A DNA stretch of 64,000 nt. It comes from Planctomycetota bacterium (GTDB lineage: Bacteria; Planctomycetota; Phycisphaerae; Phycisphaerales; SM1A02). Positions 1 to 64,000 of the stretch are shown here, piece by piece. The DNA is taken from assembly GCA_022574595.1 (NCBI GenBank), contig JACZRS010000010.1, forward strand, positions 1 to 64,000. The letters are read 5' to 3'. Made by a program: the position numbers and the translations under genes. Positions within the stretch are counted from its first letter, which is position 1. Each line of letters starts with the position of its first letter. The notes under the pieces were generated by a model, which did no database searches, was not told the origin of the DNA, and saw only the letters and a list, made by a program, of their open reading frames with translations.

Positions 1-1
1 A

Positions 2-814
2 TACGATGTGCGCGGGGATATTGACCTCGATGGCGATGTTGATTCAACCGACAAAACAGCTGCGCTCGCCAATGCGGGTGCTGACTTAGGAATAGGCAAC
101 CTATCAGGCGATCCCACCTCAGCCACTGGCAACCGCAAAGGCTACGCTGGCTACGAACTCGCAACTTCACTAGCAGGTAGCGCAGGAATCTACGATGTAA
201 AAAATCGTTTCCTCATCGCCTCACTAGGCCGGTGGACACGCCGCGATCCGCTGGGTTATGTCGATGGCGCGAATTTGTATCAATACGTGCGTTCTAATCC
301 GCTTGCTGGTGTTGATCCAATGGGTACTATTGTTTATGACGATTGCCCCGCATGTGTTACGCCGCCGGATGATGGTGAAGTTATGCTGAGTTTCGATCTC
401 GATCTCGATGAAATATATAGTGCTTGTTCATGCAATCAATATCTCGGACTCAGTTCTCCTGGTGACGCTAGTGGACATGATGCTTGTACGGATTGCTGCG
501 ACAGTAGGAAGGATGAATGTGATAGTGTAGCTCAATCGTGCTTTGATGCATGCCTCGAACCTATCGAGACGTGCAAAGGCGACTGTGCCGACAATTGTAA
601 CTCAAGTTTAGGCTGTGTGATAATATGTACTGCCTGTGAAGCCTTCTATGCTCTCCATAGGTTTATTTGCGTATCAAATAACGGGGAACAAATAGCGAAG
701 TGCACCCTCAATTTCATTCAGTGTCATATCGGATGTGATGGTAATAACATTGATGCAGCATGGGATTATTGTGTGGCGGAAATATTAGGGAACACTTGTG
801 GATGGGGATGGTGA
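2..814 (+). CDS. RHS-repeat protein, C-terminal end with Cys-rich tail (5' partial)
   Basis: The frame is open to the left window edge, so only the last ~270 codons are present. The visible part begins with a dockerin-like segment GDIDLDGDVD, seen in planctomycete RHS proteins. An RHS core follows (GRWTRRDPLGYVDG, then NLYQYVRSNPL and GVDPMG), which normally closes the RHS shell. After the DPMG boundary comes a ~165-residue tail holding about 22 cysteines, several as CxxC or CxxxC pairs (CPAC, CFDAC, CKGDC). In RHS proteins the segment after the core is the variable, often toxic, tip; here I recognise no enzyme motif, and a disulfide-rich or metal-binding domain is the best reading. Such proteins are exported or surface-borne. 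The gene downstream may be an accessory or immunity partner, but nothing proves it. Confidence 0.85.
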   Translation, partial: YDVRGDIDLDGDVDSTDKTAALANAGADLGIGNLSGDPTSATGNRKGYAGYELATSLAGSAGIYDVKNRFLIASLGRWTRRDPLGYVDGANLYQYVRSNPLAGVDPMGTIVYDDCPACVTPPDDGEVMLSFDLDLDEIYSACSCNQYLGLSSPGDASGHDACTDCCDSRKDECDSVAQSCFDACLEPIETCKGDCADNCNSSLGCVIICTACEAFYALHRFICVSNNGEQIAKCTLNFIQCHIGCDGNNIDAAWDYCVAEILGNTCGWGW

Positions 815-1294
815 GGATAATTGGGGCGAGAGATATTGAGCCTCATTATAGGTCGATGATAGCCTTACACTTTTTGTTGAGGAGCTTTGAGTCTGAAGTA
901 TCCAGGAGCCAGAATCGTCACAGCCCCTGGAACTGTGGCGTCAGGAGGTCTCAATCGGTCCCTGTCGCTGGCGCCCAAGCTCCCTCGCAAAGTGCATTCA
1001 ACTATAGTGCGGTGCAATTCTTGGATTAGCGTCAGGTCGTCGCTACAATCGATCCACGTCGTTCCGCCAGCGCGGCGGCAGCTATGCATGGAATCAAAGT
1101 CCCAATTCGGCCGACTATTAGCACATTCACGCCGAGGAGTTCGAGAAAAGATAGACCGTCTGATTGTTTCTCGCTAGAATATCTATGAATTAACTCTATC
1201 ACATGATGGATCTGTGAGGAATCGCATCGTCTACCCGGCTCAAGTAATGTTATTACCTGTTTAGACGCGCCTTCTAAAAGAAGGCGTGTGATAT
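815..1294. other. Non-coding stretch downstream of the RHS gene
   Basis: About 480 bases without a convincing gene. Several overlapping frames are open on both strands, but none has a ribosome-binding site or a recognisable protein pattern. The stretch ends in a hairpin just before the zinc-ribbon membrane gene. It may be decayed coding sequence of the RHS locus. Confidence 0.4.
1265..1289 (+). promoter_or_regulatory. Hairpin just upstream of the zinc-ribbon membrane gene
   Basis: ACGCGCCTTC (1265-1274) pairs with GAAGGCGTGT (1280-1289) through ten base pairs, including one G-T pair, around the loop TAAAA. No T-run follows, so it is a poor intrinsic terminator. It lies 5 bases before the GTG start at 1295 and could limit access to that start, which would favour the ATG at 1307. 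Confidence 0.4.
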
Positions 1295-2173
1295 GTGTAC
1301 TGTCAGATGATTTTCACTAACCCATGGCAACGAGTAGATTCTCGAGTCTGTATTAAGTGCATTGACTGTGGCTATGATTTGCGTGCACATCTTTTTGACG
1401 AAAGATGTCCAGAGTGCTCTGCTCGCGTTTCTCGATCTCTCCAACCCAACCCGGCTCTTCGAGTACAGCACCGTTCAGTCCGTCTGCGGATTCTTTGGGG
1501 ACTCAGAGGGATGTGTATTGCGATGGTATGTGCTCTCATGCTGCTTGCTGGATCCATGATGCTAGGAGGTCTCGTATTGCTCTTGGCTCAGGGCTACACG
1601 TGGCCTCAGCGCGCCATCGTTTACACAGGAGGTGCTTTGATATCTTTGATGGCTTTCGCCTGGCTTACCTATTTTGTCGGGATATCTCTGCTGGCTACAA
1701 GGAATAGTGCCGGTTGGAGCCTCCTTGGTACTTGGCGTAGAGGAATGTTGGTTAGTGGTGTTTTATTCTTTCCTGGGTGCTTTATTGCACTGCCATACGG
1801 GTTGGTTCAATCCTATATGACAGCACACGTTTGGTATATTCTTGATGCGTTGATTGCGGTTCTTGTGCTCTTTTTCCTGGGCTTTCATGTTTGGTATCTT
1901 CGCCAGTTCATAGATTATGTTGAGCGAGTGTTTAGCAAATCGAGTCAATCGAAGAAAGATCGTTCTCGTTGGATCGTAAATGTCACCAAAATCATTATAT
2001 CGATGTGCGTTCTTACTGCTCTTATCAGTTGGCGAAACGATTCGTTACCTATGGTCAAAATCATAGGGCTCTTTGTAATCCTGGCTGGCTTCGGTGGTGT
2101 CCAACAACGAGCCTCAACCATCTTCAAGTACGTGAGCGAACAGTGCAAGGAGACACATGTCAATTATAAATAG
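1295..2173 (+). CDS. Zinc-ribbon polytopic membrane protein, unknown function
   Basis: A 292-residue protein. Residues ~20-45 carry a zinc ribbon of the planctomycete type: CIDCGYDLR followed by CPECSARV. Behind it are about six hydrophobic segments (around residues 70-95, 105-135, 145-170, 180-200, 228-245 and 250-270), so the ribbon probably faces the cytoplasm in front of a membrane bundle. Two related proteins lie at 56.4-57.5 kb. The family is common in Phycisphaerae and has no known reaction. The start is uncertain: GTG at 1295 or ATG at 1307 (MIFTNPW). It stands alone between an RHS gene and an RHS fragment on the same strand, so a role tied to the RHS protein is possible but unproven. 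Confidence 0.75.
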   Translation: MYCQMIFTNPWQRVDSRVCIKCIDCGYDLRAHLFDERCPECSARVSRSLQPNPALRVQHRSVRLRILWGLRGMCIAMVCALMLLAGSMMLGGLVLLLAQGYTWPQRAIVYTGGALISLMAFAWLTYFVGISLLATRNSAGWSLLGTWRRGMLVSGVLFFPGCFIALPYGLVQSYMTAHVWYILDALIAVLVLFFLGFHVWYLRQFIDYVERVFSKSSQSKKDRSRWIVNVTKIIISMCVLTALISWRNDSLPMVKIIGLFVILAGFGGVQQRASTIFKYVSEQCKETHVNYK

Positions 2174-2273
2174 CGTCGAGTGCAAAAACTATGTCTAGTA
2201 GAAATGATGAATAGATAGGTAGTTAAAGCAAGTCCGATGAAAATGCGTTATCCACGGGAAACGGTTGTTTTAG

Positions 2274-2627
2274 ATCGCAACCTACCGTGAAGATGATAGT
2301 GATCCCAAGGAGCAATTCGTTTATCACAATGCCGGTAATGATGGCCGAGGTGGCAGTTCATATATCAATTCAGTAGTTCTGCGCGATAAAGATCATAACG
2401 CCGGCTGGACCTCCGCTGCCGATGGTACATTGGAACAACGATATTACTACTGCCAGAATTGGCGCGGCGATGTTGTAGCAATCATCGATGATTCAGCTAA
2501 TCAAGTAGAGCAAGTGCGCTATTCATCCTACGGCATCCCGTGCTGTCTAAAAACTCAGCCGACTTGTAAGTTGTTGTATCTTGGAGGTTTGGCATTGCGT
2601 GGCTTGAGCCGGATGAATTGTCAATAG
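2274..2627 (+). pseudogene. Orphan RHS-repeat fragment
   Basis: From the stop at 2271-2273 to 2627 the frame reads as the part of an RHS protein just before its core: VYHNAGNDGRG, VVLRDKDHNAGWTSAADG, LEQRYYYCQNWRGDVVAI and VEQVRYSSYGIP. The RHS pattern stops abruptly after YGIP, and the last ~25 residues do not continue it. No ATG with a ribosome-binding site begins the frame; the first usable start, TTG at 2430, lies in mid-repeat. I read it as a displaced piece of an RHS gene, such as the orphan tips produced by recombination at RHS loci. The intact RHS end in this window is 1.5 kb upstream on the same strand. Confidence 0.7.
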
Positions 2628-2760
2628 AACGTCATCGAGTACCACAAGGAATAGAATCGTGTTCTTCGCGAGCAATTAAGGCTAAAGAGGTAGCGTTTCA
2701 ATGATGACTTGAGAAGACGGATCACGGTGTATGGAGGAAGGTGCTCGGCCACCTAATTCG

Positions 2761-3041
2761 TTAGTTTCCCGGTACGACCGCATTGTAGATGTCAGTCGGG
2801 ATTTGATCACTTGCCATTGTATCCAGGTCATTAATAGCCTCGGCCGCGTTCTCGAACGCTCCGGTTTTGATGAATCGTAGGATTGCGCGGAGGTCAGCCA
2901 CATCCTCAGCATGCATTTCAGCCAGCTCTGCATCTCCTTCTCGGCTCTCCTTTTCTCCCATGATTCGATGCTCTTTCGGAATTGATCGAGTTTGCGAAGG
3001 CCGATCTTCTTGCTGGACTTAGTCTTGTCACTAGCGAACAT
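2761..3041 (-). pseudogene. Small acidic protein gene with a single-base frameshift
   Basis: Reading from ATG 3041, preceded by AAAGGAAG at a good distance, the first ~30 residues look genuine (SKKIGLRKLDQFRKSIESWE). The frame then turns into basic, unlikely sequence. The alternative frame continues sensibly from the same place (GDAELAEMHAEDVADL, then LRAILRFIKTGAFENAAEA) to a stop at 2761. Adding one A to the AAAA run in GGAGAAAAGGAG joins the two into one protein of about 92 residues. The gene lies downstream of the recombinase gene on the same strand and may be its accessory. A base-call error would give the same picture. I do not recognise the family. Confidence 0.55.
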
Positions 3042-3552
3042 GGGCTACTTCCTTTCAAAAACTGGCTCATTGACACCAACACCTATACCTCAGCTGTGGC
3101 AGCTTTGCCAGTCAATTCCTGCTGGAATCTGGAGCTTTCTACTTGGCTGAAGAAGCCAGAAATGGTGGCCAGGAGTTGGGTTGAGATCGGCTCGGATGGC
3201 TAGATTCCTGGGATTATTTTCACCTTGCAAGCCCAACATAAACCTAACAGATTAGTGCGATATGGCATGTCATACCTCCTTGGGTATGACATGGATTAAG
3301 TCTTTAATACACAAAGGCTTAGGTCTCCATGACACCCCCTGTACCATGACAAAAAAGACAGCAAACTTCTCCTGATCACCGTATGATTTTGGGGTCGTTA
3401 TGCTAGGATATTGATAGGGTAGTATCGGCATTGGCGTAATCGCCAAGGCCGATTATTAATAGTGGTTCAAATTACTCTTAGATTGCCGGAGATGTGTGAA
3501 GAGTTGTTGGTAGCAAGTCTGGCGTTTACAGCAGGTGGATTTCAGCAACTCT
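3042..3552. other. Non-coding stretch between the small gene and the recombinase
   Basis: About 510 bases with no convincing gene on either strand. It contains one striking dyad at 3266-3293 (listed separately) and otherwise looks featureless. As the region just beyond the 3' end of a large serine recombinase gene, it could contain a recombination junction, but I see no repeated core that would mark one. Confidence 0.4.
3266..3293. repeat. Perfect 11-bp inverted repeat
   Basis: CATGTCATACC (3266-3276) and GGTATGACATG (3283-3293) are exact reverse complements around the six-base spacer TCCTTG. There is no T-run on either side, so it is not a standard terminator. It lies 260 bp beyond the recombinase stop codon. 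A protein-binding dyad, an RNA hairpin or an attachment-site remnant are all possible. Confidence 0.6.
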
Positions 3553-5532
3553 TTACTTCCCAATCGTGATTGGAACTATTACATCAATGGTCTTTTCAAT
3601 AGCCTGACCACCAACAAAGGTTGGCAATATTCGTAGCGCGATAATTGCCTGGCTGTGATCTCGATCAATGAAAATATTCTTTACACAGTGCCTAATTGCC
3701 GAGCGACGATCATCAAATAATCCGTGATGAAGTATGGAATCAAGGCTTGTTGTGTAGAGGATAGTTTCTTGAACAAGTTCCTTGATCTCTGCTTCTTCCA
3801 TTACCAATAGATTAAGTGAAGTAAGCTGTGATTCAATGGAGTTGCGTTCGAGGGTTATCTCATCTAATCGTCGATTGGCAATATCTCGATTGGATGCATT
3901 GATATTGTCTAGAAGATTTTTAATATGTTCATCAATCTTCTCGATCTCAGCTTCATACTTAATCCTTCGTTTAGCAGCATCTTTCTGCAATGAGCCTAGT
4001 TGTTTTCTGATAGCCTTTAGAATGAGAGATTCACCATTAACTTTGGTGAAGGGCTTATAGAACTTTCCAGTTGCATTAATTACAGCTTCTTCCAATTGAT
4101 CCTTATGAATAGCGCCAAGTGTGCAGATTGATCTTCCGCGCCTGATGTAACCGCCGCAGGCATAGTGAAGTGTTTTAACTTTCAGACTGTTGGTGTGACT
4201 TGGATATCGTGAATATCCCTCATACCTGCTCTCACAATGTAAACAGCTACACAGTCGCGAGAGCAGGAATTTAGCGCGCGAGCCATCTAATTCACTTGGT
4301 TGAGTACTCTGTCCTGCAACTGCGCCATTTCTGGGATTGATGCCGCGCTGCATCCTGGATTCGATTTTCTCAAGTAATCTCTGCTTTGCAGTATCAAAGA
4401 GTCTTCTCTTAACTATTGCAGTGTGAGCATTTTCAATGACAATCCAATCCGATTCATTATTAAGTTCCAATCGTCTTCCTACAACTCCTTTACGCTCTAC
4501 AGCTCGGCCATCAGCAATGCGAAAGAACCTGGCATCGGTTCTTCGATTCCAAACCATGTCTCCGCAGTATGCTGGATTGACAAGGATCGCTCGAACCGAT
4601 GTCTGAGACCAGAGGCCGCTGTACTGCGAAGCCCACTGTGGTCCTCTGGATGTAAGTACTCCATCCTTGTTAAGACGCTTTGCAATAGCCATAAAGCCTC
4701 GTCGCTCTTTGACATACATTTCAAAGATTCGCTTTATTGTCTTAACTCGCATTTCTTCACTTGGAATTAATTTACACCGATCTCGTCTCGAAACAGCTAT
4801 CGATTCACCGCGAGGCAAGGTTCTGATCAGCTTACATTTACTATCTAACATCTGCTTGGACCCATCTCTCATGTAACGCAGGCAGAATAGAAACTCACCC
4901 ATCAGACTCTCATAAGCAAGGTCATACCCATAAGGAGGAGCACCACCCATCCACCATCCACCCCCGCCCCCGGAAGTAAAAGAGCCGCTGTCTTTCGAAG
5001 TACCATTACTGCTGGAAGTTCGACCGCCAGATTCAGTCTTACTTAACAATCCTCGAATGACAACCTTTGCAAGATCCTTACTCTCTTCTCTCGCCTGCCA
5101 CTGCTTGACAGGTCGAATCAGATCATCCGTTCCATCACCATTAAAATTCTCACTGGTGTAGATTACCTCGATACCCTGGCTGCGCAGAATGTGTCGGTAG
5201 TAACCAGCTTCATCATTATCGACTCGGCCGAAGCGCTTCACATCATAAACAACCACGAATCGAAAATCACAAGATCGTTTCTTGGCATCTGCAATCATGT
5301 CCTGAAACGCGTGGCGTTTTATTGTGCTTGTACCACTTATGGCATCATCCACATAGAATCGCAACAACCGCAATTCGTGATCATCAGTGTACTGTTCGAT
5401 TGCCTTCTTCTGATCAGGTATTGATTGCTCCTGCCGATCAGTTGAGCGCCGAACATAGCCGATGGCACATTGTTCTCGAATCGCTATTCGCTTGCCGCCT
5501 CTTGGCGCATTGATAGTGTCGGCTCTTGCCAT
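3553..5532 (-). CDS. Large serine recombinase
   Basis: A 659-residue site-specific recombinase of the large serine family, which cuts and rejoins DNA at attachment sites through a covalent serine link. The N-terminal resolvase fold (about residues 22-165) holds GYVRRSTDRQEQSIPDQ, whose serine (about residue 30) is the expected nucleophile. A recombinase domain follows, with PYGYDL and the GPQWASQYSG stretch (about 195-345). A zinc-ribbon-like segment (LCSCLHC, then YACGGY and CTLGA, about 415-475) comes next, and then a charged coiled-coil (about 500-575). This is the full family architecture, with no obvious missing part. A Gly/Ser-rich linker with WWMGG sits between the first two domains. 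The gene is the only recombinase in the window and heads the accessory region, so it is a candidate for having inserted or moved part of it. Confidence 0.93.
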   Translation of the reverse strand: MARADTINAPRGGKRIAIREQCAIGYVRRSTDRQEQSIPDQKKAIEQYTDDHELRLLRFYVDDAISGTSTIKRHAFQDMIADAKKRSCDFRFVVVYDVKRFGRVDNDEAGYYRHILRSQGIEVIYTSENFNGDGTDDLIRPVKQWQAREESKDLAKVVIRGLLSKTESGGRTSSSNGTSKDSGSFTSGGGGGWWMGGAPPYGYDLAYESLMGEFLFCLRYMRDGSKQMLDSKCKLIRTLPRGESIAVSRRDRCKLIPSEEMRVKTIKRIFEMYVKERRGFMAIAKRLNKDGVLTSRGPQWASQYSGLWSQTSVRAILVNPAYCGDMVWNRRTDARFFRIADGRAVERKGVVGRRLELNNESDWIVIENAHTAIVKRRLFDTAKQRLLEKIESRMQRGINPRNGAVAGQSTQPSELDGSRAKFLLSRLCSCLHCESRYEGYSRYPSHTNSLKVKTLHYACGGYIRRGRSICTLGAIHKDQLEEAVINATGKFYKPFTKVNGESLILKAIRKQLGSLQKDAAKRRIKYEAEIEKIDEHIKNLLDNINASNRDIANRRLDEITLERNSIESQLTSLNLLVMEEAEIKELVQETILYTTSLDSILHHGLFDDRRSAIRHCVKNIFIDRDHSQAIIALRILPTFVGGQAIEKTIDVIVPITIGK

Positions 5533-5740
5533 TGAATGGTCTCCTAAACTCCCTATGTAGGTGTCACCTACTCAGGGGAGACAAATAGGGGCATAGGGTG
5601 AGATGAATAGCAAGGCGATAATGAGTGGATTAGCTGGATAAGCTCAGATTGCCGCGTAATACAACCACATGTCCGAGGTTGTTAGGCGATTAAGCACAGT
5701 TTGGTGCTGCATGGCTGTCGTTAGCTATCAGGAGATTGCT

Positions 5741-5948
5741 TTCAGCAACTCTCTCCCCCGGAAGACCATCAATGGAATTTTCCATTGATTAAACAACTCG
5801 CAAAGGGCTGGAGAAATCCAGACCGAGTATGTCAGCTCACCCTCGCCCGTTTTTATTAACGGATAATCGTTTAGCAATAAACGATGATGTCGAACCCAAC
5901 TGTTCTTGATATATGACGGCTCCGCGCTCTGCGCGGAGCCGTTTTTTT
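5741..5948 (+). repeat. Structured repeat element, copy R1 (complete)
   Basis: The fullest copy of a multi-hairpin element. P1 is ATCAATGGAA/TTCCATTGAT (5768-5789). P2 is a CTGGA/TCCAG hairpin closed by a GAAA loop (5808-5821) inside an outer ACTCG/CGAGT pairing (5796-5828). The conserved CAGCTCACCCTCGCCC follows. P3 is CCGTT/AACGG (5847-5862) and P4 is ATCGTTTA-GCAA-TAAACGAT (5866-5885). Then come the core GATGTCGAACCCAACTGTT (5886-5904) and a terminator. The GAAA and GCAA loops are GNRA-type, which suggests that the element acts as RNA. Confidence 0.75.
5917..5948 (+). terminator. Intrinsic terminator of repeat R1
   Basis: CGGCTCCGCGC (5917-5927) pairs perfectly with GCGCGGAGCCG (5931-5941) around the loop TCT, followed by seven Ts. 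The recombinase gene on the other side is transcribed away from it, so it must end transcription from within or upstream of the repeat itself. Confidence 0.85.
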
Positions 5949-6202
5949 ATGTAAAGCACAACGTCCCCGGGTTTCCCCCAGTCACCTGTTCAGGCGTCAC
6001 CTGTGCAGTTGGCAAATGCACTGCCAAGAAACAAAACAAATCAAACCTGACACTTTTTCCTACCTGTGTCGTATTGCTCACATTCATGTATGGAATTACA
6101 ATGCCGTGTGCTTTTTTTCTAAGTGTGAAATTAGACCTGCCGGTATACTTAGTTGCTGAATAAACTAATATGCCATTAGGCATCATGTATCTGGAGAAAA
6201 CA

Positions 6203-6772
6203 ATGGCTCAATTGATAAATGCGACGAAATCGACACTCCGAGCAGTTGTTTTCGGGGCCTACATTGTAGGTTTGGTTTTCTGTGGGGCAGGAATTTGGCT
6301 TGTATACCTTGGAGCAGCAGGATCAACTGAGGTCGATTTCTTTGGGCTGTCTATTGCATCTACAAACGTTGGAATCGTTGCGATATTTCTTGGTGCTGCT
6401 ATCGTTGTGTTGCTCGTCATTCGGTCGCTCCGAACACTGGAAAAAGCAATTGGGGCAGATTCTTCCGAAGAGACAAGAGACTCAGCTCCTTCAATTCACT
6501 GGCCGAAGAGGAAGACGCGCAAGACGCTCGAGCAAAAGGTCAAGGCTCTTTCTGATACTCAATGGATGATTCTAATGGCGATAGCAGAGACGGATGGCAT
6601 TTCAAAATATACTTTGATGGAGAAGATTCATCTCGGTCCGTCGATTTTTAGTCACAGACTGCATACGTTGAGAATTGAAGAATTGGTCACACAAGGTGCC
6701 GGTAATTTATATGTGGCCGCAAAGATCAAGAGACTGCTTGGAAAGAGTGATCTACGAGAATTGCGTCAGTGA
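6203..6772 (+). CDS. Two-TM protein with C-terminal winged helix
   Basis: The ATG at 6203 is preceded by GGAG at 6192-6195, which decides the start over the earlier in-frame candidate at 6170. The 189-residue protein has two membrane segments (about residues 14-37 and 47-75), a charged linker, and a C-terminal domain (about 115-185). That domain reads like a winged helix: TQWMILMAIAETDGISKY, a second helix, then LHTLRIEELVTQGAGNLYVA, which looks like recognition helix and wing. A membrane-tethered DNA-binding or sensor protein is likely. I do not recognise the family, and there is no partner gene next to it. It lies between two copies of the structured repeat. Confidence 0.75.
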   Translation: MAQLINATKSTLRAVVFGAYIVGLVFCGAGIWLVYLGAAGSTEVDFFGLSIASTNVGIVAIFLGAAIVVLLVIRSLRTLEKAIGADSSEETRDSAPSIHWPKRKTRKTLEQKVKALSDTQWMILMAIAETDGISKYTLMEKIHLGPSIFSHRLHTLRIEELVTQGAGNLYVAAKIKRLLGKSDLRELRQ

Positions 6773-6807
6773 TTCTAGCGGCATGGCCTATCGCTCAAAT
6801 GGAGAGC

Positions 6808-6924
6808 CAGCTCACCCTCGCCCGTTTTTATTAACGGATAATCATGTAGCAATACATGATGATGTCGAACCCAACTGTTTCTTTATATTCAAACGGCTCC
6901 GCGCTCACACGCGGAGCCGTTTTT
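6808..6924 (+). repeat. Structured repeat element, copy R2 (3' two thirds)
   Basis: Begins at CAGCTCACCCTCGCCC; P1 and P2 are absent. P3 is CCGTT/AACGG (6822-6837). P4 is ATCATGTA-GCAA-TACATGAT (6841-6860): the loop matches R1 and the stem has different bases on both sides that still pair. The core GATGTCGAACCCAACTGTT and a terminator follow. Confidence 0.75.
6894..6924 (+). terminator. Intrinsic terminator of repeat R2
   Basis: CGGCTCCGCG (6894-6903) pairs with CGCGGAGCCG (6910-6919) around CTCACA, followed by five Ts. Confidence 0.8.
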
Positions 6925-6937
6925 GTTGGCATCAAGG

Positions 6938-7024
6938 AATCGTGGCACCATGGCATCAAGGTATTAGATCGGACCTGGATGCCATATGCCATCCTCGATG
7001 CCCCGATGCCTAGATGCCTTGATC
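6938..7024. repeat. GGCATC/GATGCC word cluster
   Basis: GGCATCAAGG occurs twice in the left half. The right half has repeated GATGCC words at 7-8 base spacing and ends in CCTTGAT, the complement of the left arm. The stretch could fold as one long imperfect hairpin. It resembles the short tandem heptamer repeats of cyanobacterial and planctomycete intergenic DNA. Confidence 0.5.
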
Positions 7025-7035
7025 CCATCTCTTAT

Positions 7036-7096
7036 CCATCCCAACTGTTTCTTTATATTCAAACGGCCTTGCGCTTACGCGCAGGGCCGTTTTTTT
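7036..7096 (+). repeat. Structured repeat element, copy R3 (3' end only)
   Basis: Only the end of the core (ATCCCAACTGTTTCTTTAT) and the terminator remain; P1-P4 are missing. It comes about 110 bases after R2, so two terminators stand in front of the DUF2971 gene. Confidence 0.7.
7064..7096 (+). terminator. Intrinsic terminator of repeat R3
   Basis: CGGCCTTGCGC (7064-7074) pairs with GCGCAGGGCCG (7079-7089), with one T-G pair, around TTAC; seven Ts follow. Confidence 0.85.
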
Positions 7097-7149
7097 ATTG
7101 AGGGGGAAAGCTCTTGTGATGAACCAATCGCCTGAAACCTCTGCTAGAA

Positions 7150-7167
7150 TGTCCAAAGAATTGGACA
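7150..7167. promoter_or_regulatory. Palindrome upstream of the DUF2971 gene
   Basis: TGTCCAA (7150-7156) and TTGGACA (7161-7167) form a perfect dyad with spacer AGAA, about 46 bases before the ATG at 7213. The size and position fit an operator, but no regulator gene is adjacent. Confidence 0.4.
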
Positions 7168-7212
7168 TATCGAACAGGATGGATTTTTCCTAATTAGCCC
7201 CAACGAATTCCC

Positions 7213-8064
7213 ATGAAGCTATACAAGTATCTTTCCCCGGAACGGACCGATGTCCTTGAGCTAGGATTGATTCGATACACACAACCTGCGGCTCTCAACG
7301 ACCCGTTCGAGGTACGCCCATATATTTCAGCAATCGCTAGCGAAGAGGAAGCAGACCGAGTGCTTCATGAAGTTCTTCCGGATGAGACGAAAAAGATGTA
7401 TGAGAAGCAGCCTGACCAGGTACGGGAAATTCTATCCTTCCAAACCGTGCAAAACCTAGCTACGAAAATGCTCGGAGATCAAATAGGCAACATTCATAGT
7501 TTCATGGACATGCTGACGCCGGTTATCAGGGGAGTCATTGCCTCAAAGTTCGATGAACTTCTTGGAATACTGTCTCTCACTGAGAAGGCAGACAATCTCC
7601 TAATGTGGTCGCACTATTCCGACAGCCACGCAGGATTCGTGATTGGCTTCAACGCAGACCACCCTTACTTTAACGAGCGGAAGGGGGCAAAGGATGAATT
7701 TCGTCACCTCCGAAAGGTCGAGTATCGTCAAGATCGGCCTCAGGCTACCCTTGTCGATCACTCCGGCGTGGAATTCTTCCTCGTTAAGAGCGAACACTGG
7801 TCGTATGAGAGGGAGTGGCGCATCATGAGGCCTTTACCCGAGGCTGACCGTGTGATTTCAGCCGCACCGCACACTATCCATCTCTTCAAGTTCCCTCCCG
7901 ACGCCGTGGTCGAGATAATCCTCGGCTCACGACTAGGGCCGGTTCCTAGGAGCAATATAGAGAAGCTTGTGAAGGACGATGCAAGATACAAACACGTTGA
8001 AGTTCTACATGCTGTACCCGACGAGCGTGAGTTTCACGTTAGGATCGTCGATACGCCCACCTAA
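7213..8064 (+). CDS. DUF2971 domain protein
   Basis: A 283-residue soluble protein that begins MKLYKYLSPERTDVLELGLI and shows the DUF2971 pattern: an early KYLSPER, then ALNDPFEV (about residues 28-36), LLMWSHYSDSHAGFVIGFN (about 130-148), and YEREWRIMRPL near residue 200. DUF2971 proteins are scattered accessory genes often found on islands. Their biochemical role is not established, although they recur near defence and mobile genes. Here it stands as a single-gene unit between repeat copies R3 and R4, with its own upstream palindrome. The length is ordinary for the family and no frameshift is visible. Confidence 0.85.
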   Translation: MKLYKYLSPERTDVLELGLIRYTQPAALNDPFEVRPYISAIASEEEADRVLHEVLPDETKKMYEKQPDQVREILSFQTVQNLATKMLGDQIGNIHSFMDMLTPVIRGVIASKFDELLGILSLTEKADNLLMWSHYSDSHAGFVIGFNADHPYFNERKGAKDEFRHLRKVEYRQDRPQATLVDHSGVEFFLVKSEHWSYEREWRIMRPLPEADRVISAAPHTIHLFKFPPDAVVEIILGSRLGPVPRSNIEKLVKDDARYKHVEVLHAVPDEREFHVRIVDTPT

Positions 8065-8124
8065 CAGCTATTGCCAAGAAACGTTTCTTTTCTTATGGAT
8101 ATAGGTGAAAGTCTTTCATCATTT

Positions 8125-8187
8125 CCCTCGCCCGTTTTTATTAACGGATAAACGCCAGAGCAATAAATGATGATGACGAACCCAACA
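8125..8187 (+). repeat. Structured repeat element, copy R4 (no terminator)
   Basis: Has CCCTCGCCC, an intact P3 (CCGTT/AACGG) and the core CGAACCCAAC. The 5' arm of P4 no longer pairs with its 3' arm (TAAATGAT), and there is no terminator: the core runs straight into the ATG of the next gene nine bases later. It looks decayed, or truncated by insertion of the next gene. Confidence 0.65.
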
Positions 8188-8195
8188 GTGCAATC

Positions 8196-8579
8196 ATGAC
8201 AACTTTCGCAGGCATGGTCGTAATATGCTCAGGCCTCTTTCTGGTAGGCCTGGCGGTTTCGATAATGGTAATCCCAACGCGCGTAAAGCTATTCTTAAAT
8301 AGCTTCGCAAGTTCAGCGCGTGCGCACTACATTGAACAGGGATTGCGCCTGATCTCCGGCGCTGCGTTCATCGTCTTCGCACCCCAGATGCAGTACTCGA
8401 CCGTATTTAGGGTTTATGGTTGGGTCTTAGCCTTGACCGCAGCAGGTCTGTTCCTTATTCCGTGGCGATGGCACCAAAGATTCGCAGAATGGGTAATACC
8501 ACTAGCGATTAAATATATTAAGCTTTTTGCGCTGGGCGCCTTCGCGCTAGGTGTGTTCATTCTTTATGCGGCCTTTTAG
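8196..8579 (+). CDS. Small four-TM membrane protein, unknown function
   Basis: A 127-residue, very hydrophobic protein with four likely membrane helices (about residues 3-25, 48-64, 74-92 and 105-126). Short basic loops contain WRWHQRFAEW and the sequence RVKLFLNSF. It belongs to the type of small multi-pass proteins that proteobacteria and planctomycetes share; I cannot name the family. The ATG lies only nine bases after the core of repeat copy R4, so the repeat sits where its leader and ribosome-binding site would be, and no Shine-Dalgarno sequence is visible. It has no obvious partner. Confidence 0.65.
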   Translation: MTTFAGMVVICSGLFLVGLAVSIMVIPTRVKLFLNSFASSARAHYIEQGLRLISGAAFIVFAPQMQYSTVFRVYGWVLALTAAGLFLIPWRWHQRFAEWVIPLAIKYIKLFALGAFALGVFILYAAF

Positions 8580-8610
8580 TGCTGGTGTGAGGGTTTTCTT
8601 TTATCCGTTT

Positions 8611-8773
8611 CGCCCGTTTTTTAGTGCAGGGACGGAGTCAGGATTACGGGTTTAGGGTCCATTGACTCAAAACTAGGCATTACCCTTGTATTCCAGGGTT
8701 TTGGAGTGGCTAGGGATCCCGCCCAACTGTTCTTGATATATAACTGATCTGTCTTTGCGCGGAGAGGTTTTTC
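8611..8773 (+). repeat. Structured repeat element, copy R5 (degenerate)
   Basis: CGCCCGTTTTTTA at 8611 matches the P3 region. After a ~100-base insertion of unrelated sequence, GCCCAACTGTTCTTGATATA (8721-8740) matches the core and its lead-in. A weak hairpin ends in TTTTT. P4 is gone. This is the most diverged copy. Confidence 0.5.
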
Positions 8774-8865
8774 TATTATGGGGGCAGCATGATATTGACT
8801 CGGTTATACTAATCTATTAATTGACGGTTAGTTTGCAAACTGAAACTGACAGCACGGGTAATTTC

Positions 8866-9606
8866 ATGCCACTACCACCCAAAGATCACGTATTGATCGA
8901 AATTCGACAAGAACTACGCAGCATAATCCGGTTACACGATGATTTGTCGAAACCGCTCTCTCGTTTCGAGACAATACCTGGCCGCCCCGATGGAACTCCG
9001 CGGCATTATATTATGTTTGACATGAATCCGCGCCGTATCGTAAATGGGCTGCGAATAAGTCCAAAAACAATAAGTCTTCCCAATGAGCGAATTCGTGATT
9101 CATTCTTTCATTATGCCAAGGCTATCTGGCACTTAAAAGACCGTCTGGTAATATGGGCGCAGGTTACGGGAATTGCTCGCGATCTTAAAAATGCAAAGAG
9201 CCTGATCCACGCTATTCCCGGTGGCTGCCTTGAATTGCGGATTTGTACAGATCTAGCAAACAAAAAAAAGCACATGCAGAATCAAAACCGATCCGGGCTC
9301 AAACCTGATTTGAGCGAGGTCCAATTTGATACTAGCAAATGCGTTCCGATAGAACTGTACTTTGATGGAGCTACGAAGCAACAAGAGATTCTGGTCACTA
9401 TTCCGAGTCCTATTGGCTACAGTCTCAATGTCATTACCGATCCCGATCAAACTGTTTTTGGCAACGCAATTGAAGTGATGAAAACTGGCTTCAATTCATG
9501 GTTACCGTTAATCGACGACATGGAAGTGCTCGCAGATGATAATCCGGAGACACAAAGCCTTTTGCGTATCCTTTTCCCTGGCAAAACAACTTGTTACTCA
9601 AAGTGA
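8866..9606 (+). CDS. Unknown accessory protein with a DLANxxKH motif
   Basis: 246 residues from the ATG at 8866; an in-frame TTG at 8821 is the alternative start. The middle contains FFHYAKAIWHLKDRLV (about residues 82-97) and LRICTDLANKKKH (about 125-137). This H-LKD ... C-DLANxxKH pattern recurs in accessory proteins of unknown function and suggests an all-helical fold; relation to HEPN proteins is speculation. The C-terminal part has an FDGATKQQEI stretch and looks like a beta domain. Its upstream region (TATACT at 8805 and ~40 bases after it) resembles that of the OLD-type gene next door, which begins 120 bp later, so the two may be co-regulated or form a pair. Confidence 0.6.
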   Translation: MPLPPKDHVLIEIRQELRSIIRLHDDLSKPLSRFETIPGRPDGTPRHYIMFDMNPRRIVNGLRISPKTISLPNERIRDSFFHYAKAIWHLKDRLVIWAQVTGIARDLKNAKSLIHAIPGGCLELRICTDLANKKKHMQNQNRSGLKPDLSEVQFDTSKCVPIELYFDGATKQQEILVTIPSPIGYSLNVITDPDQTVFGNAIEVMKTGFNSWLPLIDDMEVLADDNPETQSLLRILFPGKTTCYSK

Positions 9607-9728
9607 GAAAGTAAATGGGACGGGGAGTTTTCTTTCGCGAAAGTTGCCGTTGGCCCCGCTATACTGAATTGTTAAATCAACCGTTCGTTAGAATACGAGA
9701 CTGAATGGGATATATCCGAGGAGTACAG

Positions 9729-11327
9729 ATGGATGTAGAAATCACGGTCAAGAATTATCGATGCTTCGCTGACGAAAAGCCAGCGGTATTCGTTTTGCGC
9801 AGCAACAGCTTTACTGGATTTGTGGGTGTAAACAATTCTGGCAAATCCTCGCTACTCAAAATGTTTTTCGAGCTTCGAGATGTTTTTGCTCATCTTACCA
9901 ATCCTAAACATATCATTCGGATGGCTCGGGGTCCGGAACCATATACATTCTCCATCAAACAGCCGATTTCAGATTTGAAAGAGATCTTCCATAACGGCAA
10001 CGATCGAGATATCACGCTCGGAATTAAGATCAATCTCCCTGGGGATGGTAACGTCGAGCAGGTGACGGAACTGCGCATTACCATTCCTCGAAATCAAAAC
10101 ACGTTCAACATTGAGTTCCCCTCAATCCAACGGGAGGAATTACTCGACAACACAATATACAGTGACTGGTTTATCAATGTACGACCCAAGCAGCGCAATC
10201 AGGCACCGTCAAAATACAGCTTGGAAGATCTCTGTGATGCGATGCTTGTTCTTTCGAAAGCGATGTACATTGGCGCGTTCCGCAATGCAATTAATATCGG
10301 CACGAATGAGAGTTACTTCGACATCCAGATCGGCGAGAGCTTTATAAAACAATGGAAAAGATACAAGACAGGCCGTAGTACAGATGAGAATTTGGCGGCT
10401 ATCCAATTGCAAGCGGATATCACGACGCTATTCGGTTTCGATTCTCTTGAGATTAACCCGACGGAGGATGACAAGAGCTTACACTTGATCATAAACGGCA
10501 AGCCATTCAAACTCGCCGAAGTCGGCGGCGGGATCGCTCAGTTCATCGTGGTTTTGGCAAACGTCGCCGTCAACAAGCCGTCAATCGTATTGATAGATGA
10601 ACCAGAGTTGAGCCTGCATCCGACGCTACAAATGGACTTCTTAACCACGATGGCGTCACTCGCAACGGAAGGTGGGGTTGCCTTCTCCACGCACAGCTAT
10701 GGCTTGGCACAAGCGATGGCCGACCGCACATATTCGGTACGGATGAATGACGGTGGGAGCGAAGTCAGAGATTTTGAAAGAACGGCAAAGTTGTCAGAGC
10801 TTCTAGAGGGGTTAACGTTTTCGGGCTACCGGGAGTTGGGCTTCGAGGGTGTGTTGCTGGTCGAGGGCAGGACAGATGTTAAGGTTTTTCAACAGTTCCT
10901 GCGGATGCACAATAAGTATCATCGTTTTGTGATCATTGCCCTTGGTGGCGACTCTGGAATAACGGAGGACAATGAAATTGAGCTAGAAGAAGTCAAACGC
11001 ATTTCAACCAAGGTGGCCGTAGTTATTGATAGCGAAAAGAAATCGGAAGGTGAACCGATTGCGGAATATCGTCAAAAATTCAAGACTATGTGCGAGAGTA
11101 TTGACATCCCTTGCACGATCTTGAAACGGCGGGCGACCGAGAACTACCTTGCGCAACACGCTATCAAGCGAATCAAGAGCGAAAAGTACAAGAGACTAGG
11201 CGATTTTGAGTTATTAGCGGATGCCAAGTTTAGCTGGGGCAAGAATGATAACTGGCGCATTGCAAGGGAAATGCAGCCGCAGGATTTGGAAGGCACTGAC
11301 CTAGGCGAGTTTCTGGCCAAGCTGTAA
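9729..11327 (+). CDS. OLD-type ATPase with TOPRIM nuclease domain
   Basis: 532 residues from the ATG at 9729, chosen because GAGGAG lies just upstream; an ATG at 9705 is in frame. The N-terminal ABC-type ATPase has a Walker A GVNNSGKSS (about residues 33-41) and a Walker B with SIVLIDEPELSLHP (about 285-298). The C-terminal TOPRIM domain shows GVLLVEGRTDVKVF (about 373-386) and VAVVIDSEKKSEG (about 427-439). This order is that of OLD (overcoming lysogenization defect) nucleases, DNA-cleaving ATPases that act in several phage-defence systems. No UvrD-like helicase follows, so this is not Gabija, and no reverse transcriptase is near, so it is not a retron effector. It may work alone or with the unknown gene 120 bp upstream. 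An antiviral role is inference. Confidence 0.88.
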   Translation: MDVEITVKNYRCFADEKPAVFVLRSNSFTGFVGVNNSGKSSLLKMFFELRDVFAHLTNPKHIIRMARGPEPYTFSIKQPISDLKEIFHNGNDRDITLGIKINLPGDGNVEQVTELRITIPRNQNTFNIEFPSIQREELLDNTIYSDWFINVRPKQRNQAPSKYSLEDLCDAMLVLSKAMYIGAFRNAINIGTNESYFDIQIGESFIKQWKRYKTGRSTDENLAAIQLQADITTLFGFDSLEINPTEDDKSLHLIINGKPFKLAEVGGGIAQFIVVLANVAVNKPSIVLIDEPELSLHPTLQMDFLTTMASLATEGGVAFSTHSYGLAQAMADRTYSVRMNDGGSEVRDFERTAKLSELLEGLTFSGYRELGFEGVLLVEGRTDVKVFQQFLRMHNKYHRFVIIALGGDSGITEDNEIELEEVKRISTKVAVVIDSEKKSEGEPIAEYRQKFKTMCESIDIPCTILKRRATENYLAQHAIKRIKSEKYKRLGDFELLADAKFSWGKNDNWRIAREMQPQDLEGTDLGEFLAKL

Positions 11328-11354
11328 AGGCATCCGTACAGGCAAGAAAAGGAA

Positions 11355-11383
11355 ACGGGAGTCGTTTTTTCTCGGGTGGAGTT

Positions 11384-11389
<6 letters not shown>
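11355..11389. repeat. 35-bp direct repeat, left copy
   Basis: Matches 15672-15706 in the same orientation with one mismatch in 35 (ACGGGAGTCGTTTTTTC, then GGGTGGAGTTTGTTGC); weaker similarity extends ~15 bases further left. Its last bases, GTTGC, run directly into 16S rRNA sequence. Confidence 0.85.
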
Positions 11390-11801
<412 letters not shown>

Positions 11802-11886
11802 GATTTCCTTAGACTCGGCAAAGATCAAATAAGCAGTTAGCTTTCAGCTTATAGCTCTCAGCTAGAAGCAGTTGGCTTTCTGCCGA

Positions 11887-12110
11887 TCTCCCTTTGGGAG
11901 ACCCATCAATGGAATTTTCCATTGATTAAACAACTCGCAAAGGGCTGGAGCAATCCAGACCGAGTATGTCAGCTCACCCTCGCCCATATAAGTGGCACGG
12001 GCGTCTCGCCCGTGTTCATGATGGATAGTCGCAGAGTAATCTGCGACGATGTCGAACCCAACTGTTTCTTTATATATCAAAGCCCAGGGACTTTATGTCC
12101 CTGGGCTTTC
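11887..12110 (+). repeat. Structured repeat element, copy R6 (complete, strongly covarying)
   Basis: Starts 92 bases after the 16S fragment. A TCTCCC/GGGAGA hairpin is followed by P1 as in R1, and P2 CTGGA/TCCAG with a GCAA loop (GAAA in R1). P3 has entirely new bases: CACGGGCG/CGCCCGTG (11996-12014). P4 is GTCGCAGA-GTAA-TCTGCGAC (12028-12047), again eight paired bases around a GNRA loop. The core GATGTCGAACCCAACTGTT is unchanged, and a terminator with a new stem ends the copy. Confidence 0.78.
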
Positions 12111-12113
12111 TTT
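12079..12113 (+). terminator. Terminator of repeat R6
   Basis: AAAGCCCAGGGA (12079-12090) pairs perfectly with TCCCTGGGCTTT (12098-12109). The T-rich tail is interrupted (CTTTAT), so it may be weaker than the other copies; it could work in both directions because the stem begins with AAA. Confidence 0.7.
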
Positions 12114-12188
12114 ATGCGCGGGGAGATATTTGCCATCAGCGCCTATCGGACATGCTCATGGCATAATTCGGGTGTGTATTTTCTCTTT

Positions 12189-12225
12189 ATTTTGACGTTT
12201 TGACGTTTTGACGTTTCGACGTTTT
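12189..12225. repeat. TGACGTTT octamer repeat; left arm of a 23-bp inverted repeat
   Basis: Four copies of an eight-base word (three TTTTGACG, one TTTCGACG). Bases 12198-12220 are the exact reverse complement of 15761-15783, beyond the far end of the ABC-3C operon. Confidence 0.8.
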
Positions 12226-12228
12226 CCC

Positions 12229-12288
12229 ATCGAACCCAACTGTTTCTTTATATTCAAACGGCCCTGCGCTCACGCGCAGGGCCGTTTT
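12229..12288 (+). repeat. Structured repeat element, copy R7 (3' end only)
   Basis: Core TCGAACCCAACTGTT plus its lead-in and a terminator; P1-P4 are missing and octamer repeats stand in their place. The terminator stem is CGGCCCTGCGC/GCGCAGGGCCG (12259-12284) with loop TCAC and four Ts. Confidence 0.72.
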
Positions 12289-12305
12289 CAATGGGGGTGA
12301 GGCTA

Positions 12306-12333
12306 CAGGAGTCAGGAGTCAGGAGTAAGGGGT
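12306..12333. repeat. GGAGTCA heptamer tandem repeat
   Basis: Three near-perfect seven-base units (AGGAGTC, AGGAGTC, AGGAGTA). This is the same heptamer class seen as short tandem repeats between genes of cyanobacteria and planctomycetes. Confidence 0.6.
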
Positions 12334-12550
12334 GGAGTAATCAGCTATCCGCGGTCAGCAAAAGAGGATCTTATTAACTTTTTCTCCTGTGTGAGGGCCT
12401 TTCTTATCCCAATATCACGCTCCTAAGTAGAGCTTCTTCAATTTACAATCTACTCAGCTGCACTAATCTGTAACATTGGTATCATGCGTCTACGATGTGA
12501 TATGCTTAATCTTCTACGATGTATGCAACCTTATTGGATCGGACTTACGC

Positions 12551-13516
12551 ATGGATCCCGCTTGCAAACTGATTGCCAGAAAGATGTTCATGCTCTGTGT
12601 TCTTCGGGCAAAGGGTGCTGAATACCAGCTACTTTTTGAACGAGTCATGCAATACAGAGAGCCGAAGTTTGTTCCAATAAAACCTTATGGGAAGATCGGC
12701 GACCGTGGCAACGATGGTTATATCCCATCAACAGGTATTTATTTTCAGGTCTATGCACCCGAAGAACCGGCAGCACCGCGCAATGTAGTAACCGCAGTAG
12801 AGAAGGCTGCAGAAGATTTCAATAAACTCCTTGAGCATTGGAGCGAATCAGCTCCCGTTCAAGGATATCGCTTCGTCTATAACGATAGATACTATGGGAG
12901 CCCACAGCCTGTCGAAATGGCTCTTGCGACCATTCGTAACAACCATGATGTTGACGCATCTGTGTTCCTCGCAAAGGATTTGGAGAATGAAGCAATGGAA
13001 CTTGATGACGACCAGCTGTTTGCAATCCTCGAAGCTCCGATTCCAGAAGCAAACCTGCTCGCATCCATCGACTTCAGCGTGCTTCGCGATGTAATAGATT
13101 ATATACTCAAAACCAAGAGCCCAGTAACTGCTTCTAATCTAAAGGCACCAGTGTTTGAAGAGAAGATCGCGTTCAATGGATTGACTAGTGTTGTAGCAAA
13201 CCTACTTACAGGCGGATCATACCAAAGCGATGCTATAACAGATTATTTCTCTAAGAACTCGACCTTCGCACGACAGCAGCTTCGCGATGAGCTTGCTTCT
13301 AAATACATGGAATCAAAGACGAGAATTAAGAAACTTACAGATGAAGACCTTAAAGCTGGAGATCTAGTGTTTTTTGATCTATTGGAACTGATCACGCCCT
13401 GTGGAGCAGAGATGACGCAATCGCAGCACGCTGTTGCACAGGAAGCAGCGATCGTAGTAATGGCTTTCTATTTTGAGGCTTGCGACATTTTCGAGGACCC
13501 TAATGCTATTGCCTGA
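12551..13516 (+). CDS. ABC-3C system, nuclease-like effector component
   Basis: 321 residues from the ATG at 12551 (MDPACKLIARK); earlier in-frame starts would add an unlikely 25-residue leader. The N-terminal part has PYGKIGDRGNDGY (about residues 45-57) and, after a turn, YFQVYAPEEP (about 64-73). This acidic-then-Q-x-Y pattern matches the restriction-endonuclease-like domain at the front of ABC-3C effectors. The rest is helical and probably binds the other two components. ABC-3C (ABC three-component) systems are conflict operons made of an effector, a small middle component and an SMC-like ATPase that triggers the effector. The next gene starts 14 bp before this one ends, which indicates translational coupling. 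Family placement rests on motif and operon order. Confidence 0.78.
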   Translation: MDPACKLIARKMFMLCVLRAKGAEYQLLFERVMQYREPKFVPIKPYGKIGDRGNDGYIPSTGIYFQVYAPEEPAAPRNVVTAVEKAAEDFNKLLEHWSESAPVQGYRFVYNDRYYGSPQPVEMALATIRNNHDVDASVFLAKDLENEAMELDDDQLFAILEAPIPEANLLASIDFSVLRDVIDYILKTKSPVTASNLKAPVFEEKIAFNGLTSVVANLLTGGSYQSDAITDYFSKNSTFARQQLRDELASKYMESKTRIKKLTDEDLKAGDLVFFDLLELITPCGAEMTQSQHAVAQEAAIVVMAFYFEACDIFEDPNAIA

Positions 13517-13751
13517 AAAACACATCTGTCTTGCGGAATCAATACTAGGCTTAGGTGCCTTCATTATCGAGCAGCTAGATAGAGCCCGGTCCGTTGATCA
13601 GCTTCATGATCGTGTTTCTGAAGCGTGTGAAGGTCCCGAACTCCCTGCATACCATGATTTCGACTCGATCCTCCTTGCCGTACTTTTCCTGTTTTCAATC
13701 GGTGCGGTTGAAATGACTAACACCGGGAGCATTCGCCGATGCGCCTCCTGA
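13503..13751 (+). CDS. ABC-3C system, middle component
   Basis: 82 residues from the ATG at 13503. It opens MLLPEKHICLAESILGLGAF and ends with AVLFLFSIGAVEM, the layout of the small middle component of ABC-3C operons (the MC6 group is closest by eye): LLP.KHI..., a first helix, a Trp/Leu-rich linker region and a final LLF.IGAIE. In these operons the middle component is thought to connect effector and ATPase. It overlaps the upstream gene by 14 bp and the downstream gene by 13 bp, so the three proteins are made together. The short length is normal for the family. Confidence 0.78.
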   Translation: MLLPEKHICLAESILGLGAFIIEQLDRARSVDQLHDRVSEACEGPELPAYHDFDSILLAVLFLFSIGAVEMTNTGSIRRCAS

Positions 13752-15481
13752 AATTGTCAGCGAACAAGTCATCCTTCCGTACGGTTACCTTCAACCCTAC
13801 GGGCCTATCGGTTGTTGTGGCGGAGCAGAAATCTGATAGATCTTCGCGAACTAAAACTTACAACGGGGTCGGAAAATCGCTGCTGCTCGAGTTACTCGGC
13901 TACTGTCTGGGGTCGAACAAAAGGGCCGCATTTGAAAGGCATCTTAAAGGTTGGGTATTTAATTTGTCTGTAGAGATTGAGGGTACAACGCACAATATTT
14001 CCCGGAGTGCCGACAAACCCAAAGAGATCACCCTCGATGGAGACGAAATCACTCTGCCGAAGCTTCGATCTTTCCTCGAAGACGCCTTGTTTGAAGTAGT
14101 ACCGAATATCGATTTTATATCGTTCAGATCAATCATACAACGTTTTATTCGCTCAGGCCGCAGTGCTTATGTCGATTTCTCGTACGCAAGTGAGGGAGAA
14201 AACAAGAAGCCTTACGGCGCGATGCTCCGAAGCGCATTCTTGCTCGGACTTGATCTCAATCTCGCGCGTAAGAAATACGATCTACGAAACCGGAAAACTA
14301 AGCTCAAAGATACAATGAAACAGTTGGAAGAGGAGCCACTATTCGCTGAACTAATGGCGCAAGGCACCGTTGACATCGAACTAGCTGCACTGGTTGAACG
14401 TGTCGCAAAATTGCAGCAAGACCTAGCGTCGTTCCGAGTCGCTGAGGACTATTATGAGATTGAACTAGCTGCCGACGAAATCAAACGCGATCTTAATCGA
14501 GTTCGCCGAGAGACGATCAAACTTAATGGCGCGATAGCGCAAATAGATCGGAGTCTTCAAAGCAAAGGCGATCTGCCGCCTGAACGTGTCTTTCAACTTT
14601 ATAAGGAGGCGCAAGCTGCACTGCCTAGCTCTCTCCAGCATAAAATCGAGGAGGTCATTGCATTCCAGCAGGATCTTCAAAAAAAGCGAGTTTATCGTCT
14701 TACAAAAGAACGCCAGCGACTCAACCATGAACTTTTGGAGCAGCAAGGGAAAGTGAAGTTAACCGGAGATCGGCTCGACCAAAAGCTCAAGTACCTTAGT
14801 GAGCATAAGGCGCTGGATGAGTATGTTGGCGTTACTGGTGAATTGGCAGAAGTTCAGCTAAGGGTTGCAAAGTTAGAAGCATCTAGGGCACTTCGTAATA
14901 AGGTGGATCGTGAATTATTGACAATTGATCGAGATCTTGCAGAAGAGAACATTCGGACAGACGATTACTTGCAAACGGCTAGCGCCTTGATCGATGAGGC
15001 AAGCGCTTTGTTCCGGTCCTATGGCCGGGAATTGTATGGCTCACGTACCACCGGTCTTTCTATAACTAACGATTCGGGAGACAACCAGCAGAGGTATCAA
15101 ATTGAAGCACACATCAGCTCAGACGCCGCAGAAGGTATCAACGAGGCAAAGATCTTTTGCTATGACATGACGATTCTCGTGCTTCATCGGGGCCACCGAT
15201 CCCAGTTTTTAGCACACGATAGCAGCTTGTTTGGGCCTATTGATCCGCGACAAAGACTAGCGATGATTCAAATAGCTGACCGAGTGAGTCGAGAATTCGG
15301 TATGCAGTACATTGCGATGCTGAATTCTCACGATATTACATCAATTAAAGAGCAGACCGATCTAGAAAGTGAGGAAAGCGATCGACTATTTGGTAATAAT
15401 AGTGTAGTGCTACGACTCACCGATGGATCACCAAGAGATAAGCTTCTCGGCATCGATGTAGATATGGATTACACAAAATGA
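13739..15481 (+). CDS. ABC-3C system, SMC-like ATPase (DUF2326 type)
   Basis: 580 residues. The N-terminal half-ATPase has the loop YNGVGKSLLLELLGYCLG (Walker A, about residues 41-58). A long coiled-coil with many charged heptads follows (about 180-440), and then the second ATPase half, with FLAHDSSLFGPIDPRQ (about 493-508) and EFGMQYIAMLNSHD. This is the architecture of the DUF2326/SMC-like ATPase of ABC-3C systems and of RecN/SMC relatives. It probably senses invading DNA or DNA ends and licenses the effector encoded two genes upstream. All motifs look intact and no frame damage is visible, so the three-gene operon is probably functional. Confidence 0.85.
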   Translation: MRLLKLSANKSSFRTVTFNPTGLSVVVAEQKSDRSSRTKTYNGVGKSLLLELLGYCLGSNKRAAFERHLKGWVFNLSVEIEGTTHNISRSADKPKEITLDGDEITLPKLRSFLEDALFEVVPNIDFISFRSIIQRFIRSGRSAYVDFSYASEGENKKPYGAMLRSAFLLGLDLNLARKKYDLRNRKTKLKDTMKQLEEEPLFAELMAQGTVDIELAALVERVAKLQQDLASFRVAEDYYEIELAADEIKRDLNRVRRETIKLNGAIAQIDRSLQSKGDLPPERVFQLYKEAQAALPSSLQHKIEEVIAFQQDLQKKRVYRLTKERQRLNHELLEQQGKVKLTGDRLDQKLKYLSEHKALDEYVGVTGELAEVQLRVAKLEASRALRNKVDRELLTIDRDLAEENIRTDDYLQTASALIDEASALFRSYGRELYGSRTTGLSITNDSGDNQQRYQIEAHISSDAAEGINEAKIFCYDMTILVLHRGHRSQFLAHDSSLFGPIDPRQRLAMIQIADRVSREFGMQYIAMLNSHDITSIKEQTDLESEESDRLFGNNSVVLRLTDGSPRDKLLGIDVDMDYTK

Positions 15482-15515
15482 TGGGAAACGAAAAGGGACT
15501 CGATCTCATTTCTCC

Positions 15516-15656
15516 CTACTTCTTCAAAACCCGATTTGCGATCTTTTCTAGGTGGTAGCGTGCCCAATTGCTCAACGGCCGCCCCTCAGCTTTCGCGGCT
15601 TGGCGTAACAAATCTAGTTGCTTCTTAGTGAGGCGAACTTTTTTCTCTTTATCGCC
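15516..15656 (-). pseudogene. Remnant of a small ribbon-helix-helix-like protein
   Basis: The last ~46 codons of a minus-strand frame read KVRLTKKQLDLLRQAAKAEG and then RPLSNWARYHLEKIA. This is the strand-helix-helix pattern of small CopG/DUF1778-like antitoxins, which bind DNA as dimers. No start codon precedes it in a sensible place: upstream of GDKEKK the frame runs into the 35-bp repeat and other intergenic repeats for ~90 codons. The 5' end was therefore probably removed when the repeat region formed. No toxin gene is adjacent. Confidence 0.5.
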
Positions 15657-15671
15657 AGGGAAGATAAGGTG

Positions 15672-15706
15672 ACGGGAGTCGTTTTTTCTTGGGTGGAGTT
15701 TGTTGC
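15672..15706. repeat. 35-bp direct repeat, right copy
   Basis: Same orientation as 11355-11389, one mismatch in 35. The two copies bracket the 16S fragment, repeats R6/R7 and the whole ABC-3C operon (4.3 kb). Confidence 0.85.
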
Positions 15707-15723
15707 AGCAGTGGGGGGAGGAG

Positions 15724-15884
15724 AAACGTCGCAACCGAAGGTACCCGCGCATGCGGCAATGTCGAAACGTCAAAACGTCAAAATTAAGAGAGTCTTGAGT
15801 CCCGCCTTGGCGGATTCCGAGCAACCTGAGGGGTGAGTCTTGGAAAGAAAACGTCGCAACCGAAGGTACCCGCGCATGCGGCAA
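15724..15884. repeat. Two copies of a 36-bp repeat
   Basis: AAACGTCGCAACCGAAGG followed by TACCCGCGCATGCGGCAA occurs at 15724-15759 and 15849-15884 without a mismatch. GTCGAAA follows one base later in both. The GCGCATGC part is self-complementary. Confidence 0.85.
15761..15783. repeat. Right arm of the 23-bp inverted repeat around the ABC-3C operon
   Basis: Exact reverse complement of 12198-12220 (TTTTGACG words). The arms lie about 350 bp before and 280 bp after the operon. Confidence 0.8.
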
Positions 15885-15907
15885 GGTCGAAAAATAGTCT
15901 TGAGGTG

Positions 15908-15960
15908 TGAGTCTTGAGGCATGAGGCATGAGGCATCAGCTATCAGCTATCAGCTTTCAA
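15908..15960. repeat. GAGGCAT and CAGCTAT heptamer repeats
   Basis: Tandem seven-base words: GAGGCAT three times, then CAGCTAT twice and one CAGCTTT. They belong to the short tandem heptamer class; related AGCT words are at 11834-11870. Confidence 0.65.
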
Positions 15961-16064
15961 CTCATGACTCCCGCCATGGCGGATTCCGAGCAACCTGAAA
16001 CCTAACTTCTATTATCTCCGTGGCTCTCCGTGGCCCTCCGTGTTTCAAAATCCCCCTTTTTCCC

Positions 16065-16904
16065 TTAAGACTCAGGGCTCGTCTTGCGTACCTGGCCGTA
16101 GCGGAGCTTAAGACACTTGCGGCAGACTAGTTTGCGCTCGGCGCGGAATAGTAAGCCGTAGCGGTTTATGAGGGATGCGCGATGGGCCATGAGGGATGGT
16201 GGTAGGGGAGTGTGATTTAATTGTTGATGAGTGTCGAGCTGGTTTAGCCAGGCTTCGGCCAGGTCGGCATCTAGTGCTTCTGCCTTGGTGCAAAGTGTGA
16301 TGAATAATTTCAGGGAACGGCCCTGGCAGGAAGAAGAACCCACCCCCTTGCCCCCTCCCTTAAAGGGAGGGGGAATAAGAGATGGAGAGTTGGGGCATAT
16401 AAGGAAATGTTGTGCGAGGTTTTTGTGGAGGCGTTGGCGTTCTATGCGGATGGTTTGTTGCCAGGATTCCCATAGGCCTAGCATTTTTGTTCTTGTTGCG
16501 CCTTTGTTGGGATTTGAGGAGAAGAAAGAACCCACCCCCTTGCCCCCTCCCTTAAAGGGAGGGGGAATAAGACCCTGAAACCTGACTCCCGCCACGGCGG
16601 ATTCCGAGCAACCTGATTCCTGACCCCTTTCTTTCATGGCATTTGTTTTTGTTGTGCGCTTATCACCTTGCAGTTGGTGAGGGTGGTGTTTGTCCATTAA
16701 TTGTGTTAGGAAACGCGCATTGATTGTTATGTCGCTTGCGGCTTCGCGCTTGCCACGAGAGAATAATTTGAATTCAGCATGTGGCCAGAGGCTTGATGCT
16801 TTTAGTTCGAAGCAGGCGGAGCGATCGACTTTGCCAGAGCGATTGAGCCAGCTTTGTTTAGTGTTGAGCGTGCCAAGAGTTGGGGGGTCAAAAAAAGTAG
16901 TCAT
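16065..16904 (-). CDS. Unknown protein with in-frame repeat insertions
   Basis: 280 residues from the ATG at 16904 (MTTFFDPPTLGTLNTKQSWL). The frame is open further up to 17123, but that would overlap the divergent SDR gene. The chain has three plausible parts: an N-terminal region with FELKASSLWPHAEFKLFSRG, a middle helix (MLGLWESWQQTIRIERQRLH), and a C-terminal part with LVCRKCLKLRYGQ, which could bind metal. Between them lie two identical segments SLIPPPFKGGGKGVGS or LIPPPFKGGGKGVGS and one SGCSESAVAGVRFQ, all encoded by intergenic-type palindromic repeats. The frame survives every insertion. I do not recognise the family; it could also be a slowly decaying gene. Confidence 0.5.
   Translation of the reverse strand: MTTFFDPPTLGTLNTKQSWLNRSGKVDRSACFELKASSLWPHAEFKLFSRGKREAASDITINARFLTQLMDKHHPHQLQGDKRTTKTNAMKERGQESGCSESAVAGVRFQGLIPPPFKGGGKGVGSFFSSNPNKGATRTKMLGLWESWQQTIRIERQRLHKNLAQHFLICPNSPSLIPPPFKGGGKGVGSSSCQGRSLKLFITLCTKAEALDADLAEAWLNQLDTHQQLNHTPLPPSLMAHRASLINRYGLLFRAERKLVCRKCLKLRYGQVRKTSPES
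16334..16572. repeat. Two identical 47-bp palindromic repeats
   Basis: 16334-16380 and 16526-16572 are identical. The core CCCCCTCCCTTAAAGGGAGG contains a CCCTCCCTT/AAGGGAGGG dyad around TA. The spacing is 192 bp, a multiple of three, and both read as LIPPPFKGGGKGVGS on the minus strand. Confidence 0.85.
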
Positions 16905-17101
16905 CCTATAAAGGGGCCAACACGCACGTATGCGCGCGCATAGGCGCTGGTTTTGGTGTTTTTGAGCGAAAAAATCTGAAAATAGTTGTAAATTGGTGGT
17001 TTTTAAGGTTCTAGCGAACAATTTCATCGGGATCGATGCCTGTTGGTATTGATGGTCGGTGGGGTATGATGTGTGCAGCCATTTGTAACAAGGAGATAGC
17101 A

Positions 17102-17914
17102 ATGTTTCATAGATATTCTGCAAGTAAATTGCGATTGAATTGGCTGTGTGTTTTCTTAGCTATTACATTTTTTGCGGTGCTTAGTGGTTTTGCTAGTCAG
17201 GATTCAAAGTTCATATCAAAACCTTCAGCATCACTTGATAAACCTACAGTATTAATTACGGGCGCAAACCGTGGTTTGGGTTTGGAGTTTGCCAAGCAGT
17301 ATCATGAAGCTGGTTACAATGTGATTGCAACGGCGCGCAAACCGGACGCAGCGGAAGAACTAAACGCAATTGGCGTGCAGGTGGAGAAATTAGATGTTAC
17401 AGATGCTGAGAGTGTTGCAAGTCTCGCCAAGCGTTTGGCTGATTTGCCACTTGATATCCTCATAAATAATGCAGGAGTTGGCGGGGCACGCAAATCGATA
17501 GCTGAAGCTGATATAAAAGCCATAGAGCGGATCATTGCGGTTAATACACTTGGACCTATTCGTGTTACGCAAGCTTTGATTGGTAATTTGCGAGAAGGTG
17601 AGCAGAAGTTAATTATTAATATTACGAGCTTGATGGGTAGTATCGAGCGCAACGCGCGCGGCATTGGTTACGGCTATCGCGAGAGTAAAGCTGCGCTAAA
17701 CATGTTTACCAAGAGTCTATCTAATGAGCTTAAAGACGAGGGGTTTCGGTGTATTGTGATGAGTCCGGGTTGGGTAAGGACGGACATGGGTGGGCCTAAC
17801 GCGAGATTAACGCCCCAGGAGTCTATTAGTGGGATGATTGAGGTAATAAGTGGTTTATCGGCTGAGGATTCCGGTGAGTTTTTCAATCATACAGGCGAGA
17901 AACTACCTTGGTAA
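17102..17914 (+). CDS. Short-chain dehydrogenase/reductase with N-terminal membrane anchor
   Basis: 270 residues. The ATG at 17102 is supported by AAGGAG 7 bases upstream; an in-frame ATG at 17036 lacks one. After a hydrophobic leader (WLCVFLAITFFAVLSGFA, about residues 15-32) comes a complete SDR fold. It has the cofactor loop TGANRGLGL (about 53-61), DVTDAESV, the NNAG motif, the catalytic serine in NITSLMGS and YRESK as the Y-x3-K pair. SDRs oxidise or reduce alcohol/carbonyl groups with NAD(P); the substrate cannot be read from sequence. Because SDRs need cytoplasmic cofactor, the leader is more likely an anchor than an export signal, or the true start lies at the domain itself. The gene stands alone. 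Confidence 0.85.
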   Translation: MFHRYSASKLRLNWLCVFLAITFFAVLSGFASQDSKFISKPSASLDKPTVLITGANRGLGLEFAKQYHEAGYNVIATARKPDAAEELNAIGVQVEKLDVTDAESVASLAKRLADLPLDILINNAGVGGARKSIAEADIKAIERIIAVNTLGPIRVTQALIGNLREGEQKLIINITSLMGSIERNARGIGYGYRESKAALNMFTKSLSNELKDEGFRCIVMSPGWVRTDMGGPNARLTPQESISGMIEVISGLSAEDSGEFFNHTGEKLPW

Positions 17915-17928
17915 AAAAATGTTGAGGA

Positions 17929-18447
17929 TTACCCAGGATTATTTGGTGGCTGGCCAGAATGCCAATGCACATGTCCTGGAGTTGGATCCCAATATCTATT
18001 TGTAATTGGATCATATTGCCAAGGTTGGGGGTTGGGGATATCTGGTGCTTTTATATTTCCTAAATCAGGTTGAACCGCAAGAGGTTGAGAGATTATGGAA
18101 CTTGATAAATTTGTTGATGATGGAGGTGGCCCATCATGCCAGTGATTGTGCCCAGCACCGGCAAAATAATGTTTATTAGTGGTCTGGTTGTATTCAAGGT
18201 GCTTTGGAGTACCAGTTGGTTGTAGAAGTGTACTACCAGTTGCTGTTGTTGCTGAATTGACAGTGGGAATTAGTGAATCGTTATCATCATCGCGCATTAA
18301 CCAGGCGATAATTGTAATTCCGCTAACCAATAGACCTATAAAAAACCAGGTAGATGCAGCCTTTAGGCTGATTTTGGCTGGGGATTTGCCGCAACAGAGC
18401 TTGTATTGCTTACCGCTGCCGCACGAACATATTGCATCAGGATTCAT
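17929..18447 (-). CDS. SEC-C motif membrane protein with WH repeats
   Basis: 172 residues. It starts with a SEC-C zinc motif, ICSCGSGKQYKLCCGK (residues 6-21), found at the ends of SecA and in many stand-alone proteins. A single membrane helix follows (about 33-51), and then a long low-complexity Ser/Thr/Pro-rich tail. The tail repeats a short module twice: YNQTTNKHYFAGAGHNHWHD (about 85-104) and YDPITNRYWDPTPGHVHWHS (about 144-163), both followed by G-x-PP. The modules resemble a small aromatic-His repeat that planctomycetes carry on membrane proteins. The zinc motif would face the cytoplasm and the repeats the periplasm. No function is known. The SDR gene ends 14 bases away and converges. 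Confidence 0.75.
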   Translation of the reverse strand: MNPDAICSCGSGKQYKLCCGKSPAKISLKAASTWFFIGLLVSGITIIAWLMRDDDNDSLIPTVNSATTATGSTLLQPTGTPKHLEYNQTTNKHYFAGAGHNHWHDGPPPSSTNLSSSIISQPLAVQPDLGNIKAPDIPNPQPWQYDPITNRYWDPTPGHVHWHSGQPPNNPG

Positions 18448-18576
18448 TAATTACTTCCTCGAAGGTCGGGGCCAAGTATCAGAAAAACATTCCCCGCATA
18501 GTGATAATAGCCAGGGTCTATATTCTGAGTCTAGTCGTGAGCTATATCAAGGTTATTATTCAAGAAATAGCTAGTT

Positions 18577-20760
18577 TTATGCAGCTGATTCCTGGATCCA
18601 ATGGGGGCGTTTCTGAAGCAGCCGTCTGGATTGATCAGCCGGCAGTGGCTCTGAGAAGTAGAATCCCTGTGCTTTATCGCAATCTAAAGCGATTAGCTGA
18701 GCCAGTTGGTCCTTGGTTTCTACGCCCTCTACGATGACTTCCATATTAAGATTGTGTGCAAGGACTACAACAGTATGTACAACACCCGCGTAGTTTTTGT
18801 TTGCATTCATTGTGCTCATGAATTCGCGGTCAATTTTTAGCACATCAATCGGGAAACGATGCAGATAGCTAAGTGAAGAATATCCAGTCCCAAAGTCGTC
18901 CATGTAGAGTTGTACACCAAGTTCCTTAATTTGATTAAGGACAACTGTGACGGTGTCGGCATTTGCCATGATGACGCTTTCGGTTATTTCCAATCTAAGG
19001 TACTCTCCGTCAAGTTTGGTTTCCTCGAGTACTTTTTTCACTACGTCTACAAGTCCGGGCTCTGCGACTTGTCGTTTTGAAACATTGACACTCATTGATA
19101 ATGGGAAGTCAAGGTCAAGTTCATCGTGCCATTGCTTAAGTTGGTGACATGCTTGGTTAAGCACCCATTGGCCAAGCTGAACAATTAGTCCTGTTTCTTC
19201 AGCATGTCCGATGAAATTAAGCGGTGCGATCAGACCTTTTGTGGGATGATTCCATCTGACTAAAGCTTCAAAACCACTAATATGGCCGCTACTTAATGTT
19301 ACGATTGGTTGGTAATAAACCACAAATTCTTGGTTTTCAAATGCATGTCTGAGATCGGCGCTTAATTCAAGTCGGGCCATTGCTTCTGCGTGCATTTGTT
19401 TGTTGAATATTTCGTGTCGGGCTTTTCCTGCAGCTTTTGCGTAATACATCGCAGCGTCAGCATCACGCAGCAAGTGATCTGGGGAATCGTAATCGAGTTC
19501 ATTAAAAGCTATACCGATGCTTGCAGTACTAACGATAGATCGGCCTTCAAGATCAAATGGAACTGATAAAGCTTCTTGCAATCGCTCAGCTACGATACTT
19601 GCATCTGATCGTGCTTTAATACCATCTAATAGGATAACAAACTCGTCTCCGCCAATTCGTGAGATGGTGTTACTTTCGGATCGGGACAATGTGTCGCCTT
19701 GTCTTAGGCAAGATACCAGGCGATTTGCGATAGCAATCAAGAGTTGATCGCCTGCGGTATGTCCTAAACTGTCATTAACTTCTTTAAAGCGATCCACGTC
19801 AAGAAAGAGTACAGCAAACTTGTAATCGTTATGTCGTTTAGCGCGCGACATACAGCGATCCAGGCGATCCATAAGCAAATCGCGGTTACATAGATTCGTC
19901 AATCGATCATGAAATGCTGCATGCCGCAATTGATCTTCAGCGCGGCGCCTGACCGCGACTTCTCGTTCGAGTTGTAGTTTTTGGCGTTCCAGCTCGCTGG
20001 TTCGCTCTTTGACTTGTGTTTTAAGGGTTCCCACAAATGAAGAAAGCATGCGGGCTAAAGCGTTTAGCTCATGAGTTTCACAATCTTCAAGCTGAGGCAA
20101 TTCATCTGCGCCTGACATAGCCTGAATTGCGGCATCGGCCAATTGCTCTACCGGTGTGATTAATCTTCTTCTGGTCCAATAGCGCGTATGTTCGATGATA
20201 GCTAAGTAAAGAAGGCAGAGTACGCCTATGGTTAGCATACTTGTTCTTTTACGCAAAGTTAAAGTATCGCTAACTGCGTTAGCTTCTTTTGCGCTTAGTT
20301 TATCAAGTTGCGTTATGCCGTGCAGATATCTTTCAAACTGGCGTTTGAATTTCGCTGCCAGGTCGGTATTGCTGGGTTGAGTGTTATTTGATTTAGAGAA
20401 ATTTTGTATAATCTGAATCAGACTTTCAAGGGGTGTGCACGCTTCCTTAAAAGTTACAGGAGACATATTTTCAGAAGAATCCCGCAATTCATATAGTTCA
20501 GCCAACCAGCGGTTAGTTGAAAACTTTGCTGACTTAATGATGTGATGTAAGTCTTCATTTTCTACATTTGCAAACTGATTATTAATGTCTTCAGCTGCGT
20601 TGAGTAGTGAATGTATATGCTGACGTTGCTCAGAGGCTGCTATTGTGTGAGTCATGGTTGTTTGCACAAGCGTCATGAGCAAGCCTACCGTAGCCACGAG
20701 AGTGATAGCTCCTGCGATGGCTACTACGTGAAGCGTTGAAATGTGATGATAGATTCGCAT
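18577..20760 (-). CDS. Membrane GGDEF-EAL cyclic-di-GMP enzyme
   Basis: 727 residues: a membrane helix (about 10-32), a periplasmic helical sensor region (~33-170), a second helix (~172-190), a HAMP-like linker with coiled-coil, then GGDEF (about 285-445) and EAL (about 460-715). The cyclase signature GGDEF is intact, and RQGD upstream looks like the inhibitory I-site. The two are separated by 13 residues instead of the usual five because of the insert SRSESNT. The phosphodiesterase side keeps [27 protein letters not shown], the lysine in DVLKIDREF and EGVET. The protein could therefore both make and break cyclic di-GMP, controlled by an external signal. It stands alone with a 380-bp upstream region. 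Confidence 0.92.
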
Positions 20761-21140
20761 GTGGATAAGGACGGAGCGTTGATGAGGCTGCCCCGCAAAT
20801 CTTGGCGGTCATCGTAATCTTAGAATCATTCGCTTTGAGCCGCAGCTGACACCATGCCAAATGCGATTAAATGGCTACACTTACATACTTTATCGACTAG
20901 TAAAGGGCAGGACTTGGTAGTAGTACGGCAGGAAGGGGCCAAACTTTACTATAGTTAATCCGATAAGAAACGCCTCTTAGTAACAGGATGACCTGGCAGA
21001 AACTAGGCGCAGAAGATGAGAATCAACCAATCGATATGGTGATGATGTGTTTCTGGAGTTGGGCTTGGTGAAGCGGGTTATGGGTCGCTGACATTTAGGC
21101 TAGCAAAAGATGAGCTTGGTTGAGTTTTGAGTGAAGAAAG
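20761..21140. other. Intergenic region upstream of the GGDEF-EAL gene
   Basis: 380 bases between the start of the GGDEF-EAL gene and the stop of the next minus-strand gene. I see no gene, repeat or clear hairpin. The promoter of the GGDEF-EAL gene must lie here. Confidence 0.5.
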
Positions 21141-21419
21141 TCATGCCTTTAGCGAATCTGTTACCGTGATATTACAACCGGTCTTGCCCGCATTCATTAG
21201 AGCAACAGCGTCATCAGGGGCCATGGTTCCTTCAGCGACGTAGGCTGCCAATTCGCGTCGAGATTTCTCGCGGGCTTTGGCAATAGCTACCTTGCTGGCA
21301 GTACCTGCGATTATTGCTATTACTGCTACTGTGCATCCTAATGCTATTGCCATTACGGGAATAAGACTGTCAGTTTCAATTATGCTGATGAAATCGTTTG
21401 CTTGAGCTAAGAAGTACAT
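21141..21419 (-). CDS. Small single-TM protein with SHOCT-like tail
   Basis: 92 residues. An N-terminal membrane helix (about 20-45, VMAIALGCTVAVIAIIAG) is followed by a basic charged helix and then the short module RRELAAYVAEGTMAPDDAVALM (shown in two overlapping parts: RRELAAYVAEG and TMAPDDAVALM). This helix-turn-helix pair resembles SHOCT-type oligomerisation tails and the tails of small planctomycete envelope proteins. It has no enzyme motif. It is preceded by a purine-rich leader (AAATCATGTA context with GGAGGTT), a good ribosome-binding site. It lies 80 bp downstream of the P-type ATPase gene on the opposite side of that gene's stop codon, so it may or may not be co-transcribed. Confidence 0.65.
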   Translation of the reverse strand: MYFLAQANDFISIIETDSLIPVMAIALGCTVAVIAIIAGTASKVAIAKAREKSRRELAAYVAEGTMAPDDAVALMNAGKTGCNITVTDSLKA

Positions 21420-21498
21420 GATTTAACCTCCACTATTTGCCAAAAAAGAGGGTACAGCCCGTATCCTCACCAGTTATTGGGATCGCTGCTGTATTATT

Positions 21499-23535
21499 TC
21501 ATGCAGGGCTTGGTTGGGCAACTTTGCTTGATCCAGCTCTTGTTGGTTTGACAATTTTGCCTGCCTCTACCCGTCTTCTAGCATGCTCTTGTTCTGAGAA
21601 TCCCTCACCGAAACGGATGAGCCTGGTGCTGTTAGCGATAACGAATATGTAGCCAACCACATAAAGGACCAAAGCTGCAAAGAGATTGATCCTACCGGTT
21701 GCTGCCAAAGCCAAACCTACGACGGCTAATATAAGAGAGAAGCCAATGTTTAGTGCAATGATTCCGCGATTTTTTCTTGCAAGTTCAAGTATGAATGGAA
21801 TGTGCCTTAGATCATCGTTCATCAGCGTAATGCCAGCAGAGTTAGTTGCGATATCTGAACCAGACATTCCCATAGCGACTCCTACATCCGCGGTTGCTAG
21901 CATAGGTCCATCGTTAATACCATCACCTACAACTAGTGTTCGGTGGCCTTTCTTAACCATGTAATCGAGTTGTGCGTGTTTTTCTTCGGGCAGACACTCT
22001 GCTTCGATAGAGTCTACGCCGACTGCTTTACCTACTCGTATTGCCACAGCCAAACGATCTCCGGTGAAGATATCGATTCGCCTGACTCCAAGTCGCCTCA
22101 TTTTAGCAATTGTTTCCGGTGCTTCTGCTCGCAACTTATCTTCGAGGCCTACCGCTCCGAGATATTTGCCATTACTCATTACGTGTACGCCTGACATTCC
22201 TTCAATCTTTGCCTGTACTTCTTTCACGGCATCTCTAATTGAAGGATTAGCCTCAATGAGCCAACTGGCTCTGCCGACTCTAATTTCTCCCTTATCTACA
22301 GCCGCGATTACTCCTCGTCCTTGAGCTTCTTCAAAGCTATTAACTTTGCAAGGCTTGATTCGGGCTTGCAATGCAGTTTCAAGGATGGATTTCGCCAATG
22401 GGTGATTAGAGTGTTGTTCGCCATCCGCAGCAGCTTGCAGAAGGGCTGCACCTTCGACACCTTGTGCCGGTGCGAGTTTGCTTACTGCAAATACGCCCGT
22501 GGTTAGTGTGCCGGTTTTATCGAGAATTACCGTATCGATATCCGCTGCGGCTTCTAAGGTTTTAGTTTGTTTGATCATAATGCCAAGTCTTGCAGCTGTT
22601 GCGAAGGCAGCGACCATAGCACTTGGATAAGAGATAAGCAGAGCACCCGGACAAGTAACGACTAAGGCGGTGATGGCGCGGACCGATGCTTCATTGCGCA
22701 CTGCTTCATCACCTTTAGATGTGAAAAACCAAACTAGTACTGCGACCATCAAGACAACATAGACATAGTAAGAAGCAAGTTGTTCGATTAGTGCTTGTTT
22801 TTGGGTTTTGGCGGATTCTGCTTCTCTGATTAGTTCTTCAACTTTGCCAATTGTTGTTTCGCCCGCAACTGCGGTGACTTTGATATCGATTTGGCTGGTC
22901 AGGTTGCTGGTGCCTGCGTATACATCAGTTCCAATAGTTGCGGAAACTGGTACTGCTTCACCGGTTAGTGAAGCTTGATTGATATTGCTTGATCCATGAA
23001 TGACTTTGCCATCGACAGGGAGATTTTCACCGGGTCTAACTCGAACTACATCGCCAACTTTTACTTTGGAAAGTGGAACTTCTTGTTCATTACCTTCTAC
23101 AAGCAGGCGTGCAATATCTGGAGTTAGTTCAACAAGGCCACGTATGGCTCTTTGAGCGCCCCATGCTGTCCTGCTGAATGTGAGGTTTGCAGTCCAAAGA
23201 ATAAGAGCCAGGAATCCAGCTGCGAGATAATACTCAATGGCGATGGCTCCGAATACGGCTAAGCACGCCAAGGTATCGCTGGAAGGTTTGCCATTGATTA
23301 CCTCTTTCCATGCACCCATAAATAATGGTACAGCTAGAATTGCAGCCCCCAGGGCTGCGGGAATCTGTGCGATTTGCTCATGCTGACCAAGCCATCGGGC
23401 AATAAGCGAGACAATTAAGAGTACGCCTCCTGCCAGGGCTATGAAGAGGCGGCGCTCAAGTCGTTGTGCACCAAGGGTATCTGTTGCCAGGGCAACTTCT
23501 TCGGTGCTAACACCAGCGATGGTCAAATCTGACAT
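21499..23535 (-). CDS. P1B-type heavy-metal ATPase
   Basis: 678 residues. It has all the catalytic parts of a metal-exporting P-type ATPase: the phosphorylation motif DKTGTLT, TGEAVPV in the actuator domain, the P1B-specific HP pair in SNHPLA, and VVGDGINDGPMLA. The transmembrane metal site, usually CPC or a variant, reads TCPGALLIS here. This CPG form is rarer and makes the metal (Zn/Cd, Co or other) hard to predict. There is no N-terminal HMA metal-binding domain; the protein starts close to the first membrane helix. Membrane helices flank the actuator and catalytic domains in the normal order. A divergent gpsA lies across a 220-bp gap. Confidence 0.88.
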   Translation of the reverse strand: MSDLTIAGVSTEEVALATDTLGAQRLERRLFIALAGGVLLIVSLIARWLGQHEQIAQIPAALGAAILAVPLFMGAWKEVINGKPSSDTLACLAVFGAIAIEYYLAAGFLALILWTANLTFSRTAWGAQRAIRGLVELTPDIARLLVEGNEQEVPLSKVKVGDVVRVRPGENLPVDGKVIHGSSNINQASLTGEAVPVSATIGTDVYAGTSNLTSQIDIKVTAVAGETTIGKVEELIREAESAKTQKQALIEQLASYYVYVVLMVAVLVWFFTSKGDEAVRNEASVRAITALVVTCPGALLISYPSAMVAAFATAARLGIMIKQTKTLEAAADIDTVILDKTGTLTTGVFAVSKLAPAQGVEGAALLQAAADGEQHSNHPLAKSILETALQARIKPCKVNSFEEAQGRGVIAAVDKGEIRVGRASWLIEANPSIRDAVKEVQAKIEGMSGVHVMSNGKYLGAVGLEDKLRAEAPETIAKMRRLGVRRIDIFTGDRLAVAIRVGKAVGVDSIEAECLPEEKHAQLDYMVKKGHRTLVVGDGINDGPMLATADVGVAMGMSGSDIATNSAGITLMNDDLRHIPFILELARKNRGIIALNIGFSLILAVVGLALAATGRINLFAALVLYVVGYIFVIANSTRLIRFGEGFSEQEHARRRVEAGKIVKPTRAGSSKVAQPSPA

Positions 23536-23758
23536 TGAAATCTCCAGGCGAGACTATGATTTTGGGAAAGGTAAATGATATCGGGCCCAAGCGTGCAGAT
23601 ATGCACCATATCCCCTTTGCCGGGAATAGAGTAACTGATACGCCTCTGTAATGGGCAAGGTTCAGCATAGGATGACATAAATCCACAGCAGTTGTAATAA
23701 ATCCAGAAGTGGGCTTCAATACCCACTAGTAGGCTCTTAAACAGGAGTATCGGTCAAA

Positions 23759-24775
23759 GTGACGGACAGAGCAGCCATAGTAGGTGATGGACAGATGGGT
23801 TTGGTCCTGGCAGACGCTCTTGCTGAGCGTGGGGTGGCCGTTCGTTTATGGGGAAGATCGCCTCAGCGAGCAAAAGAGCTGGCTAGGACACGAAAATCAC
23901 CCAGGAGGCTTAAGGATTTTGTGCTTAGTGATGAAATCGAGGTTACAGCCGAGGATGACGCTGTCTTTGATGGAGTCAGCCTGATTGTTAACGCAGTGCC
24001 TACGCAGTTCATAAGACCAGTTTGGCAGAGATTGGCCAAGCACTTGCCAGTTGATATTCCAATAGCGTGTGTATCTAAAGGGATTGAGAACTCGACGCTT
24101 CTGACGCCGACTCAGGTTATTGCTGATGCGATTGGTGAGAGTGCTGAAGGAGGCAGGCCTTTGTGTGCGCTTTCCGGGCCAACCATTGGAGCTGAGCTTG
24201 CAAAGCGATTACCTGCGACCATGGTTGCGGCTGCGCTTAGTGATGATGTTTCTCACTTGGTGCAAGATATGTTCAGCGTAGGCTGGCTTAGGGTTTATCG
24301 ACATGATGATTTGATCGGGGTGGAACTTGCGGGAGCCACGAAAAATGTCATAGCATTAGCAGCAGGAATGATCGATGGCATGGAAGTTGGCTATAACGCT
24401 AAATCAGCATTGTTAGCGCGAGGATTGGCTGAGATTGCCAGATTAGGAGCAGCGATGGGGGCGCGCGTTGATACATTCTTTGGTGTAGCAGGCGTGGGGG
24501 ATCTAGCGACAACTTGCTTTAGTCCCCTGGGAAGGAATCGAAGTTGTGGCGAGCGTATTGGCAGGGGTGAGAATCTTGATGAGATATTAAGCTCAACCGT
24601 TTCTGTTGTAGAAGGTGTGCCCACAACGCGATCGGTTGTTGAGCTTGCGAAGTTGCACAATGTGGAGATGCCGATCACCGCAGCGGTGAATGCGATCCTC
24701 TTTGAAGGTCTTGATCCGCATGAAGCTATAACTACGCTAATGAAGCGTGAACCGAAGGCAGAGTGGATCGGCTAA
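23759..24775 (+). CDS. gpsA: NAD(P)-dependent glycerol-3-phosphate dehydrogenase
   Basis: 338 residues from GTG 23759, with AGGAG about ten bases upstream. The N-terminal Rossmann fold reads AAIVGDGQMGLVLADALAER, and the catalytic lysine lies in ELAGATKNVIALAAGM. Other conserved parts are LCALSGPTIGAELAKRLP and the C-terminal FFGVAGVGDLATTCFSPLGR with RNRSCGERIG. The enzyme reduces dihydroxyacetone phosphate to sn-glycerol 3-phosphate, the backbone for phospholipids, in the cytoplasm. Length and motif order are normal. It appears as a single gene; a convergent membrane-protein gene ends 9 bases after it. Confidence 0.95.
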   Translation: MTDRAAIVGDGQMGLVLADALAERGVAVRLWGRSPQRAKELARTRKSPRRLKDFVLSDEIEVTAEDDAVFDGVSLIVNAVPTQFIRPVWQRLAKHLPVDIPIACVSKGIENSTLLTPTQVIADAIGESAEGGRPLCALSGPTIGAELAKRLPATMVAAALSDDVSHLVQDMFSVGWLRVYRHDDLIGVELAGATKNVIALAAGMIDGMEVGYNAKSALLARGLAEIARLGAAMGARVDTFFGVAGVGDLATTCFSPLGRNRSCGERIGRGENLDEILSSTVSVVEGVPTTRSVVELAKLHNVEMPITAAVNAILFEGLDPHEAITTLMKREPKAEWIG

Positions 24776-24783
24776 GCTGGTTT

Positions 24784-25698
24784 CTACTTAACTTGGACCT
24801 GTTCTTGTTCCTTATAAGACTTTGTTTCTTCATCAGTCTTGGCAGGATCATCTTCAGCCATTAAGGCCTCGATTACACTTGCTACAGCGCCCTGTGGTTG
24901 CAAAGTTGTTGTGATCTTAATAGCTCCTGCAACCAGTAACAAACCAACAATAGGTACTGGTGCAAACTCCAGACCTTTTCTGAATAATGCGGTGAATGAA
25001 TCGCGGAATCTAAAAATCACGATCGTAAATAATAAGCAGAAAACTGTGATTGTATATGAAGAATCAATAGCGGACAGTCCTTGTCCCTCATTCCACCTTA
25101 CTGCAGCCATTGATGCTATTGCAACACTACCAATGGCAATGAATAATCCAGCGCGGTCACGCCTTACGCGGCACACTTTATAGAAGGCAAATAAAGGGCT
25201 ACTGGCCATTGTTAATGCAAGCAAAGGTGCAATTCGCCACCACATTGAAGGTTCAAACCACTTATAGCCGAGCCTGAGAAAATTAAGCCCGAAAATTACT
25301 GTGGCCACTAAGCTCAAGTAATATCCCAATCGCCCAATAGCGCGGCTGCTATTTTCACAAGAAGCCATAAGGCCGAGGCATAGTAAAATCGTAGCGCTTA
25401 GTAAACCTTCAATTGTTGAATTTTCGCCTACTCCAGTAAGGAGTCTAAGGAGCATGCCGCAACCAGCCATAATTAAAGCAGCAATAATAAAAAATTGTGC
25501 GGTCCCAAGGATTATTGCTTTTTCGATTGAGGCTTGTATATCCTCAAAACTATCTACTTCAATGGTGGACTGATCAAAATGGATTTCCTGTTCACGATTT
25601 TTCTCGATATTTGCAATTGGAGATTGATCGCGATTTCGCATTTCGTTTGTTGAGTCTTGCTGTATCGGTTCCATTAGATAGCCCCCGCTTGCTAACAA
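24784..25698 (-). CDS. Multi-pass membrane protein, unknown function
   Basis: 304 residues, or 296 if the second methionine (25674, MEPIQQDSTNEM) is the start. The N-terminal ~60 residues are hydrophilic and acidic. About eight hydrophobic segments follow between residues ~65 and 285, and then a short charged tail ending EQEQVQVK. The segments include AQFFIIAALIMAGCGMLL and VPIVGLLLVAGAIKI. No catalytic motif or transporter signature is visible. The topology suggests an integral inner-membrane protein. It converges with gpsA (stops nine bases apart) and lies 130 bp from the HPr gene on the same strand. Confidence 0.65.
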   Translation of the reverse strand: MLASGGYLMEPIQQDSTNEMRNRDQSPIANIEKNREQEIHFDQSTIEVDSFEDIQASIEKAIILGTAQFFIIAALIMAGCGMLLRLLTGVGENSTIEGLLSATILLCLGLMASCENSSRAIGRLGYYLSLVATVIFGLNFLRLGYKWFEPSMWWRIAPLLALTMASSPLFAFYKVCRVRRDRAGLFIAIGSVAIASMAAVRWNEGQGLSAIDSSYTITVFCLLFTIVIFRFRDSFTALFRKGLEFAPVPIVGLLLVAGAIKITTTLQPQGAVASVIEALMAEDDPAKTDEETKSYKEQEQVQVK

Positions 25699-25829
25699 GC
25701 CTTATATGTATAGATCGTCGTATAGGGCCTCGGAGGCCTCAAGCGTAGTAGGCAATCTGACTGTAGATGTAAAAATATGCTGGCTATGCGGTTTAGGTGC
25801 CCATCAAGACAGGAGTGCAGGTTTTCGGG

Positions 25830-26126
25830 CTAGTCCTCCTGGAAGCCGGATTTTACCAGGCTAACCAGGGCTTTGACTGCTTCATCGGCATCGGTACCGC
25901 AAGCGTCTATCTGGATTTCAGTTCCCTGCGTTGCCGCGAGCATCATCATTTGCATTATTGATTTGCCATCTACCGCTTCATCATTATCGCATCTTTTTAC
26001 AGTAACATCTGATTTAAGCTTTGATGCAGCTTCAACAAATATCATGGCGGGCCGGGCGTGTAAGCCTAGCTTGTTGGGTATGCTCACTACAGCGGAAGCG
26101 GTATTGGACACCGGATAACTCTCCAC
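25830..26126 (-). CDS. ptsH: HPr phosphocarrier protein
   Basis: 98 residues from GTG 26126. It carries the HPr signature IPNKLGLHARPAMIFVEAAS, with the phosphorylated histidine at residue 23 of this numbering. It also has DGKSIMQMMMLAA, whose serine corresponds to the regulatory Ser46 that HPr kinase modifies. Later GTG codons nearer the domain are alternative starts. HPr passes phosphate from enzyme I to EIIA proteins. Here it is the last gene of a run DUF502-hpf-ptsN-ptsH, 77 bp after ptsN. No enzyme I or sugar permease is in the window, so a regulatory role, as in the nitrogen PTS, is at least as likely as sugar uptake. Confidence 0.9.
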   Translation of the reverse strand: MESYPVSNTASAVVSIPNKLGLHARPAMIFVEAASKLKSDVTVKRCDNDEAVDGKSIMQMMMLAATQGTEIQIDACGTDADEAVKALVSLVKSGFQED

Positions 26127-26203
26127 CGTGACTAGTTGGGGCGACCCTAAAAACTCAAATCAACACAAGCATTGCCCTCTCGCTCTGTGTGATTTACTCT
26201 TGG

Positions 26204-26680
26204 CTAATGAATCGTAGTATTGGCATCTGCTTCTTCTAGAAGCGTTAAAACATGTTTAGTTGATTTTACTTGTCGCAAGAATCTTCGGAATGTTTCCTGC
26301 GACAGGTTTCCGAAGATCGCCTCCATAGCATCCAGATGCTCTTCGGGTTGATCTTCGGGGCTAAGCAGCAGGAAGATTGAATACACAGGCTTTTGATCAA
26401 GTGCATTGAATTCAACCCCAGATTCGCTCACGCCTATTGCCACCGCCATCTTTGATATAGCCTGGTGCTTAACGTGAGGGACCGCGACACCATGGCCGAA
26501 ACCGGTCGAGCCTCTCTTTTCACGTTTTATAATGGCTTTAACGAATTCATCGCGCAGTTCCGGGCTTAATGCTCCGACTTTTACAATGGCATCAATAAGT
26601 TCAGTTACAGCATCATCCCTTTGCGTCGCAGCAAGTGAGGGGATGATGGCTTCCTTAATTACAATATCCAGCAGCTTCAT
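26204..26680 (-). CDS. ptsN: PTS EIIA protein, PtsN-like
   Basis: 158 residues of the fructose/mannitol-type EIIA fold. The active histidine is expected in GHGVAVPHVKH (the VPH histidine, about residue 69). It is followed by the typical hydrophobic strands MAVAIGVSESGVEF and SIFLLLSPEDQPEEHL. It has no attached permease, so it is of the regulatory PtsN kind that signals phosphorylation state to kinases, channels or transcription. Its start overlaps the stop of hpf by four bases (ATGA), which implies coupled translation. The same order, hpf before ptsN, is known from the rpoN neighbourhood of proteobacteria. Confidence 0.88.
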   Translation of the reverse strand: MKLLDIVIKEAIIPSLAATQRDDAVTELIDAIVKVGALSPELRDEFVKAIIKREKRGSTGFGHGVAVPHVKHQAISKMAVAIGVSESGVEFNALDQKPVYSIFLLLSPEDQPEEHLDAMEAIFGNLSQETFRRFLRQVKSTKHVLTLLEEADANTTIH

Positions 26681-27006
26681 GCTTCATTCCCGCCGATGGG
26701 CGTATGGTGCTTGTTGTCTCTTAGTTTGCTCTTGTGATCTTTGAGTTGTCTGACCGATCTGTCAATGCTTAGATCAATACACGCGTATAAATCCTCGTGA
26801 TTAGAAGTCGAAATAAAGGCATCATGCCTCTCTACATCTGTAAGTATCTCAACAGTGTAGCCGTTCTTGGCCTTGTCGATAACAATCGTGACTTGTTGAA
26901 CTCTATCAAAGTAACGCGTGAACTTCTCTGCCTTGGTTGAAGCATATTCCTCAATTGCGGGTGTAAGGTCCATATGTTTGCTGCTGATCTTGATTTCCAT
27001 GCACAA
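26677..27006 (-). CDS. hpf: Ribosome hibernation-promoting factor, short form
   Basis: 109 residues. It begins MCMEIKISSKHMDLTPAIEE; the second methionine (27000) is an equally good start. The fold is the S30AE/RaiA one: ISSKHMDLTPAIEEYASTKA, then a YFDRVQQVTIVIDKAKNGYTVEI strand pair (here cut as YFDRVQQVTIVID and NGYTVEI) and DLYACIDLSIDRSVRQLKDH. The protein binds the 30S decoding site in slow growth and silences ribosomes. It lacks the C-terminal dimerisation domain of long HPF, so it is the short type. It is sandwiched between the DUF502 gene (30 bp upstream) and ptsN (four-base overlap). Confidence 0.92.
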   Translation of the reverse strand: MCMEIKISSKHMDLTPAIEEYASTKAEKFTRYFDRVQQVTIVIDKAKNGYTVEILTDVERHDAFISTSNHEDLYACIDLSIDRSVRQLKDHKSKLRDNKHHTPIGGNEA

Positions 27007-27035
27007 TTCTCCAGCTAAGCGTGGGTGAAGGTATC

Positions 27036-27917
27036 CTATGAGTCTTGGTGGTGGTCTGTGAGATTTTCAGAACTTTTTCCAGATTGTGCCGATTCAGAGG
27101 GCGAATCATCATTATCAAGCTGCTCCAGTAGTTGGCTGGAGGGTATTAGGACCCCGGCACTGATGGTAAACCTCATTGCCTCCTCGACCGTGATGGGCAT
27201 ATCTATTAAGTCCTTCTTGGGCACTGTAATTGTGTAACCGGTTGCAGGCATTGGCGAACTTGGAATGAAAACGGTTACAGCGTCTCCTGACTCTTTGGTG
27301 ATAGATTTCATTGTATCGCCAGTCATTAGACCTATCGACCAAATCCCTTTTCTGGGATATTCAATCAGAACCACACGGTTGAATTTGGCCTTCTGTTCAT
27401 CACTAAAGAGGAAGTCTACTACCTGTTTTATGTGCGGATACACCTGCTTGAAAATAGGTACAGCAACAATAAGGCCTTCTATTTTTCGGTAAATCCTTCG
27501 GCCGAAAAATCCACCCAGCAATCGTCCCGCAATATATACTGCAACAATCGCAACTATGATCCCGATCATGCGCATGTACCATCGCGCTTCCCACCAATCT
27601 TCGATTTTCCTGGCCCGTGCTAACGATTTGATTTCTTCATCCGACAATCCCGTAGCTATTCGCTCAGCTTCGAGATATGCTTCAGTTTGCTCATCAGAGA
27701 GTAAATTATCAAGAGGGCTCCAAACATCTGCTGCGCTATTCACTGTAAAACGAATCCCTGCATTTACAGGGTCTGCGATATTTACATCAACGAACTGATA
27801 CGCCTTAACCATAATCCAAAGCGTTAAGACTGAAGGCAATAACACCACAAGTCCACGAACAAAGAATCGTTTGAAGTCGGCTCTGAATGTGCGGGGGGGC
27901 TGTTCTGGTGTTGTCAT
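27036..27917 (-). CDS. DUF502 family membrane protein
   Basis: 293 residues. An N-terminal cytoplasmic stretch leads into FVRGLVVLLPSVLTLWIMVK (about residues 24-43). A hydrophilic insert follows, then a second membrane helix, MIGIIVAIVAVYIAGRLLGG (about 117-136), and a C-terminal soluble domain with PIFKQVYPHIKQVVDFLFSD and YPRKGIWSIGLMTGD, the DUF502 signature. Members are widespread inner-membrane proteins of unknown activity. The insert between the two helices (residues ~48-115, charged) is longer than usual. It is the first gene of the run that continues with hpf, ptsN and ptsH, so the promoter for all four probably lies in the 130 bp upstream. Confidence 0.88.
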   Translation of the reverse strand: MTTPEQPPRTFRADFKRFFVRGLVVLLPSVLTLWIMVKAYQFVDVNIADPVNAGIRFTVNSAADVWSPLDNLLSDEQTEAYLEAERIATGLSDEEIKSLARARKIEDWWEARWYMRMIGIIVAIVAVYIAGRLLGGFFGRRIYRKIEGLIVAVPIFKQVYPHIKQVVDFLFSDEQKAKFNRVVLIEYPRKGIWSIGLMTGDTMKSITKESGDAVTVFIPSSPMPATGYTITVPKKDLIDMPITVEEAMRFTISAGVLIPSSQLLEQLDNDDSPSESAQSGKSSENLTDHHQDS

Positions 27918-28048
27918 AAATTAACTATCGTCCGGGCATATTACACACAGCTCAAAGAAGCTGTGATGCCAGTGATAGTTTACGTTGTTATGTGCAAGCC
28001 TTCAAATGCAGACAAAATCAGCTAGTAAAGCTGCAAGAGTGATGATCT

Positions 28049-29500
28049 TTACCTGCGTAAGGGACGCAATATCACTGTCACAGTCAAATAGTCACTCTTT
28101 CGCCGTACCCTCACTCGAATCTTGTCGCCAACTATCTTTGATCCAATTATCGCCTGAAGCTCATCCATGGATCGCGTTGCAGCACCATCAATTGAAACAA
28201 TCACATCGCCCACACGCAGCTTCGCACGCCTTGCGGATGAACCGGGAAGGATTTTCGTGATTTTTACTCCATCGTTGCTGATTCTTGTGTTTCTCTCATC
28301 ACTTTCAATTCCAAGTGAGGCATCACCCGCCGAGATTGTGGTATCAATCTTTGGCTGTTTGCTAAGCCAAAGCTTCCATGACTTTTCAACTTCGTTTAAG
28401 GGCATGTCAAACGCTTCTTCAAACGCAATAGTGCCAGTTGCATCAATTGAAAAGTTCTTTACGAACTCTTGATACCACTTAGAAAGCTTTCCCTGGTCGG
28501 CGAGAAATTCAAAAATTGATCTTACCTGCGGGTACATATGACCTGCTTTACGCATAAATCGCCTGTTAGAAGTTGAAAACAATCTTTCCCATTTTATTAG
28601 CAAGCCCTTGCCTGCGCGATTTTTAACGACGTTATGTCTTTCGTTACGCAAAAATTCAAATGTACCATCGTCGCGTACTTTGTAATCTTCATATAACGAT
28701 GCCAGCCCCTCTTGAATCCACAGTGGGTGCTTTTGGTCTATCTTTTCCATATGCGCATAGTGCATGACGTGAGCAAACTCGTGACGCAATGAGCCCCCAA
28801 TATCACGAGCAATTAAACGCTTTCGCGCATGAACATAAATCCCGCCTATGTTTGGTGCATCTAATAATTTGTTGGCATCGTGAGGAGTAGGGACCGCAAT
28901 AAGTACGTAATAATCAGGCGTAACGTCAAATAGTGTGCTTTTAAGCTGGTCCGCTTCTATCTCCAGCATCTTGCGCATCTCTTGGTGAGATACCCGGTCG
29001 AGTGCTGTTGCGTAAGTTAAGCGTCGCTCTTCATCCTTTTCGTAACGGTAGTTTTCAGTACCGTACGTCGCGCGCCATGATGCTAGAGCATTGTCAGCGT
29101 GTCGGGTAGCGGTTCGCTTAAGCGCTTCAATTACAGCTAAGTAATTTGGATGTTGGTGCAGCGGCTCAAGATCAGGGTCATTTACAATCTGATTCAGATC
29201 TGTAAAGCCATTTGCTACCGCTTGGATTAAATATGAAGTTGCTTCATCGCCTCGATCTAATAAACTAAGCGCACATGCAGCGTTATATAACATCACCACG
29301 TTGTGGGGAGCTTTTTTGAGAAATCTCTCAATTAAGGATATAGCAATTTCATATTCGCCATCTTCAAAGCAGTTTACTATGCGCTGCTCAAGTGACGCTG
29401 GTGCAACTGTTTCCTGTGAGAACGCTGGTGCACTAACACAGAATAATAAAAGTGCTGGAAGAATGTTGCGAAAAATTGAAGTGCGCGCTGATGTTCGCAT
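28049..29500 (-). CDS. Secreted gluzincin metallopeptidase with TPR and PDZ domains
   Basis: 483 residues with a signal peptide (MRTSARTSIFRNILPALLLF, cleavage near SAPAFS). Parts in order: TPR-like helices (about 35-120, AACALSLLDRGDEATSYL); a zinc peptidase domain with LRHEFAHVMHYAHM (HEFAH, about residue 240) and the third ligand glutamate in IQEGLASLYEDY; and a C-terminal PDZ domain (about 400-480, ILPGSSARRAKLRVGDVIVS) that would bind peptide ends. Such proteins occur in planctomycetes, probably in the periplasm or on the surface. The next gene upstream is a paralogue without the PDZ domain, 12 bp away on the same strand, so the two are one transcription unit. Confidence 0.85.
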   Translation of the reverse strand: MRTSARTSIFRNILPALLLFCVSAPAFSQETVAPASLEQRIVNCFEDGEYEIAISLIERFLKKAPHNVVMLYNAACALSLLDRGDEATSYLIQAVANGFTDLNQIVNDPDLEPLHQHPNYLAVIEALKRTATRHADNALASWRATYGTENYRYEKDEERRLTYATALDRVSHQEMRKMLEIEADQLKSTLFDVTPDYYVLIAVPTPHDANKLLDAPNIGGIYVHARKRLIARDIGGSLRHEFAHVMHYAHMEKIDQKHPLWIQEGLASLYEDYKVRDDGTFEFLRNERHNVVKNRAGKGLLIKWERLFSTSNRRFMRKAGHMYPQVRSIFEFLADQGKLSKWYQEFVKNFSIDATGTIAFEEAFDMPLNEVEKSWKLWLSKQPKIDTTISAGDASLGIESDERNTRISNDGVKITKILPGSSARRAKLRVGDVIVSIDGAATRSMDELQAIIGSKIVGDKIRVRVRRKSDYLTVTVILRPLRR

Positions 29501-29512
29501 GGCAAATATAGT

Positions 29513-30781
29513 CTAGCGAGTTAATGCCTTGTTGTTAGGATCTATTGGATCAGGCGTAGGTGATTGATTGACAACGCTCTTGTGTTCTAATATTTGCGGC
29601 TCAAGCAGCCAATTCTTCCACTTGGCATGGATGGCCTCAAGCGGTAAATCAAACACAAATTGCAAACTTCCACTACCAGTGGGGTCCTCGTCAAAATCTT
29701 CTATGTACTTGTCATACCATGTATATAAGCGATTTTGTTCAGCTAAAAAGCGAAAAAATGATCTTAACTGAGGATATACCTTGATTGCTTGCTCAGAAAG
29801 CTCTTTTGGAGATAGGGATATCACCTCTTTCAAACTGCGGAGCTTGCCCGCTTGTTCCAATTTCAGAGCATATTTGTCGCGATCATTAGGGAGAAAGATG
29901 ATAGATCCATCTTCATTTATTTGGTAGTCCTCAAATAAAGTAGCTATGCCCTCCTGTATCCAAAGAGGATGCTCCTGGCCGAGATAATCCATATGAGCGT
30001 GATGCATGCGGTGAGCAAACTCGTGGCGAAGTGATGAATCAATATCAGTAGTAATTAGCTCGCGACGCCTGTGGCGGTAAATGCCCGCAGTAATCTGCCT
30101 GGGCAGCAATTGCTTGACATGCTCCGGCTTTGGATACGCAACTAAAACATATTGGCATTTGGCATCTTCAAACAGTGTGCTTGATAGATATTGAGCTTGG
30201 GAATCAAGCATGATGTGCATTTGCTCAAACGCATCATCATCCAAGTTGGTCAGGAAATTAAGACGAAGCTTCTCATCAGTATCCAGGCGATACGCATCTT
30301 CACCAAAAGTTGTGTGCCACCGGTCAATACTTTGCTGAGCCAGCAGGTTATCGGCCGCATCACGGGCAGCAAGAATAGCTTTATATATAGGGTGGTCTCG
30401 AAGGGGCCTGAGATCCGAATCGCGGCGCATGTGCGCGAAATCATTGAACCCCGCTTTGATAGCTTGTATTAAAAACTTAGATCCATCCTCCGGCTTGTCG
30501 AGCCGGCAAGCAACACACGCAGCGTTGTAGAGCATGATTTCATCATCAGGAAATTGCTCCAAATGCTGCTTAATTAACTTTGAAGCGACAAGATTGTTAC
30601 CTTTGGTAAGATGGTCAAAGATTTGGTTGGTAAGCTGGGAGGGGCCGTTGGCATCATTTGCTAAGGATAGATTCGCTAAAGATAAAGATAGAAAAGCAGC
30701 GCACGCAAGCGAAGCCGCCACAACCATCGCCGTGCGACTAATTCGCTTGCGTCCAATCTCCATCTTCTCACGCCTCCTCAC
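29513..30781 (-). CDS. Secreted gluzincin metallopeptidase with TPR, paralogue
   Basis: 422 residues with an N-terminal hydrophobic leader (TAMVVAASLACAAFLSLSLA, about 17-36). TPR-like repeats follow (about 55-130) and then the same peptidase pattern as the neighbour: LRHEFAHRMHHAHM, then LGQEHPLWIQEGIATLFEDY with the third zinc ligand. The PDZ domain of the neighbour is absent; the chain ends with a short polar tail. The shared layout and close spacing point to a tandem duplication, with PDZ gain or loss in one copy. The substrate is unknown. The start lies just after a GAGGCGTGAGAAG stretch that can serve as ribosome-binding site. Confidence 0.84.
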   Translation of the reverse strand: MRRREKMEIGRKRISRTAMVVAASLACAAFLSLSLANLSLANDANGPSQLTNQIFDHLTKGNNLVASKLIKQHLEQFPDDEIMLYNAACVACRLDKPEDGSKFLIQAIKAGFNDFAHMRRDSDLRPLRDHPIYKAILAARDAADNLLAQQSIDRWHTTFGEDAYRLDTDEKLRLNFLTNLDDDAFEQMHIMLDSQAQYLSSTLFEDAKCQYVLVAYPKPEHVKQLLPRQITAGIYRHRRRELITTDIDSSLRHEFAHRMHHAHMDYLGQEHPLWIQEGIATLFEDYQINEDGSIIFLPNDRDKYALKLEQAGKLRSLKEVISLSPKELSEQAIKVYPQLRSFFRFLAEQNRLYTWYDKYIEDFDEDPTGSGSLQFVFDLPLEAIHAKWKNWLLEPQILEHKSVVNQSPTPDPIDPNNKALTR

Positions 30782-30848
30782 GCCATCGTAGATTAACTAT
30801 CTAACCAAGCTATATTGAATCTACCCCAAATTGAGGTAAAGGCAAGAA

Positions 30849-31481
30849 TTATTTTGTTATTGGGGAGATTACTACACGCTTATCTTTTATTGAAAGTTGA
30901 CTAGCAGCGTATAGGTTAATCGCTTCGGGGTAAGCGATACATTCCTGCTTGAAAACGCGTGCTGCAAGCGTGTCTTCGGTGTCGTGTTCTAGCACTGGGC
31001 ATGCTTTTTGCAGGATGACTGGGCCTTGGTCGTAATGCTCATCTACGAAATGCACACTGCAGCCGGAGACTCTGCGATTTGCCTCTATAACAGCGCGATG
31101 AACGCTCATTCCGTGCATGCCCTGGCCGCCAAAATCGGGTAGTAGGGCCGGGTGGATGTTAATCACTCGCCCCTGGAATTGTTCATCAACTCTAAACCAA
31201 CGTAAGTAACCACACAGGCAAACTAGATCAATTTGCTTTGCAATAAGTGCATCAGTAATTGCATCGTGCATTTGATCTTCAGAATCGTAATCACGTTTGC
31301 GGATGATGTTTACTTCGAGATCGCGTTCTTGTGCGCGTTTGATGCCTTCAATCTCTCCGCGTGATGCGATTACAAGTTGAACTGATGCGTTAAGTTTGCT
31401 CGCATCAATTTGGTCTAGGATATTGATAAGCGTGCGGCCACCTCCACTGATAAGACCCGCGATTCTTATTGGCTCGCTCAT
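30849..31481 (-). CDS. purN: Phosphoribosylglycinamide formyltransferase
   Basis: 210 residues. PurN transfers a formyl group from 10-formyl-tetrahydrofolate to GAR in purine synthesis. The sequence has the N-terminal loop AGLISGGGRTLINILDQI, the catalytic Asn-x-His in VINIHPALLPDFGGQGMHG, and the aspartate in HFVDEHYDQGPVI. The length is close to the family norm of about 200-215. The folate-binding region CLCGYLRWF is a little unusual (commonly LAGFMRIL). It follows the thioesterase gene by five bases on the same strand, so the two are probably co-transcribed, without an obvious metabolic link. Confidence 0.93.
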   Translation of the reverse strand: MSEPIRIAGLISGGGRTLINILDQIDASKLNASVQLVIASRGEIEGIKRAQERDLEVNIIRKRDYDSEDQMHDAITDALIAKQIDLVCLCGYLRWFRVDEQFQGRVINIHPALLPDFGGQGMHGMSVHRAVIEANRRVSGCSVHFVDEHYDQGPVILQKACPVLEHDTEDTLAARVFKQECIAYPEAINLYAASQLSIKDKRVVISPITK

Positions 31482-31486
31482 GCGTT

Positions 31487-31909
31487 TTATTTATCCCCAG
31501 CTTCTAAGCCAGCGGTGGGTGGTGATGTAAATGGGATGGGTTTGAAATTCTGATCGACAGCTACCATTGTTAGATGAGCTTCGGTTACGTGAACAGTGTC
31601 GCCGGATGCTATGCGCGTAGCTTCAACGTGTATGCGGATCTTTATTGAAGATGTACCTCTCTTATCGAGAGAAGTGTAGAAGCTTACTACATCACCAATA
31701 TATACCGGAGCGCGGAAATCTACTTGATCGATGGAAACTGTCAGCCAACGGTGTATGCCGTGCTTGCGCGCTTCGATAAACCCAGCCTGATCGATATACG
31801 AAAGTATCACACCGCCAAAGATCGAACCATAAACATTAGAGTCCCGCGGCATCATCACCACACGAAGGGCCGCATGTTTATTGTTACTACTATTGTTGTT
31901 CTCAGTCAT
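31487..31909 (-). CDS. Hotdog-fold acyl-CoA thioesterase, YciA-like
   Basis: 140 residues of the acyl-CoA thioester hydrolase family. The start region ALRVVMMPRDSNVYGSIFGG and the following VILSYIDQAGFIEARKHG form the hotdog helix with the catalytic acid. VDFRAPVYIGDVVSFYTSLD is the next conserved strand pair. Such enzymes split medium- to long-chain acyl-CoAs in the cytoplasm. The protein lacks the second hotdog repeat of larger acyl-CoA hydrolases, so it should act as an oligomer. It is the first gene of a two-gene unit with purN, and a divergent HEAT-repeat gene starts 115 bp away. Confidence 0.9.
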   Translation of the reverse strand: MTENNNSSNNKHAALRVVMMPRDSNVYGSIFGGVILSYIDQAGFIEARKHGIHRWLTVSIDQVDFRAPVYIGDVVSFYTSLDKRGTSSIKIRIHVEATRIASGDTVHVTEAHLTMVAVDQNFKPIPFTSPPTAGLEAGDK

Positions 31910-32023
31910 AATGTGAGCATCATCGTACAGGATGGCTGTTGGAGCAAGTTAGGCCAATCTAAGACTTGTGTACTAGCTCTCTTTGAACGTACGATGTATG
32001 AAATAGATTAGTAGGAGTGTTTA

Positions 32024-32551
32024 TTGCCAGGAAAAACATCACGTACTGTGACGGAACTTGTAAACGATCTTCAATGTGACGATCGCGACATAAGTGAAGC
32101 TGCATCTAAGGCTCTTGTAGCCAGCAAAGATGCCTCAGTTGTGGATCACCTTATCGAATTGCTCAAAGCACGACAGCATTATATACAAAATCGCGCAGCC
32201 GGAGCACTTCGTGATATTGGTGACGATCGAGCCATAGAACCGCTTATTGCTGCAATCAAGCTCCCCACAAACCAGGGTTATAATGGTTCGTTTATATACG
32301 CGTTGCAAACACTTGATTGTAAGCATTTGTTTTCGTTCTTGTTTGACCTTGTAATCGAAGGCGATTACGAAGTGCGCTGCATGTCACTTATGATCCTGGA
32401 GGAACAGGAATTTGAAGTAACCCCTACAGATTTTACCGAGGCCAAGAACAAGCTCGATGCTTACTTGAGCCGAAACGATCTTCGCCCAGAGGATGAACAA
32501 TGTATGCAGGAATTACACACGTTGTTCGTAAATATCAGCAATAAGAATTAA
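32024..32551 (+). CDS. HEAT-repeat protein
   Basis: 175 residues from TTG 32024, chosen because AGGAG lies seven bases upstream. The chain is a short series of HEAT-like helical pairs: LVNDLQCDDRDISEAASKAL, then LIELLKARQHYIQNRAAGAL with DIGDDRAIEPLIAAI, and a third pair with YALQTLDCKHLFSFLFDLV. These form a curved solenoid that typically docks other proteins. No catalytic motif is present. Similar short HEAT proteins occur singly in many environmental bacteria and their partners are unknown. It converges with the DUF4159 gene, whose stop codon lies 28 bp away. Confidence 0.8.
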   Translation: MPGKTSRTVTELVNDLQCDDRDISEAASKALVASKDASVVDHLIELLKARQHYIQNRAAGALRDIGDDRAIEPLIAAIKLPTNQGYNGSFIYALQTLDCKHLFSFLFDLVIEGDYEVRCMSLMILEEQEFEVTPTDFTEAKNKLDAYLSRNDLRPEDEQCMQELHTLFVNISNKN

Positions 32552-32578
32552 GTGCTTGGTAATTGGAGGATATTCAAC

Positions 32579-34912
32579 TTATTCCTTAAGCGCAATCGCA
32601 TACCTCAAAACATTCGCCAGCAATTCCTGAGCGGAATCGGATTTGTAGCCGGCGATTCCCCAGCAGGGTTGGTTTAGTAGTGCGTGGCTGATGTCTTCGC
32701 GTGAAAATAGCACTAGTACATCGTCGCCGACTCTCATGCCTCTTAGGCGGGGCATTGTTTCGCGTCCGCCGAAGGATTCGAATGAGAAGGGGCGATATTC
32801 CAATCTACGCAGCTTGGCTGCACCTTGCATATCCTGGCCTGTAATGATGCGGTGTCGGAGTAGTGATCGAATAGAGGAGCCAAATAATTCGCTGCACGCT
32901 TTTTCAGCTGATAGTGTGAATTTGCCTTGTCCGCCTGGCGTTTCAAAGAGAATAACTCCGCCATTCTCAACGTAGTTCTTTATGGAATCTCGCTGGCTGG
33001 AAGTAAACGCAAGCTCGTCAATTGAGTTCACAATCACAAGCGTGGGTTTGGGGTCGAGTTCGTAAATATCTGCTAATGAGCAGGCTGCTATTGTGATATC
33101 AAATTCACTTTGCTCAGTCATGGTTGCTGCGAATACTTCCAGAGCTTGTGGCTCAACATTCCAATTGCCATCATGCATCGCTCGGACAATATGCACTTTT
33201 GGCAAGGGCGCACTGATTAAATCACTATTTTCCGCTTCTTGCTCTGGGGTTCTTACATAGTGCTTGGCCAACCTCGGCCTTGGTCGGTTAAATTCCGATG
33301 CATAAAAATAGATGTTCGCAGCTGTTCGGTAGATCGATTCCTTCTTTGTATTGTGCGTTTGCAGCACAGCTGAAAAATCAGTTGTAGGCGAAAGAATTAT
33401 CAGATCGCGCACACCGTTGGATAAAGCGCGAAGTGTCGGTCGTTTGGGTTGAACGGTAAACAGCATGGTATAAGCCCAATGCGTATCCGGCAGCGTCCGC
33501 CAATCATATTGTGGATACATTACACTTCCGACCTCTTCTATGGATTTACCGAAACCGCTGCCAGGCCCTTCGTTTACCGCAAAGACTAATCCGCCCAGAT
33601 CGAGATATGTTTTTAGTTTTTTAACGGGTTCAGCTTCTTCGCTGAGATCTTTTAACCAAGGCAAGCGTTGATGTGATGCAAGATACAGCATGGGCGCATC
33701 GAGCCATTGCTGGGGGTTTGCGTTAAGGTCAACGATCTGCCAATTCAGGCTGCTCTCACTTTTTGCGGAGATCCATCTTGTCAGGTTTGCGACATCGCGT
33801 GGCCGATTGTTCCAGGAATAATCATCAACACGCAGCTTATTAATCGCAAGTGGAACTCGACCGCGACTTAGAAACAGCAAGCTAAACGCAAGCTTATCTG
33901 TGCTACGCGTTGCTTTATCTTCACTAGCCGTATGGTTTATTGTCATTGTGCGCGTGGTTGGATCCCAATTGCACAGCTTAAGTAATATTTCCGCAGCCGC
34001 TTCTCTAAACCAATCATGTCCGCCAAAGTTCCGATACCCACTTGCGATACCCGCTCTTTCTACCGCATATAAATAGTAGAAATAGTAAGTGAAACGATTG
34101 GGATTATCATCGGGCGCGAAGTTTTCATCCATCCAATTTAGTGCGTTAGAGATTGCTTCACTTGAAGGAGTATTACGCTTTGGGTTTATCGATACAAACT
34201 CGGCATGGTGTAGAAGATCTTGCGTGATAAAAAGTGTGGCTAAGCCCGCAGCGGTCATTGATCCGGTTGATTTTCCACTGCCAGTATAATTCCAACCGCC
34301 ATCAAGCACCTGCATTTCTAAAAAGTGATCTTCAATTAGCTGCCAATACTTTTTATCAATATTAATACCCCTAGCCGCAGCTTCCCATAGAGCTAAGGCT
34401 CCATATTGTGTTATGGAATTATCTCGCCTAACTGAATTAGGTTTGCTTTGATAGGTCCATCCGCCTGCTCTTTCGGAAAACGCTTGGAGCAACCACTTTG
34501 TATCCGCTCTTAATTGTTTATCAAACTTAGGCGGAAGCATAGCCCAGACCAAGGCGCGCACAGCAACTGCATACGTTCCGTCCATCCCTACTTTTTCTAG
34601 ATAACTAATAGCATCTTTTAGTTTATCATCTTGGAAAGTTTCACCAGCGGTGAGTAAAGATAAAACAACAAGTGCGGTGTGGCCACCTTCATGATGCGAA
34701 GTGCCTACCGTTTTACTCACCGGCTCCCAGAATTTTTCGCTGTCTTTTAAGTGATAAAGCTCATCAATGATGGCATTTACCGCTAGTTGAATATGCTCAT
34801 CTGTGAGGTTTTTATCCGTGATAATTTGCTGCGCATTAGCGCGCATTGGTAATAGCAGCACAAATAGTGCTGTAAGTGTTAAAAACCAAGTTGTTCTTTG
34901 CGTTTGCTTCAT
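32579..34912 (-). CDS. Exported toroid protein with DUF4159 domain
   Basis: 777 residues with a signal peptide (WFLTLTALFVLLLPMRANAQ). The N-terminal half (about 30-400) is an alpha-alpha toroid of the squalene-cyclase/prenyltransferase kind (repeated GGWTYQ..., LQAFSERAGGW, GGWNYTGSG). The C-terminal half (about 400-770) is a DUF4159 domain, a Rossmann-like fold with DLGGLVFAVNEGPGSGFG and YVENGGVILFETPGGQG, related to glutamine-amidotransferase-like ThuA folds. Planctomycetes encode many such exported proteins, often near MoxR/DUF58 genes; none is here. It overlaps the upstream sppA stop by four bases, so both are translated together and may act in the same compartment. Confidence 0.85.
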   Translation of the reverse strand: MKQTQRTTWFLTLTALFVLLLPMRANAQQIITDKNLTDEHIQLAVNAIIDELYHLKDSEKFWEPVSKTVGTSHHEGGHTALVVLSLLTAGETFQDDKLKDAISYLEKVGMDGTYAVAVRALVWAMLPPKFDKQLRADTKWLLQAFSERAGGWTYQSKPNSVRRDNSITQYGALALWEAAARGINIDKKYWQLIEDHFLEMQVLDGGWNYTGSGKSTGSMTAAGLATLFITQDLLHHAEFVSINPKRNTPSSEAISNALNWMDENFAPDDNPNRFTYYFYYLYAVERAGIASGYRNFGGHDWFREAAAEILLKLCNWDPTTRTMTINHTASEDKATRSTDKLAFSLLFLSRGRVPLAINKLRVDDYSWNNRPRDVANLTRWISAKSESSLNWQIVDLNANPQQWLDAPMLYLASHQRLPWLKDLSEEAEPVKKLKTYLDLGGLVFAVNEGPGSGFGKSIEEVGSVMYPQYDWRTLPDTHWAYTMLFTVQPKRPTLRALSNGVRDLIILSPTTDFSAVLQTHNTKKESIYRTAANIYFYASEFNRPRPRLAKHYVRTPEQEAENSDLISAPLPKVHIVRAMHDGNWNVEPQALEVFAATMTEQSEFDITIAACSLADIYELDPKPTLVIVNSIDELAFTSSQRDSIKNYVENGGVILFETPGGQGKFTLSAEKACSELFGSSIRSLLRHRIITGQDMQGAAKLRRLEYRPFSFESFGGRETMPRLRGMRVGDDVLVLFSREDISHALLNQPCWGIAGYKSDSAQELLANVLRYAIALKE

Positions 34913-36072
34913 CTGCCCTGCATAAGGTACATGATGCGCGTCGAGCTTAGATCGTTGACAAATGATCGAATCGCATCCGCATCAAGCTGGGCGTTTAGCG
35001 GAGATTGAGTATTTGCCATCATCTTGTCCATAAATGATGGAGGCTGGCGCAGCATTACTACTGTCGCGCTACCTTTTCGCAAGCCTTTAGCCTTCTCCGC
35101 AGCGGCAATTGCATCATCAAGATATCCGACCGCGTCGATCAAACCGTTTTTTAGTGCTTCATCGGCAGTATAAATCGAGCCGTCCGCAAGCGCATCAATA
35201 GTAGTGGTGCTGGTGATAACAGATTTACGTCCATCGCGCACGCGCTGATTGAAAATATCATACATTTCATCGAGCATGGCCTGGACCTTTTGGCGATCCT
35301 TTTCATCCCAACTTCTAAATATATCGTTTGCAGTTGCTTTATTGGGTGAGCCTGATGCTATGAGAGTTACAGGCTCGATGCCGACTTTGTCCATCAGCCC
35401 TTCTAAAGTGAAAATTTGTGCAATAACGCCGATACTGCCTGTGATGCATGTTGGTTGAGCGATGATTTGATCTGCAGCGCATGAGATGTAGTACCCGCCG
35501 GATGCTGCAACTGATCCATAGCTTGCGATTACGGGGTAGCCTGCATCTGTTAAGCGTTTAATTTCATACCAGATTTCATCGGATGATGTTACGCCGCCGC
35601 CGGGTGAATCCACGCGCAGCACTACTGTTTTAATGTGTGAGTTCTTTTTATCTAAAATGTGCTCAACCGCATCATGAACATAAGCTGCCTGCGATTGATT
35701 TATTATTCCAACCACGGGGATAACTGCGACAACATTTCTTTTATCGCCGGTACGGTGTGTTGCTTCAACAATTGCTGTTGGTACAACGCCTCTGGCACCG
35801 AACATCATCATCATCCCGAAGCCTAGACCGATGAAGAATACAGCACCGAATAGAAATAGGCCCAGCATGAAGAAGATTGCTCGTGATATGCCGCCGGACT
35901 TTGTGACTATTTGTACTATTTGTGGTTGGTTTGCTTGTGGTTGTGGTTGATTTGGCATTGGTCTTACTCCAGTGATCGCAGCGGGTATGTCGCTCATTGG
36001 GTTAACGGGTCGTGGGCTATCTGGTGGGCCTGATGGAACTTCCGGGGGTTCCGGGGGCGGGGGTTGGTTCAT
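34909..36072 (-). CDS. sppA: Signal peptide peptidase SppA, S49 family
   Basis: 387 residues. After a proline-rich cytoplasmic head and a membrane anchor (AIFFMLGLFLFGAVFFIGLG, about 65-85) comes a single S49 protease domain. The serine lies in SYGSVAASGGYYISCAADQI and the lysine region in IVAQPTCITGSIGV-like sequence (here IIAQPTCITGSIGVIAQIF); VVLRVDSPGGGVTSSDEI is the third hallmark. SppA cuts left-over signal peptides in the membrane. This is the short, one-domain form (E. coli has two tandem domains). The gene leads the unit with the DUF4159 gene, and a divergent methyltransferase gene starts 135 bp away. Confidence 0.92.
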   Translation of the reverse strand: MNQPPPPEPPEVPSGPPDSPRPVNPMSDIPAAITGVRPMPNQPQPQANQPQIVQIVTKSGGISRAIFFMLGLFLFGAVFFIGLGFGMMMMFGARGVVPTAIVEATHRTGDKRNVVAVIPVVGIINQSQAAYVHDAVEHILDKKNSHIKTVVLRVDSPGGGVTSSDEIWYEIKRLTDAGYPVIASYGSVAASGGYYISCAADQIIAQPTCITGSIGVIAQIFTLEGLMDKVGIEPVTLIASGSPNKATANDIFRSWDEKDRQKVQAMLDEMYDIFNQRVRDGRKSVITSTTTIDALADGSIYTADEALKNGLIDAVGYLDDAIAAAEKAKGLRKGSATVVMLRQPPSFMDKMMANTQSPLNAQLDADAIRSFVNDLSSTRIMYLMQGR

Positions 36073-36207
36073 TGGGGGATCCTCGTTTAGTAGGCTGTTT
36101 TCTTATCCTTACTTCGTATCGTAGCAGGGTTCGGTTTGGACTGAATTATGTAGATTCGTGCAATAGGCCACATAAAGCACCTCGGTCGGCCTAAAGTACC
36201 CATAGCT

Positions 36208-36840
36208 ATGACTAAACAAACCGGCGAAGACTTCCTTAAACCATACCGTGAAGCCGTTGAAAAGTTCGGCCCATCGTTTGAAGCCACACTCTGGCACAGC
36301 CGCGAGGCACAGGAGCTTCGCTTCGATGTGATGATCGATCTTGCGAACTTTGGCGACTGCGTTGTAGTAGATGCCGGCTGCGGGCAAGGTGATTTCGCTG
36401 CCAGATTGCTTGAACGTGAGATTAGTTTTTCACGTTATGTTGGGATTGATGCGCTAGGGGAGATGATCGAAGTAGCATCCAAGCGCGGCCTGCCTCGCTG
36501 TCAATTTGCATCTAGTGATTTGATCGGTTCGCAATCTGTTTTTAAAGAGTACGAGCCAGACTACGTTTGTTTCTCCGGCACGCTTAACACCATGACCCAA
36601 CAAGCAGCCCAACAGCTTGTTAAACAGGCGTTTGATGCATCAGCGCAGGGCGTGGTGTTTAATTTCCTATCCAATCGACATCACAAGCGATATGAAGGAA
36701 AGGATCTAACACCGGCAAGTCGTTTCGATACGCTGGGAATGTTGGACTGGGCATTAGGGCTATCCAGCCGCGTAAGTTTCACCCAGGCATATCTGGACGG
36801 CCACGATGCAACGATAATGATTGAGCATGATGGGGAGTGA
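36208..36840 (+). CDS. Class I SAM-dependent methyltransferase
   Basis: 210 residues. The SAM-binding motif I is CVVVDAGCGQGDFAARLLER (about residues 50-69), the acidic end of strand 2 is in YVGIDALGEMIEVA, and strand 4 is in YEPDYVCFSGTLNTMT. The rest is a normal Rossmann-type methyltransferase fold. There is no motif that names a substrate; NPPY- or DPPY-type base-methylation signatures are absent, so a small molecule or lipid is more likely than DNA. The gene stands alone between divergent sppA and a convergent peptidase gene whose stop is 15 bases away. Confidence 0.82.
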   Translation: MTKQTGEDFLKPYREAVEKFGPSFEATLWHSREAQELRFDVMIDLANFGDCVVVDAGCGQGDFAARLLEREISFSRYVGIDALGEMIEVASKRGLPRCQFASSDLIGSQSVFKEYEPDYVCFSGTLNTMTQQAAQQLVKQAFDASAQGVVFNFLSNRHHKRYEGKDLTPASRFDTLGMLDWALGLSSRVSFTQAYLDGHDATIMIEHDGE

Positions 36841-36854
36841 AGTAATCCTGAGCT

Positions 36855-37394
36855 TCACCCTGCTTTATCCATTGCTTGGGTAATGAGTGTCCTAACCTGT
36901 CGCTCGTTTAGGCGTCCCTCTTTGTAGAGGGACTTTGCAACATTCTCAACTTGGTTCCAGCGAGATTTCAAGCACTCTTCACACTTCTTGAACGCTGCTT
37001 GGTAGATTCCATCTACCAAGGGATCATCATCTTTTAAGTGTCTTAGTCCAGCTTGCAGACGAATTTGATCTAGAGCTTTTTGACGATCGCCCCAACCTTC
37101 CAGAATATCCTTTGTTTCAGTGTATATTTGCTGTGCTACAAGTCCGCCGAGGCTTGCCATAACATCATCTAAATTTACTTGCCAGCCAGGTGGTGGTATT
37201 GCATACTCAATTACTTCGCCCTCTATTTTCCATTTGATGCAGCCAGGTGCAGCTTTACCGTCCTCATCAATAGCGTCTTTCACCGTAACATATTCAAAGT
37301 GTTTACTGACAATCACCGCAATTACTGCGTGGCCTGCCTCGTGAAAAGCAGGAACCATATCGATTATGTCTTTACCTTTATTATTTGATTTCAT
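36855..37394 (-). CDS. Stand-alone FtsH-like (M41) peptidase domain
   Basis: 179 residues. It opens with MVPAFHEAGHAVIAVIVSKH: HEAGH (residues 18-22) is the zinc-binding motif of the FtsH protease domain. LDDVMASLGGLVAQQIYTET follows, where FtsH has its characteristic lvallGGRaAEel segment, and then a helical tail. The AAA ATPase, the membrane helices and the third-ligand aspartate region of classic FtsH are absent or altered. Such M41-like orphans occur in bacteria and phage islands with unknown targets. It might cleave a folded substrate without ATP, or be a regulator. No neighbour explains it. Confidence 0.72.
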   Translation of the reverse strand: MKSNNKGKDIIDMVPAFHEAGHAVIAVIVSKHFEYVTVKDAIDEDGKAAPGCIKWKIEGEVIEYAIPPPGWQVNLDDVMASLGGLVAQQIYTETKDILEGWGDRQKALDQIRLQAGLRHLKDDDPLVDGIYQAAFKKCEECLKSRWNQVENVAKSLYKEGRLNERQVRTLITQAMDKAG

Positions 37395-37530
37395 GTAAGC
37401 CTATTTATTTTTCAAGTTTAAGAGTACTGAGAAAACATTTTAGAATTTCGCCGCCAGGTAAAATAGAGTGTTCCATTTCCCGTCATCACTTTAGAAATCT
37501 ACTTGTAACTAGGGCATGTTGACTTGTCCG

Positions 37531-37968
37531 TCAGCAAATCTGAAAATCCGCCCATGTGTCTACTGCACACAAGTCGCTAGGGTCTACACCTATCATAGTC
37601 CCTTCAAGCCCAAGTGACCGCACTAAGGAGTTCGTGCAATCAAATCTATTTAATTTACCAGATCTTGCCAATTCTTGTATTGCCTCTCTATTACGAATCG
37701 CAGAAATACACTTCGATAGTAGCGGATCTCCATCTATTCTAGCTAAAGAGAGTTTTTTCTGTAGAGCGATGATAGCGATTCCAACCTCTCGTTCCTCGTC
37801 TCGATTAGGCGACTCCTCTAGTGATCTCACAATGCCACGTAAGGTAACTTTTAGTTCAGAGAACCTTGGTATGTTCAAATATGCAGATGCATCCACTCCA
37901 TTGAGATAGAGATCGACCTGCCATTGCAGAATCCGTCTACTTAGTAGCCCCATATATTGTTCCTCCAT
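37531..37968 (-). CDS. Hypothetical protein
   Basis: 145 residues, soluble, mixed helical. It starts MEEQYMGLLSRRILQWQVDL with GGAGGAACAATAT-like purine sequence around the first codons (an in-frame ATG at residue 6, 37953, is an alternative start). No hydrophobic segment, metal motif or known domain is visible, and I do not recognise it. It ends VDPSDLCAVDTWADFQIC with two cysteines. It lies between the M41-like peptidase gene and a lipoprotein gene, all on the minus strand, but with gaps of 136 and 44 bp, so an operon is possible only with the lipoprotein. Confidence 0.5.
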   Translation of the reverse strand: MEEQYMGLLSRRILQWQVDLYLNGVDASAYLNIPRFSELKVTLRGIVRSLEESPNRDEEREVGIAIIALQKKLSLARIDGDPLLSKCISAIRNREAIQELARSGKLNRFDCTNSLVRSLGLEGTMIGVDPSDLCAVDTWADFQIC

Positions 37969-38012
37969 TGATGTCGTTTACGATCTGAGTAGTGCCACGT
38001 CAGCGTAGAAGG

Positions 38013-38510
38013 TTATGCATTGTGAGCAGCCGAATAGACGTGAATCAACGATCCTTGAATAACGCTGATTGCTCCTTCATCGCCATCCAAAATAGCATTA
38101 CCGAGTGCAACCATCAGTATCTTAATCAACTCTTGCGTACTGTAAGATTCTGCTTGCTTGTTCGGATAAGCTGCGTCGTATGTGTCATATGCTGCGTCGA
38201 GATAAACATCTGCACGAGCTTCGGCTTGAGTACCTGCCCTGGCAGCTTTAGACTTTACTCGTGCAACGAATTCGTCTCCTTTGCCTTGTTCAAGCATACT
38301 GTTATAGGCGCTGAGGAATGCTTCAACCTTGGTAGCTGTAATTTCACGGGGACTGAGATTAGCCTCACCTCTTTCAGCAAGCTCGACCAAGAATTCCAAG
38401 TCCTCATCAGTCGGATTTTCGACAAAATCTTCGGATAATTGATGAACTTCAGGCTCTTGCTCGCAACCCATTAGCATTAAGCACAATGCAATAATAATTA
38501 ATAGCTTCAT
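38013..38510 (-). CDS. Small lipoprotein, unknown function
   Basis: 165 residues with a clear lipoprotein signal: MKLLIIIALCLMLMGCEQ, lipobox LMGC with the lipidated cysteine at residue 16. The mature part is acidic and helical (DEDLEFLVELAERGEANLSP, then AFLSAYNSMLEQGKGDEFVA), with no enzyme motif. Position +2 is Glu. It would be anchored to a membrane, facing the periplasm. It lies 44 bp upstream (in transcription direction) of the hypothetical gene at 37531-37968. A good purine-rich site (GGAGATCAATCC) precedes the ATG. Confidence 0.7.
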   Translation of the reverse strand: MKLLIIIALCLMLMGCEQEPEVHQLSEDFVENPTDEDLEFLVELAERGEANLSPREITATKVEAFLSAYNSMLEQGKGDEFVARVKSKAARAGTQAEARADVYLDAAYDTYDAAYPNKQAESYSTQELIKILMVALGNAILDGDEGAISVIQGSLIHVYSAAHNA

Positions 38511-38719
38511 GGATTGATCTCCTGGGCGACTCCATCAAGCACTCGTGAACCTAGGGTGCTATGGAAATTGTCCACTATACTACTCATATTCCCAAGCAAG
38601 GAACACATATCAAGCCATTCAAAGTACTATGAAAGTGAGAATTTGATTATAAGGGTTCTGCATATCCTTGACCACATAACCCCAGTTGCGAGTGGGTCTT
38701 GATCCGTTATTATGTCAGG

Positions 38720-39178
38720 ATGACTCAAGAACCCATTAGTGAAGCTGAATACGAGAGATTATTCCAGCAACTCTCGAAAGATGAAATGGGCGCACAGTTT
38801 ATGGAGGCTATTGACGAGCTTTCTACTGATGGCCAGGCGATCTTCCAAGAAACGCTAAAGCAATTGATATTAATGTTGCACTCAGGTGACTTTAGCAGTC
38901 CAACTGGCATGGCCGTCATGCGGGCATACATAGAACATTACTTTCCAGATGGTAAAATATCGAGCAAGGAGGCACTCACAGACTTAATGAGGGGCGAAGC
39001 TAAGAAGATACAAGCGATAGCGGAATCATCATTTGCTCATATGTGTAAATCTGGAATTATTCAGGGTCCACCTCAACAAAGCTCACCTACAAGAACACAA
39101 AAAGGCTGTTTCGGCATGATCTTAGTTATGGCCGGATTTGGTTTGGGAGCTATGGTCATAGTAATCGCAATCGTCTGA
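38720..39178 (+). CDS. Hypothetical tail-anchored membrane protein
   Basis: 152 residues from the ATG at 38720 (MTQEPISEAEYERLFQQLSK); a TTG at 38699 is in frame upstream. The body is an acidic helical protein of ~130 residues (SKEALTDLMRGEAKKIQAIA). The C-terminus is a single membrane helix, CFGMILVMAGFGLGAMVIVI, and then the protein ends. This is a tail-anchored layout with the body in the cytoplasm. No domain is recognised. It is followed by the glutamine-amidotransferase gene 39 bp later on the same strand, so the two may be co-transcribed. Confidence 0.55.
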   Translation: MTQEPISEAEYERLFQQLSKDEMGAQFMEAIDELSTDGQAIFQETLKQLILMLHSGDFSSPTGMAVMRAYIEHYFPDGKISSKEALTDLMRGEAKKIQAIAESSFAHMCKSGIIQGPPQQSSPTRTQKGCFGMILVMAGFGLGAMVIVIAIV

Positions 39179-39217
39179 TGCTTGATGTAATCCTTTCTTG
39201 CGTTTACCCTGTGCGTT

Positions 39218-39961
39218 ATGGCAATACTTATATTTGAATATAGTTCCACGACGGGGGCGCTGCGCCTTGCGGCTAAGCTGCGCGATTATGGTCACAAACT
39301 TCGTACGATTTCATTGCATGATCATCATGAGGTTCCCGGCGATCTTGATGAGGTGGATGGCATCGTTATCAGTGGTGGGCCACACAATGCTAATGATGAT
39401 CATCCCTGGCTTGATGCGCAGATTAAATTATTGAAACAGGCCCATGAAACGGATGTGCCGATCGTTGGGCTTTGCCTGGGCAATCAAGTTCTCGCTAAAG
39501 CGCTTGGCGGCGAAGTTGGCGATGTTAAAAGCGGAATCGAATTAGGTTGGCATGAAGTATCGCTAACAGAGATCGGGCGCGAAGATGTCATCCACACCGG
39601 CGTGCCTTGGAATTCGATGCAGTTTCATTGGCACAGCCAGGAGGTCACGAAGCCGCCGGATGGGGCGCGCATCTTAGCGACATCGCAGCAATGTGAGGTA
39701 CAAGCCTGGTCGCTGGGGATGCGCACTTACGGTTTTCAGTATCACCCTGAGGTATATAAGAAAACCATTGATGTCTGGGCGGAAGATGAGCCACAAGCTC
39801 TGGAAAATGCGGGCTTGTTGATCGATCAACTTTCTGAACAGACGCAGGCTAACTATGAGGAGTTTGAACGTGTGACTGATCGATTATTTGAGTCGATCGC
39901 GTTATTCTTAATGCCAGTCGATAGAAGAATTGATGGCGTGGCAAAAGCTTTGCATCATTAA
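39218..39961 (+). CDS. Class I glutamine amidotransferase
   Basis: 247 residues. The catalytic triad is visible: Cys86 in IVGLCLGNQVLAKALGG, and His176/Glu178 in YGFQYHPEVY. The first strand MAILIFEYSSTTGALRLAAK and GIVISGGPHNANDDHPWL complete the GATase1 fold of the GMP-synthase-like subgroup. No synthetase domain is attached, so it either releases ammonia for a partner or, as in related stand-alone members, hydrolyses gamma-glutamyl compounds. The C-terminal ~60 residues are an extra helical part. It overlaps the M14 peptidase gene end-to-end by four bases (convergent stops). Confidence 0.87.
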   Translation: MAILIFEYSSTTGALRLAAKLRDYGHKLRTISLHDHHEVPGDLDEVDGIVISGGPHNANDDHPWLDAQIKLLKQAHETDVPIVGLCLGNQVLAKALGGEVGDVKSGIELGWHEVSLTEIGREDVIHTGVPWNSMQFHWHSQEVTKPPDGARILATSQQCEVQAWSLGMRTYGFQYHPEVYKKTIDVWAEDEPQALENAGLLIDQLSEQTQANYEEFERVTDRLFESIALFLMPVDRRIDGVAKALHH

Positions 39962-41523
39962 TCTAGATTTTCCTGAAATTGCACGCGCAGGATTGGGAAA
40001 ACTTTGCCAACGCTTATGTGTTCATCAAAGAAGTTCCACGCAGCCAATCCGTCTTCTGATTGGGGTTCCAGAAGATAGACAGCTAAAGTGCCAAGCGGCT
40101 GGGCGGTGCGGACGATCCATGAGCCTGCGGGCAATTGTTGGGTTAGTATATCTGCTCTAGCGTCGAGTAATATATTTTTGTGGCCTTGGAATTCTCGTTC
40201 TTGTTTGTGAATTTTCTCGATTGTGTAAACCTCAAAACGCCCTGAGCCAGCGAAAGGTTCGACAGCAATTCCGTGTTGTTTGAGTTTTTCTACTATTGCG
40301 CTAAGGCCGGCTGGGATTATGTATGCGTAAGGCCTACGCACACTTAGGGTTGGCTCAAAGCGGCCAAGGTGGACGACTGTGTAATCCTTTTCAACTTCAG
40401 TTGGTCGAGGTCGGCCGTTTTCTACTTGTTTCTCTACGTAGCCTTTTAGAATTACGGGTTTGTCGTAGGCAGATGCTTTATGGCGAAGGCCGACTAGATC
40501 GCTCGGCTGAGGGTTTTCGCCGGCTGCGATGGTGTCGAGTCTTGCTTGATCATGAATTTGTTTTATTTGTTGGTGATGCTCTGAGGCGTATTCAAGAATG
40601 CTACGCACAAATTCGCGTGTGCAAAGTACGCGGTCTTTGAAAGTTGCGTAGGAATATGCTTCGGAAAGGATCGCCATTTGCCCCCGTAGTCCCTGGTAAG
40701 GGCCACCAAAGCGTGGTAGGGCGGAATAGGTTGTCCAAGTTGTGTGATCGCGATTGAAATTGCCATAGAAAAACATTTCGTAGCCGTAGTATTGGCGAAC
40801 AGAATCGGTAACTGCGGGCAGCAGTTGATCGCGGATGAACTCGATTGGTGCGGGATGGCCGGATGGGTTTAGTGGATAATCATAAGTAAGCGTGTAGCGG
40901 TGATATGAACCGTTGGTTGTATGACAATCGATGGTTATGTGTGGGTCCCATTCGGTGAAGAAATTAACTAGGGCGCGGGCTTCGGGTGATTCGAGTTTTA
41001 TGTAATCGCGGTTAAGATCAAGGCCTTGTGCATTAGGTCGCTGGCCCATTTCATCGGGGCCGATTTGACCGCGTCTATTATCGGGAGCCATACGCTCGTT
41101 GCCATCTGCGTTGTAGATTGGTGCAAAGACTATGATGAGGTTTTCGAAAAAGGGGTGGTTTCGCTGTGCTGCCAATTCGCGAGTTAGCATAAGTAGAGCT
41201 TCTTTACCACAAACTTCCCCTGCGTGGATGTTTGCGAATGCGAATACAATTGCCTTACCGCTGGCTTTAGCTTGCTCTGCTGTTTGCACGGGTGGGTTTG
41301 CGAGGATCACTAATGGAATGGAGCGGTTTTCGCTGGTTGTGCCAAGCTCCGCTCGCCTTAGAATCTGTGATTGCGATTCAATGCGATCCAGCAGGTCGAT
41401 GACCTCATCATACCTTGCGGTCTTGTGGTAATCGGTTTTTTCCGCAACGGTGAGAAGATCGTAATCAACACTTTGAACGCTCATGGGCAAGCTCATTAAT
41501 AAAGCGAAAAATATTGGGTGCAT
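39958..41523 (-). CDS. Exported M14 zinc carboxypeptidase
   Basis: 521 residues with a short signal peptide (MHPIFFALLMSLPMSVQS). The M14 zinc site is clear: His100 and Glu103 in FANIHAGEVCGKEAL and the third histidine in ITIDCHTTNGSYHRY, with RNGYLDLNRDY-type binding sequence here as AQGLDLNRDYIKLESPEA. The catalytic glutamate of the C-terminal part is harder to place by eye. After the catalytic domain (about 30-330) comes a ~190-residue beta-rich extension, common in the exported planctomycete and Bacteroidetes members. It probably trims peptides outside the cytoplasm. It stands alone. Confidence 0.87.
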   Translation of the reverse strand: MHPIFFALLMSLPMSVQSVDYDLLTVAEKTDYHKTARYDEVIDLLDRIESQSQILRRAELGTTSENRSIPLVILANPPVQTAEQAKASGKAIVFAFANIHAGEVCGKEALLMLTRELAAQRNHPFFENLIIVFAPIYNADGNERMAPDNRRGQIGPDEMGQRPNAQGLDLNRDYIKLESPEARALVNFFTEWDPHITIDCHTTNGSYHRYTLTYDYPLNPSGHPAPIEFIRDQLLPAVTDSVRQYYGYEMFFYGNFNRDHTTWTTYSALPRFGGPYQGLRGQMAILSEAYSYATFKDRVLCTREFVRSILEYASEHHQQIKQIHDQARLDTIAAGENPQPSDLVGLRHKASAYDKPVILKGYVEKQVENGRPRPTEVEKDYTVVHLGRFEPTLSVRRPYAYIIPAGLSAIVEKLKQHGIAVEPFAGSGRFEVYTIEKIHKQEREFQGHKNILLDARADILTQQLPAGSWIVRTAQPLGTLAVYLLEPQSEDGLAAWNFFDEHISVGKVFPILRVQFQENLD

Positions 41524-41620
41524 TTGAAAACTCCAACCGCTCGGAAAAGATCATAATGTAGCAAAATGGTCAAGACTCCAAAAGAGAACGCTAGTAAATA
41601 TATTTGATATTATTAGCAGC

Positions 41621-42175
41621 ATGACACCAGATGAAGCTAGATCGTTAATGAATCACTGGACTGAGAGCGAAGCGCTGCGTATCCACATGGAGTCCGTGGC
41701 TGCGTGTATGAGCGCTTATGCTGATAAACTCGAGCCCGATCAAAAGGACCGCTGGATCGTGGCTGGTTTACTGCATGATATGGATTATGAAAAACATCCC
41801 TCGCAGGAAGAACATCCGTTCGTCGCTATCGAGCATCTAAGAAATAATACGGATGTGGATGATGAGATAATAACAGCGATCCTAGGCCATGCTGAATACT
41901 CCGGCACGCCGCGCCAAACGAATATGGCTAAGGCGCTATTTGCAGTCGATGAATTGGCCGGGTTTATTGTCGCGTGCTGCAAAGTTCGGCCAAATGGGAT
42001 TTCAGATTTAGCACCAAAGTCTGTTAAGAAGAAGTTGAAAACGGTCGCGTTCGCTGCTGCGGTTAATCGCCAGGATATCGCAACGGGAATAGAGGAGATG
42101 GGAGTAGAACAAAGTGAGCATATCCAGGTTTGTATTGATGCCATGCGCGCGGAAAGTGAAAGGTTGGGGTTGTAG
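41621..42175 (+). CDS. HD-domain hydrolase
   Basis: 184 residues of the HDIG-like family. The metal site is LLHDMDYEKHP (HD at about residues 51-52) with the first histidine in RIHMESVAACM and a later one in ILGHAEYSGTP (about 89); the final aspartate is in FAVDELAGFIVACC. HD proteins of this size hydrolyse phosphate esters of nucleotides or other small molecules; the substrate is not evident. No partner domain is fused. The gene is single, with a convergent UPF0173 gene 22 bp away. Confidence 0.85.
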   Translation: MTPDEARSLMNHWTESEALRIHMESVAACMSAYADKLEPDQKDRWIVAGLLHDMDYEKHPSQEEHPFVAIEHLRNNTDVDDEIITAILGHAEYSGTPRQTNMAKALFAVDELAGFIVACCKVRPNGISDLAPKSVKKKLKTVAFAAAVNRQDIATGIEEMGVEQSEHIQVCIDAMRAESERLGL

Positions 42176-42197
42176 GGGCGGTAGGGCAATGCGTTTT

Positions 42198-42869
42198 TTA
42201 TCCACAATCCCATTGTTCACCTGGATTCATTATCTTTACTTCGATGCCAGAAGGGTTAAAGTTGGCGGGATCCTGTTCGATTGGCGGCCAAGTGTTGTAA
42301 TGAATTGGAATTGCGATCTTAGCTCCAATTAGCTCAGCTGCTTTTGTTGCAAGCTCCGGCCCCATTGTGAAGCGATCACCGATGGGAATGCAAGCGATAT
42401 CTGGCTGATAGATTTCCCCAATAAGTTTCATATCACTAAATAACCCCGTATCGCCACAATGATAGATTGTAACTCCACCTATATTGACAACTGCACCGCA
42501 AGGCATCCCCATGTATTGCCCTTCGTATGATGAGGAATGGAAGGCTTGTGTTAGAGCGACCCAGCCGAAAGCTGTTGTAATTTTCCCGCCTGGATTCATA
42601 GGTTCAGTGCTAGCGATACCTTGTTGTTCGCAATATGTACAAAGCTCGAAAGCACCTATGACCGTTGCATTATTATTTTTGGCGATTGCTAACGTGTCGC
42701 CAAAGTGGTCAGCATGGCCGTGGGTTAGGACTATGTGCTGACACTTGATGTCATCAGCCGATGCTGTTGCCAGCGGGTTGCCCGTCAGGAATGGATCGAT
42801 TGCAACTTGATGCGATCCATCATCAAGAATGAATCCTGAATGTCCAAGGTACTTGATGTTCAAGGTCAT
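42198..42869 (-). CDS. UPF0173 metal-dependent hydrolase (metallo-beta-lactamase fold)
   Basis: 223 residues. The metal-binding signature HxHxDH reads LTHGHADHFGDTLAIAK (about residues 50-66), the next ligand is in GMPCGAVVNIGGVTIYHCGD, and the C-terminal ligand in IPIHYNTWPPIEQDP. Together with MTLNIKYLGHSGFILDDGSH this is UPF0173, the YtkL-like group of beta-lactamase-fold hydrolases in archaea and bacteria. The substrate is unknown. The length fits the family (about 220-230). It ends 22 bases before the HD-domain gene's stop, facing it. Confidence 0.92.
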   Translation of the reverse strand: MTLNIKYLGHSGFILDDGSHQVAIDPFLTGNPLATASADDIKCQHIVLTHGHADHFGDTLAIAKNNNATVIGAFELCTYCEQQGIASTEPMNPGGKITTAFGWVALTQAFHSSSYEGQYMGMPCGAVVNIGGVTIYHCGDTGLFSDMKLIGEIYQPDIACIPIGDRFTMGPELATKAAELIGAKIAIPIHYNTWPPIEQDPANFNPSGIEVKIMNPGEQWDCG

Positions 42870-43081
42870 TGACTGAGTCCTAAAGTCTTTGTGTATAGAT
42901 AAGTTTTACTTTGGCAGGTTAACTCGTTTTGCCAAAATTGGTGAAAAGTCTAAGAAGATTGCGGATATAGCGTTTTCTAGCAAGCAATGATGGACTTAAG
43001 GATTGCAACATTCCAATATATCTTGACAATGAATCTGCGTATGACGTTTGACAGTATACGGGCTACTGAAGGAACATCTCA

Positions 43082-46000
43082 ATGACTATCACAGCGCACA
43101 TGACTATCGGCAGAAAAATGGGATTGGGTTTCGGCGTTCTATTGGCCCTTGTGGCTACGCTAGCGGTCGTTGTTCTGTTCAACTTGGACAATATGCATCG
43201 CCAATTCTCCTTCGTTATTCAGCACGATGCCCCGGTCATTGCGAATGCCAGACATCTGCTGACACTGGTTGTTGACATGGAGACCGGGCAAAGGGGCTTC
43301 GTTATCACCGGCAAGGATGAGTTTCTCGAGCCCTATGAAAACGCTGTCGCCGCTTTTTCGGGATTGCTCAGCAAAGAGAAGATGCTCGTCAGTGATAACC
43401 CCGCCCAGGTAAAGCTTTTGGAGGGGATTGAGGCTTCCGTGCAAGAATGGCAGGATAAGGCAGCCGCGCCGGAGATCGCTATGCGAAGGAAGATTGGCGA
43501 AGCTACAGTTGATGCCCAGCAATTGCAGGAAATACTGTCTCAAGGCGAAGGCAAGCGCATTATAGATAGATTTATGGCTCTTGGTCATGAAGTCGAGGTT
43601 TTTTTCTCTGAACAAGGAGACTGGGAGGGGGCGTTCGCCATGGAGATAATCGAGAAATGCATGACCGACAGAGAAGACGGGCAGCGGGGGTTTCTGATTA
43701 CCGGAAAAGAGGGATTCCTGGAAAAATATACTGCCGGGGAGCAGAAAGAGCTACCCGCATACTTTGCTAGACTGCGAACGATCGTATCCGACAGGGGCTT
43801 TGAGAATGAGCTCAAAGGAAAGATAGATCAGTTGGAACAACTGGCCGCCGACTGGACTTACAAAGCTGCCGAGCCAGAAATCGCAGCTCGCCGGCAAATG
43901 AACAAACATCCTGAAACTCTAAAAGATGTGGCGGTTCTGCTTGAGGCAGGGACCGGAAAGAGAATACTCGACCGCATAAGAGAAGACTTCAAGAAGTTCA
44001 TCGCGGAAGAGGAGAGGCTGACGGCTATGCGGTTCACCAGCGCGTCGCAAGCATCCCGCCGCACAACAAATACTACCATCCTGCTTGCACTAATCTCGTT
44101 GATCTTCGGTGGGTTTATGGCGATGAAGATCACGCGAGGCATAACGGAACCTGTGGGCAAGCTCACGGGCGCATTAGAAATGGTCGCGAAAGGTGACCTC
44201 GGCCAAGAGATAGAGATCAAGTCAAATGATGAGATAGGGGAACTTTCAACGTCGTTTAATCGAATGGTAGGCGATCTCAAGCTACTGGAAGGAGATCGCC
44301 AACGGGCCGTGGAGGAGTTGAAGCTGGCGCATGAGGAGCTCGAGGATAAGGTACAAGAGCGAACCAAGGAACTCGAGGCGACAAATGAAACGCTACGGCT
44401 AGCGCAGTTCTCGGTCGATGGCGCCTCCGATTCGATATTCTGGATTGGATCCGACAGTCATATCCGCAATGTCAACCAGGCAGTGTGCAAGACGCTGGGT
44501 TACAGCCGTCAGGAGCTGATGTCGATGACTATCCACGACATCGATCCTAATTTCTCAAGGGAGGATTGGGGGCGAGCGTGGGAAGCACTCCGAGTCTCGG
44601 GCGACGTAGTGTTCGAGACAACTCACCGTAAGAGAGACGGCGGCATGATCTCGGTCGAGGTTGTGGCGAACTATGTGATCTTCGGCGACGTGGAGTACAA
44701 CGTCGCCTTCGCTCGTGATATCACCGCCCGCAAGCTGGCAGAGGAGGCGCTGCGCGAGCGGGAGGAGCTCTATCGCAATGCTATAGCTGCTGCAGACGCC
44801 GTGGTGTACCAAAAGGAGTTTGCAGGAAATACTTACTCATATATGGGGGCCGCGATCACTGACCTGATCGGCTATGACGTAGATGAAGTGACTCCCGAAC
44901 TCTGGCTCAAGATTGTGACGCAAGTCGAGATGCACGGGTCTGCGCGAGACAAGTCCCAGTCGGAACTCCGGCGGCTATTTATAAATGGTGAACTGCCGGT
45001 CTGGAAGGGTGACTATAAGTGCATAACCAAGAACGGCGAGACGCGCTGGCTCAATGACTCATCTGTTCCAATTCACGATGAGGCCGGGAAGGTCGTCGGC
45101 TGTCTTGGTGTGCTTCAGAACATTACTGATCGCAAGCTGGCAGAGGAGAGGCTGCACCTGAGCGAGGACAGGCTTACGCTGGCGTTGGAAGCGACCAGTG
45201 AGGGTGTCTGGGATTGGAACATCGCAACCGGCGAGATATTTTGTAGTCCGTCTTGGTGTAACGCACTGGGTTTCGATCCGAGCGAAGTGGAACCCCACAT
45301 AAGATTCTGGAATAGATTAACGCACCCCGAGGACATGCCGCGCGTCACGAAGGCCCTCAATGCCCATTTCCAGCAGAAGACGGAATTATTTGAATGCGAG
45401 GTCCGGCTGCGAATGAAATCCGGGGAGTACCGATGGATTCTGGATCGTGGCAAGGTGGTGGAACGCGATGAGGATGGCAAGCCCCTGCGCATGGTCGGTG
45501 TGGATGTTGATATCACCGAGCGCAAGCAGGCGGAGGAGAGCCGGGCTATGCTCTCGCGCGAACTTGATCACCGCGTGAAGAACAACCTTACTTCGGTCAT
45601 AACGCTGGCGCAACTTACCGCTCAATCGACGGATTCGATTAAGGATTTTGTAAGACTATTTACTGATCGTATTACTTCGCTAGCCCGGGTACATGAAATG
45701 CTTGCATATAGACAATGGAAGGGTATTGAGTTGGAAGAGCTTATGCGTGTTGCCATTGGTCCGTTCCATGCGTATGAACAACGCCTCAGATTGTCCGGAC
45801 CGGAAATCATTGTTTCTGCGCGCAACGTACAACCGCTGGCACTGGTCATGCATGAATTGCTCAGTAATGCGGCAAGGCACGGGTCGCTTTCATCAGAAGA
45901 TGGAATAGTCGAAGTCAAATGGCAACGCCATGCGCAGCGCGTGGTCATCGACTGGTCAGAGCAAGGTGGACCGCCAATCGCAAATCCGCAAGAGTTTGGT

Positions 46001-46111
46001 GTGGGACTTCGCCTTGTCAGTGGTTTCGTCGAAAAGGAAATCGGAGGAAAACTCGAAGTCGACTTTAATGCAAAAGGTTTTAAGTGCGTGATTCAACTGC
46101 CAGCGCCTTGA
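43082..46111 (+). CDS. CHASE3-HAMP-PAS-HWE sensor histidine kinase
   Basis: 1009 residues; AAGGAA eight bases upstream supports the ATG at 43082. Order of parts: a membrane helix (about 15-35); two CHASE3-like extracellular helical halves (DMETGQRGFVITGKDEFLEP and DREDGQRGFLITGKEGFLEK, about 40-325); a second helix (TTILLALISLIFGGFMAM); HAMP (about 347-400); a coiled-coil; and three PAS domains (about 440-560, 565-685, 695-815). It ends in a kinase of the HWE/HisKA_2 type, with the phosphorylated histidine at residue 830 in RELDHRVKNNL and an ATPase domain with HELLSNAARHGS. No response regulator follows directly; the FixJ-like regulator 5 kb downstream is the nearest. Its PAS3 is nearly identical to PAS2 of the next kinase. 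Confidence 0.93.
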   Translation: MTITAHMTIGRKMGLGFGVLLALVATLAVVVLFNLDNMHRQFSFVIQHDAPVIANARHLLTLVVDMETGQRGFVITGKDEFLEPYENAVAAFSGLLSKEKMLVSDNPAQVKLLEGIEASVQEWQDKAAAPEIAMRRKIGEATVDAQQLQEILSQGEGKRIIDRFMALGHEVEVFFSEQGDWEGAFAMEIIEKCMTDREDGQRGFLITGKEGFLEKYTAGEQKELPAYFARLRTIVSDRGFENELKGKIDQLEQLAADWTYKAAEPEIAARRQMNKHPETLKDVAVLLEAGTGKRILDRIREDFKKFIAEEERLTAMRFTSASQASRRTTNTTILLALISLIFGGFMAMKITRGITEPVGKLTGALEMVAKGDLGQEIEIKSNDEIGELSTSFNRMVGDLKLLEGDRQRAVEELKLAHEELEDKVQERTKELEATNETLRLAQFSVDGASDSIFWIGSDSHIRNVNQAVCKTLGYSRQELMSMTIHDIDPNFSREDWGRAWEALRVSGDVVFETTHRKRDGGMISVEVVANYVIFGDVEYNVAFARDITARKLAEEALREREELYRNAIAAADAVVYQKEFAGNTYSYMGAAITDLIGYDVDEVTPELWLKIVTQVEMHGSARDKSQSELRRLFINGELPVWKGDYKCITKNGETRWLNDSSVPIHDEAGKVVGCLGVLQNITDRKLAEERLHLSEDRLTLALEATSEGVWDWNIATGEIFCSPSWCNALGFDPSEVEPHIRFWNRLTHPEDMPRVTKALNAHFQQKTELFECEVRLRMKSGEYRWILDRGKVVERDEDGKPLRMVGVDVDITERKQAEESRAMLSRELDHRVKNNLTSVITLAQLTAQSTDSIKDFVRLFTDRITSLARVHEMLAYRQWKGIELEELMRVAIGPFHAYEQRLRLSGPEIIVSARNVQPLALVMHELLSNAARHGSLSSEDGIVEVKWQRHAQRVVIDWSEQGGPPIANPQEFGVGLRLVSGFVEKEIGGKLEVDFNAKGFKCVIQLPAP

Positions 46112-46441
46112 CGCCTCAGGTTCGGGTGATGAGACCTGAGAAATAGTGGATTATTCCAGTACACCGGTGTCTTCATTCACTTACCCGATTTCGCACCCGT
46201 CAAACTCGATCCGGAACCATGATCTCTTCGGCGAGACACTCCAGTTGGGGACGATCTCCGGCGATACGCATGCTTGCTGCCCGCTGGACCGGATCGCTTC
46301 GGTCTCGGTGATTTGCACATTTGTCCAGGCAAGCGATAATGCGACCTATGAAGAGAGACAATCGAGGCGGCAGGTTCTCAGAGTTGGAGTCATGGTTGTG
46401 GTAGTGCAAATGGAGCACGACATATTGTGTGGGGGAAGTGC
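46112..46441. other. Intergenic region between the two kinases
   Basis: 330 bases. Both strands are partly open, but no frame has a ribosome-binding site or a recognisable product. GTGGGGGAAG immediately before the next start is the ribosome-binding region. A promoter for the second kinase may lie here. Confidence 0.45.
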
Positions 46442-49400
46442 ATGAGCAATTCCCACCAATCACCAACTGACGATCACAAAGAGAATGCGACATTACGCGC
46501 TTATGTCATAGAGCTTAAGCGCGAGAACGATCTGCTCAAGCAGGCTAAGCATGCGCAAGCTAAGCCCGGGGATGGGCCGCAAACTCCTGGAGCCGAGGGG
46601 GCACTTGAGTTGGAATCTCTCCAGCATATTTACGCAACGGCGCCAATTGGCCTGTGCTGCTTCGATAAAAAGCTGCGTTACGTTTTTGTCAACGAGTGGC
46701 TCGCCACGCTAAATGGGTTGTCGGTAAAGAAACACCTGGGGCGGCCAATCAGCGAGGTTATTCCGGACGTTTCTGCCGGTGTTGAGGCGCAGCTTCGCCG
46801 GGTGATCGAGACGGGAAAGCCGGTCGTGGGAGGAACGGTTGAGGCGGAGACCGCAGCAGAGCCGGGCGTCAAGAAGTTCTTCGAGCATCACTACGATGCA
46901 GTTAGATCCGCTGATGGCATCATCGTCGGTGTTAGCTGCGTTGTTCAAGATGTCACCGAGCGCAAGTGTGCTGAGGAGGCGCTGCGCTTGATTGTCGAAG
47001 GAACATCTTGGACTTTCGGCGAAGACTTTTTTCGCTCTTTGACACGGCACTTGGCCCTTGCACTTGGGGTTCGGTCTGCCTTTGTTTCTGAGCTTCACCA
47101 AGGCTCCGAGGCACGACTGCGGTTACTTGCCTATTGGGAAGGTAACGACTTCGGCGAAAACTTCGAGTACGACATCAAGGGAACGCCCTGCGAGCTTGTT
47201 ATCGAAAAGGGCTTGGCCCACTACTCGGCAAACGTGCAGCAGCTCTTTCCCGATGATTGCTGGCTCAAAGAGTCGGGCATAGAAAGTTATTTAGCGGTTC
47301 CGCTCTTGGACTCCGAGGGAAATCGCCTGGGTCATTTGGGCGTAGTAGACGACAAACCCATGCCGAAAAACCTACTAGCGGAATCGATCTTGCGAATTTT
47401 TGCAGCCCGCGCGGGGGCCGAACTTCTGCGCAAGCGGGCTGAGGAGGCGCTACGGCTGGCGCATGAGGATCTCGAGAATAGGGTACAAGAGCGTACCGAG
47501 GAACTACTGACAGCTAACAAGTCCCTGCAGGAAAGCGAGGAAAGGTTCGCGCTGGCATTGGAAGCGACCAGTGAGGGTCTCTGGGATTGGAACATTGCAA
47601 CCGGCGAGATGTTTTATAGTCCGCGGTGGTGTAAGACACTCGGCTTCGATACGAGCGAAGTGGAACCCCACGGGAGATTCTGGGACAGCTTAGTTCACCC
47701 CGAGGATTGGCCGCGCTATACCGAGGCTCTCAAAGCGAATCTGAAGCAGAAGAAGGACTTATTCGAATGCGAGGTAAGGCTGCGAACGAAATCCGGGGAG
47801 TACCGATGGATTCTGGATCGTGGAAAGGTCGTGGCCCGCGATGAGGACGGCAAGCCTCTACGCATGGTCGGTGTTGATGTTGATATCACCGAGCGCAGGC
47901 GAGCGGAGCAAGCGCTGCGGATTACTCAGTTCGCCGTCGATCACAATTCGGATGCGATCTACTGGGTGAGGCCGGATGGGCGGATTAGCTATGTGAATCA
48001 CGCGGCCTGCCAAGCGTCGGGATACTCCTACCAGGAGCTGGTATCGATGAGGGTCCCCGACATCGATCCGGATTTCCCGGACGATATCTTGGAGGCGCAT
48101 ATCCTAGAAGTCAAAGAAGTCGGGTCAATGAACATCGAGTCGCGTCACCGAACGAAGTCGGGGCGTCTGTATCCGGTTGAGATCCTGGTTAACTATTTGG
48201 CATATGACGACCAGGAGTATCTCTGCGCTTACGTTCGTGATATCACCGAGCGCAAGCTGGCAGAGGAAAAACTGCGGAAAAGCGAAGAGAGATCGCGTTT
48301 AATTTTGAACGCTACTCATGATTCAGTATTCCTTATAGATGCATCCAACTGGAAGTTACTCGCGGTTAATGAGAGCGGAGCTAAGAATCTAGGCAAAAGC
48401 GTAAATGAAGTCGTTGGTCTCAAGATAGATGATCTGATGTCAGCAGATGAGGCGCGCATGAGGAAAGAATTGTGTGAGCAAGTGATTCTTTCAGGTGAAT
48501 GTCTTTCTTTTGAAGATGAACGCGATGGAATTCACTTTGATAACACCATTTATCCTGTTTGTGATAACCAAGGGAAAGTGGTCCAACTTGCCGTTTTTGC
48601 CCAGGACATCACCGAGCGGAGGCGAGCGGAGGAGGCCGTTCTCGAGAGTCAAGCGCTCTTCAGAGCGGTCGTCGAGGGCACCACAGATGCAGTTGCGGTC
48701 ACAGACCTGAACGGCAACTTCCTATTCGTTAATCAAACAGGCGCTACCTGGCTTGGGAAAACGCCTGAAGAACTTATAGGACAACGCGAGCTCGATTTCT
48801 ACTCGACTGATGCAGCCGCCAGGATCGCGGCGGATGACCAACTTATATACACAGAAGACAGGAGCTTGAACACTCAGTCATTTGAGAATACGTTTGAAGT
48901 AAACGGCGCATCTCGCACCTACATTGCCACCAAGACCGCGCTTCGTGATAATCAGGGCAACATCATCGGCATCATCGGGATTGCCCACGATATTACCGAG
49001 CGAAAGCGAGCCGAGCAGGAGCTGAACGAGTTCTTCAAGCTGTCCCTGGAGATGCTGTGCGTGGCAGGGACAGATGGGTTCTTCAAAAGGATCAACCCGG
49101 CCTTTAACAAGATCCTGGGCTACTCAGACGAGCAGCTGCTATCAGTACCGTTCATCGAATTCGTTCATCCAGACGACATTGAGGCGACCTTGGCGGTATT
49201 GGAGGGCCTGGGGCGCGGTCAGTTGACGATGCGCTTCGTCAATCGCTATCGCTGCAAGGACGGCTCGTACCGGCACTTCGACTGGAACGCAATCTACGAG
49301 CCCAAGAGTGGGCTGATACACGCTACCGCCCGCGATATCACCGAGCGCACACAAGCAGAGACTGCTCTACGAGATAGCGAAGAGCGCTTTCGAGTTGTGT

Positions 49401-51250
49401 TTGAAGCAGCACCTTTCGGGATGGCAATAGCAGATGCAGGAGTAACTCCGCTTAGTTATAACATCGCGTTGCAGAATATGCTTGGTTACAGCGAAGAAGA
49501 ATTGCAATCCATGGACGTATCGCAATTCACTCACCCTGATGATGTAGCTGAGGGTAAGTTACTCTTTGATGAATTGAAAGAAGGCAAACGCGATCATTAT
49601 CAAGTGGAAAAACGATATATTCGAAAAGATGGGCAGATCCTGTGGGGTAATCTTGCATTTGCTTCAGTGCGCAATGACCAAGGAGAGGTTAAATATTTAA
49701 TTGCTTCGGTCAAAGATATCACCGAGCGCAAGCTCATAGAGGATGCGTTAGCCACAAGCGAGATGCGATTTCGAACGACGTTTGAGTCGGCGGCGATCGC
49801 CATGGCCCTCGTCGACGAAAACGGAAGGTTTATCGAAACGAATGTGGCGTTCCGGAAGATGTTCGGGTATAGCGCCCAAGAGCTGGAAGGCATGATCTTT
49901 TCGGAGCTGACGTATCCTGTGGATGCCGATCGCGGCTGGGACCTGTTTAGGGAACTGATCGAGGGACAGCGCGACAGCTTCCATCTGGAGAAACGTTATT
50001 ACCGCAAGGACCAAACATTGTTGTGGGGATCAGTGAACGTCTCAGCGATCCGCAACGCTGACGGGAGCTTGCGTCACACCATAGCTATGGTCGAAGACAT
50101 CACGGCGCGCAAACAAGCAAAGGAAGCGCTAAGCGAGAGTGAGTTTAAGCATCGCTCTCTGATTGAATCTGCCAATGCTGTTCCTTGGAAGGTCGAGCTT
50201 GCAACTGGACGATTCACCTACATGGGCCAACAGGTCGAGCAGCTATTGGGTTATCCTATGAGCAGCTGGGTGGATTTTGACAGCTGGTCGGATCGTATCC
50301 ATCCGGAGGATCGTGAACAAGCGATTAAATATTGCATGGATTCGACGTCGCGCGGTGAGGATCACGAATTTGAATACCGCGCCATTACCGCCGATGGACA
50401 GCATGTGTGGATTAGAGAAGTCGTTTCGGTCATTATGGGGGATGAAGGTCCCAAAGAATTGATCGGTTTCATGTTCAATATAACTGAGCGCAAGCACGCC
50501 GAGGAGCAGGCCCGGCAGTTGCAGGCCGATCTGGCACACATGTCGCGCCTAAGCACATTGGGAGAAATGGCCTCTGGTTTGGCGCATGAATTGAATCAGC
50601 CACTTGCTGTCATTGCCAATTACGCCAATGGATGTATTCGTAGGCTTCATTCTGAAAATCTATCTCGAGATGAGCTAAAGGATATGTTAGAACGCATTTC
50701 AGCCCAGGCCAGGCGTGGCGGGTCAATCATTCGGGGATTAGAGAGCCTTGTTCGCAAAGGTGAGGCTAAACGCGTGTCAATTGATATCAATGAAAGTATT
50801 CTTGAAATAGTAGATCTTACGGAGGTAGATGCCAAACGTCATAAAGCAACTACTCACCTGGAGCTTAAACCAAATCTACCTGCGGTACTGGCGGACCCCA
50901 CGCAAGTTCAGCAGGTTATCTTGAATCTTGTGCAAAATGCCTGTGAAGCTTGTGCACAAGTGCCAGTTTCACAGAGGGTTGTGACTGTTCATACCGCTTG
51001 GGCGGGTGAAGATGAATTAGAGATTACGGTTAGCGATAGTGGGCCAGGCGTGGCCAGTGAGCTTAGCGACCGCTTGTTTGAGCCGTTCTTTACTACCAAA
51101 CAAAAGGGCATGGGCATGGGACTGGCAATAAGCAGGTCGATTGTCGAAGCACATCATGGTAAGCTATGGACATCAAAGAATCCTGAGTCCGGAGCTAGTT
51201 TTCACTTTACTTTACCTATTGCAAAGGAAGATAAATCCCATGGAAAATAA
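46442..51250 (+). CDS. FixL-like histidine kinase with nine PAS and one GAF domain
   Basis: 1602 residues from the ATG at 46442, preceded by GGGGGAAG; there is no membrane helix, so it is a cytoplasmic sensor. PAS1 (about 60-180) is followed by a GAF domain (about 185-340), a coiled-coil, and eight more PAS domains at roughly 370-490, 495-615, 620-735, 740-860, 865-975, 985-1105, 1110-1230 and 1235-1355. Each ends in the linker DITERK or a variant. The transmitter is HisKA plus HATPase: the phosphorylated histidine is about residue 1382 in SGLAHELNQP, with NLVQNACEA (N box), DSGPGV and GMGMGLAISRS. It closely resembles FixL/NodV kinases. The gene overlaps the FixJ-like regulator by 11 bases. 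What the PAS domains bind (haem, flavin or other) cannot be read. Confidence 0.93.
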   Translation: MSNSHQSPTDDHKENATLRAYVIELKRENDLLKQAKHAQAKPGDGPQTPGAEGALELESLQHIYATAPIGLCCFDKKLRYVFVNEWLATLNGLSVKKHLGRPISEVIPDVSAGVEAQLRRVIETGKPVVGGTVEAETAAEPGVKKFFEHHYDAVRSADGIIVGVSCVVQDVTERKCAEEALRLIVEGTSWTFGEDFFRSLTRHLALALGVRSAFVSELHQGSEARLRLLAYWEGNDFGENFEYDIKGTPCELVIEKGLAHYSANVQQLFPDDCWLKESGIESYLAVPLLDSEGNRLGHLGVVDDKPMPKNLLAESILRIFAARAGAELLRKRAEEALRLAHEDLENRVQERTEELLTANKSLQESEERFALALEATSEGLWDWNIATGEMFYSPRWCKTLGFDTSEVEPHGRFWDSLVHPEDWPRYTEALKANLKQKKDLFECEVRLRTKSGEYRWILDRGKVVARDEDGKPLRMVGVDVDITERRRAEQALRITQFAVDHNSDAIYWVRPDGRISYVNHAACQASGYSYQELVSMRVPDIDPDFPDDILEAHILEVKEVGSMNIESRHRTKSGRLYPVEILVNYLAYDDQEYLCAYVRDITERKLAEEKLRKSEERSRLILNATHDSVFLIDASNWKLLAVNESGAKNLGKSVNEVVGLKIDDLMSADEARMRKELCEQVILSGECLSFEDERDGIHFDNTIYPVCDNQGKVVQLAVFAQDITERRRAEEAVLESQALFRAVVEGTTDAVAVTDLNGNFLFVNQTGATWLGKTPEELIGQRELDFYSTDAAARIAADDQLIYTEDRSLNTQSFENTFEVNGASRTYIATKTALRDNQGNIIGIIGIAHDITERKRAEQELNEFFKLSLEMLCVAGTDGFFKRINPAFNKILGYSDEQLLSVPFIEFVHPDDIEATLAVLEGLGRGQLTMRFVNRYRCKDGSYRHFDWNAIYEPKSGLIHATARDITERTQAETALRDSEERFRVVFEAAPFGMAIADAGVTPLSYNIALQNMLGYSEEELQSMDVSQFTHPDDVAEGKLLFDELKEGKRDHYQVEKRYIRKDGQILWGNLAFASVRNDQGEVKYLIASVKDITERKLIEDALATSEMRFRTTFESAAIAMALVDENGRFIETNVAFRKMFGYSAQELEGMIFSELTYPVDADRGWDLFRELIEGQRDSFHLEKRYYRKDQTLLWGSVNVSAIRNADGSLRHTIAMVEDITARKQAKEALSESEFKHRSLIESANAVPWKVELATGRFTYMGQQVEQLLGYPMSSWVDFDSWSDRIHPEDREQAIKYCMDSTSRGEDHEFEYRAITADGQHVWIREVVSVIMGDEGPKELIGFMFNITERKHAEEQARQLQADLAHMSRLSTLGEMASGLAHELNQPLAVIANYANGCIRRLHSENLSRDELKDMLERISAQARRGGSIIRGLESLVRKGEAKRVSIDINESILEIVDLTEVDAKRHKATTHLELKPNLPAVLADPTQVQQVILNLVQNACEACAQVPVSQRVVTVHTAWAGEDELEITVSDSGPGVASELSDRLFEPFFTTKQKGMGMGLAISRSIVEAHHGKLWTSKNPESGASFHFTLPIAKEDKSHGK

Positions 51251-51851
51251 TGCAACGGTATTTGTAGTGGATGATGAGGTAGAAGTGCGCGAATCACTTC
51301 GTTGGCTTATTGAGTCTATTGATTTGAATGTAGAGACATTTGAAAGTGCGGAGGAATTTTTAAGGGCTTACAATCCTGATCGTCCAGGATGTGCTGTTAT
51401 AGATATGCGCATGCCTGAGGTTAGCGGTTTAGAACTTCAGAAAAAACTCAAAGCAAAAGGTATTGCGCTTCCTTTGATCTTTATCACGGGATTTGGGAGT
51501 GTACCCATTGCAGTGGAAGCCTTGAAAATGGGGGCAGTAGACTTTATGGAAAAGCCCTTCAGCGATCAGGCGCTTCTAGATAAAATTCACCATGCGCTGG
51601 AGATTGATCGTCAGACCAGGCTTAAGAAATCTCGTAATGAAAACGTTAGTGCTCGAGTTAAAGACCTGACTTCCCGTGAAAAAGAAATAATGGACTTGGT
51701 AGTTCAGGGTAAAGCAACCAAGCGTATTGCAGTACAACTTGGAATTAGCCCTAAAACTGTTGAAGCGCATAGAGCTAGAGTTATGCAAAAAATGAAGGCG
51801 GATTCCATTGCGGATCTCGTTCGATCAGCCATGTCGGTAAAAGTGCACTAG
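51240..51851 (+). CDS. FixJ-like response regulator
   Basis: 203 residues from the ATG at 51240; a longer in-frame opening upstream lies inside the kinase gene and is unlikely. The receiver (about residues 1-120) has DDE at 11-13, the phosphorylated Asp55 in AVIDMRMPEVSG, FITGFG and the lysine in EKPFSDQ. The C-terminal LuxR-type helix-turn-helix (about 140-200) reads LTSREKEIMDLVVQGKATK with ISPKTVEAHRARVMQKM. It overlaps the kinase end by 11 bases, so kinase and regulator are made as a pair. Activators of this family bind palindromes upstream of their targets; the repeated AGCCCCTATG downstream is a possible but unproven site. Confidence 0.93.
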   Translation: MENNATVFVVDDEVEVRESLRWLIESIDLNVETFESAEEFLRAYNPDRPGCAVIDMRMPEVSGLELQKKLKAKGIALPLIFITGFGSVPIAVEALKMGAVDFMEKPFSDQALLDKIHHALEIDRQTRLKKSRNENVSARVKDLTSREKEIMDLVVQGKATKRIAVQLGISPKTVEAHRARVMQKMKADSIADLVRSAMSVKVH

Positions 51852-52313
51852 GGAAAACCCTTGTTTCCTAGTAGAAAGCCCCTATGATGAGGGGTTACCC
51901 TAAGTACCGATAGCCCCTATGTTGGACGACGTCCTGCTGTGAAAGCTAGCAGCAAACGGCTTTTTTCGCTGGGGATTTTTCCGGGGCGACACCACGAAGT
52001 GTCGCACCTTCTCCAGCGAATCAAGCTATTTCGATTTCGTCGGGCCCTGCCGGGGTGCTCGTAGGTATTTTCTACCTTTCTTATAAGGTTGCAAAGATAG
52101 ATTCGCACTGAAACTGCCCTTTGGGGAATTCGCCCTGATTGGCGCTTAGTGAGTTATAGTACTATCAGCGGACCTGAAATACAAAGTTATTGGCCAAATA
52201 ATGAGCTAGTCGAGGATCCGTTATGGCTTGATCGTCTTACACATGCGTAGCTGATATCATTGTGCCTCTAATTATTGATTCATTCATTCCCATCATATTG
52301 CGAGGACATTGGC
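51852..52313. other. Structured intergenic region after the regulator gene
   Basis: About 460 bases. The left part has a directly repeated AGCCCCTATG (51877-51886 and 51912-51921, 35 bp apart) and a CTGCT/AGCAG hairpin (51934-51952). The middle holds a nested hairpin (51965-52020, listed separately). The right part is plain and leads to the lipoprotein gene. Confidence 0.5.
51965..52020 (+). ncRNA. Nested hairpin, possible structured RNA
   Basis: Outer arms TTCGCTGG (51965-51972) and CCAGCGAA (52013-52020) pair perfectly. Inside them GCGACAC (51986-51992) and GTGTCGC (51999-52005) pair perfectly around CACGAA. The inner loop GGATTTTTCCGGG is asymmetric. No known riboswitch class is recognised. 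An operator-like DNA structure is an alternative. Confidence 0.4.
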
Positions 52314-52568
52314 ATGAAATTCAGTTCACGAATCTTGGCTACTTTTGTGTTGCTCTTAATGGTCGCGCTTGTAACTGGGTGCACAGAGGAAATGGATGGC
52401 GGTTCTGCATCTAATGCATCCACTCCGCCACCAGATCAACCGCCACAATCTCAAACAGTCGTGCCAAGCCAATCTGCACTGGGCGGAGCAAAACGCGCTG
52501 CAGAAAATACTCGTGACCGAGTAGCGGATTATCAGAAAAAATTAGAAAGAGATATGGAAGATAATTAG
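52314..52568 (+). CDS. Small lipoprotein
   Basis: 84 residues from the ATG at 52314, chosen because CGAGGACA precedes it and the lipoprotein signal begins there (an in-frame start lies 39 bases earlier). The signal MKFSSRILATFVLLLMVALV ends in the lipobox VTGC with the cysteine at residue 23. The mature part is short: a Ser/Pro/Gln-rich linker (STPPPDQPPQSQTVV) and a basic-acidic helix (AENTRDRVADYQKKLERDME). Such proteins may tether the envelope or act as spacers; I do not know the function. The oxoprolinase gene begins 47 bp later on the same strand. Confidence 0.7.
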   Translation: MKFSSRILATFVLLLMVALVTGCTEEMDGGSASNASTPPPDQPPQSQTVVPSQSALGGAKRAAENTRDRVADYQKKLERDMEDN

Positions 52569-52614
52569 TAGGTAACAGCCATACTCCTAAAATACAACAC
52601 CTAAAATAACAACT

Positions 52615-55600
52615 ATGCCCGTGACAAATGATCGTTGGCAAATTCATATCGACACCGGCGGTACGTTTACAGATTGTATTGCAATCGATCCAGCAGGATA
52701 TATCCATCGCGCCAAGGTATTAAGTACTGGTGCTCTTCGAGGACAAATTAAGTGCATTAAGGATAAGAGGCATTTTGAAATATCGCAGCATTGGGGGGTT
52801 AGCGATGATTTTGTTAAGGGATTTAAGTTTGCGGTATTAGGTGCAGATGAAAATTGCCATTCTATTATCGCAAGTTTTAATGCTGCATCCTCAGTAATTG
52901 AATTAGAAACGGACTTGCCTGTATCAATCATCGATGGGGCTGCATTTGAAGTTCGCAGTGATGAAGAAGCTCCGATACTCGCAGCTCGAATCGTAACACA
53001 AACAAATTATGATTCGCCTCTTCCGCCACTGGATATGAAACTAGCAAGTACGCGCAGCACAAATGCACTTCTTCAAAGACAAGGTGCACCAGTTGCTTTC
53101 TTCGTAACAACAGGCTTTAAGGATCTATTACTAATAGGCGATCAACAACGCCCGGATCTCTTTGCGCTCGATATTAAGAAAACCAAACCACTCTATGAAT
53201 CTGTATATGAAGTTGATGAAAGATTAGCAGTTGATGGTTCAATTCTTAGAGCGATAGACATAGATAGTGTATTAGAGAAAGCAAAAAGAGCTTTAGAGCA
53301 AGGCATAGATTCCGCAGCCATTGCATTAATGCACAGTTATATAAATCCTGATCATGAACTGAAGCTCGCTGAGAAGTTACATCGTTTAGGCTTTACGCAT
53401 GTTTCCTGCTCATCTGATATGGGCGCACAAATAAAACTATTGCCTCGAAGCCAAACCGTGGTCGCTGATGCTTATCTTGGACCTGTTATTGATGATTACT
53501 TGAAACGTGTCACTCAATCGATCGGCAATAACTCGATTCATGTAATGAGCAGTGCAGGCGGTTTAGTTAAAAGTGATAATTACCGAGCTAAAGATAGCCT
53601 GTTAAGTGGCCCGGCCGGTGGTGTGATTGGTGCAGCGACTGCTGGCAAAGCTAGCAAATTTGTTAAACTAATAACCTTTGATATGGGGGGAACAAGTACG
53701 GATGTTTCGCGATTTGATGGCGATTACGAATATGATTTTCAACATGAAGTTGCAGATGTTAAACTTGTTGCGCCCGCACTTGCAATCGAAACGGTTGCTG
53801 CAGGTGGTGGATCTATTTGTGAGTTTGTAAATGGGCAGCTTCGTGTTGGGCCTAATAGTGCAGATTCTGTTCCGGGTCCTGCGTGTTATGCTGCGGGTGG
53901 GCCGCTCACTATTACCGATGTCAATCTCTTACTTGGTAGGCTCGATCCTGATCGTTTTGAAATTCCAATTTCAACAGACAAAGCTGAAGCAGCGCTTAAG
54001 TTAGTTATTGATGATATTCATAAATTTACAAATGTATTGCCCCTGCGAAATGAATTACTACAAGGGTTTTTAGATATTGCAAACGAGCGTATGGCCGATG
54101 CTATTTGCGAAGTATCTCTGCGCAGAGGTTATGATCCAATTGAATACGCATTAGTAGCATTCGGCGGAGCTGGCGGGCAACACGCATGCGCAATAGCAAA
54201 GATCCTTGGTATTAAAAGCATAGTTATGCCCGCCGATGCATCGCTACTTAGTGCTGTGGGATTATCCTGCGCTGTAATTGAGAGGTTTGCACATAGACAA
54301 ATTCTTAAACCACTCGATGATGTTCTAGCGCAATTGCCTGAACAACTTAAAAAGCTTGAAGAACAAGCAATAGATGAACTTATAAATGAAGATGTAGACA
54401 AGTCACAAATACAAATTAGAAAACGAATAATAAACTTAAGATTGCTCGGCCAGGAGTCTTCGATTGCAATTGACTGTAATGATATAACAAGCTTGCAAAG
54501 AGATTTTCAAACACAGTACAAAGCTATCTATGGCCACGAACCAATCGGGAAACCCATCGAGGTTGTTTCTGTTCGTGTTGTAGCTTCTAAAAAACCAATA
54601 GAGATAGAGCGGCAAAATGAAGATGTTAAGCAAGCAAGGCCGGCAATAAACAGAAAGATCAAAGTATGGATGGATAGCACGTGGCTTAGCATTAGCGCAA
54701 TTGAAAGAACTGATTTGAAAGTAGATTCTCAAGTTGATGGGCCAGCAATTATCTTTGAACAAAATAGCACTTATGTAATTGAAACTGGTTGGTACGCATG
54801 TGTTGATGAAACTGGCGCATTAGTACTGACACGAGATAAGAATTCCTTGCTTAAGCAGGTGGATGAGTCTATTAGTGTTGCGCGTGAAGCGCTATTCGCC
54901 AACCGCTTCACTTCTATTGCCAAGCAGATGGGCCAAAGTTTGACCCGTACTGCGTTATCTACAAATGTTAAGGAGCGATTGGACTTTTCCTGTGCGCTAT
55001 TAGATCGTGATGGATATTTGGTCGTTCACGCACCGCACATGCCGGTTCATCTTGGGGCACTTGGTTTGTGCGCTCGGGCATTAGCTAAAGAGATGGATAT
55101 AAAGCCTGGCGATGTGGTGATTACAAATCACCCCGCTTTTGGGGGATCACATTTGCCGGATATCACAGTTGTAACCGGGGCATTCTATGACAATCAACTA
55201 ATTGGTTACGCAGTAAGTCGAGCCCATCATGCAGAATTAGGGGGAATACGACCAGGTTCCATGGCACCTGATGCACAGTCTCTAGCAGAAGAAGCGGTGG
55301 TAATCTCCCCAATGTATTTGCTGCGTGATGGCAAATCCCGCTTTGATGAAATAGAGAAACTCTTAAGTGACTCTGAGTTTCCATCGCGCATGGTTGAAGA
55401 CAATTTAGCTGACCTTAGAGCAGCCGTAGCAGCAAATCAGCGAGGTGTGCAGCGATTATGCGAGCTTGTAGATGTTTATGGTTATGCAGCAATCAATGAG
55501 CAAATGCAGATTATTAGGAGTAAAGCTGAGCAGTTAGCGCGACAAGCAATTTCGCAAATTCCCGATGGCTGTTATGAAGCTAAGCAATCTCTTGATGATG

Positions 55601-56415
55601 GATCTCCGCTTTGTGTTGTAATTAAAGTTAAGGGCGATGCTGCGGTGATTGATTTCAAGGGAACTGCGGATGTGCATCCGGGCAATTTAAATGCCACGCC
55701 CGCCATCGTTCATAGTGCAGTTATATATGTGCTTCGAGTTTTAATTGGCGAAGCTTTGCCACTTAATGAGGGAATTATGCAGGCAGTTAAATTGAAGATC
55801 CCACACGGAATGCTTAATCCGGTGTTTGATAGTGATCCTCATAAAGCTCCCGCAGTAAGTGGAGGTAATGTGGAAACAAGTCAACGAATCGTCGAGGTGC
55901 TTTTTAAGGCTCTTAATACTTGTGCAGCAAGTCAAGGAACCATGAATAACGTCCTCTTTGGCGATGAAACTTTCAGCTACTACGAAACAGTATGTGGTGG
56001 AAGCGGCGCAACATCAAACGCAAACGGAGCAGATGCAGTACATACACATATGACTAACACTCGCATAACAGATCCGGAAATTTTAGAGCATCGTTATCCA
56101 GTCAGGCTAGATCGATTTTGCATCAGGCCGAACTCTGGCGGGGAAGGAATAAATAGAGGTGGGCATGGCGTAATTCGCGAAATGACATTCTTGAAACCCC
56201 TCTCACTATCAATAATCAGTCAACATCGTAGCGAAGGCCCCTACGGCCTAAACGGCGGCAAACCCGGAGCCCCCGGAAAGCAAAGCATAGTTCGCAAAGA
56301 TGGAACAATCACGGAATTAGGTGCAGTTGATAAATGTGAGTTAAAAGCAGGCGATCGCCTAATCCTTCAAACCCCCGGCGGCGGTGGTTGGGGTGATGCA
56401 TCTTCTGTTGATTGA
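52615..56415 (+). CDS. Fused hydantoinase A/B (5-oxoprolinase-type) protein
   Basis: 1266 residues, the length of the fused enzymes. The N-terminal HyuA half (about 1-690) starts with the ATPase phosphate loop HIDTGGTFTDCIAIDPAG and has FDMGGTSTDVSRFDGDY, AAGGGSICEFVNGQLRVGPN and AFGGAGGQHACAIA. The HyuB half (about 720-1260) has ALLDRDGYLVVHAPHMPVHL, VVITNHPAFGGSHLPDITVV, SGGNVETSQRIVE and TPGGGGWGDA at the end. Members hydrolyse cyclic amides with ATP: 5-oxoproline to glutamate in the best-known case, or hydantoins. Because both halves are in one chain it resembles eukaryotic-type 5-oxoprolinase, so glutathione or pyroglutamate recycling is the best guess. The 3' end overlaps the convergent zinc-ribbon gene by 49 bases. 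Confidence 0.92.
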   Translation: MPVTNDRWQIHIDTGGTFTDCIAIDPAGYIHRAKVLSTGALRGQIKCIKDKRHFEISQHWGVSDDFVKGFKFAVLGADENCHSIIASFNAASSVIELETDLPVSIIDGAAFEVRSDEEAPILAARIVTQTNYDSPLPPLDMKLASTRSTNALLQRQGAPVAFFVTTGFKDLLLIGDQQRPDLFALDIKKTKPLYESVYEVDERLAVDGSILRAIDIDSVLEKAKRALEQGIDSAAIALMHSYINPDHELKLAEKLHRLGFTHVSCSSDMGAQIKLLPRSQTVVADAYLGPVIDDYLKRVTQSIGNNSIHVMSSAGGLVKSDNYRAKDSLLSGPAGGVIGAATAGKASKFVKLITFDMGGTSTDVSRFDGDYEYDFQHEVADVKLVAPALAIETVAAGGGSICEFVNGQLRVGPNSADSVPGPACYAAGGPLTITDVNLLLGRLDPDRFEIPISTDKAEAALKLVIDDIHKFTNVLPLRNELLQGFLDIANERMADAICEVSLRRGYDPIEYALVAFGGAGGQHACAIAKILGIKSIVMPADASLLSAVGLSCAVIERFAHRQILKPLDDVLAQLPEQLKKLEEQAIDELINEDVDKSQIQIRKRIINLRLLGQESSIAIDCNDITSLQRDFQTQYKAIYGHEPIGKPIEVVSVRVVASKKPIEIERQNEDVKQARPAINRKIKVWMDSTWLSISAIERTDLKVDSQVDGPAIIFEQNSTYVIETGWYACVDETGALVLTRDKNSLLKQVDESISVAREALFANRFTSIAKQMGQSLTRTALSTNVKERLDFSCALLDRDGYLVVHAPHMPVHLGALGLCARALAKEMDIKPGDVVITNHPAFGGSHLPDITVVTGAFYDNQLIGYAVSRAHHAELGGIRPGSMAPDAQSLAEEAVVISPMYLLRDGKSRFDEIEKLLSDSEFPSRMVEDNLADLRAAVAANQRGVQRLCELVDVYGYAAINEQMQIIRSKAEQLARQAISQIPDGCYEAKQSLDDGSPLCVVIKVKGDAAVIDFKGTADVHPGNLNATPAIVHSAVIYVLRVLIGEALPLNEGIMQAVKLKIPHGMLNPVFDSDPHKAPAVSGGNVETSQRIVEVLFKALNTCAASQGTMNNVLFGDETFSYYETVCGGSGATSNANGADAVHTHMTNTRITDPEILEHRYPVRLDRFCIRPNSGGEGINRGGHGVIREMTFLKPLSLSIISQHRSEGPYGLNGGKPGAPGKQSIVRKDGTITELGAVDKCELKAGDRLILQTPGGGGWGDASSVD

Positions 56416-56954
56416 ATACTGGCATCTCTATACATACGCGCACGTTCTATTGGATGCACTGAATCAGTCCAATCTGGCAAATCAACTTCACACAGAGGTC
56501 TTTTGTAATCTCGCGGTAATCGGCGATAGTCGCCAAGATGGAAGCTCTCCCCACATTCGCTGCACATTGCATAGCCCGTATTATCAGTTGGTGTGTGGCG
56601 GAGTGAATAACCACAATAAGAACACATGCGATTTCTGATGATAGTCCTGATGAAGCGTTTAATTCTGAGTGCATCCCAGAATAAAAATACAAATAATACT
56701 ATTTGCAGTGAAAAATAGAGCCATACGCCAAATCTAATAAATGATAAGAAAAGCAATACGCCAATTAAGAGCCAAAAAACAATTGACACAAAGTAGGGGA
56801 TGCGATCTATGAATAGGCCATGCTGACGAATCAGAGACTTAGCTACAGCTTCCATTAACTTATTGAAATGAAGTGTGTCCCGGTAGCAATAGCCTTTTAC
56901 ATCCGGAGCGAACGGCGCGAATTCTTTTAAAATAGGTCGCTGATTTGAAGGCAT
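56367..56954 (-). CDS. Zinc-ribbon two-TM membrane protein, paralogue 1
   Basis: 195 residues. Two membrane helices (about 48-65 and 74-90, YFVSIVFWLLIGVLLFLSF then LYFSLQIVLFVFLFWDAL) precede a zinc ribbon MCSYCGYSLRHTPTD with YAMCSECGESFH (about 108-137). A short Pro/Arg tail follows with YRRLPRDYKRP and DSVHPIERARMYRD. The next gene upstream (57538-56993) is an obvious paralogue with the same order. The 3' end overlaps the oxoprolinase gene by 49 bases; transcripts from the two would be complementary there. The function is unknown. The C-terminal ~15 residues may be an artefact of the overlap if an earlier stop was lost. Confidence 0.75.
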   Translation of the reverse strand: MPSNQRPILKEFAPFAPDVKGYCYRDTLHFNKLMEAVAKSLIRQHGLFIDRIPYFVSIVFWLLIGVLLFLSFIRFGVWLYFSLQIVLFVFLFWDALRIKRFIRTIIRNRMCSYCGYSLRHTPTDNTGYAMCSECGESFHLGDYRRLPRDYKRPLCEVDLPDWTDSVHPIERARMYRDASIQSTEDASPQPPPPGV

Positions 56955-56992
56955 TGTGTTTATTGTAGGTGAGCAGTCTCTACTAATAGTAG

Positions 56993-57538
56993 TTAAATAT
57001 CGGTAGTTTGTGATTCATCTCTTTGCATTCGCGCGCTATCGAGAGGATGTAGGCTGTCGTGCCAGTCGGGCTGGCGCCTAGGGCGCTTGTATCCTTTTGG
57101 AAGGTGGCAGTAGTAACCCAGATGAAACTTCTGCCCGCACTCGCTGCACGTACCGAAACCATCCGAATCAGTCGGTGATTGTCTTAGGATGTAGCCACAC
57201 CTGAAGCACATGCGCTTCCTGATAATCGTTTTGACGAAGCGCCTGATCCTCCTACCGTACCATATCATTAGGGCAAAGCAGAGCAATTGAAACATAGTAC
57301 TCCAAGCAAATGGAAGGAAAGAGGGCGCGAGAACGAAAGTAATTATAATTGCAGCTATGAAAATGAACATTACCCATAGAGGCAGGCGATCGATGAATGA
57401 ACCATGCTTCCGAATCATTCGACGCGATATTTCCCGAGTGAATGCATTGAAATGATCCCGATTGAGATAGCAGTAACCATTGACATCAGGCGGCAGTGGA
57501 TCGTTGGACTCAAAGATGGGGTGCTTATCGAGATCCAT
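56993..57538 (-). CDS. Zinc-ribbon two-TM membrane protein, paralogue 2
   Basis: 181 residues with the same plan as its neighbour: PLPPDVNGYCYLNRDHFNAF near the start, two membrane helices (about 52-72 and 75-95), a zinc ribbon MCFRCGYILRQSPTD with FGTCSECGQKFHLGYY, and a tail with YKRPRRQPDWHDSLHPLDSA. The shared head and tail words (PDVNGYCY, KRPxR...W.DS.HPxxxAR) show a tandem duplication. The 38-bp gap between the two suggests one transcript. A more distant relative with six helices is at 1295-2173. The role is unknown; the conserved W-x-DS-HP tail may be an interaction motif. Confidence 0.75.
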   Translation of the reverse strand: MDLDKHPIFESNDPLPPDVNGYCYLNRDHFNAFTREISRRMIRKHGSFIDRLPLWVMFIFIAAIIITFVLAPSFLPFAWSTMFQLLCFALMIWYGRRIRRFVKTIIRKRMCFRCGYILRQSPTDSDGFGTCSECGQKFHLGYYCHLPKGYKRPRRQPDWHDSLHPLDSARMQRDESQTTDI

Positions 57539-57598
57539 TACGGTGATTGTAGGTGAGGATGAGGGTAATTCCTACCGTTGATATAGATCCAGGCTGAA

Positions 57599-58756
57599 TT
57601 ACGATCTTTCAACTAGCCTGTCAATCAAATAGCTTGATTGTTCGAGTGCTTGATCGCTGAAATTGCCGAAGAACTCGCGTACTTGATTGAAAGTTTCCTC
57701 GATATCGCTTGGGCTGCCTGATTCGATGGTCTTTTTGTGCTCAACCCCTGCATCAAGAAATGCCTGGGTGATTTCATTCATCAAGGGGTTGGATTTCTGG
57801 ATTGATGCGTAAAGTTGAGGCGACTGCGCGAAGTGTCTTGCGGTCATCAACAGTTCCATCAAGTAAACCGGTGAAGTGAATTCGAGTGTTTCCTTAAGTG
57901 GCACGCCGAATTGGGCCATGGTTTTTCCCATGACCTCTGTAGCAAAGTGTGTTAGCACTTGCACGACAGCCATGGCTCGATCATGTTCAGTTGATGTTGA
58001 TTCCTTAATAACGAGGCCGCGCGCACTTAGCATGGTTTTTAGCCAAGCCAGCCAATCATCACCACGGCCGTGGGTTAGTATTATTCGTTGACCTTGCAAT
58101 GTGTGAACGGATGGGCCAAATAGTGGATGCGTCCCGACCACACTTGCTTTGGAGTGTTTCAGCATTGCTTCGAGTGGTTCTTCTTTAATAGAAGTGACAT
58201 CCATAAGCAAAGCATCTTGGCGCACAAGTGGACCAAGCTCAGCAATAACGGAAGTTGTTACATCAATAGGCACACTTATCACCACAACATCTGCGGATGC
58301 AGCAGCGTCGCCTGGCGTCAGGTCCGTATCAAGGTCCGCGATCATCACTGCGTGGCCGAGATCTGCGAACATCTTTGCCATGCACTGACCCATACCACCT
58401 GAGCCACCAATGATTGCTACTGTACGAGTCTCAACATCAAGTGGAACTTCCACGCGCAAAGTTGCCTGGCGATCCCTCGATGCCCAAAGTATCAAGCGGA
58501 ACATATTTTCAATCACATCAGGTCGCAGGCCAAGCGGCACAGAGCGCTTTCTGCGATCTTGGATAAGTTCTCGTTCTCGTTTGTGGTCTCTTATGGATAT
58601 GCTGTTTTGGCGTTTATGAGCTGCGATTTCGCCCACCAGGCCGTTTCGTCTGGATAGTAGCTGCAGCATTTCGTGATCGACAGCATCTATCATTGCCCTA
58701 AGTACGGGCAAAGATCTTGCATCTGAAGGGTTGGTTGAAGCATCAGGATTGCTCAT
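57599..58756 (-). CDS. tyrA: Chorismate mutase / prephenate dehydrogenase (T-protein)
   Basis: 385 residues, close to the E. coli bifunctional TyrA. The N-terminal chorismate-mutase helices (about 12-100) have LRAMIDAVDHEMLQLLSRRN with the catalytic arginine pattern, and KRQNSISIRDHKRERELIQD. The dehydrogenase half begins TVAIIGGSGGMGQCMAKMFA (about 113-132) and has DVVVISVPIDVTTSVIAEL, VGTHPLFGPSVHTLQGQRII and HDRAMAVVQVLTHFATEVMG. The protein turns chorismate to prephenate and oxidises it to 4-hydroxyphenylpyruvate for tyrosine. It stands alone, divergent from gdhA. Fusions of this kind are typical of gammaproteobacteria, so its presence here suggests horizontal transfer or an independent fusion. 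Confidence 0.9.
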   Translation of the reverse strand: MSNPDASTNPSDARSLPVLRAMIDAVDHEMLQLLSRRNGLVGEIAAHKRQNSISIRDHKRERELIQDRRKRSVPLGLRPDVIENMFRLILWASRDRQATLRVEVPLDVETRTVAIIGGSGGMGQCMAKMFADLGHAVMIADLDTDLTPGDAAASADVVVISVPIDVTTSVIAELGPLVRQDALLMDVTSIKEEPLEAMLKHSKASVVGTHPLFGPSVHTLQGQRIILTHGRGDDWLAWLKTMLSARGLVIKESTSTEHDRAMAVVQVLTHFATEVMGKTMAQFGVPLKETLEFTSPVYLMELLMTARHFAQSPQLYASIQKSNPLMNEITQAFLDAGVEHKKTIESGSPSDIEETFNQVREFFGNFSDQALEQSSYLIDRLVERS

Positions 58757-58872
58757 ATTTAGGTACCTATCGCCCAGATTTAGCTGGGGCTTGTAGGTAT
58801 CATATTAGATATGTCAGGGAAAGTGCTTGAGCATACTTTGACGTTGCAATGTGTAGGGCTAGACTCTTAGCC

Positions 58873-60279
58873 ATGAATAGTACAACTACCTCTACGACAA
58901 CAGCACCTCGGACAAAGGTTTCGACCTTTGTTGATGATTTTATGGCCCAAGTTGAGGAACGTAACCCTCATGAGCTGGAGTTTCACCAGGCAGTGCGCGA
59001 GGTGGTTAGCTCGCTTGTGGTGGTTCTGCAAAAACACCCAGAATATAAGAAAGCCAGAATCCTTGATCGCATGATTGAGCCGGAGCGCGTGATTCAGTTT
59101 CGTGTTCCTTGGATGAGTGATAATGGAGAGGTTAATGTAAATCGTGGAATCCGTGTGGAGTTTTCCAGCGCTATAGGTCCATACAAAGGTGGTCTGCGCT
59201 TTCATCCCAGTGTTAATTTAAGCATATTGAAGTTCTTAGGCTTTGAGCAAGTATTTAAGAACAGCCTGACAACTTTGCCCATTGGTGGAGGCAAAGGCGG
59301 ATCAAACTTTGACCCAAAGGGTAAAAGTGATAATGAGGTAATGCGTTTTTGCCAAAGCTTTATGAGCGAACTATATCGCCACATAGGTCCAAATACTGAT
59401 GTTCCTGCAGGTGATATCGGAGTTGGCGGTCGTGAGATTGGTTATTTGTTTGGCCAGTATAAGCGACTAAGCAACGAGTTTACGGGCGCGATTACTGGTA
59501 AGGGGTTCAATTGGGGAGGCAGTCGCATTCGACCTGAAGCCACGGGCTATGGTGTGGTGTACTTTGCAGCTGCCATGCTGGAAACTCGAGGAGAATCATT
59601 AGAAGGCAAGGCATGTTTGGTTTCCGGAGCAGGTAATGTTGCGCAGTATGCGGTTGAGAAGATTACTGAGTTAGGTGGAAAGGCAATTACATTATCTGAT
59701 ACCAGTGGGTGTATACATGATCCAGATGGTATTTCTCCGGAAAAGCTCAAATGGGTTATGAACCTTAAGAATAAGAGGCGCGGGCGAATTGAGGAGTATG
59801 TTGAGCAGTTTCCAACTGCTGAATTTACAGGTGCTGATCCCACACTTCAGACTAACCCGCTTTGGGCGATTAATGCGGATTGTGCCTTTCCCTGTGCAAC
59901 ACAAAATGAGATAAACGAAAAGGACGCAGAGCATCTTCTGGCAAATGGCGTGTATCTGGTCACTGAGGGTGCCAACATGCCAACTACTCCTGAGGCTGTC
60001 GATCTACTGCTTGATGCGCGTACGCTTTACGGTCCGGGTAAAGCTGCCAATGCTGGGGGAGTTGCGGTTTCAGCACTTGAGATGGCTCAAAATAGTATGC
60101 GCTTGACCTGGTCTCGTGAGGAAGTAGATCAACGTTTGCAGGAAATCATGCGTTCGATTCATACTGCGTGTGCGGAAGCTGCGGAAACCTACGGCACGCC
60201 CGGCAACTATATGAATGGCGCCAACATAGCAGGATTTTGCAAGGTTGCCGATGCCATGCTGGATCAAGGGTTGGTATAG
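58873..60279 (+). CDS. gdhA: NADP-specific glutamate dehydrogenase
   Basis: 468 residues from the ATG at 58873; a GTG 24 bases earlier is in frame. The N-terminal domain has YKGGLRFHPSVNLSILKFLG and PIGGGKGGSNFDPKGKSDNE, with the catalytic lysine in GGGKGG. The cofactor domain has VSGAGNVAQYAVEKITELGG, and the end has GPGKAANAGGVAVSALEMAQ. The length and the FEQVFKNSLT segment fit the hexameric NADP enzymes (about 450 residues) that assimilate ammonia: 2-oxoglutarate plus ammonium plus NADPH to glutamate. The unusual Thr/Ser-rich N-terminal ~20 residues (STTTSTTTAPRTK) are likely disordered. It shares a divergent 115-bp promoter region with tyrA. Confidence 0.95.
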   Translation: MNSTTTSTTTAPRTKVSTFVDDFMAQVEERNPHELEFHQAVREVVSSLVVVLQKHPEYKKARILDRMIEPERVIQFRVPWMSDNGEVNVNRGIRVEFSSAIGPYKGGLRFHPSVNLSILKFLGFEQVFKNSLTTLPIGGGKGGSNFDPKGKSDNEVMRFCQSFMSELYRHIGPNTDVPAGDIGVGGREIGYLFGQYKRLSNEFTGAITGKGFNWGGSRIRPEATGYGVVYFAAAMLETRGESLEGKACLVSGAGNVAQYAVEKITELGGKAITLSDTSGCIHDPDGISPEKLKWVMNLKNKRRGRIEEYVEQFPTAEFTGADPTLQTNPLWAINADCAFPCATQNEINEKDAEHLLANGVYLVTEGANMPTTPEAVDLLLDARTLYGPGKAANAGGVAVSALEMAQNSMRLTWSREEVDQRLQEIMRSIHTACAEAAETYGTPGNYMNGANIAGFCKVADAMLDQGLV

Positions 60280-61530
60280 ATAAGTCGTGGATTCAAGTTA
60301 GCGAAGTAATGCGGGGCATGGCTGCAATTGCTGTGAAATCATCCCAGGTCAGATAGCAGGGATTATGGCTAAATCAAAGCAACCAAATTGATGACAATTG
60401 CGGATTCATAATTACTGGCTGAAAAACAGTATTGTTTTTTTTATTGCTTGTTAAAAAAGTCCACACCTCGCCGGTTTGACGGGGTGCGGAGCAAAAGAGA
60501 GAGATTATTTGGACCATACTTCTGGTCCGGAAAAAAGTCCGCACCTCGCCAATTACAGCGGGGCACGGAGCAAAAGAGAGAGAGTTTGTCGAGCACCAAC
60601 ATCGGGGGGATGCTTGGTCCTCTAAATTCTGCACTACGCTTGTTAGCGGGGTGAAGAGTTGGGTCTACAAATGAGCAAGAACCATTTTCTTGGCTTAGTT
60701 GCAAGCAATGCAGTTTCAGCCATTGTGACTGACAAAGTCAGCACAGGTCTAATCACATAACAGCTAGTTTTTTCTTGCTCAATCTTTCTCTGAGGCTCTC
60801 CTATGTCAGTGATAATGATCCTTTTAGATCTGTGGCGCTGACCGCATATATAAACCTCTATTCATATGCCACAGTAAAACTGCCAATACGTCAAGGAAAA
60901 AGTGCCAAAGACTACAAAAAAAGTGGATACTTTTTGCTCTCGCAGGTAAGATTTGGGTTCAGGCAGGTTGTTTGTGTTTCCTAAATTCACATTTATCTGA
61001 ATTTTATGAAATATGCTTGTCTCGGTGCTATTTTGTCTTATGTGCGTGGCAAGGATAGAAGTACGTCTATCTCTTTGTGGTTGGGGTAATGATTAGTTAT
61101 GCACTAAAGAGTAAGAGGATTTCTTAACGATTCGATATTTCTGGGCAAATGATGATATACTGATGCTAGATTCAAGTGGATGATCAGCCAATGGCTCCCA
61201 CAACGGATCCAGAGATAAAGCAATAGTGCTCAAAGCCAGGAGGCTGAGATCACTAATTCAATTGGTATTACAAGTTTCACGTAATTACCAGAAATTTGTC
61301 GTGAAAGATGAGTATTAGTATCTAGATATTATCTAGTAAAGGGATTAATTAGTTGGTAATGGATTGTGGGATATTTAGCCGAAGGTCGTTGGCTAGGACT
61401 TAGGGCGGAATCAAGCGATAGGGAAATCCAGCGGGAGATAGGTGATTTTAATGAAATCTTGCGGGTGATTTTGGCTCGTATGGTTGAGGTGGTTGATAGT
61501 TACGAAGCATAATTTCCCGTGGAGTACATA
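60280..61530. other. Long non-coding stretch after gdhA
   Basis: About 1.25 kb without a convincing gene. 60454-60660 contains a repeated ~50-bp unit (listed separately). 60700-61400 is AT-rich with a GACTGACAAAGTCAG dyad near 60727. The final 130 bases form the leader of the DUF3553 gene. Short frames here (for example 60775-60984) have no ribosome-binding site and unlikely composition. Confidence 0.55.
60454..60660. repeat. Repeated AAAAAAGTCC...GGAGCAAAAGAGAGAG unit, two copies plus a relative
   Basis: Copy 1 (60454-60506) and copy 2 (60531-60583) share AAAAAAGTCCNCACCTCGCC, a variable loop, and CGGAGCAAAAGAGAGAGA. In copy 1 CACCTCG pairs with CGGGGTG; in copy 2 CCTCGC pairs with GCGGGG. 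A third, looser copy with GCACTACGC and GCGGGGTGAAGAG is near 60630-60660. Hairpins with a common 3' tail suggest a REP-like element or a small RNA. Confidence 0.6.
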
Positions 61531-62175
61531 ATGCCCAAGGAGATCTTTGAGTTCGGTGATCGTGTGCGATTGCAACGCCGCCCTGAATGGGGGATTGGCT
61601 CTGTAGTTAAGGTCGAAGCTGCAATGCTCAATGGTACTCGTTCCCAATCGGTATCAGTTCGCTTTGCTAACCAAGGGATAAAAGTTCTAAATACTGCTGT
61701 AGCAGAGATCGAGTTGGTTAGTCATGAGCATGTTGAGGCTCTTGCTGATGCTAAAGCTCATCCCATGGTGCAGTGGCATAAAATTAGTGAAAACGATTGG
61801 TTGGCTCCAATTGCACAGCGCAAAATCCAAGAAGTTATGGTTTCTTTGCCGGAAAATGTGCGCGACGCATTTTGCTCTATAAAACAAAGGCTAAAACAAA
61901 CTCTCGATCTTTTTCGCTTTGAGCGTACCGGCGGAAGCCTCATCGAATGGGCCATTGCCCAATCAGGGCTTGATGATCCATTATCGCGCTTTACACGTCA
62001 GGAATTGGAACTTCTCTTTGATAGATGGATGACATATAGGCAGGACCATCTTCTGAAGATGCTGCAAGAAGCGTCTCAAGACATTGCGTTTTCCCGAGAT
62101 GAGATTGATTCTCTGGTTGCGGCTGCGCCTTTATCTGCTCAGGAAGCTGTGCGTCTAGTCACCACAAAACGTTGA
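61531..62175 (+). CDS. DUF3553 domain protein
   Basis: 214 residues from the ATG at 61531 (MPKEIFEFGDRVRLQRRPEW), with GTGGAG upstream; an ATG four codons earlier is less likely. Residues 5-60 form a DUF3553 domain, a small Tudor/SH3-like barrel (FGDRVRLQRRPEWGIGSVVK, then VSVRFANQGIKVL) that in other proteins sits next to helicase cores or binds nucleic-acid proteins. The remainder (about 75-214) is helical, with WHKISENDWLAPIAQRKIQE and LSRFTRQELELLFDRWMTYR, and I recognise no enzyme in it. It may be a small regulator or scaffold on DNA or RNA. The next gene, a coiled-coil protein, follows 215 bp later on the same strand. Confidence 0.75.
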   Translation: MPKEIFEFGDRVRLQRRPEWGIGSVVKVEAAMLNGTRSQSVSVRFANQGIKVLNTAVAEIELVSHEHVEALADAKAHPMVQWHKISENDWLAPIAQRKIQEVMVSLPENVRDAFCSIKQRLKQTLDLFRFERTGGSLIEWAIAQSGLDDPLSRFTRQELELLFDRWMTYRQDHLLKMLQEASQDIAFSRDEIDSLVAAAPLSAQEAVRLVTTKR

Positions 62176-62391
62176 TTTAAAGCAACATCCTGAGTTTTCG
62201 ATAGATCGGTCTGTGCGGGCAAGTCCGAGATTATCCCATTTATATTTTGAAAAACTGAATTCGTCCACTTTCGCTAAAAGCATTCCAGAAGTGGCGCAGT
62301 GGTTGTTTGTAATTGATAGAGCCTTGCTATCAAGGCGCTTAATGAACAACCAGGGCAATAGATGCTTAGGTCCACTGTAGTGGAGAAAAAG

Positions 62392-62718
62392 ATGGACGAG
62401 CAAGCGTTTCGCAACAAATTTGATGAGTTGATGTCTAGGCTAAAGGCACTTCCTGAGCCTGACCGGATGAGGCTAAACAAACTAGCGGAGGACGCCAAGA
62501 AGCGACGACAGCGAATCCAAACGTCAGTTAGTGAATTACAGGACTCGCTGGATCATTTGCGCTTGAGTGTGAAATATCTGGTATTTGATCTTGAAGCTAC
62601 ACGTAGGGAGAACTCCTATTTGCGAAAGCTTTTAGAGCAGGCCAATCGAAATGATTCGTCGCCACCTGATAAGAACAATGAAGATTATTTCGGTGATGAG
62701 ATATCTGGGGCTGATTAA
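62392..62718 (+). CDS. Coiled-coil hypothetical protein
   Basis: 108 residues from the ATG at 62392; GGAG seven bases upstream favours it over the ATG 30 bases earlier. Almost the whole chain is one or two long helices with heptads: FRNKFDELMSRLKALPEPDR, then RIQTSVSELQDSLDHLRLSV and YLVFDLEATRRENSYLRKLL. An acidic tail (NNEDYFGDEISGAD) follows. It has no catalytic motif, signal or membrane helix. Similar short coiled-coil proteins recur in planctomycetes as unknowns, sometimes near DNA-binding regulators. It may be co-transcribed with the DUF3553 gene. Confidence 0.65.
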   Translation: MDEQAFRNKFDELMSRLKALPEPDRMRLNKLAEDAKKRRQRIQTSVSELQDSLDHLRLSVKYLVFDLEATRRENSYLRKLLEQANRNDSSPPDKNNEDYFGDEISGAD

Positions 62719-63093
62719 GCCATAAATTGATTTATCTCCTGTTCGGTGCGAAAGCACAAAGAGTGGTGCTGATATTTCGCTAACTTCGATGTGCAGCCGA
62801 TCCAGGCTTTAGTTAGCGAAACAACACCGCAATAGCGACAAGCTGGATAAAACTGGCTTGTAGCTTTCTATTGACGAATTTGCCCTCTTTTCACATCAGG
62901 AATGGTGCTGATGGGCTAGAAGTCAAAGATTGCCCGTCCAGTTGCAATTGGGCACAAATGAGCAAATCTGAGTATAATGCGGAAATATTAGAGGTTCAGC
63001 TACTTGATATAGTACATAGTAAGTGCTATAAGAATAAGAGACCTATTGGGTGCTTTTTTCAGTAACCCAGCCGCCATGATAGCGAGGTGATCT
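62719..63093. other. Intergenic region before the SUF operon
   Basis: 375 bases with a spaced dyad (62775-62821) in the left half and the promoter region of the Rrf2 gene in the right. A short open frame at 62871-63065 has no ribosome-binding site and looks random. Confidence 0.45.
62775..62821. repeat. 11-bp inverted repeat with 25-base spacer
   Basis: TTTCGCTAACT (62775-62785) and AGTTAGCGAAA (62811-62821) are perfect reverse complements. It could be an RNA hairpin with a large loop or a two-site operator. No T-run follows. Confidence 0.5.
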
Positions 63094-63621
63094 ATGCTCT
63101 TAATTACAAGAAAAACCGACTACGCATTACTAGCACTTGCCAGCTTGGCTAATTTAGAACCTCAAGGAACTAGTGCACGTGAATTGTCCGAAAGGCTGCA
63201 TTTACCGCTGCCTGTTTTGCGAAACATCCTCAAGCAGCTTGCCCGATCTGGTGTACTAAAGTCAACACGCGGCACTAAGGGTGGGTATCGCCTGGCGAAG
63301 CCACCTAGTGAGATTAGTTTAGCTGAGCTTGTAGAGGCAATAGAAGGTCCATTGCGCCTTACGCGCTGTTGTCCTACTCCTGAGAATGAATCTGAGCAAG
63401 AGTGTAAGCTGGAAGAGACCTGCATCATCCAGATGAACGTTCGCAAAGTTCACGCGCGACTTATGGAGTTTCTTGGCGAAGTTAAGCTGGCAGAAATTGC
63501 TGCACCTTTAGAAGAAGATCCAAGTGGCGAAGGGGTGGTTGTAACTTGTGCCAGAGATATCAATACCAGCGTTACGAATGCCAGCACCAAGAACCGGGAG
63601 CAACTTACCGATGCCACTTGA
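63094..63621 (+). CDS. Rrf2-family regulator of the SUF operon
   Basis: 175 residues. The N-terminal winged helix starts MLLITRKTDYALLALASLAN and has LHLPLPVLRNILKQLARSGV and STRGTKGGYRLAKPP, the recognition part of Rrf2/IscR proteins. The cysteines for a cluster follow in LTRCCPTPENESEQECKLEE and TC at about residues 92-109, with one more cysteine than classic IscR spacing and a longer loop. It probably senses Fe-S cluster status and represses the operon it heads. Its end overlaps sufB by 11 bases, so it is translated with it. The extended C-terminal tail (about 140-175) is polar and unusual. Confidence 0.9.
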   Translation: MLLITRKTDYALLALASLANLEPQGTSARELSERLHLPLPVLRNILKQLARSGVLKSTRGTKGGYRLAKPPSEISLAELVEAIEGPLRLTRCCPTPENESEQECKLEETCIIQMNVRKVHARLMEFLGEVKLAEIAAPLEEDPSGEGVVVTCARDINTSVTNASTKNREQLTDAT

Positions 63622-64000
63622 ACAGTCAACTAAAAACATGATCCAATCAAATGAACAACCGGCCAGCGAGTCGGAGCTCACCATCGATCAATGGCAAAGC
63701 CAGGAATATAAGTACGGCTTTACCACGGATATCGAGTCGGAAACATTTCCGCCCGGCCTTGATGAAGATGTAATTCATAAGATATCGGCAATTAAGAATG
63801 AGCCGGATTGGTTGCTTCAGTGGCGCTTAAAGGCTTATCGTCATTGGTTAACAATGACGGAGCCCAAATGGCATAACATTCACTATACGCCGATTGACTA
63901 TCAAAAGATTTCTTATTATTCAGCTCCTAAGAGTGATAAGGATCGCCCCAAGAGCCTTGATGAAGTTGATCCCATTCTCCTTGAAACCTACGAAAAGTTA
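63611..64000 (+). CDS. sufB: Fe-S cluster assembly protein SufB (3' partial)
   Basis: The window ends after 130 codons. The start is ATG 63611 (MPLEQSTKNM), overlapping the Rrf2 gene by 11 bases; the internal ATG at 63638 is an alternative. The visible part has the SufB N-terminal pattern: YKYGFTTDIESETFPPGLDE, VIHKISAIKNEPDWLLQWRL with KAYRHW, then PKWHNIHYTPIDYQKISYYS. SufB is the scaffold of the SufBCD complex that builds iron-sulfur clusters. The rest of the SUF operon (sufC, sufD and a SufS-type desulfurase) presumably lies to the right of the window; this is expected from the family, not seen. Confidence 0.93.
   Translation, partial: MPLEQSTKNMIQSNEQPASESELTIDQWQSQEYKYGFTTDIESETFPPGLDEDVIHKISAIKNEPDWLLQWRLKAYRHWLTMTEPKWHNIHYTPIDYQKISYYSAPKSDKDRPKSLDEVDPILLETYEKL

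Follow-up and report, generated by a model that had tools for sequence, protein, structure and literature searches.

Palindromic elements lying in frame within an orphan planctomycetal gene and their link to DUF559 nuclease units

An orphan host gene with repeats in two loops

The DNA analysed here, hereafter the window, is a stretch of 64,000 nt from a Planctomycetota bacterium (GTDB order Phycisphaerales; assembly GCA_022574595.1, contig JACZRS010000010.1, positions 1–64,000 of the forward strand). On its minus strand, a frame running from 16904 to 16065 (279 codons counted from the ATG at 16904; hereafter the host gene) holds two copies of a 47-bp palindromic element, at 16526–16572 and 16334–16380, and one REP-like repeat at 16583–16624, all given on the minus strand. 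The two 47-nt copies are 100% identical, lie 192 bp apart from start to start and are both read as LIPPPFKGGGKGVGS; the REP-like repeat is read as CSESAVAGVRFQ. A sequence-only reading of this DNA had described such a pair in one open frame, together with the same translations and a 33-bp element that corresponds to the REP-like repeat, and our coordinates confirm the pair and the translations. When up to three mismatches were allowed, the window held no occurrence of the palindromic core beyond these two, which each match on both strands; none of 100 shuffles reached as many matches. Upstream of the ATG no stop interrupts the frame as far as a TTG at 17123; aligned homologues start near the ATG. 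In what follows, individual loci are labelled L, genomes G, contigs C, and families within the order f1 to f6.

The surroundings are also rich in repeats. Repeat comparison within the window placed two further REP-like copies on the plus strand past the 3′ end of the host gene, at 15965–16006 and, within a small neighbouring ORF (15516–15929, minus strand), at 15796–15837. Small repeats follow one another closely here, on the downstream side of the host gene; among them is a 44-bp direct repeat, 98% identical, at 15724–15767 and 15849–15892. The C-terminus of the small ORF weakly resembles ribbon-helix-helix proteins (E 0.03, short of the cut-off); the N-terminal half spans the 44-bp and REP-like repeats, the true start of the ORF being probably further in. 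Adjoining this locus, 12476–15481 (plus strand) carries two genes, for a CTD10 ABC-3C protein and for a DUF2326 protein, that match PDC-M68A/B, a candidate defence system.

Relatives of the host gene were found by tblastn in 17 of 61 genomes, its own included, and by an alignment-based search in 31 of 301 genomes of the order; the search with alignment A2 gave 11 loci, in Phycisphaerales, Phycisphaeraceae and Planctomycetota MAGs and in one genome labelled Vicinamibacteraceae. The sequence-only reading had allowed that the ORF was there by chance if its flanking parts had no homologue and no transcript covered the frame, and these 31 genomes supply such homologues. The protein belongs to no Pfam or NCBIfam family (single weak matches only). 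Comparison with PHROGs and PADLOC gave nothing of use, tblastn against plasmids and phages gave no match, and scanning genome contigs with the host protein as the sole query recovered no relative. A Foldseek search with the protein model found no match at E 0.001, and the best VIA-align superposition on 97 Foldseek chains (Z 3.9 over 87 residues, rmsd 4.2) was uninformative. Four cysteines (C170, C193, C261 and C264) are invariant or nearly so in the alignment and may form a zinc site. Between the window gene and its homologue L088, differences at codon positions 1, 2 and 3 number 81, 58 and 138 over 240 codons; most changes thus fall at third positions, the pattern expected of a protein under selection. 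Judging from these sequences, the host frame is a real gene of an orphan family.

The repeats occupy two loops of the protein. Loop A, insertion site 1 in the alignments, lies between the conserved SNAM and NPNxGA motifs (residues 91–130; 16515–16634, minus strand) and contains the REP-like repeat and the upstream 47-bp copy. Loop B, insertion site 2, lies between C170-P171 and C193 (residues 172–192; 16329–16391, minus strand) and contains the other copy. In an AlphaFold2 model built with 11 input sequences (mean pLDDT 72.4), the core is confident, and pLDDT falls below 50 only at residues 76–136, 177–192 and 271–276 (segments of at least three residues); both insert loops are accordingly predicted to be disordered.

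Homologues fill the same two loops differently. At loop B, the homologues L088, L089 and L092 simply have CP-x-C, and palindromes are read as NSPSLIPPPFKGGGKGVGSSSC in the window, NSPSLLSPSPLGRGVRGEGSSTSC in L090 and NSLSLSKGEGGGEGSLPSPPGRGVGGEGSQHC in L101. At loop A, where 29 homologues could be parsed and 17 could not (three of those 17 were read by eye), palindromes of a sister family, the GEG type, were seen by eye: two in L090, one in L101 and two in the contig-end fragment L086, with a degenerate one in L091. Loop A of the more distant L106 and L107 carries palindromes resembling the 47-bp type, also judged by eye, as were the simple repeats of L006/L089, L009 and L020. The insert of L014 is a different repeat; its genome holds 41 matches to it on the two strands taken together, some of which overlap, and four of the 41 are within the gene. 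Genome-wide copies were counted for this insert, for the GEG family and for the window elements. Several homologues, for example L010, L012, L013, L016, L026, L068 and L071, have no recognisable repeat in loop A. In L011 (G045) the loop holds a perfect palindrome, judged by eye, with the core GCCGAGGGATGGCCATCCCTCGGC.

Because homologues either lack the inserts or carry other repeats at these places, the window palindromes are best regarded as insertions into a real gene, which tolerates them, as the sequence-only reading had proposed. The window and L090 share the flanking residues NSPSL, which fit either of two histories: their loops may have received independent insertions, or an old insertion may later have exchanged its palindrome. 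L101 and L102 (a second label for the L091 gene) share 91% identity over some 3.9 kb, and yet loop B has two palindromes in one of them and none recognisable in the other, pointing to recent turnover there.

Structure and genomic copies of the palindromes

As DNA, the 47-bp unit can form a hairpin with a 10-bp stem and a 3-nt loop (−12 kcal/mol), more stable than expected on either strand (z −2.75 on the gene strand, −3.38 on the other); on the gene strand the hairpin is followed by a further G-rich arm. The GEG hairpin tested was not significantly stable (z −1.5, with 15 of 200 shuffles as good), and the hairpin potential of the REP-like repeat is ordinary (z 0.22). The REP-like repeat, although correctly placed and translated in the sequence-only reading, has to be separated from the 47-bp elements as a different repeat family.

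None of the inserts breaks the host frame, as had been noticed, but this is no special property of the elements: each of the two element kinds is open in four of six frames, about as many as in shuffled sequences (means 3.8 and 4.1), and we rejected frame openness as a designed feature. We therefore ascribe the unbroken frame to selection on the host protein rather than to the make-up of the element.

In its own genome the 47-bp family has four copies within 3 mismatches of 42, and its 21-base core (at most two mismatches) occurs at 10 places. The exact GEG pattern occurs at 20 places and the REP-like repeat, with three local copies, at 13; the reversed-pattern control gave zero for all three families. 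The two genomic copies nearest to the 47-bp element outside the host gene differ from it at 2 and 3 of 42 positions, while no position distinguishes the two in-gene copies, which makes local copying or conversion likely. The host gene accounts for two of the 10 core places, and a third supplies the final codons of a 3HCDH (3-hydroxyacyl-CoA dehydrogenase) ORF. The element is read as LIPPPFKGGG in the former and as SYSPSLPGRGLGGG in the latter.

GEG copies also lie in frame in genes. Of the 20 in the genome of the window, three fall within a 6-phosphogluconate dehydrogenase gene and an FtsJ-like gene, both with Pfam support, 12 are in no ORF of at least 100 aa, and five are in ORFs that have no family support or were unscanned. 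In G283, 8 of 15 copies fall in Pfam-supported genes or in the host gene, including the linker of a 2-oxoacid dehydrogenase E2 and three kinase ORFs, in one of which four copies precede the kinase domain on its N-terminal side. Of the 17 copies in G308, at least five are in genes: FtsJ, 6PGD, UvrD_C at a contig end, and the host gene twice, the last two being assigned to L090 by sequence and spacing. Overall, the in-frame hosts of the GEG type comprise 6PGD, 2-oxoacid_dh, PALP, Pkinase and FtsJ.

Two further observations were made in the genome of the window. Three similar small ORFs (MAKTKKKRK...; L168, L175 and L178) each have a GEG palindrome just upstream; they are perhaps copies of a duplicated or mobile gene, and the one scanned had no Pfam match. 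Two Y1 RAYT-like genes, L121 and L123 on contigs C21 and C30, have nearby palindromes with arms of 30–35 bp, apparently a separate REP-like system.

Inverted palindromes around DUF559 nuclease genes

The 3HCDH-end copy and its neighbour are the two ends of a larger unit. On contig C8, a gene for DUF559, described in PMC12907096 as a domain of PD-(D/E)XK, Vsr-like nucleases, lies at 36060–36374 between 47-bp elements in opposite orientation at 36009 (minus) and 36433 (plus). The 47-bp family thus brackets a DUF559 gene as an inverted pair, and the whole unit, palindrome, DUF559 and inverted palindrome, spans about 36009–36474 with a flank alignment score of 63. Across 14 genomes, 13 of 15 DUF559 matches in ORFs shorter than 500 aa had an element of the 47-bp or GEG type no more than about 250 bp away, against none of five DUF559 matches in large proteins.

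We extended this to the order by aligning the left flank of each DUF559 locus with the reverse complement of its right flank, taking a score of 40 as the cut-off. The set consisted of 98 strong loci, nearly all from the order, strong being our own cut at E ≤ 1e-12; it holds all such matches listed except two from one genome, together with three further loci. Twenty of the 98 lie in frames longer than 330 aa, hence some are not stand-alone in the strict sense; ORFs of about 300–500 aa with weaker matches were excluded, and six loci were dropped for short flanks or runs of N. Of the 92 usable loci, 75 scored at least 40 and 84 at least 30. With the right flank reversed only or complemented only, 3 and 5 of 92 reached 40. 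DUF559 domains of large proteins, a control of 25 matches that are not all those existing and of which 14 were recognised by HMM, never reached the cut-off: HMM placement gave 0 of 14 (highest 28) and coordinate placement 0 of 25 (highest 23). The flank sequences vary between loci and yet match within a locus, as seen in nine examples. Inward-pointing G-quadruplex motifs occurred in both flanks of 35 of 93 DUF559 loci and in none of 50 control readings (25 loci, both strands), a difference for which base composition is a confounder.

Co-occurrence points the same way with exceptions. Among 301 genomes stratified by five families (Mantel-Haenszel), strong DUF559 and the presence of GEG were associated within families (OR 5.4, p 8e-8), the p-values here and below assuming independent genomes within families, an assumption that fails. 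In f4 the association is reversed (1/2 versus 4/4). Counting against mobilisation by DUF559, a strong DUF559 match is absent from 36 of the 73 genomes that carry GEG (7 in f1, 12 in f2, 4 in f4, 2 in f5 and 11 in f6), and 17 of the 92 loci stay below the flank cut-off. G036 and G008, with eight and six GEG copies, have no DUF559 match at all.

Seven plasmid DUF559 loci, out of 36 matching records, were examined as well. One, L326, is clearly bracketed (score 53), L329 is marginal (37) and five are negative. In L326, from a Sphingomonas plasmid, the DUF559 gene sits between sufB and sufC within inverted palindromes of the same make-up, which suggests, five negatives out of seven notwithstanding, that the link between DUF559 and palindromes reaches beyond the phylum.

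In some loci the nuclease is itself read in frame with a host enzyme. Ten long DUF559-holding ORFs were scanned at E 1e-5, and no intein or splicing (Hint) domain was reported in them. In six of them two stretches also match HMGL-like (PF00682), the better match following DUF559, and the HMGL start VRITDVSPRDGLQNE is visible before DUF559 in the translations of these HMGL-like/DUF559 ORFs. L209 has the first half of FtsJ followed by DUF559; L224 has Eco57I after DUF559, the preceding part having no assigned family; L292 has RNase H after DUF559 and non-matching flanks (score 23); and L229 has DUF559 with no second family. A further three, L234, L261 and L267, resemble HMGL chimeras, as judged by eye only. 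At one FtsJ site, the genome of the window (L169) has palindromes only, with the FtsJ match running across them, and G308 has a full palindrome-DUF559-palindrome cassette at the same place and in the same frame. Read from the two sequences, this short/full pair is the clearest tie of the short palindromes to the nuclease unit, albeit for the GEG sister family. The sequence-only reading had missed that the palindromes are of the kind bracketing small DUF559 genes, that whole cassettes lie in frame, and that the same two loops are hit in several genomes.

Origin of the inserts and comparison with known systems

From this distribution we infer that DUF559 mobilises the palindromes. By a slight balance of probability, the 47-bp elements represent the short form, without the nuclease, of a mobile palindrome family whose full unit is palindrome-DUF559-inverted palindrome. 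In the mechanism that we propose as part of this reading, the DUF559 nuclease would cut or nick the target, and repair of the break would copy in the palindrome or the complete unit. Insertions breaking a needed gene would be lost, and those lying in frame in a flexible loop would persist. The two identical window copies would have arisen by local copying or conversion, and the REP-like repeat would be an independent family in the same tolerant loop. No consistent target-site duplication was seen when the flanks were read by eye only. The earlier claim that the elements can move into genes is borne out for insertion and tolerance, and their movement itself is suggested by the distribution.

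The palindromes might instead spread in other ways, such as replication slippage, hairpin-primed copying or recombination, with DUF559 as a homing-type passenger that repeatedly inserts into them. The 36 GEG-positive genomes and the 17 loci mentioned above would fit such a passenger, and we give this account a real though minor chance. It is opposed by the flanks: both match in inverted orientation, as the ends of a unit should, whereas insertion into one hairpin would split that hairpin, and they differ among loci while matching within each of the nine example loci.

That the palindromes are REPs mobilised by RAYT (Y1 HUH) transposases is improbable. Seven Y1_Tnp matches exist in the genome of the window, the REP/RAYT architecture (PMC2817692) is alike, and within f1 Y1 goes with GEG presence (9/42 versus 1/75, p 0.0004). 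When all families are stratified, however, Y1 is no clear predictor of GEG (OR 1.6, p 0.14). Among the seven Y1 loci, searched 1.5 kb to each side, only L124 has a 47-bp element, on one side and more than 1 kb off with a 3HCDH gene between; hairpin tests on six of the loci showed other palindromes next to the gene in L121 and L123.

Still less credible is an action of the host protein itself on the palindromes, its own gene being marked by them as rayt genes are. The host gene and GEG are associated within families even more strongly than DUF559 and GEG (OR 9.2, p 2e-8; in f1, 7/8 versus 3/109), but in f2 GEG is present in 31 of 117 genomes and the host gene in none, some members of the host family carry unrelated repeats in loop A, and other genes are hit too. 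Finally, it is very improbable that the host frame is a chance ORF or a decayed gene with meaningless inserts: a stop was counted in three of the tblastn matches listed and two of the alignment-search matches listed (that in G283:C43 looks internal, that in G008 is the gene's end) and some matches are fragments, but the family is conserved, its changes fall mostly at third codon positions and the model core is confident.

Returning to mobilisation by DUF559, we tentatively raise a wider possibility, which we hold to be less probable than not: a splicing-free mobile class may invade genes in frame, its Vsr-like nuclease cassette with palindromic ends being read through as a domain inside the host enzyme (HMG-CoA lyase-like, FtsJ-like or methylase), and its short copies may litter the loops of many proteins as a source of new linkers. 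The DUF559 link itself offers a candidate partner for small bacterial palindromes, none having been described in the open-licence literature searched: among such papers, judged by titles and the starts of abstracts, none linked DUF559 to palindromes, and peptide strings such as GEGRGEG returned none. It would make the spread of such repeats testable and would account for repeated peptides such as PLPLGEGRGEG in translated genes; the in-frame cassettes are natural cases of conserved enzymes that apparently tolerate a nuclease domain within them.

By the features tested, the palindromes work like REP/RAYT and Rickettsia palindromic elements (RPEs) and are members of neither. RPEs are described, in PMC10969869, as short palindromic repeats lying in frame in unrelated protein genes, which tolerate them. 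The likeness to RPEs noted from the sequence alone holds for this behaviour, since in-frame insertion into unrelated protein-coding genes was found here for the 47-bp type (host gene and 3HCDH end) and the GEG type (five gene kinds). It fails for length and conserved peptide: RPEs are about 150 bp with a conserved peptide, whereas the elements here are 40–50 bp, are read in frames that differ between genes and have a DUF559-bearing long form. RPEs are not known to have a nuclease partner.

Like REP/RAYT, the system here has palindromes scattered through the genome, an inverted pair of which encloses a nuclease gene. The partner here is DUF559 rather than a Y1 HUH transposase, and the elements, nuclease included, lie in frame inside genes; with 1.5 kb considered on each side, none of the seven Y1 loci of the genome lies between copies of the 47-bp or GEG pattern. 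For REP/RAYT, the presence of the partner predicts the abundance of the repeat, as stated in PMC2817692. GTAG- and CGTC-tagged REPs also occur inside genes and in Planctomycetes, the CGTC ones having no known mover, according to PMC3733652; the stems of CGTC REPs given there are 8–9 bp against 10 bp here, and neither tetramer, whose presence at the hairpin foot is the criterion used there, occurs on either strand of the 47 bases. The enterobacterial RU-1 to RU-3, presented in the abstract portion of PMC2759123 as small mobile repeats that carry ORFs and are found inside genes, measure 103–168 bp against 47 bp here, and that portion names no DUF559 partner. Inteins and free-standing homing endonucleases resemble the long form in having a nuclease ORF in frame inside a conserved gene; the long form differs in that no splicing domain was reported in its ten long ORFs and in that its ends are palindromes of the kind also found as short copies.
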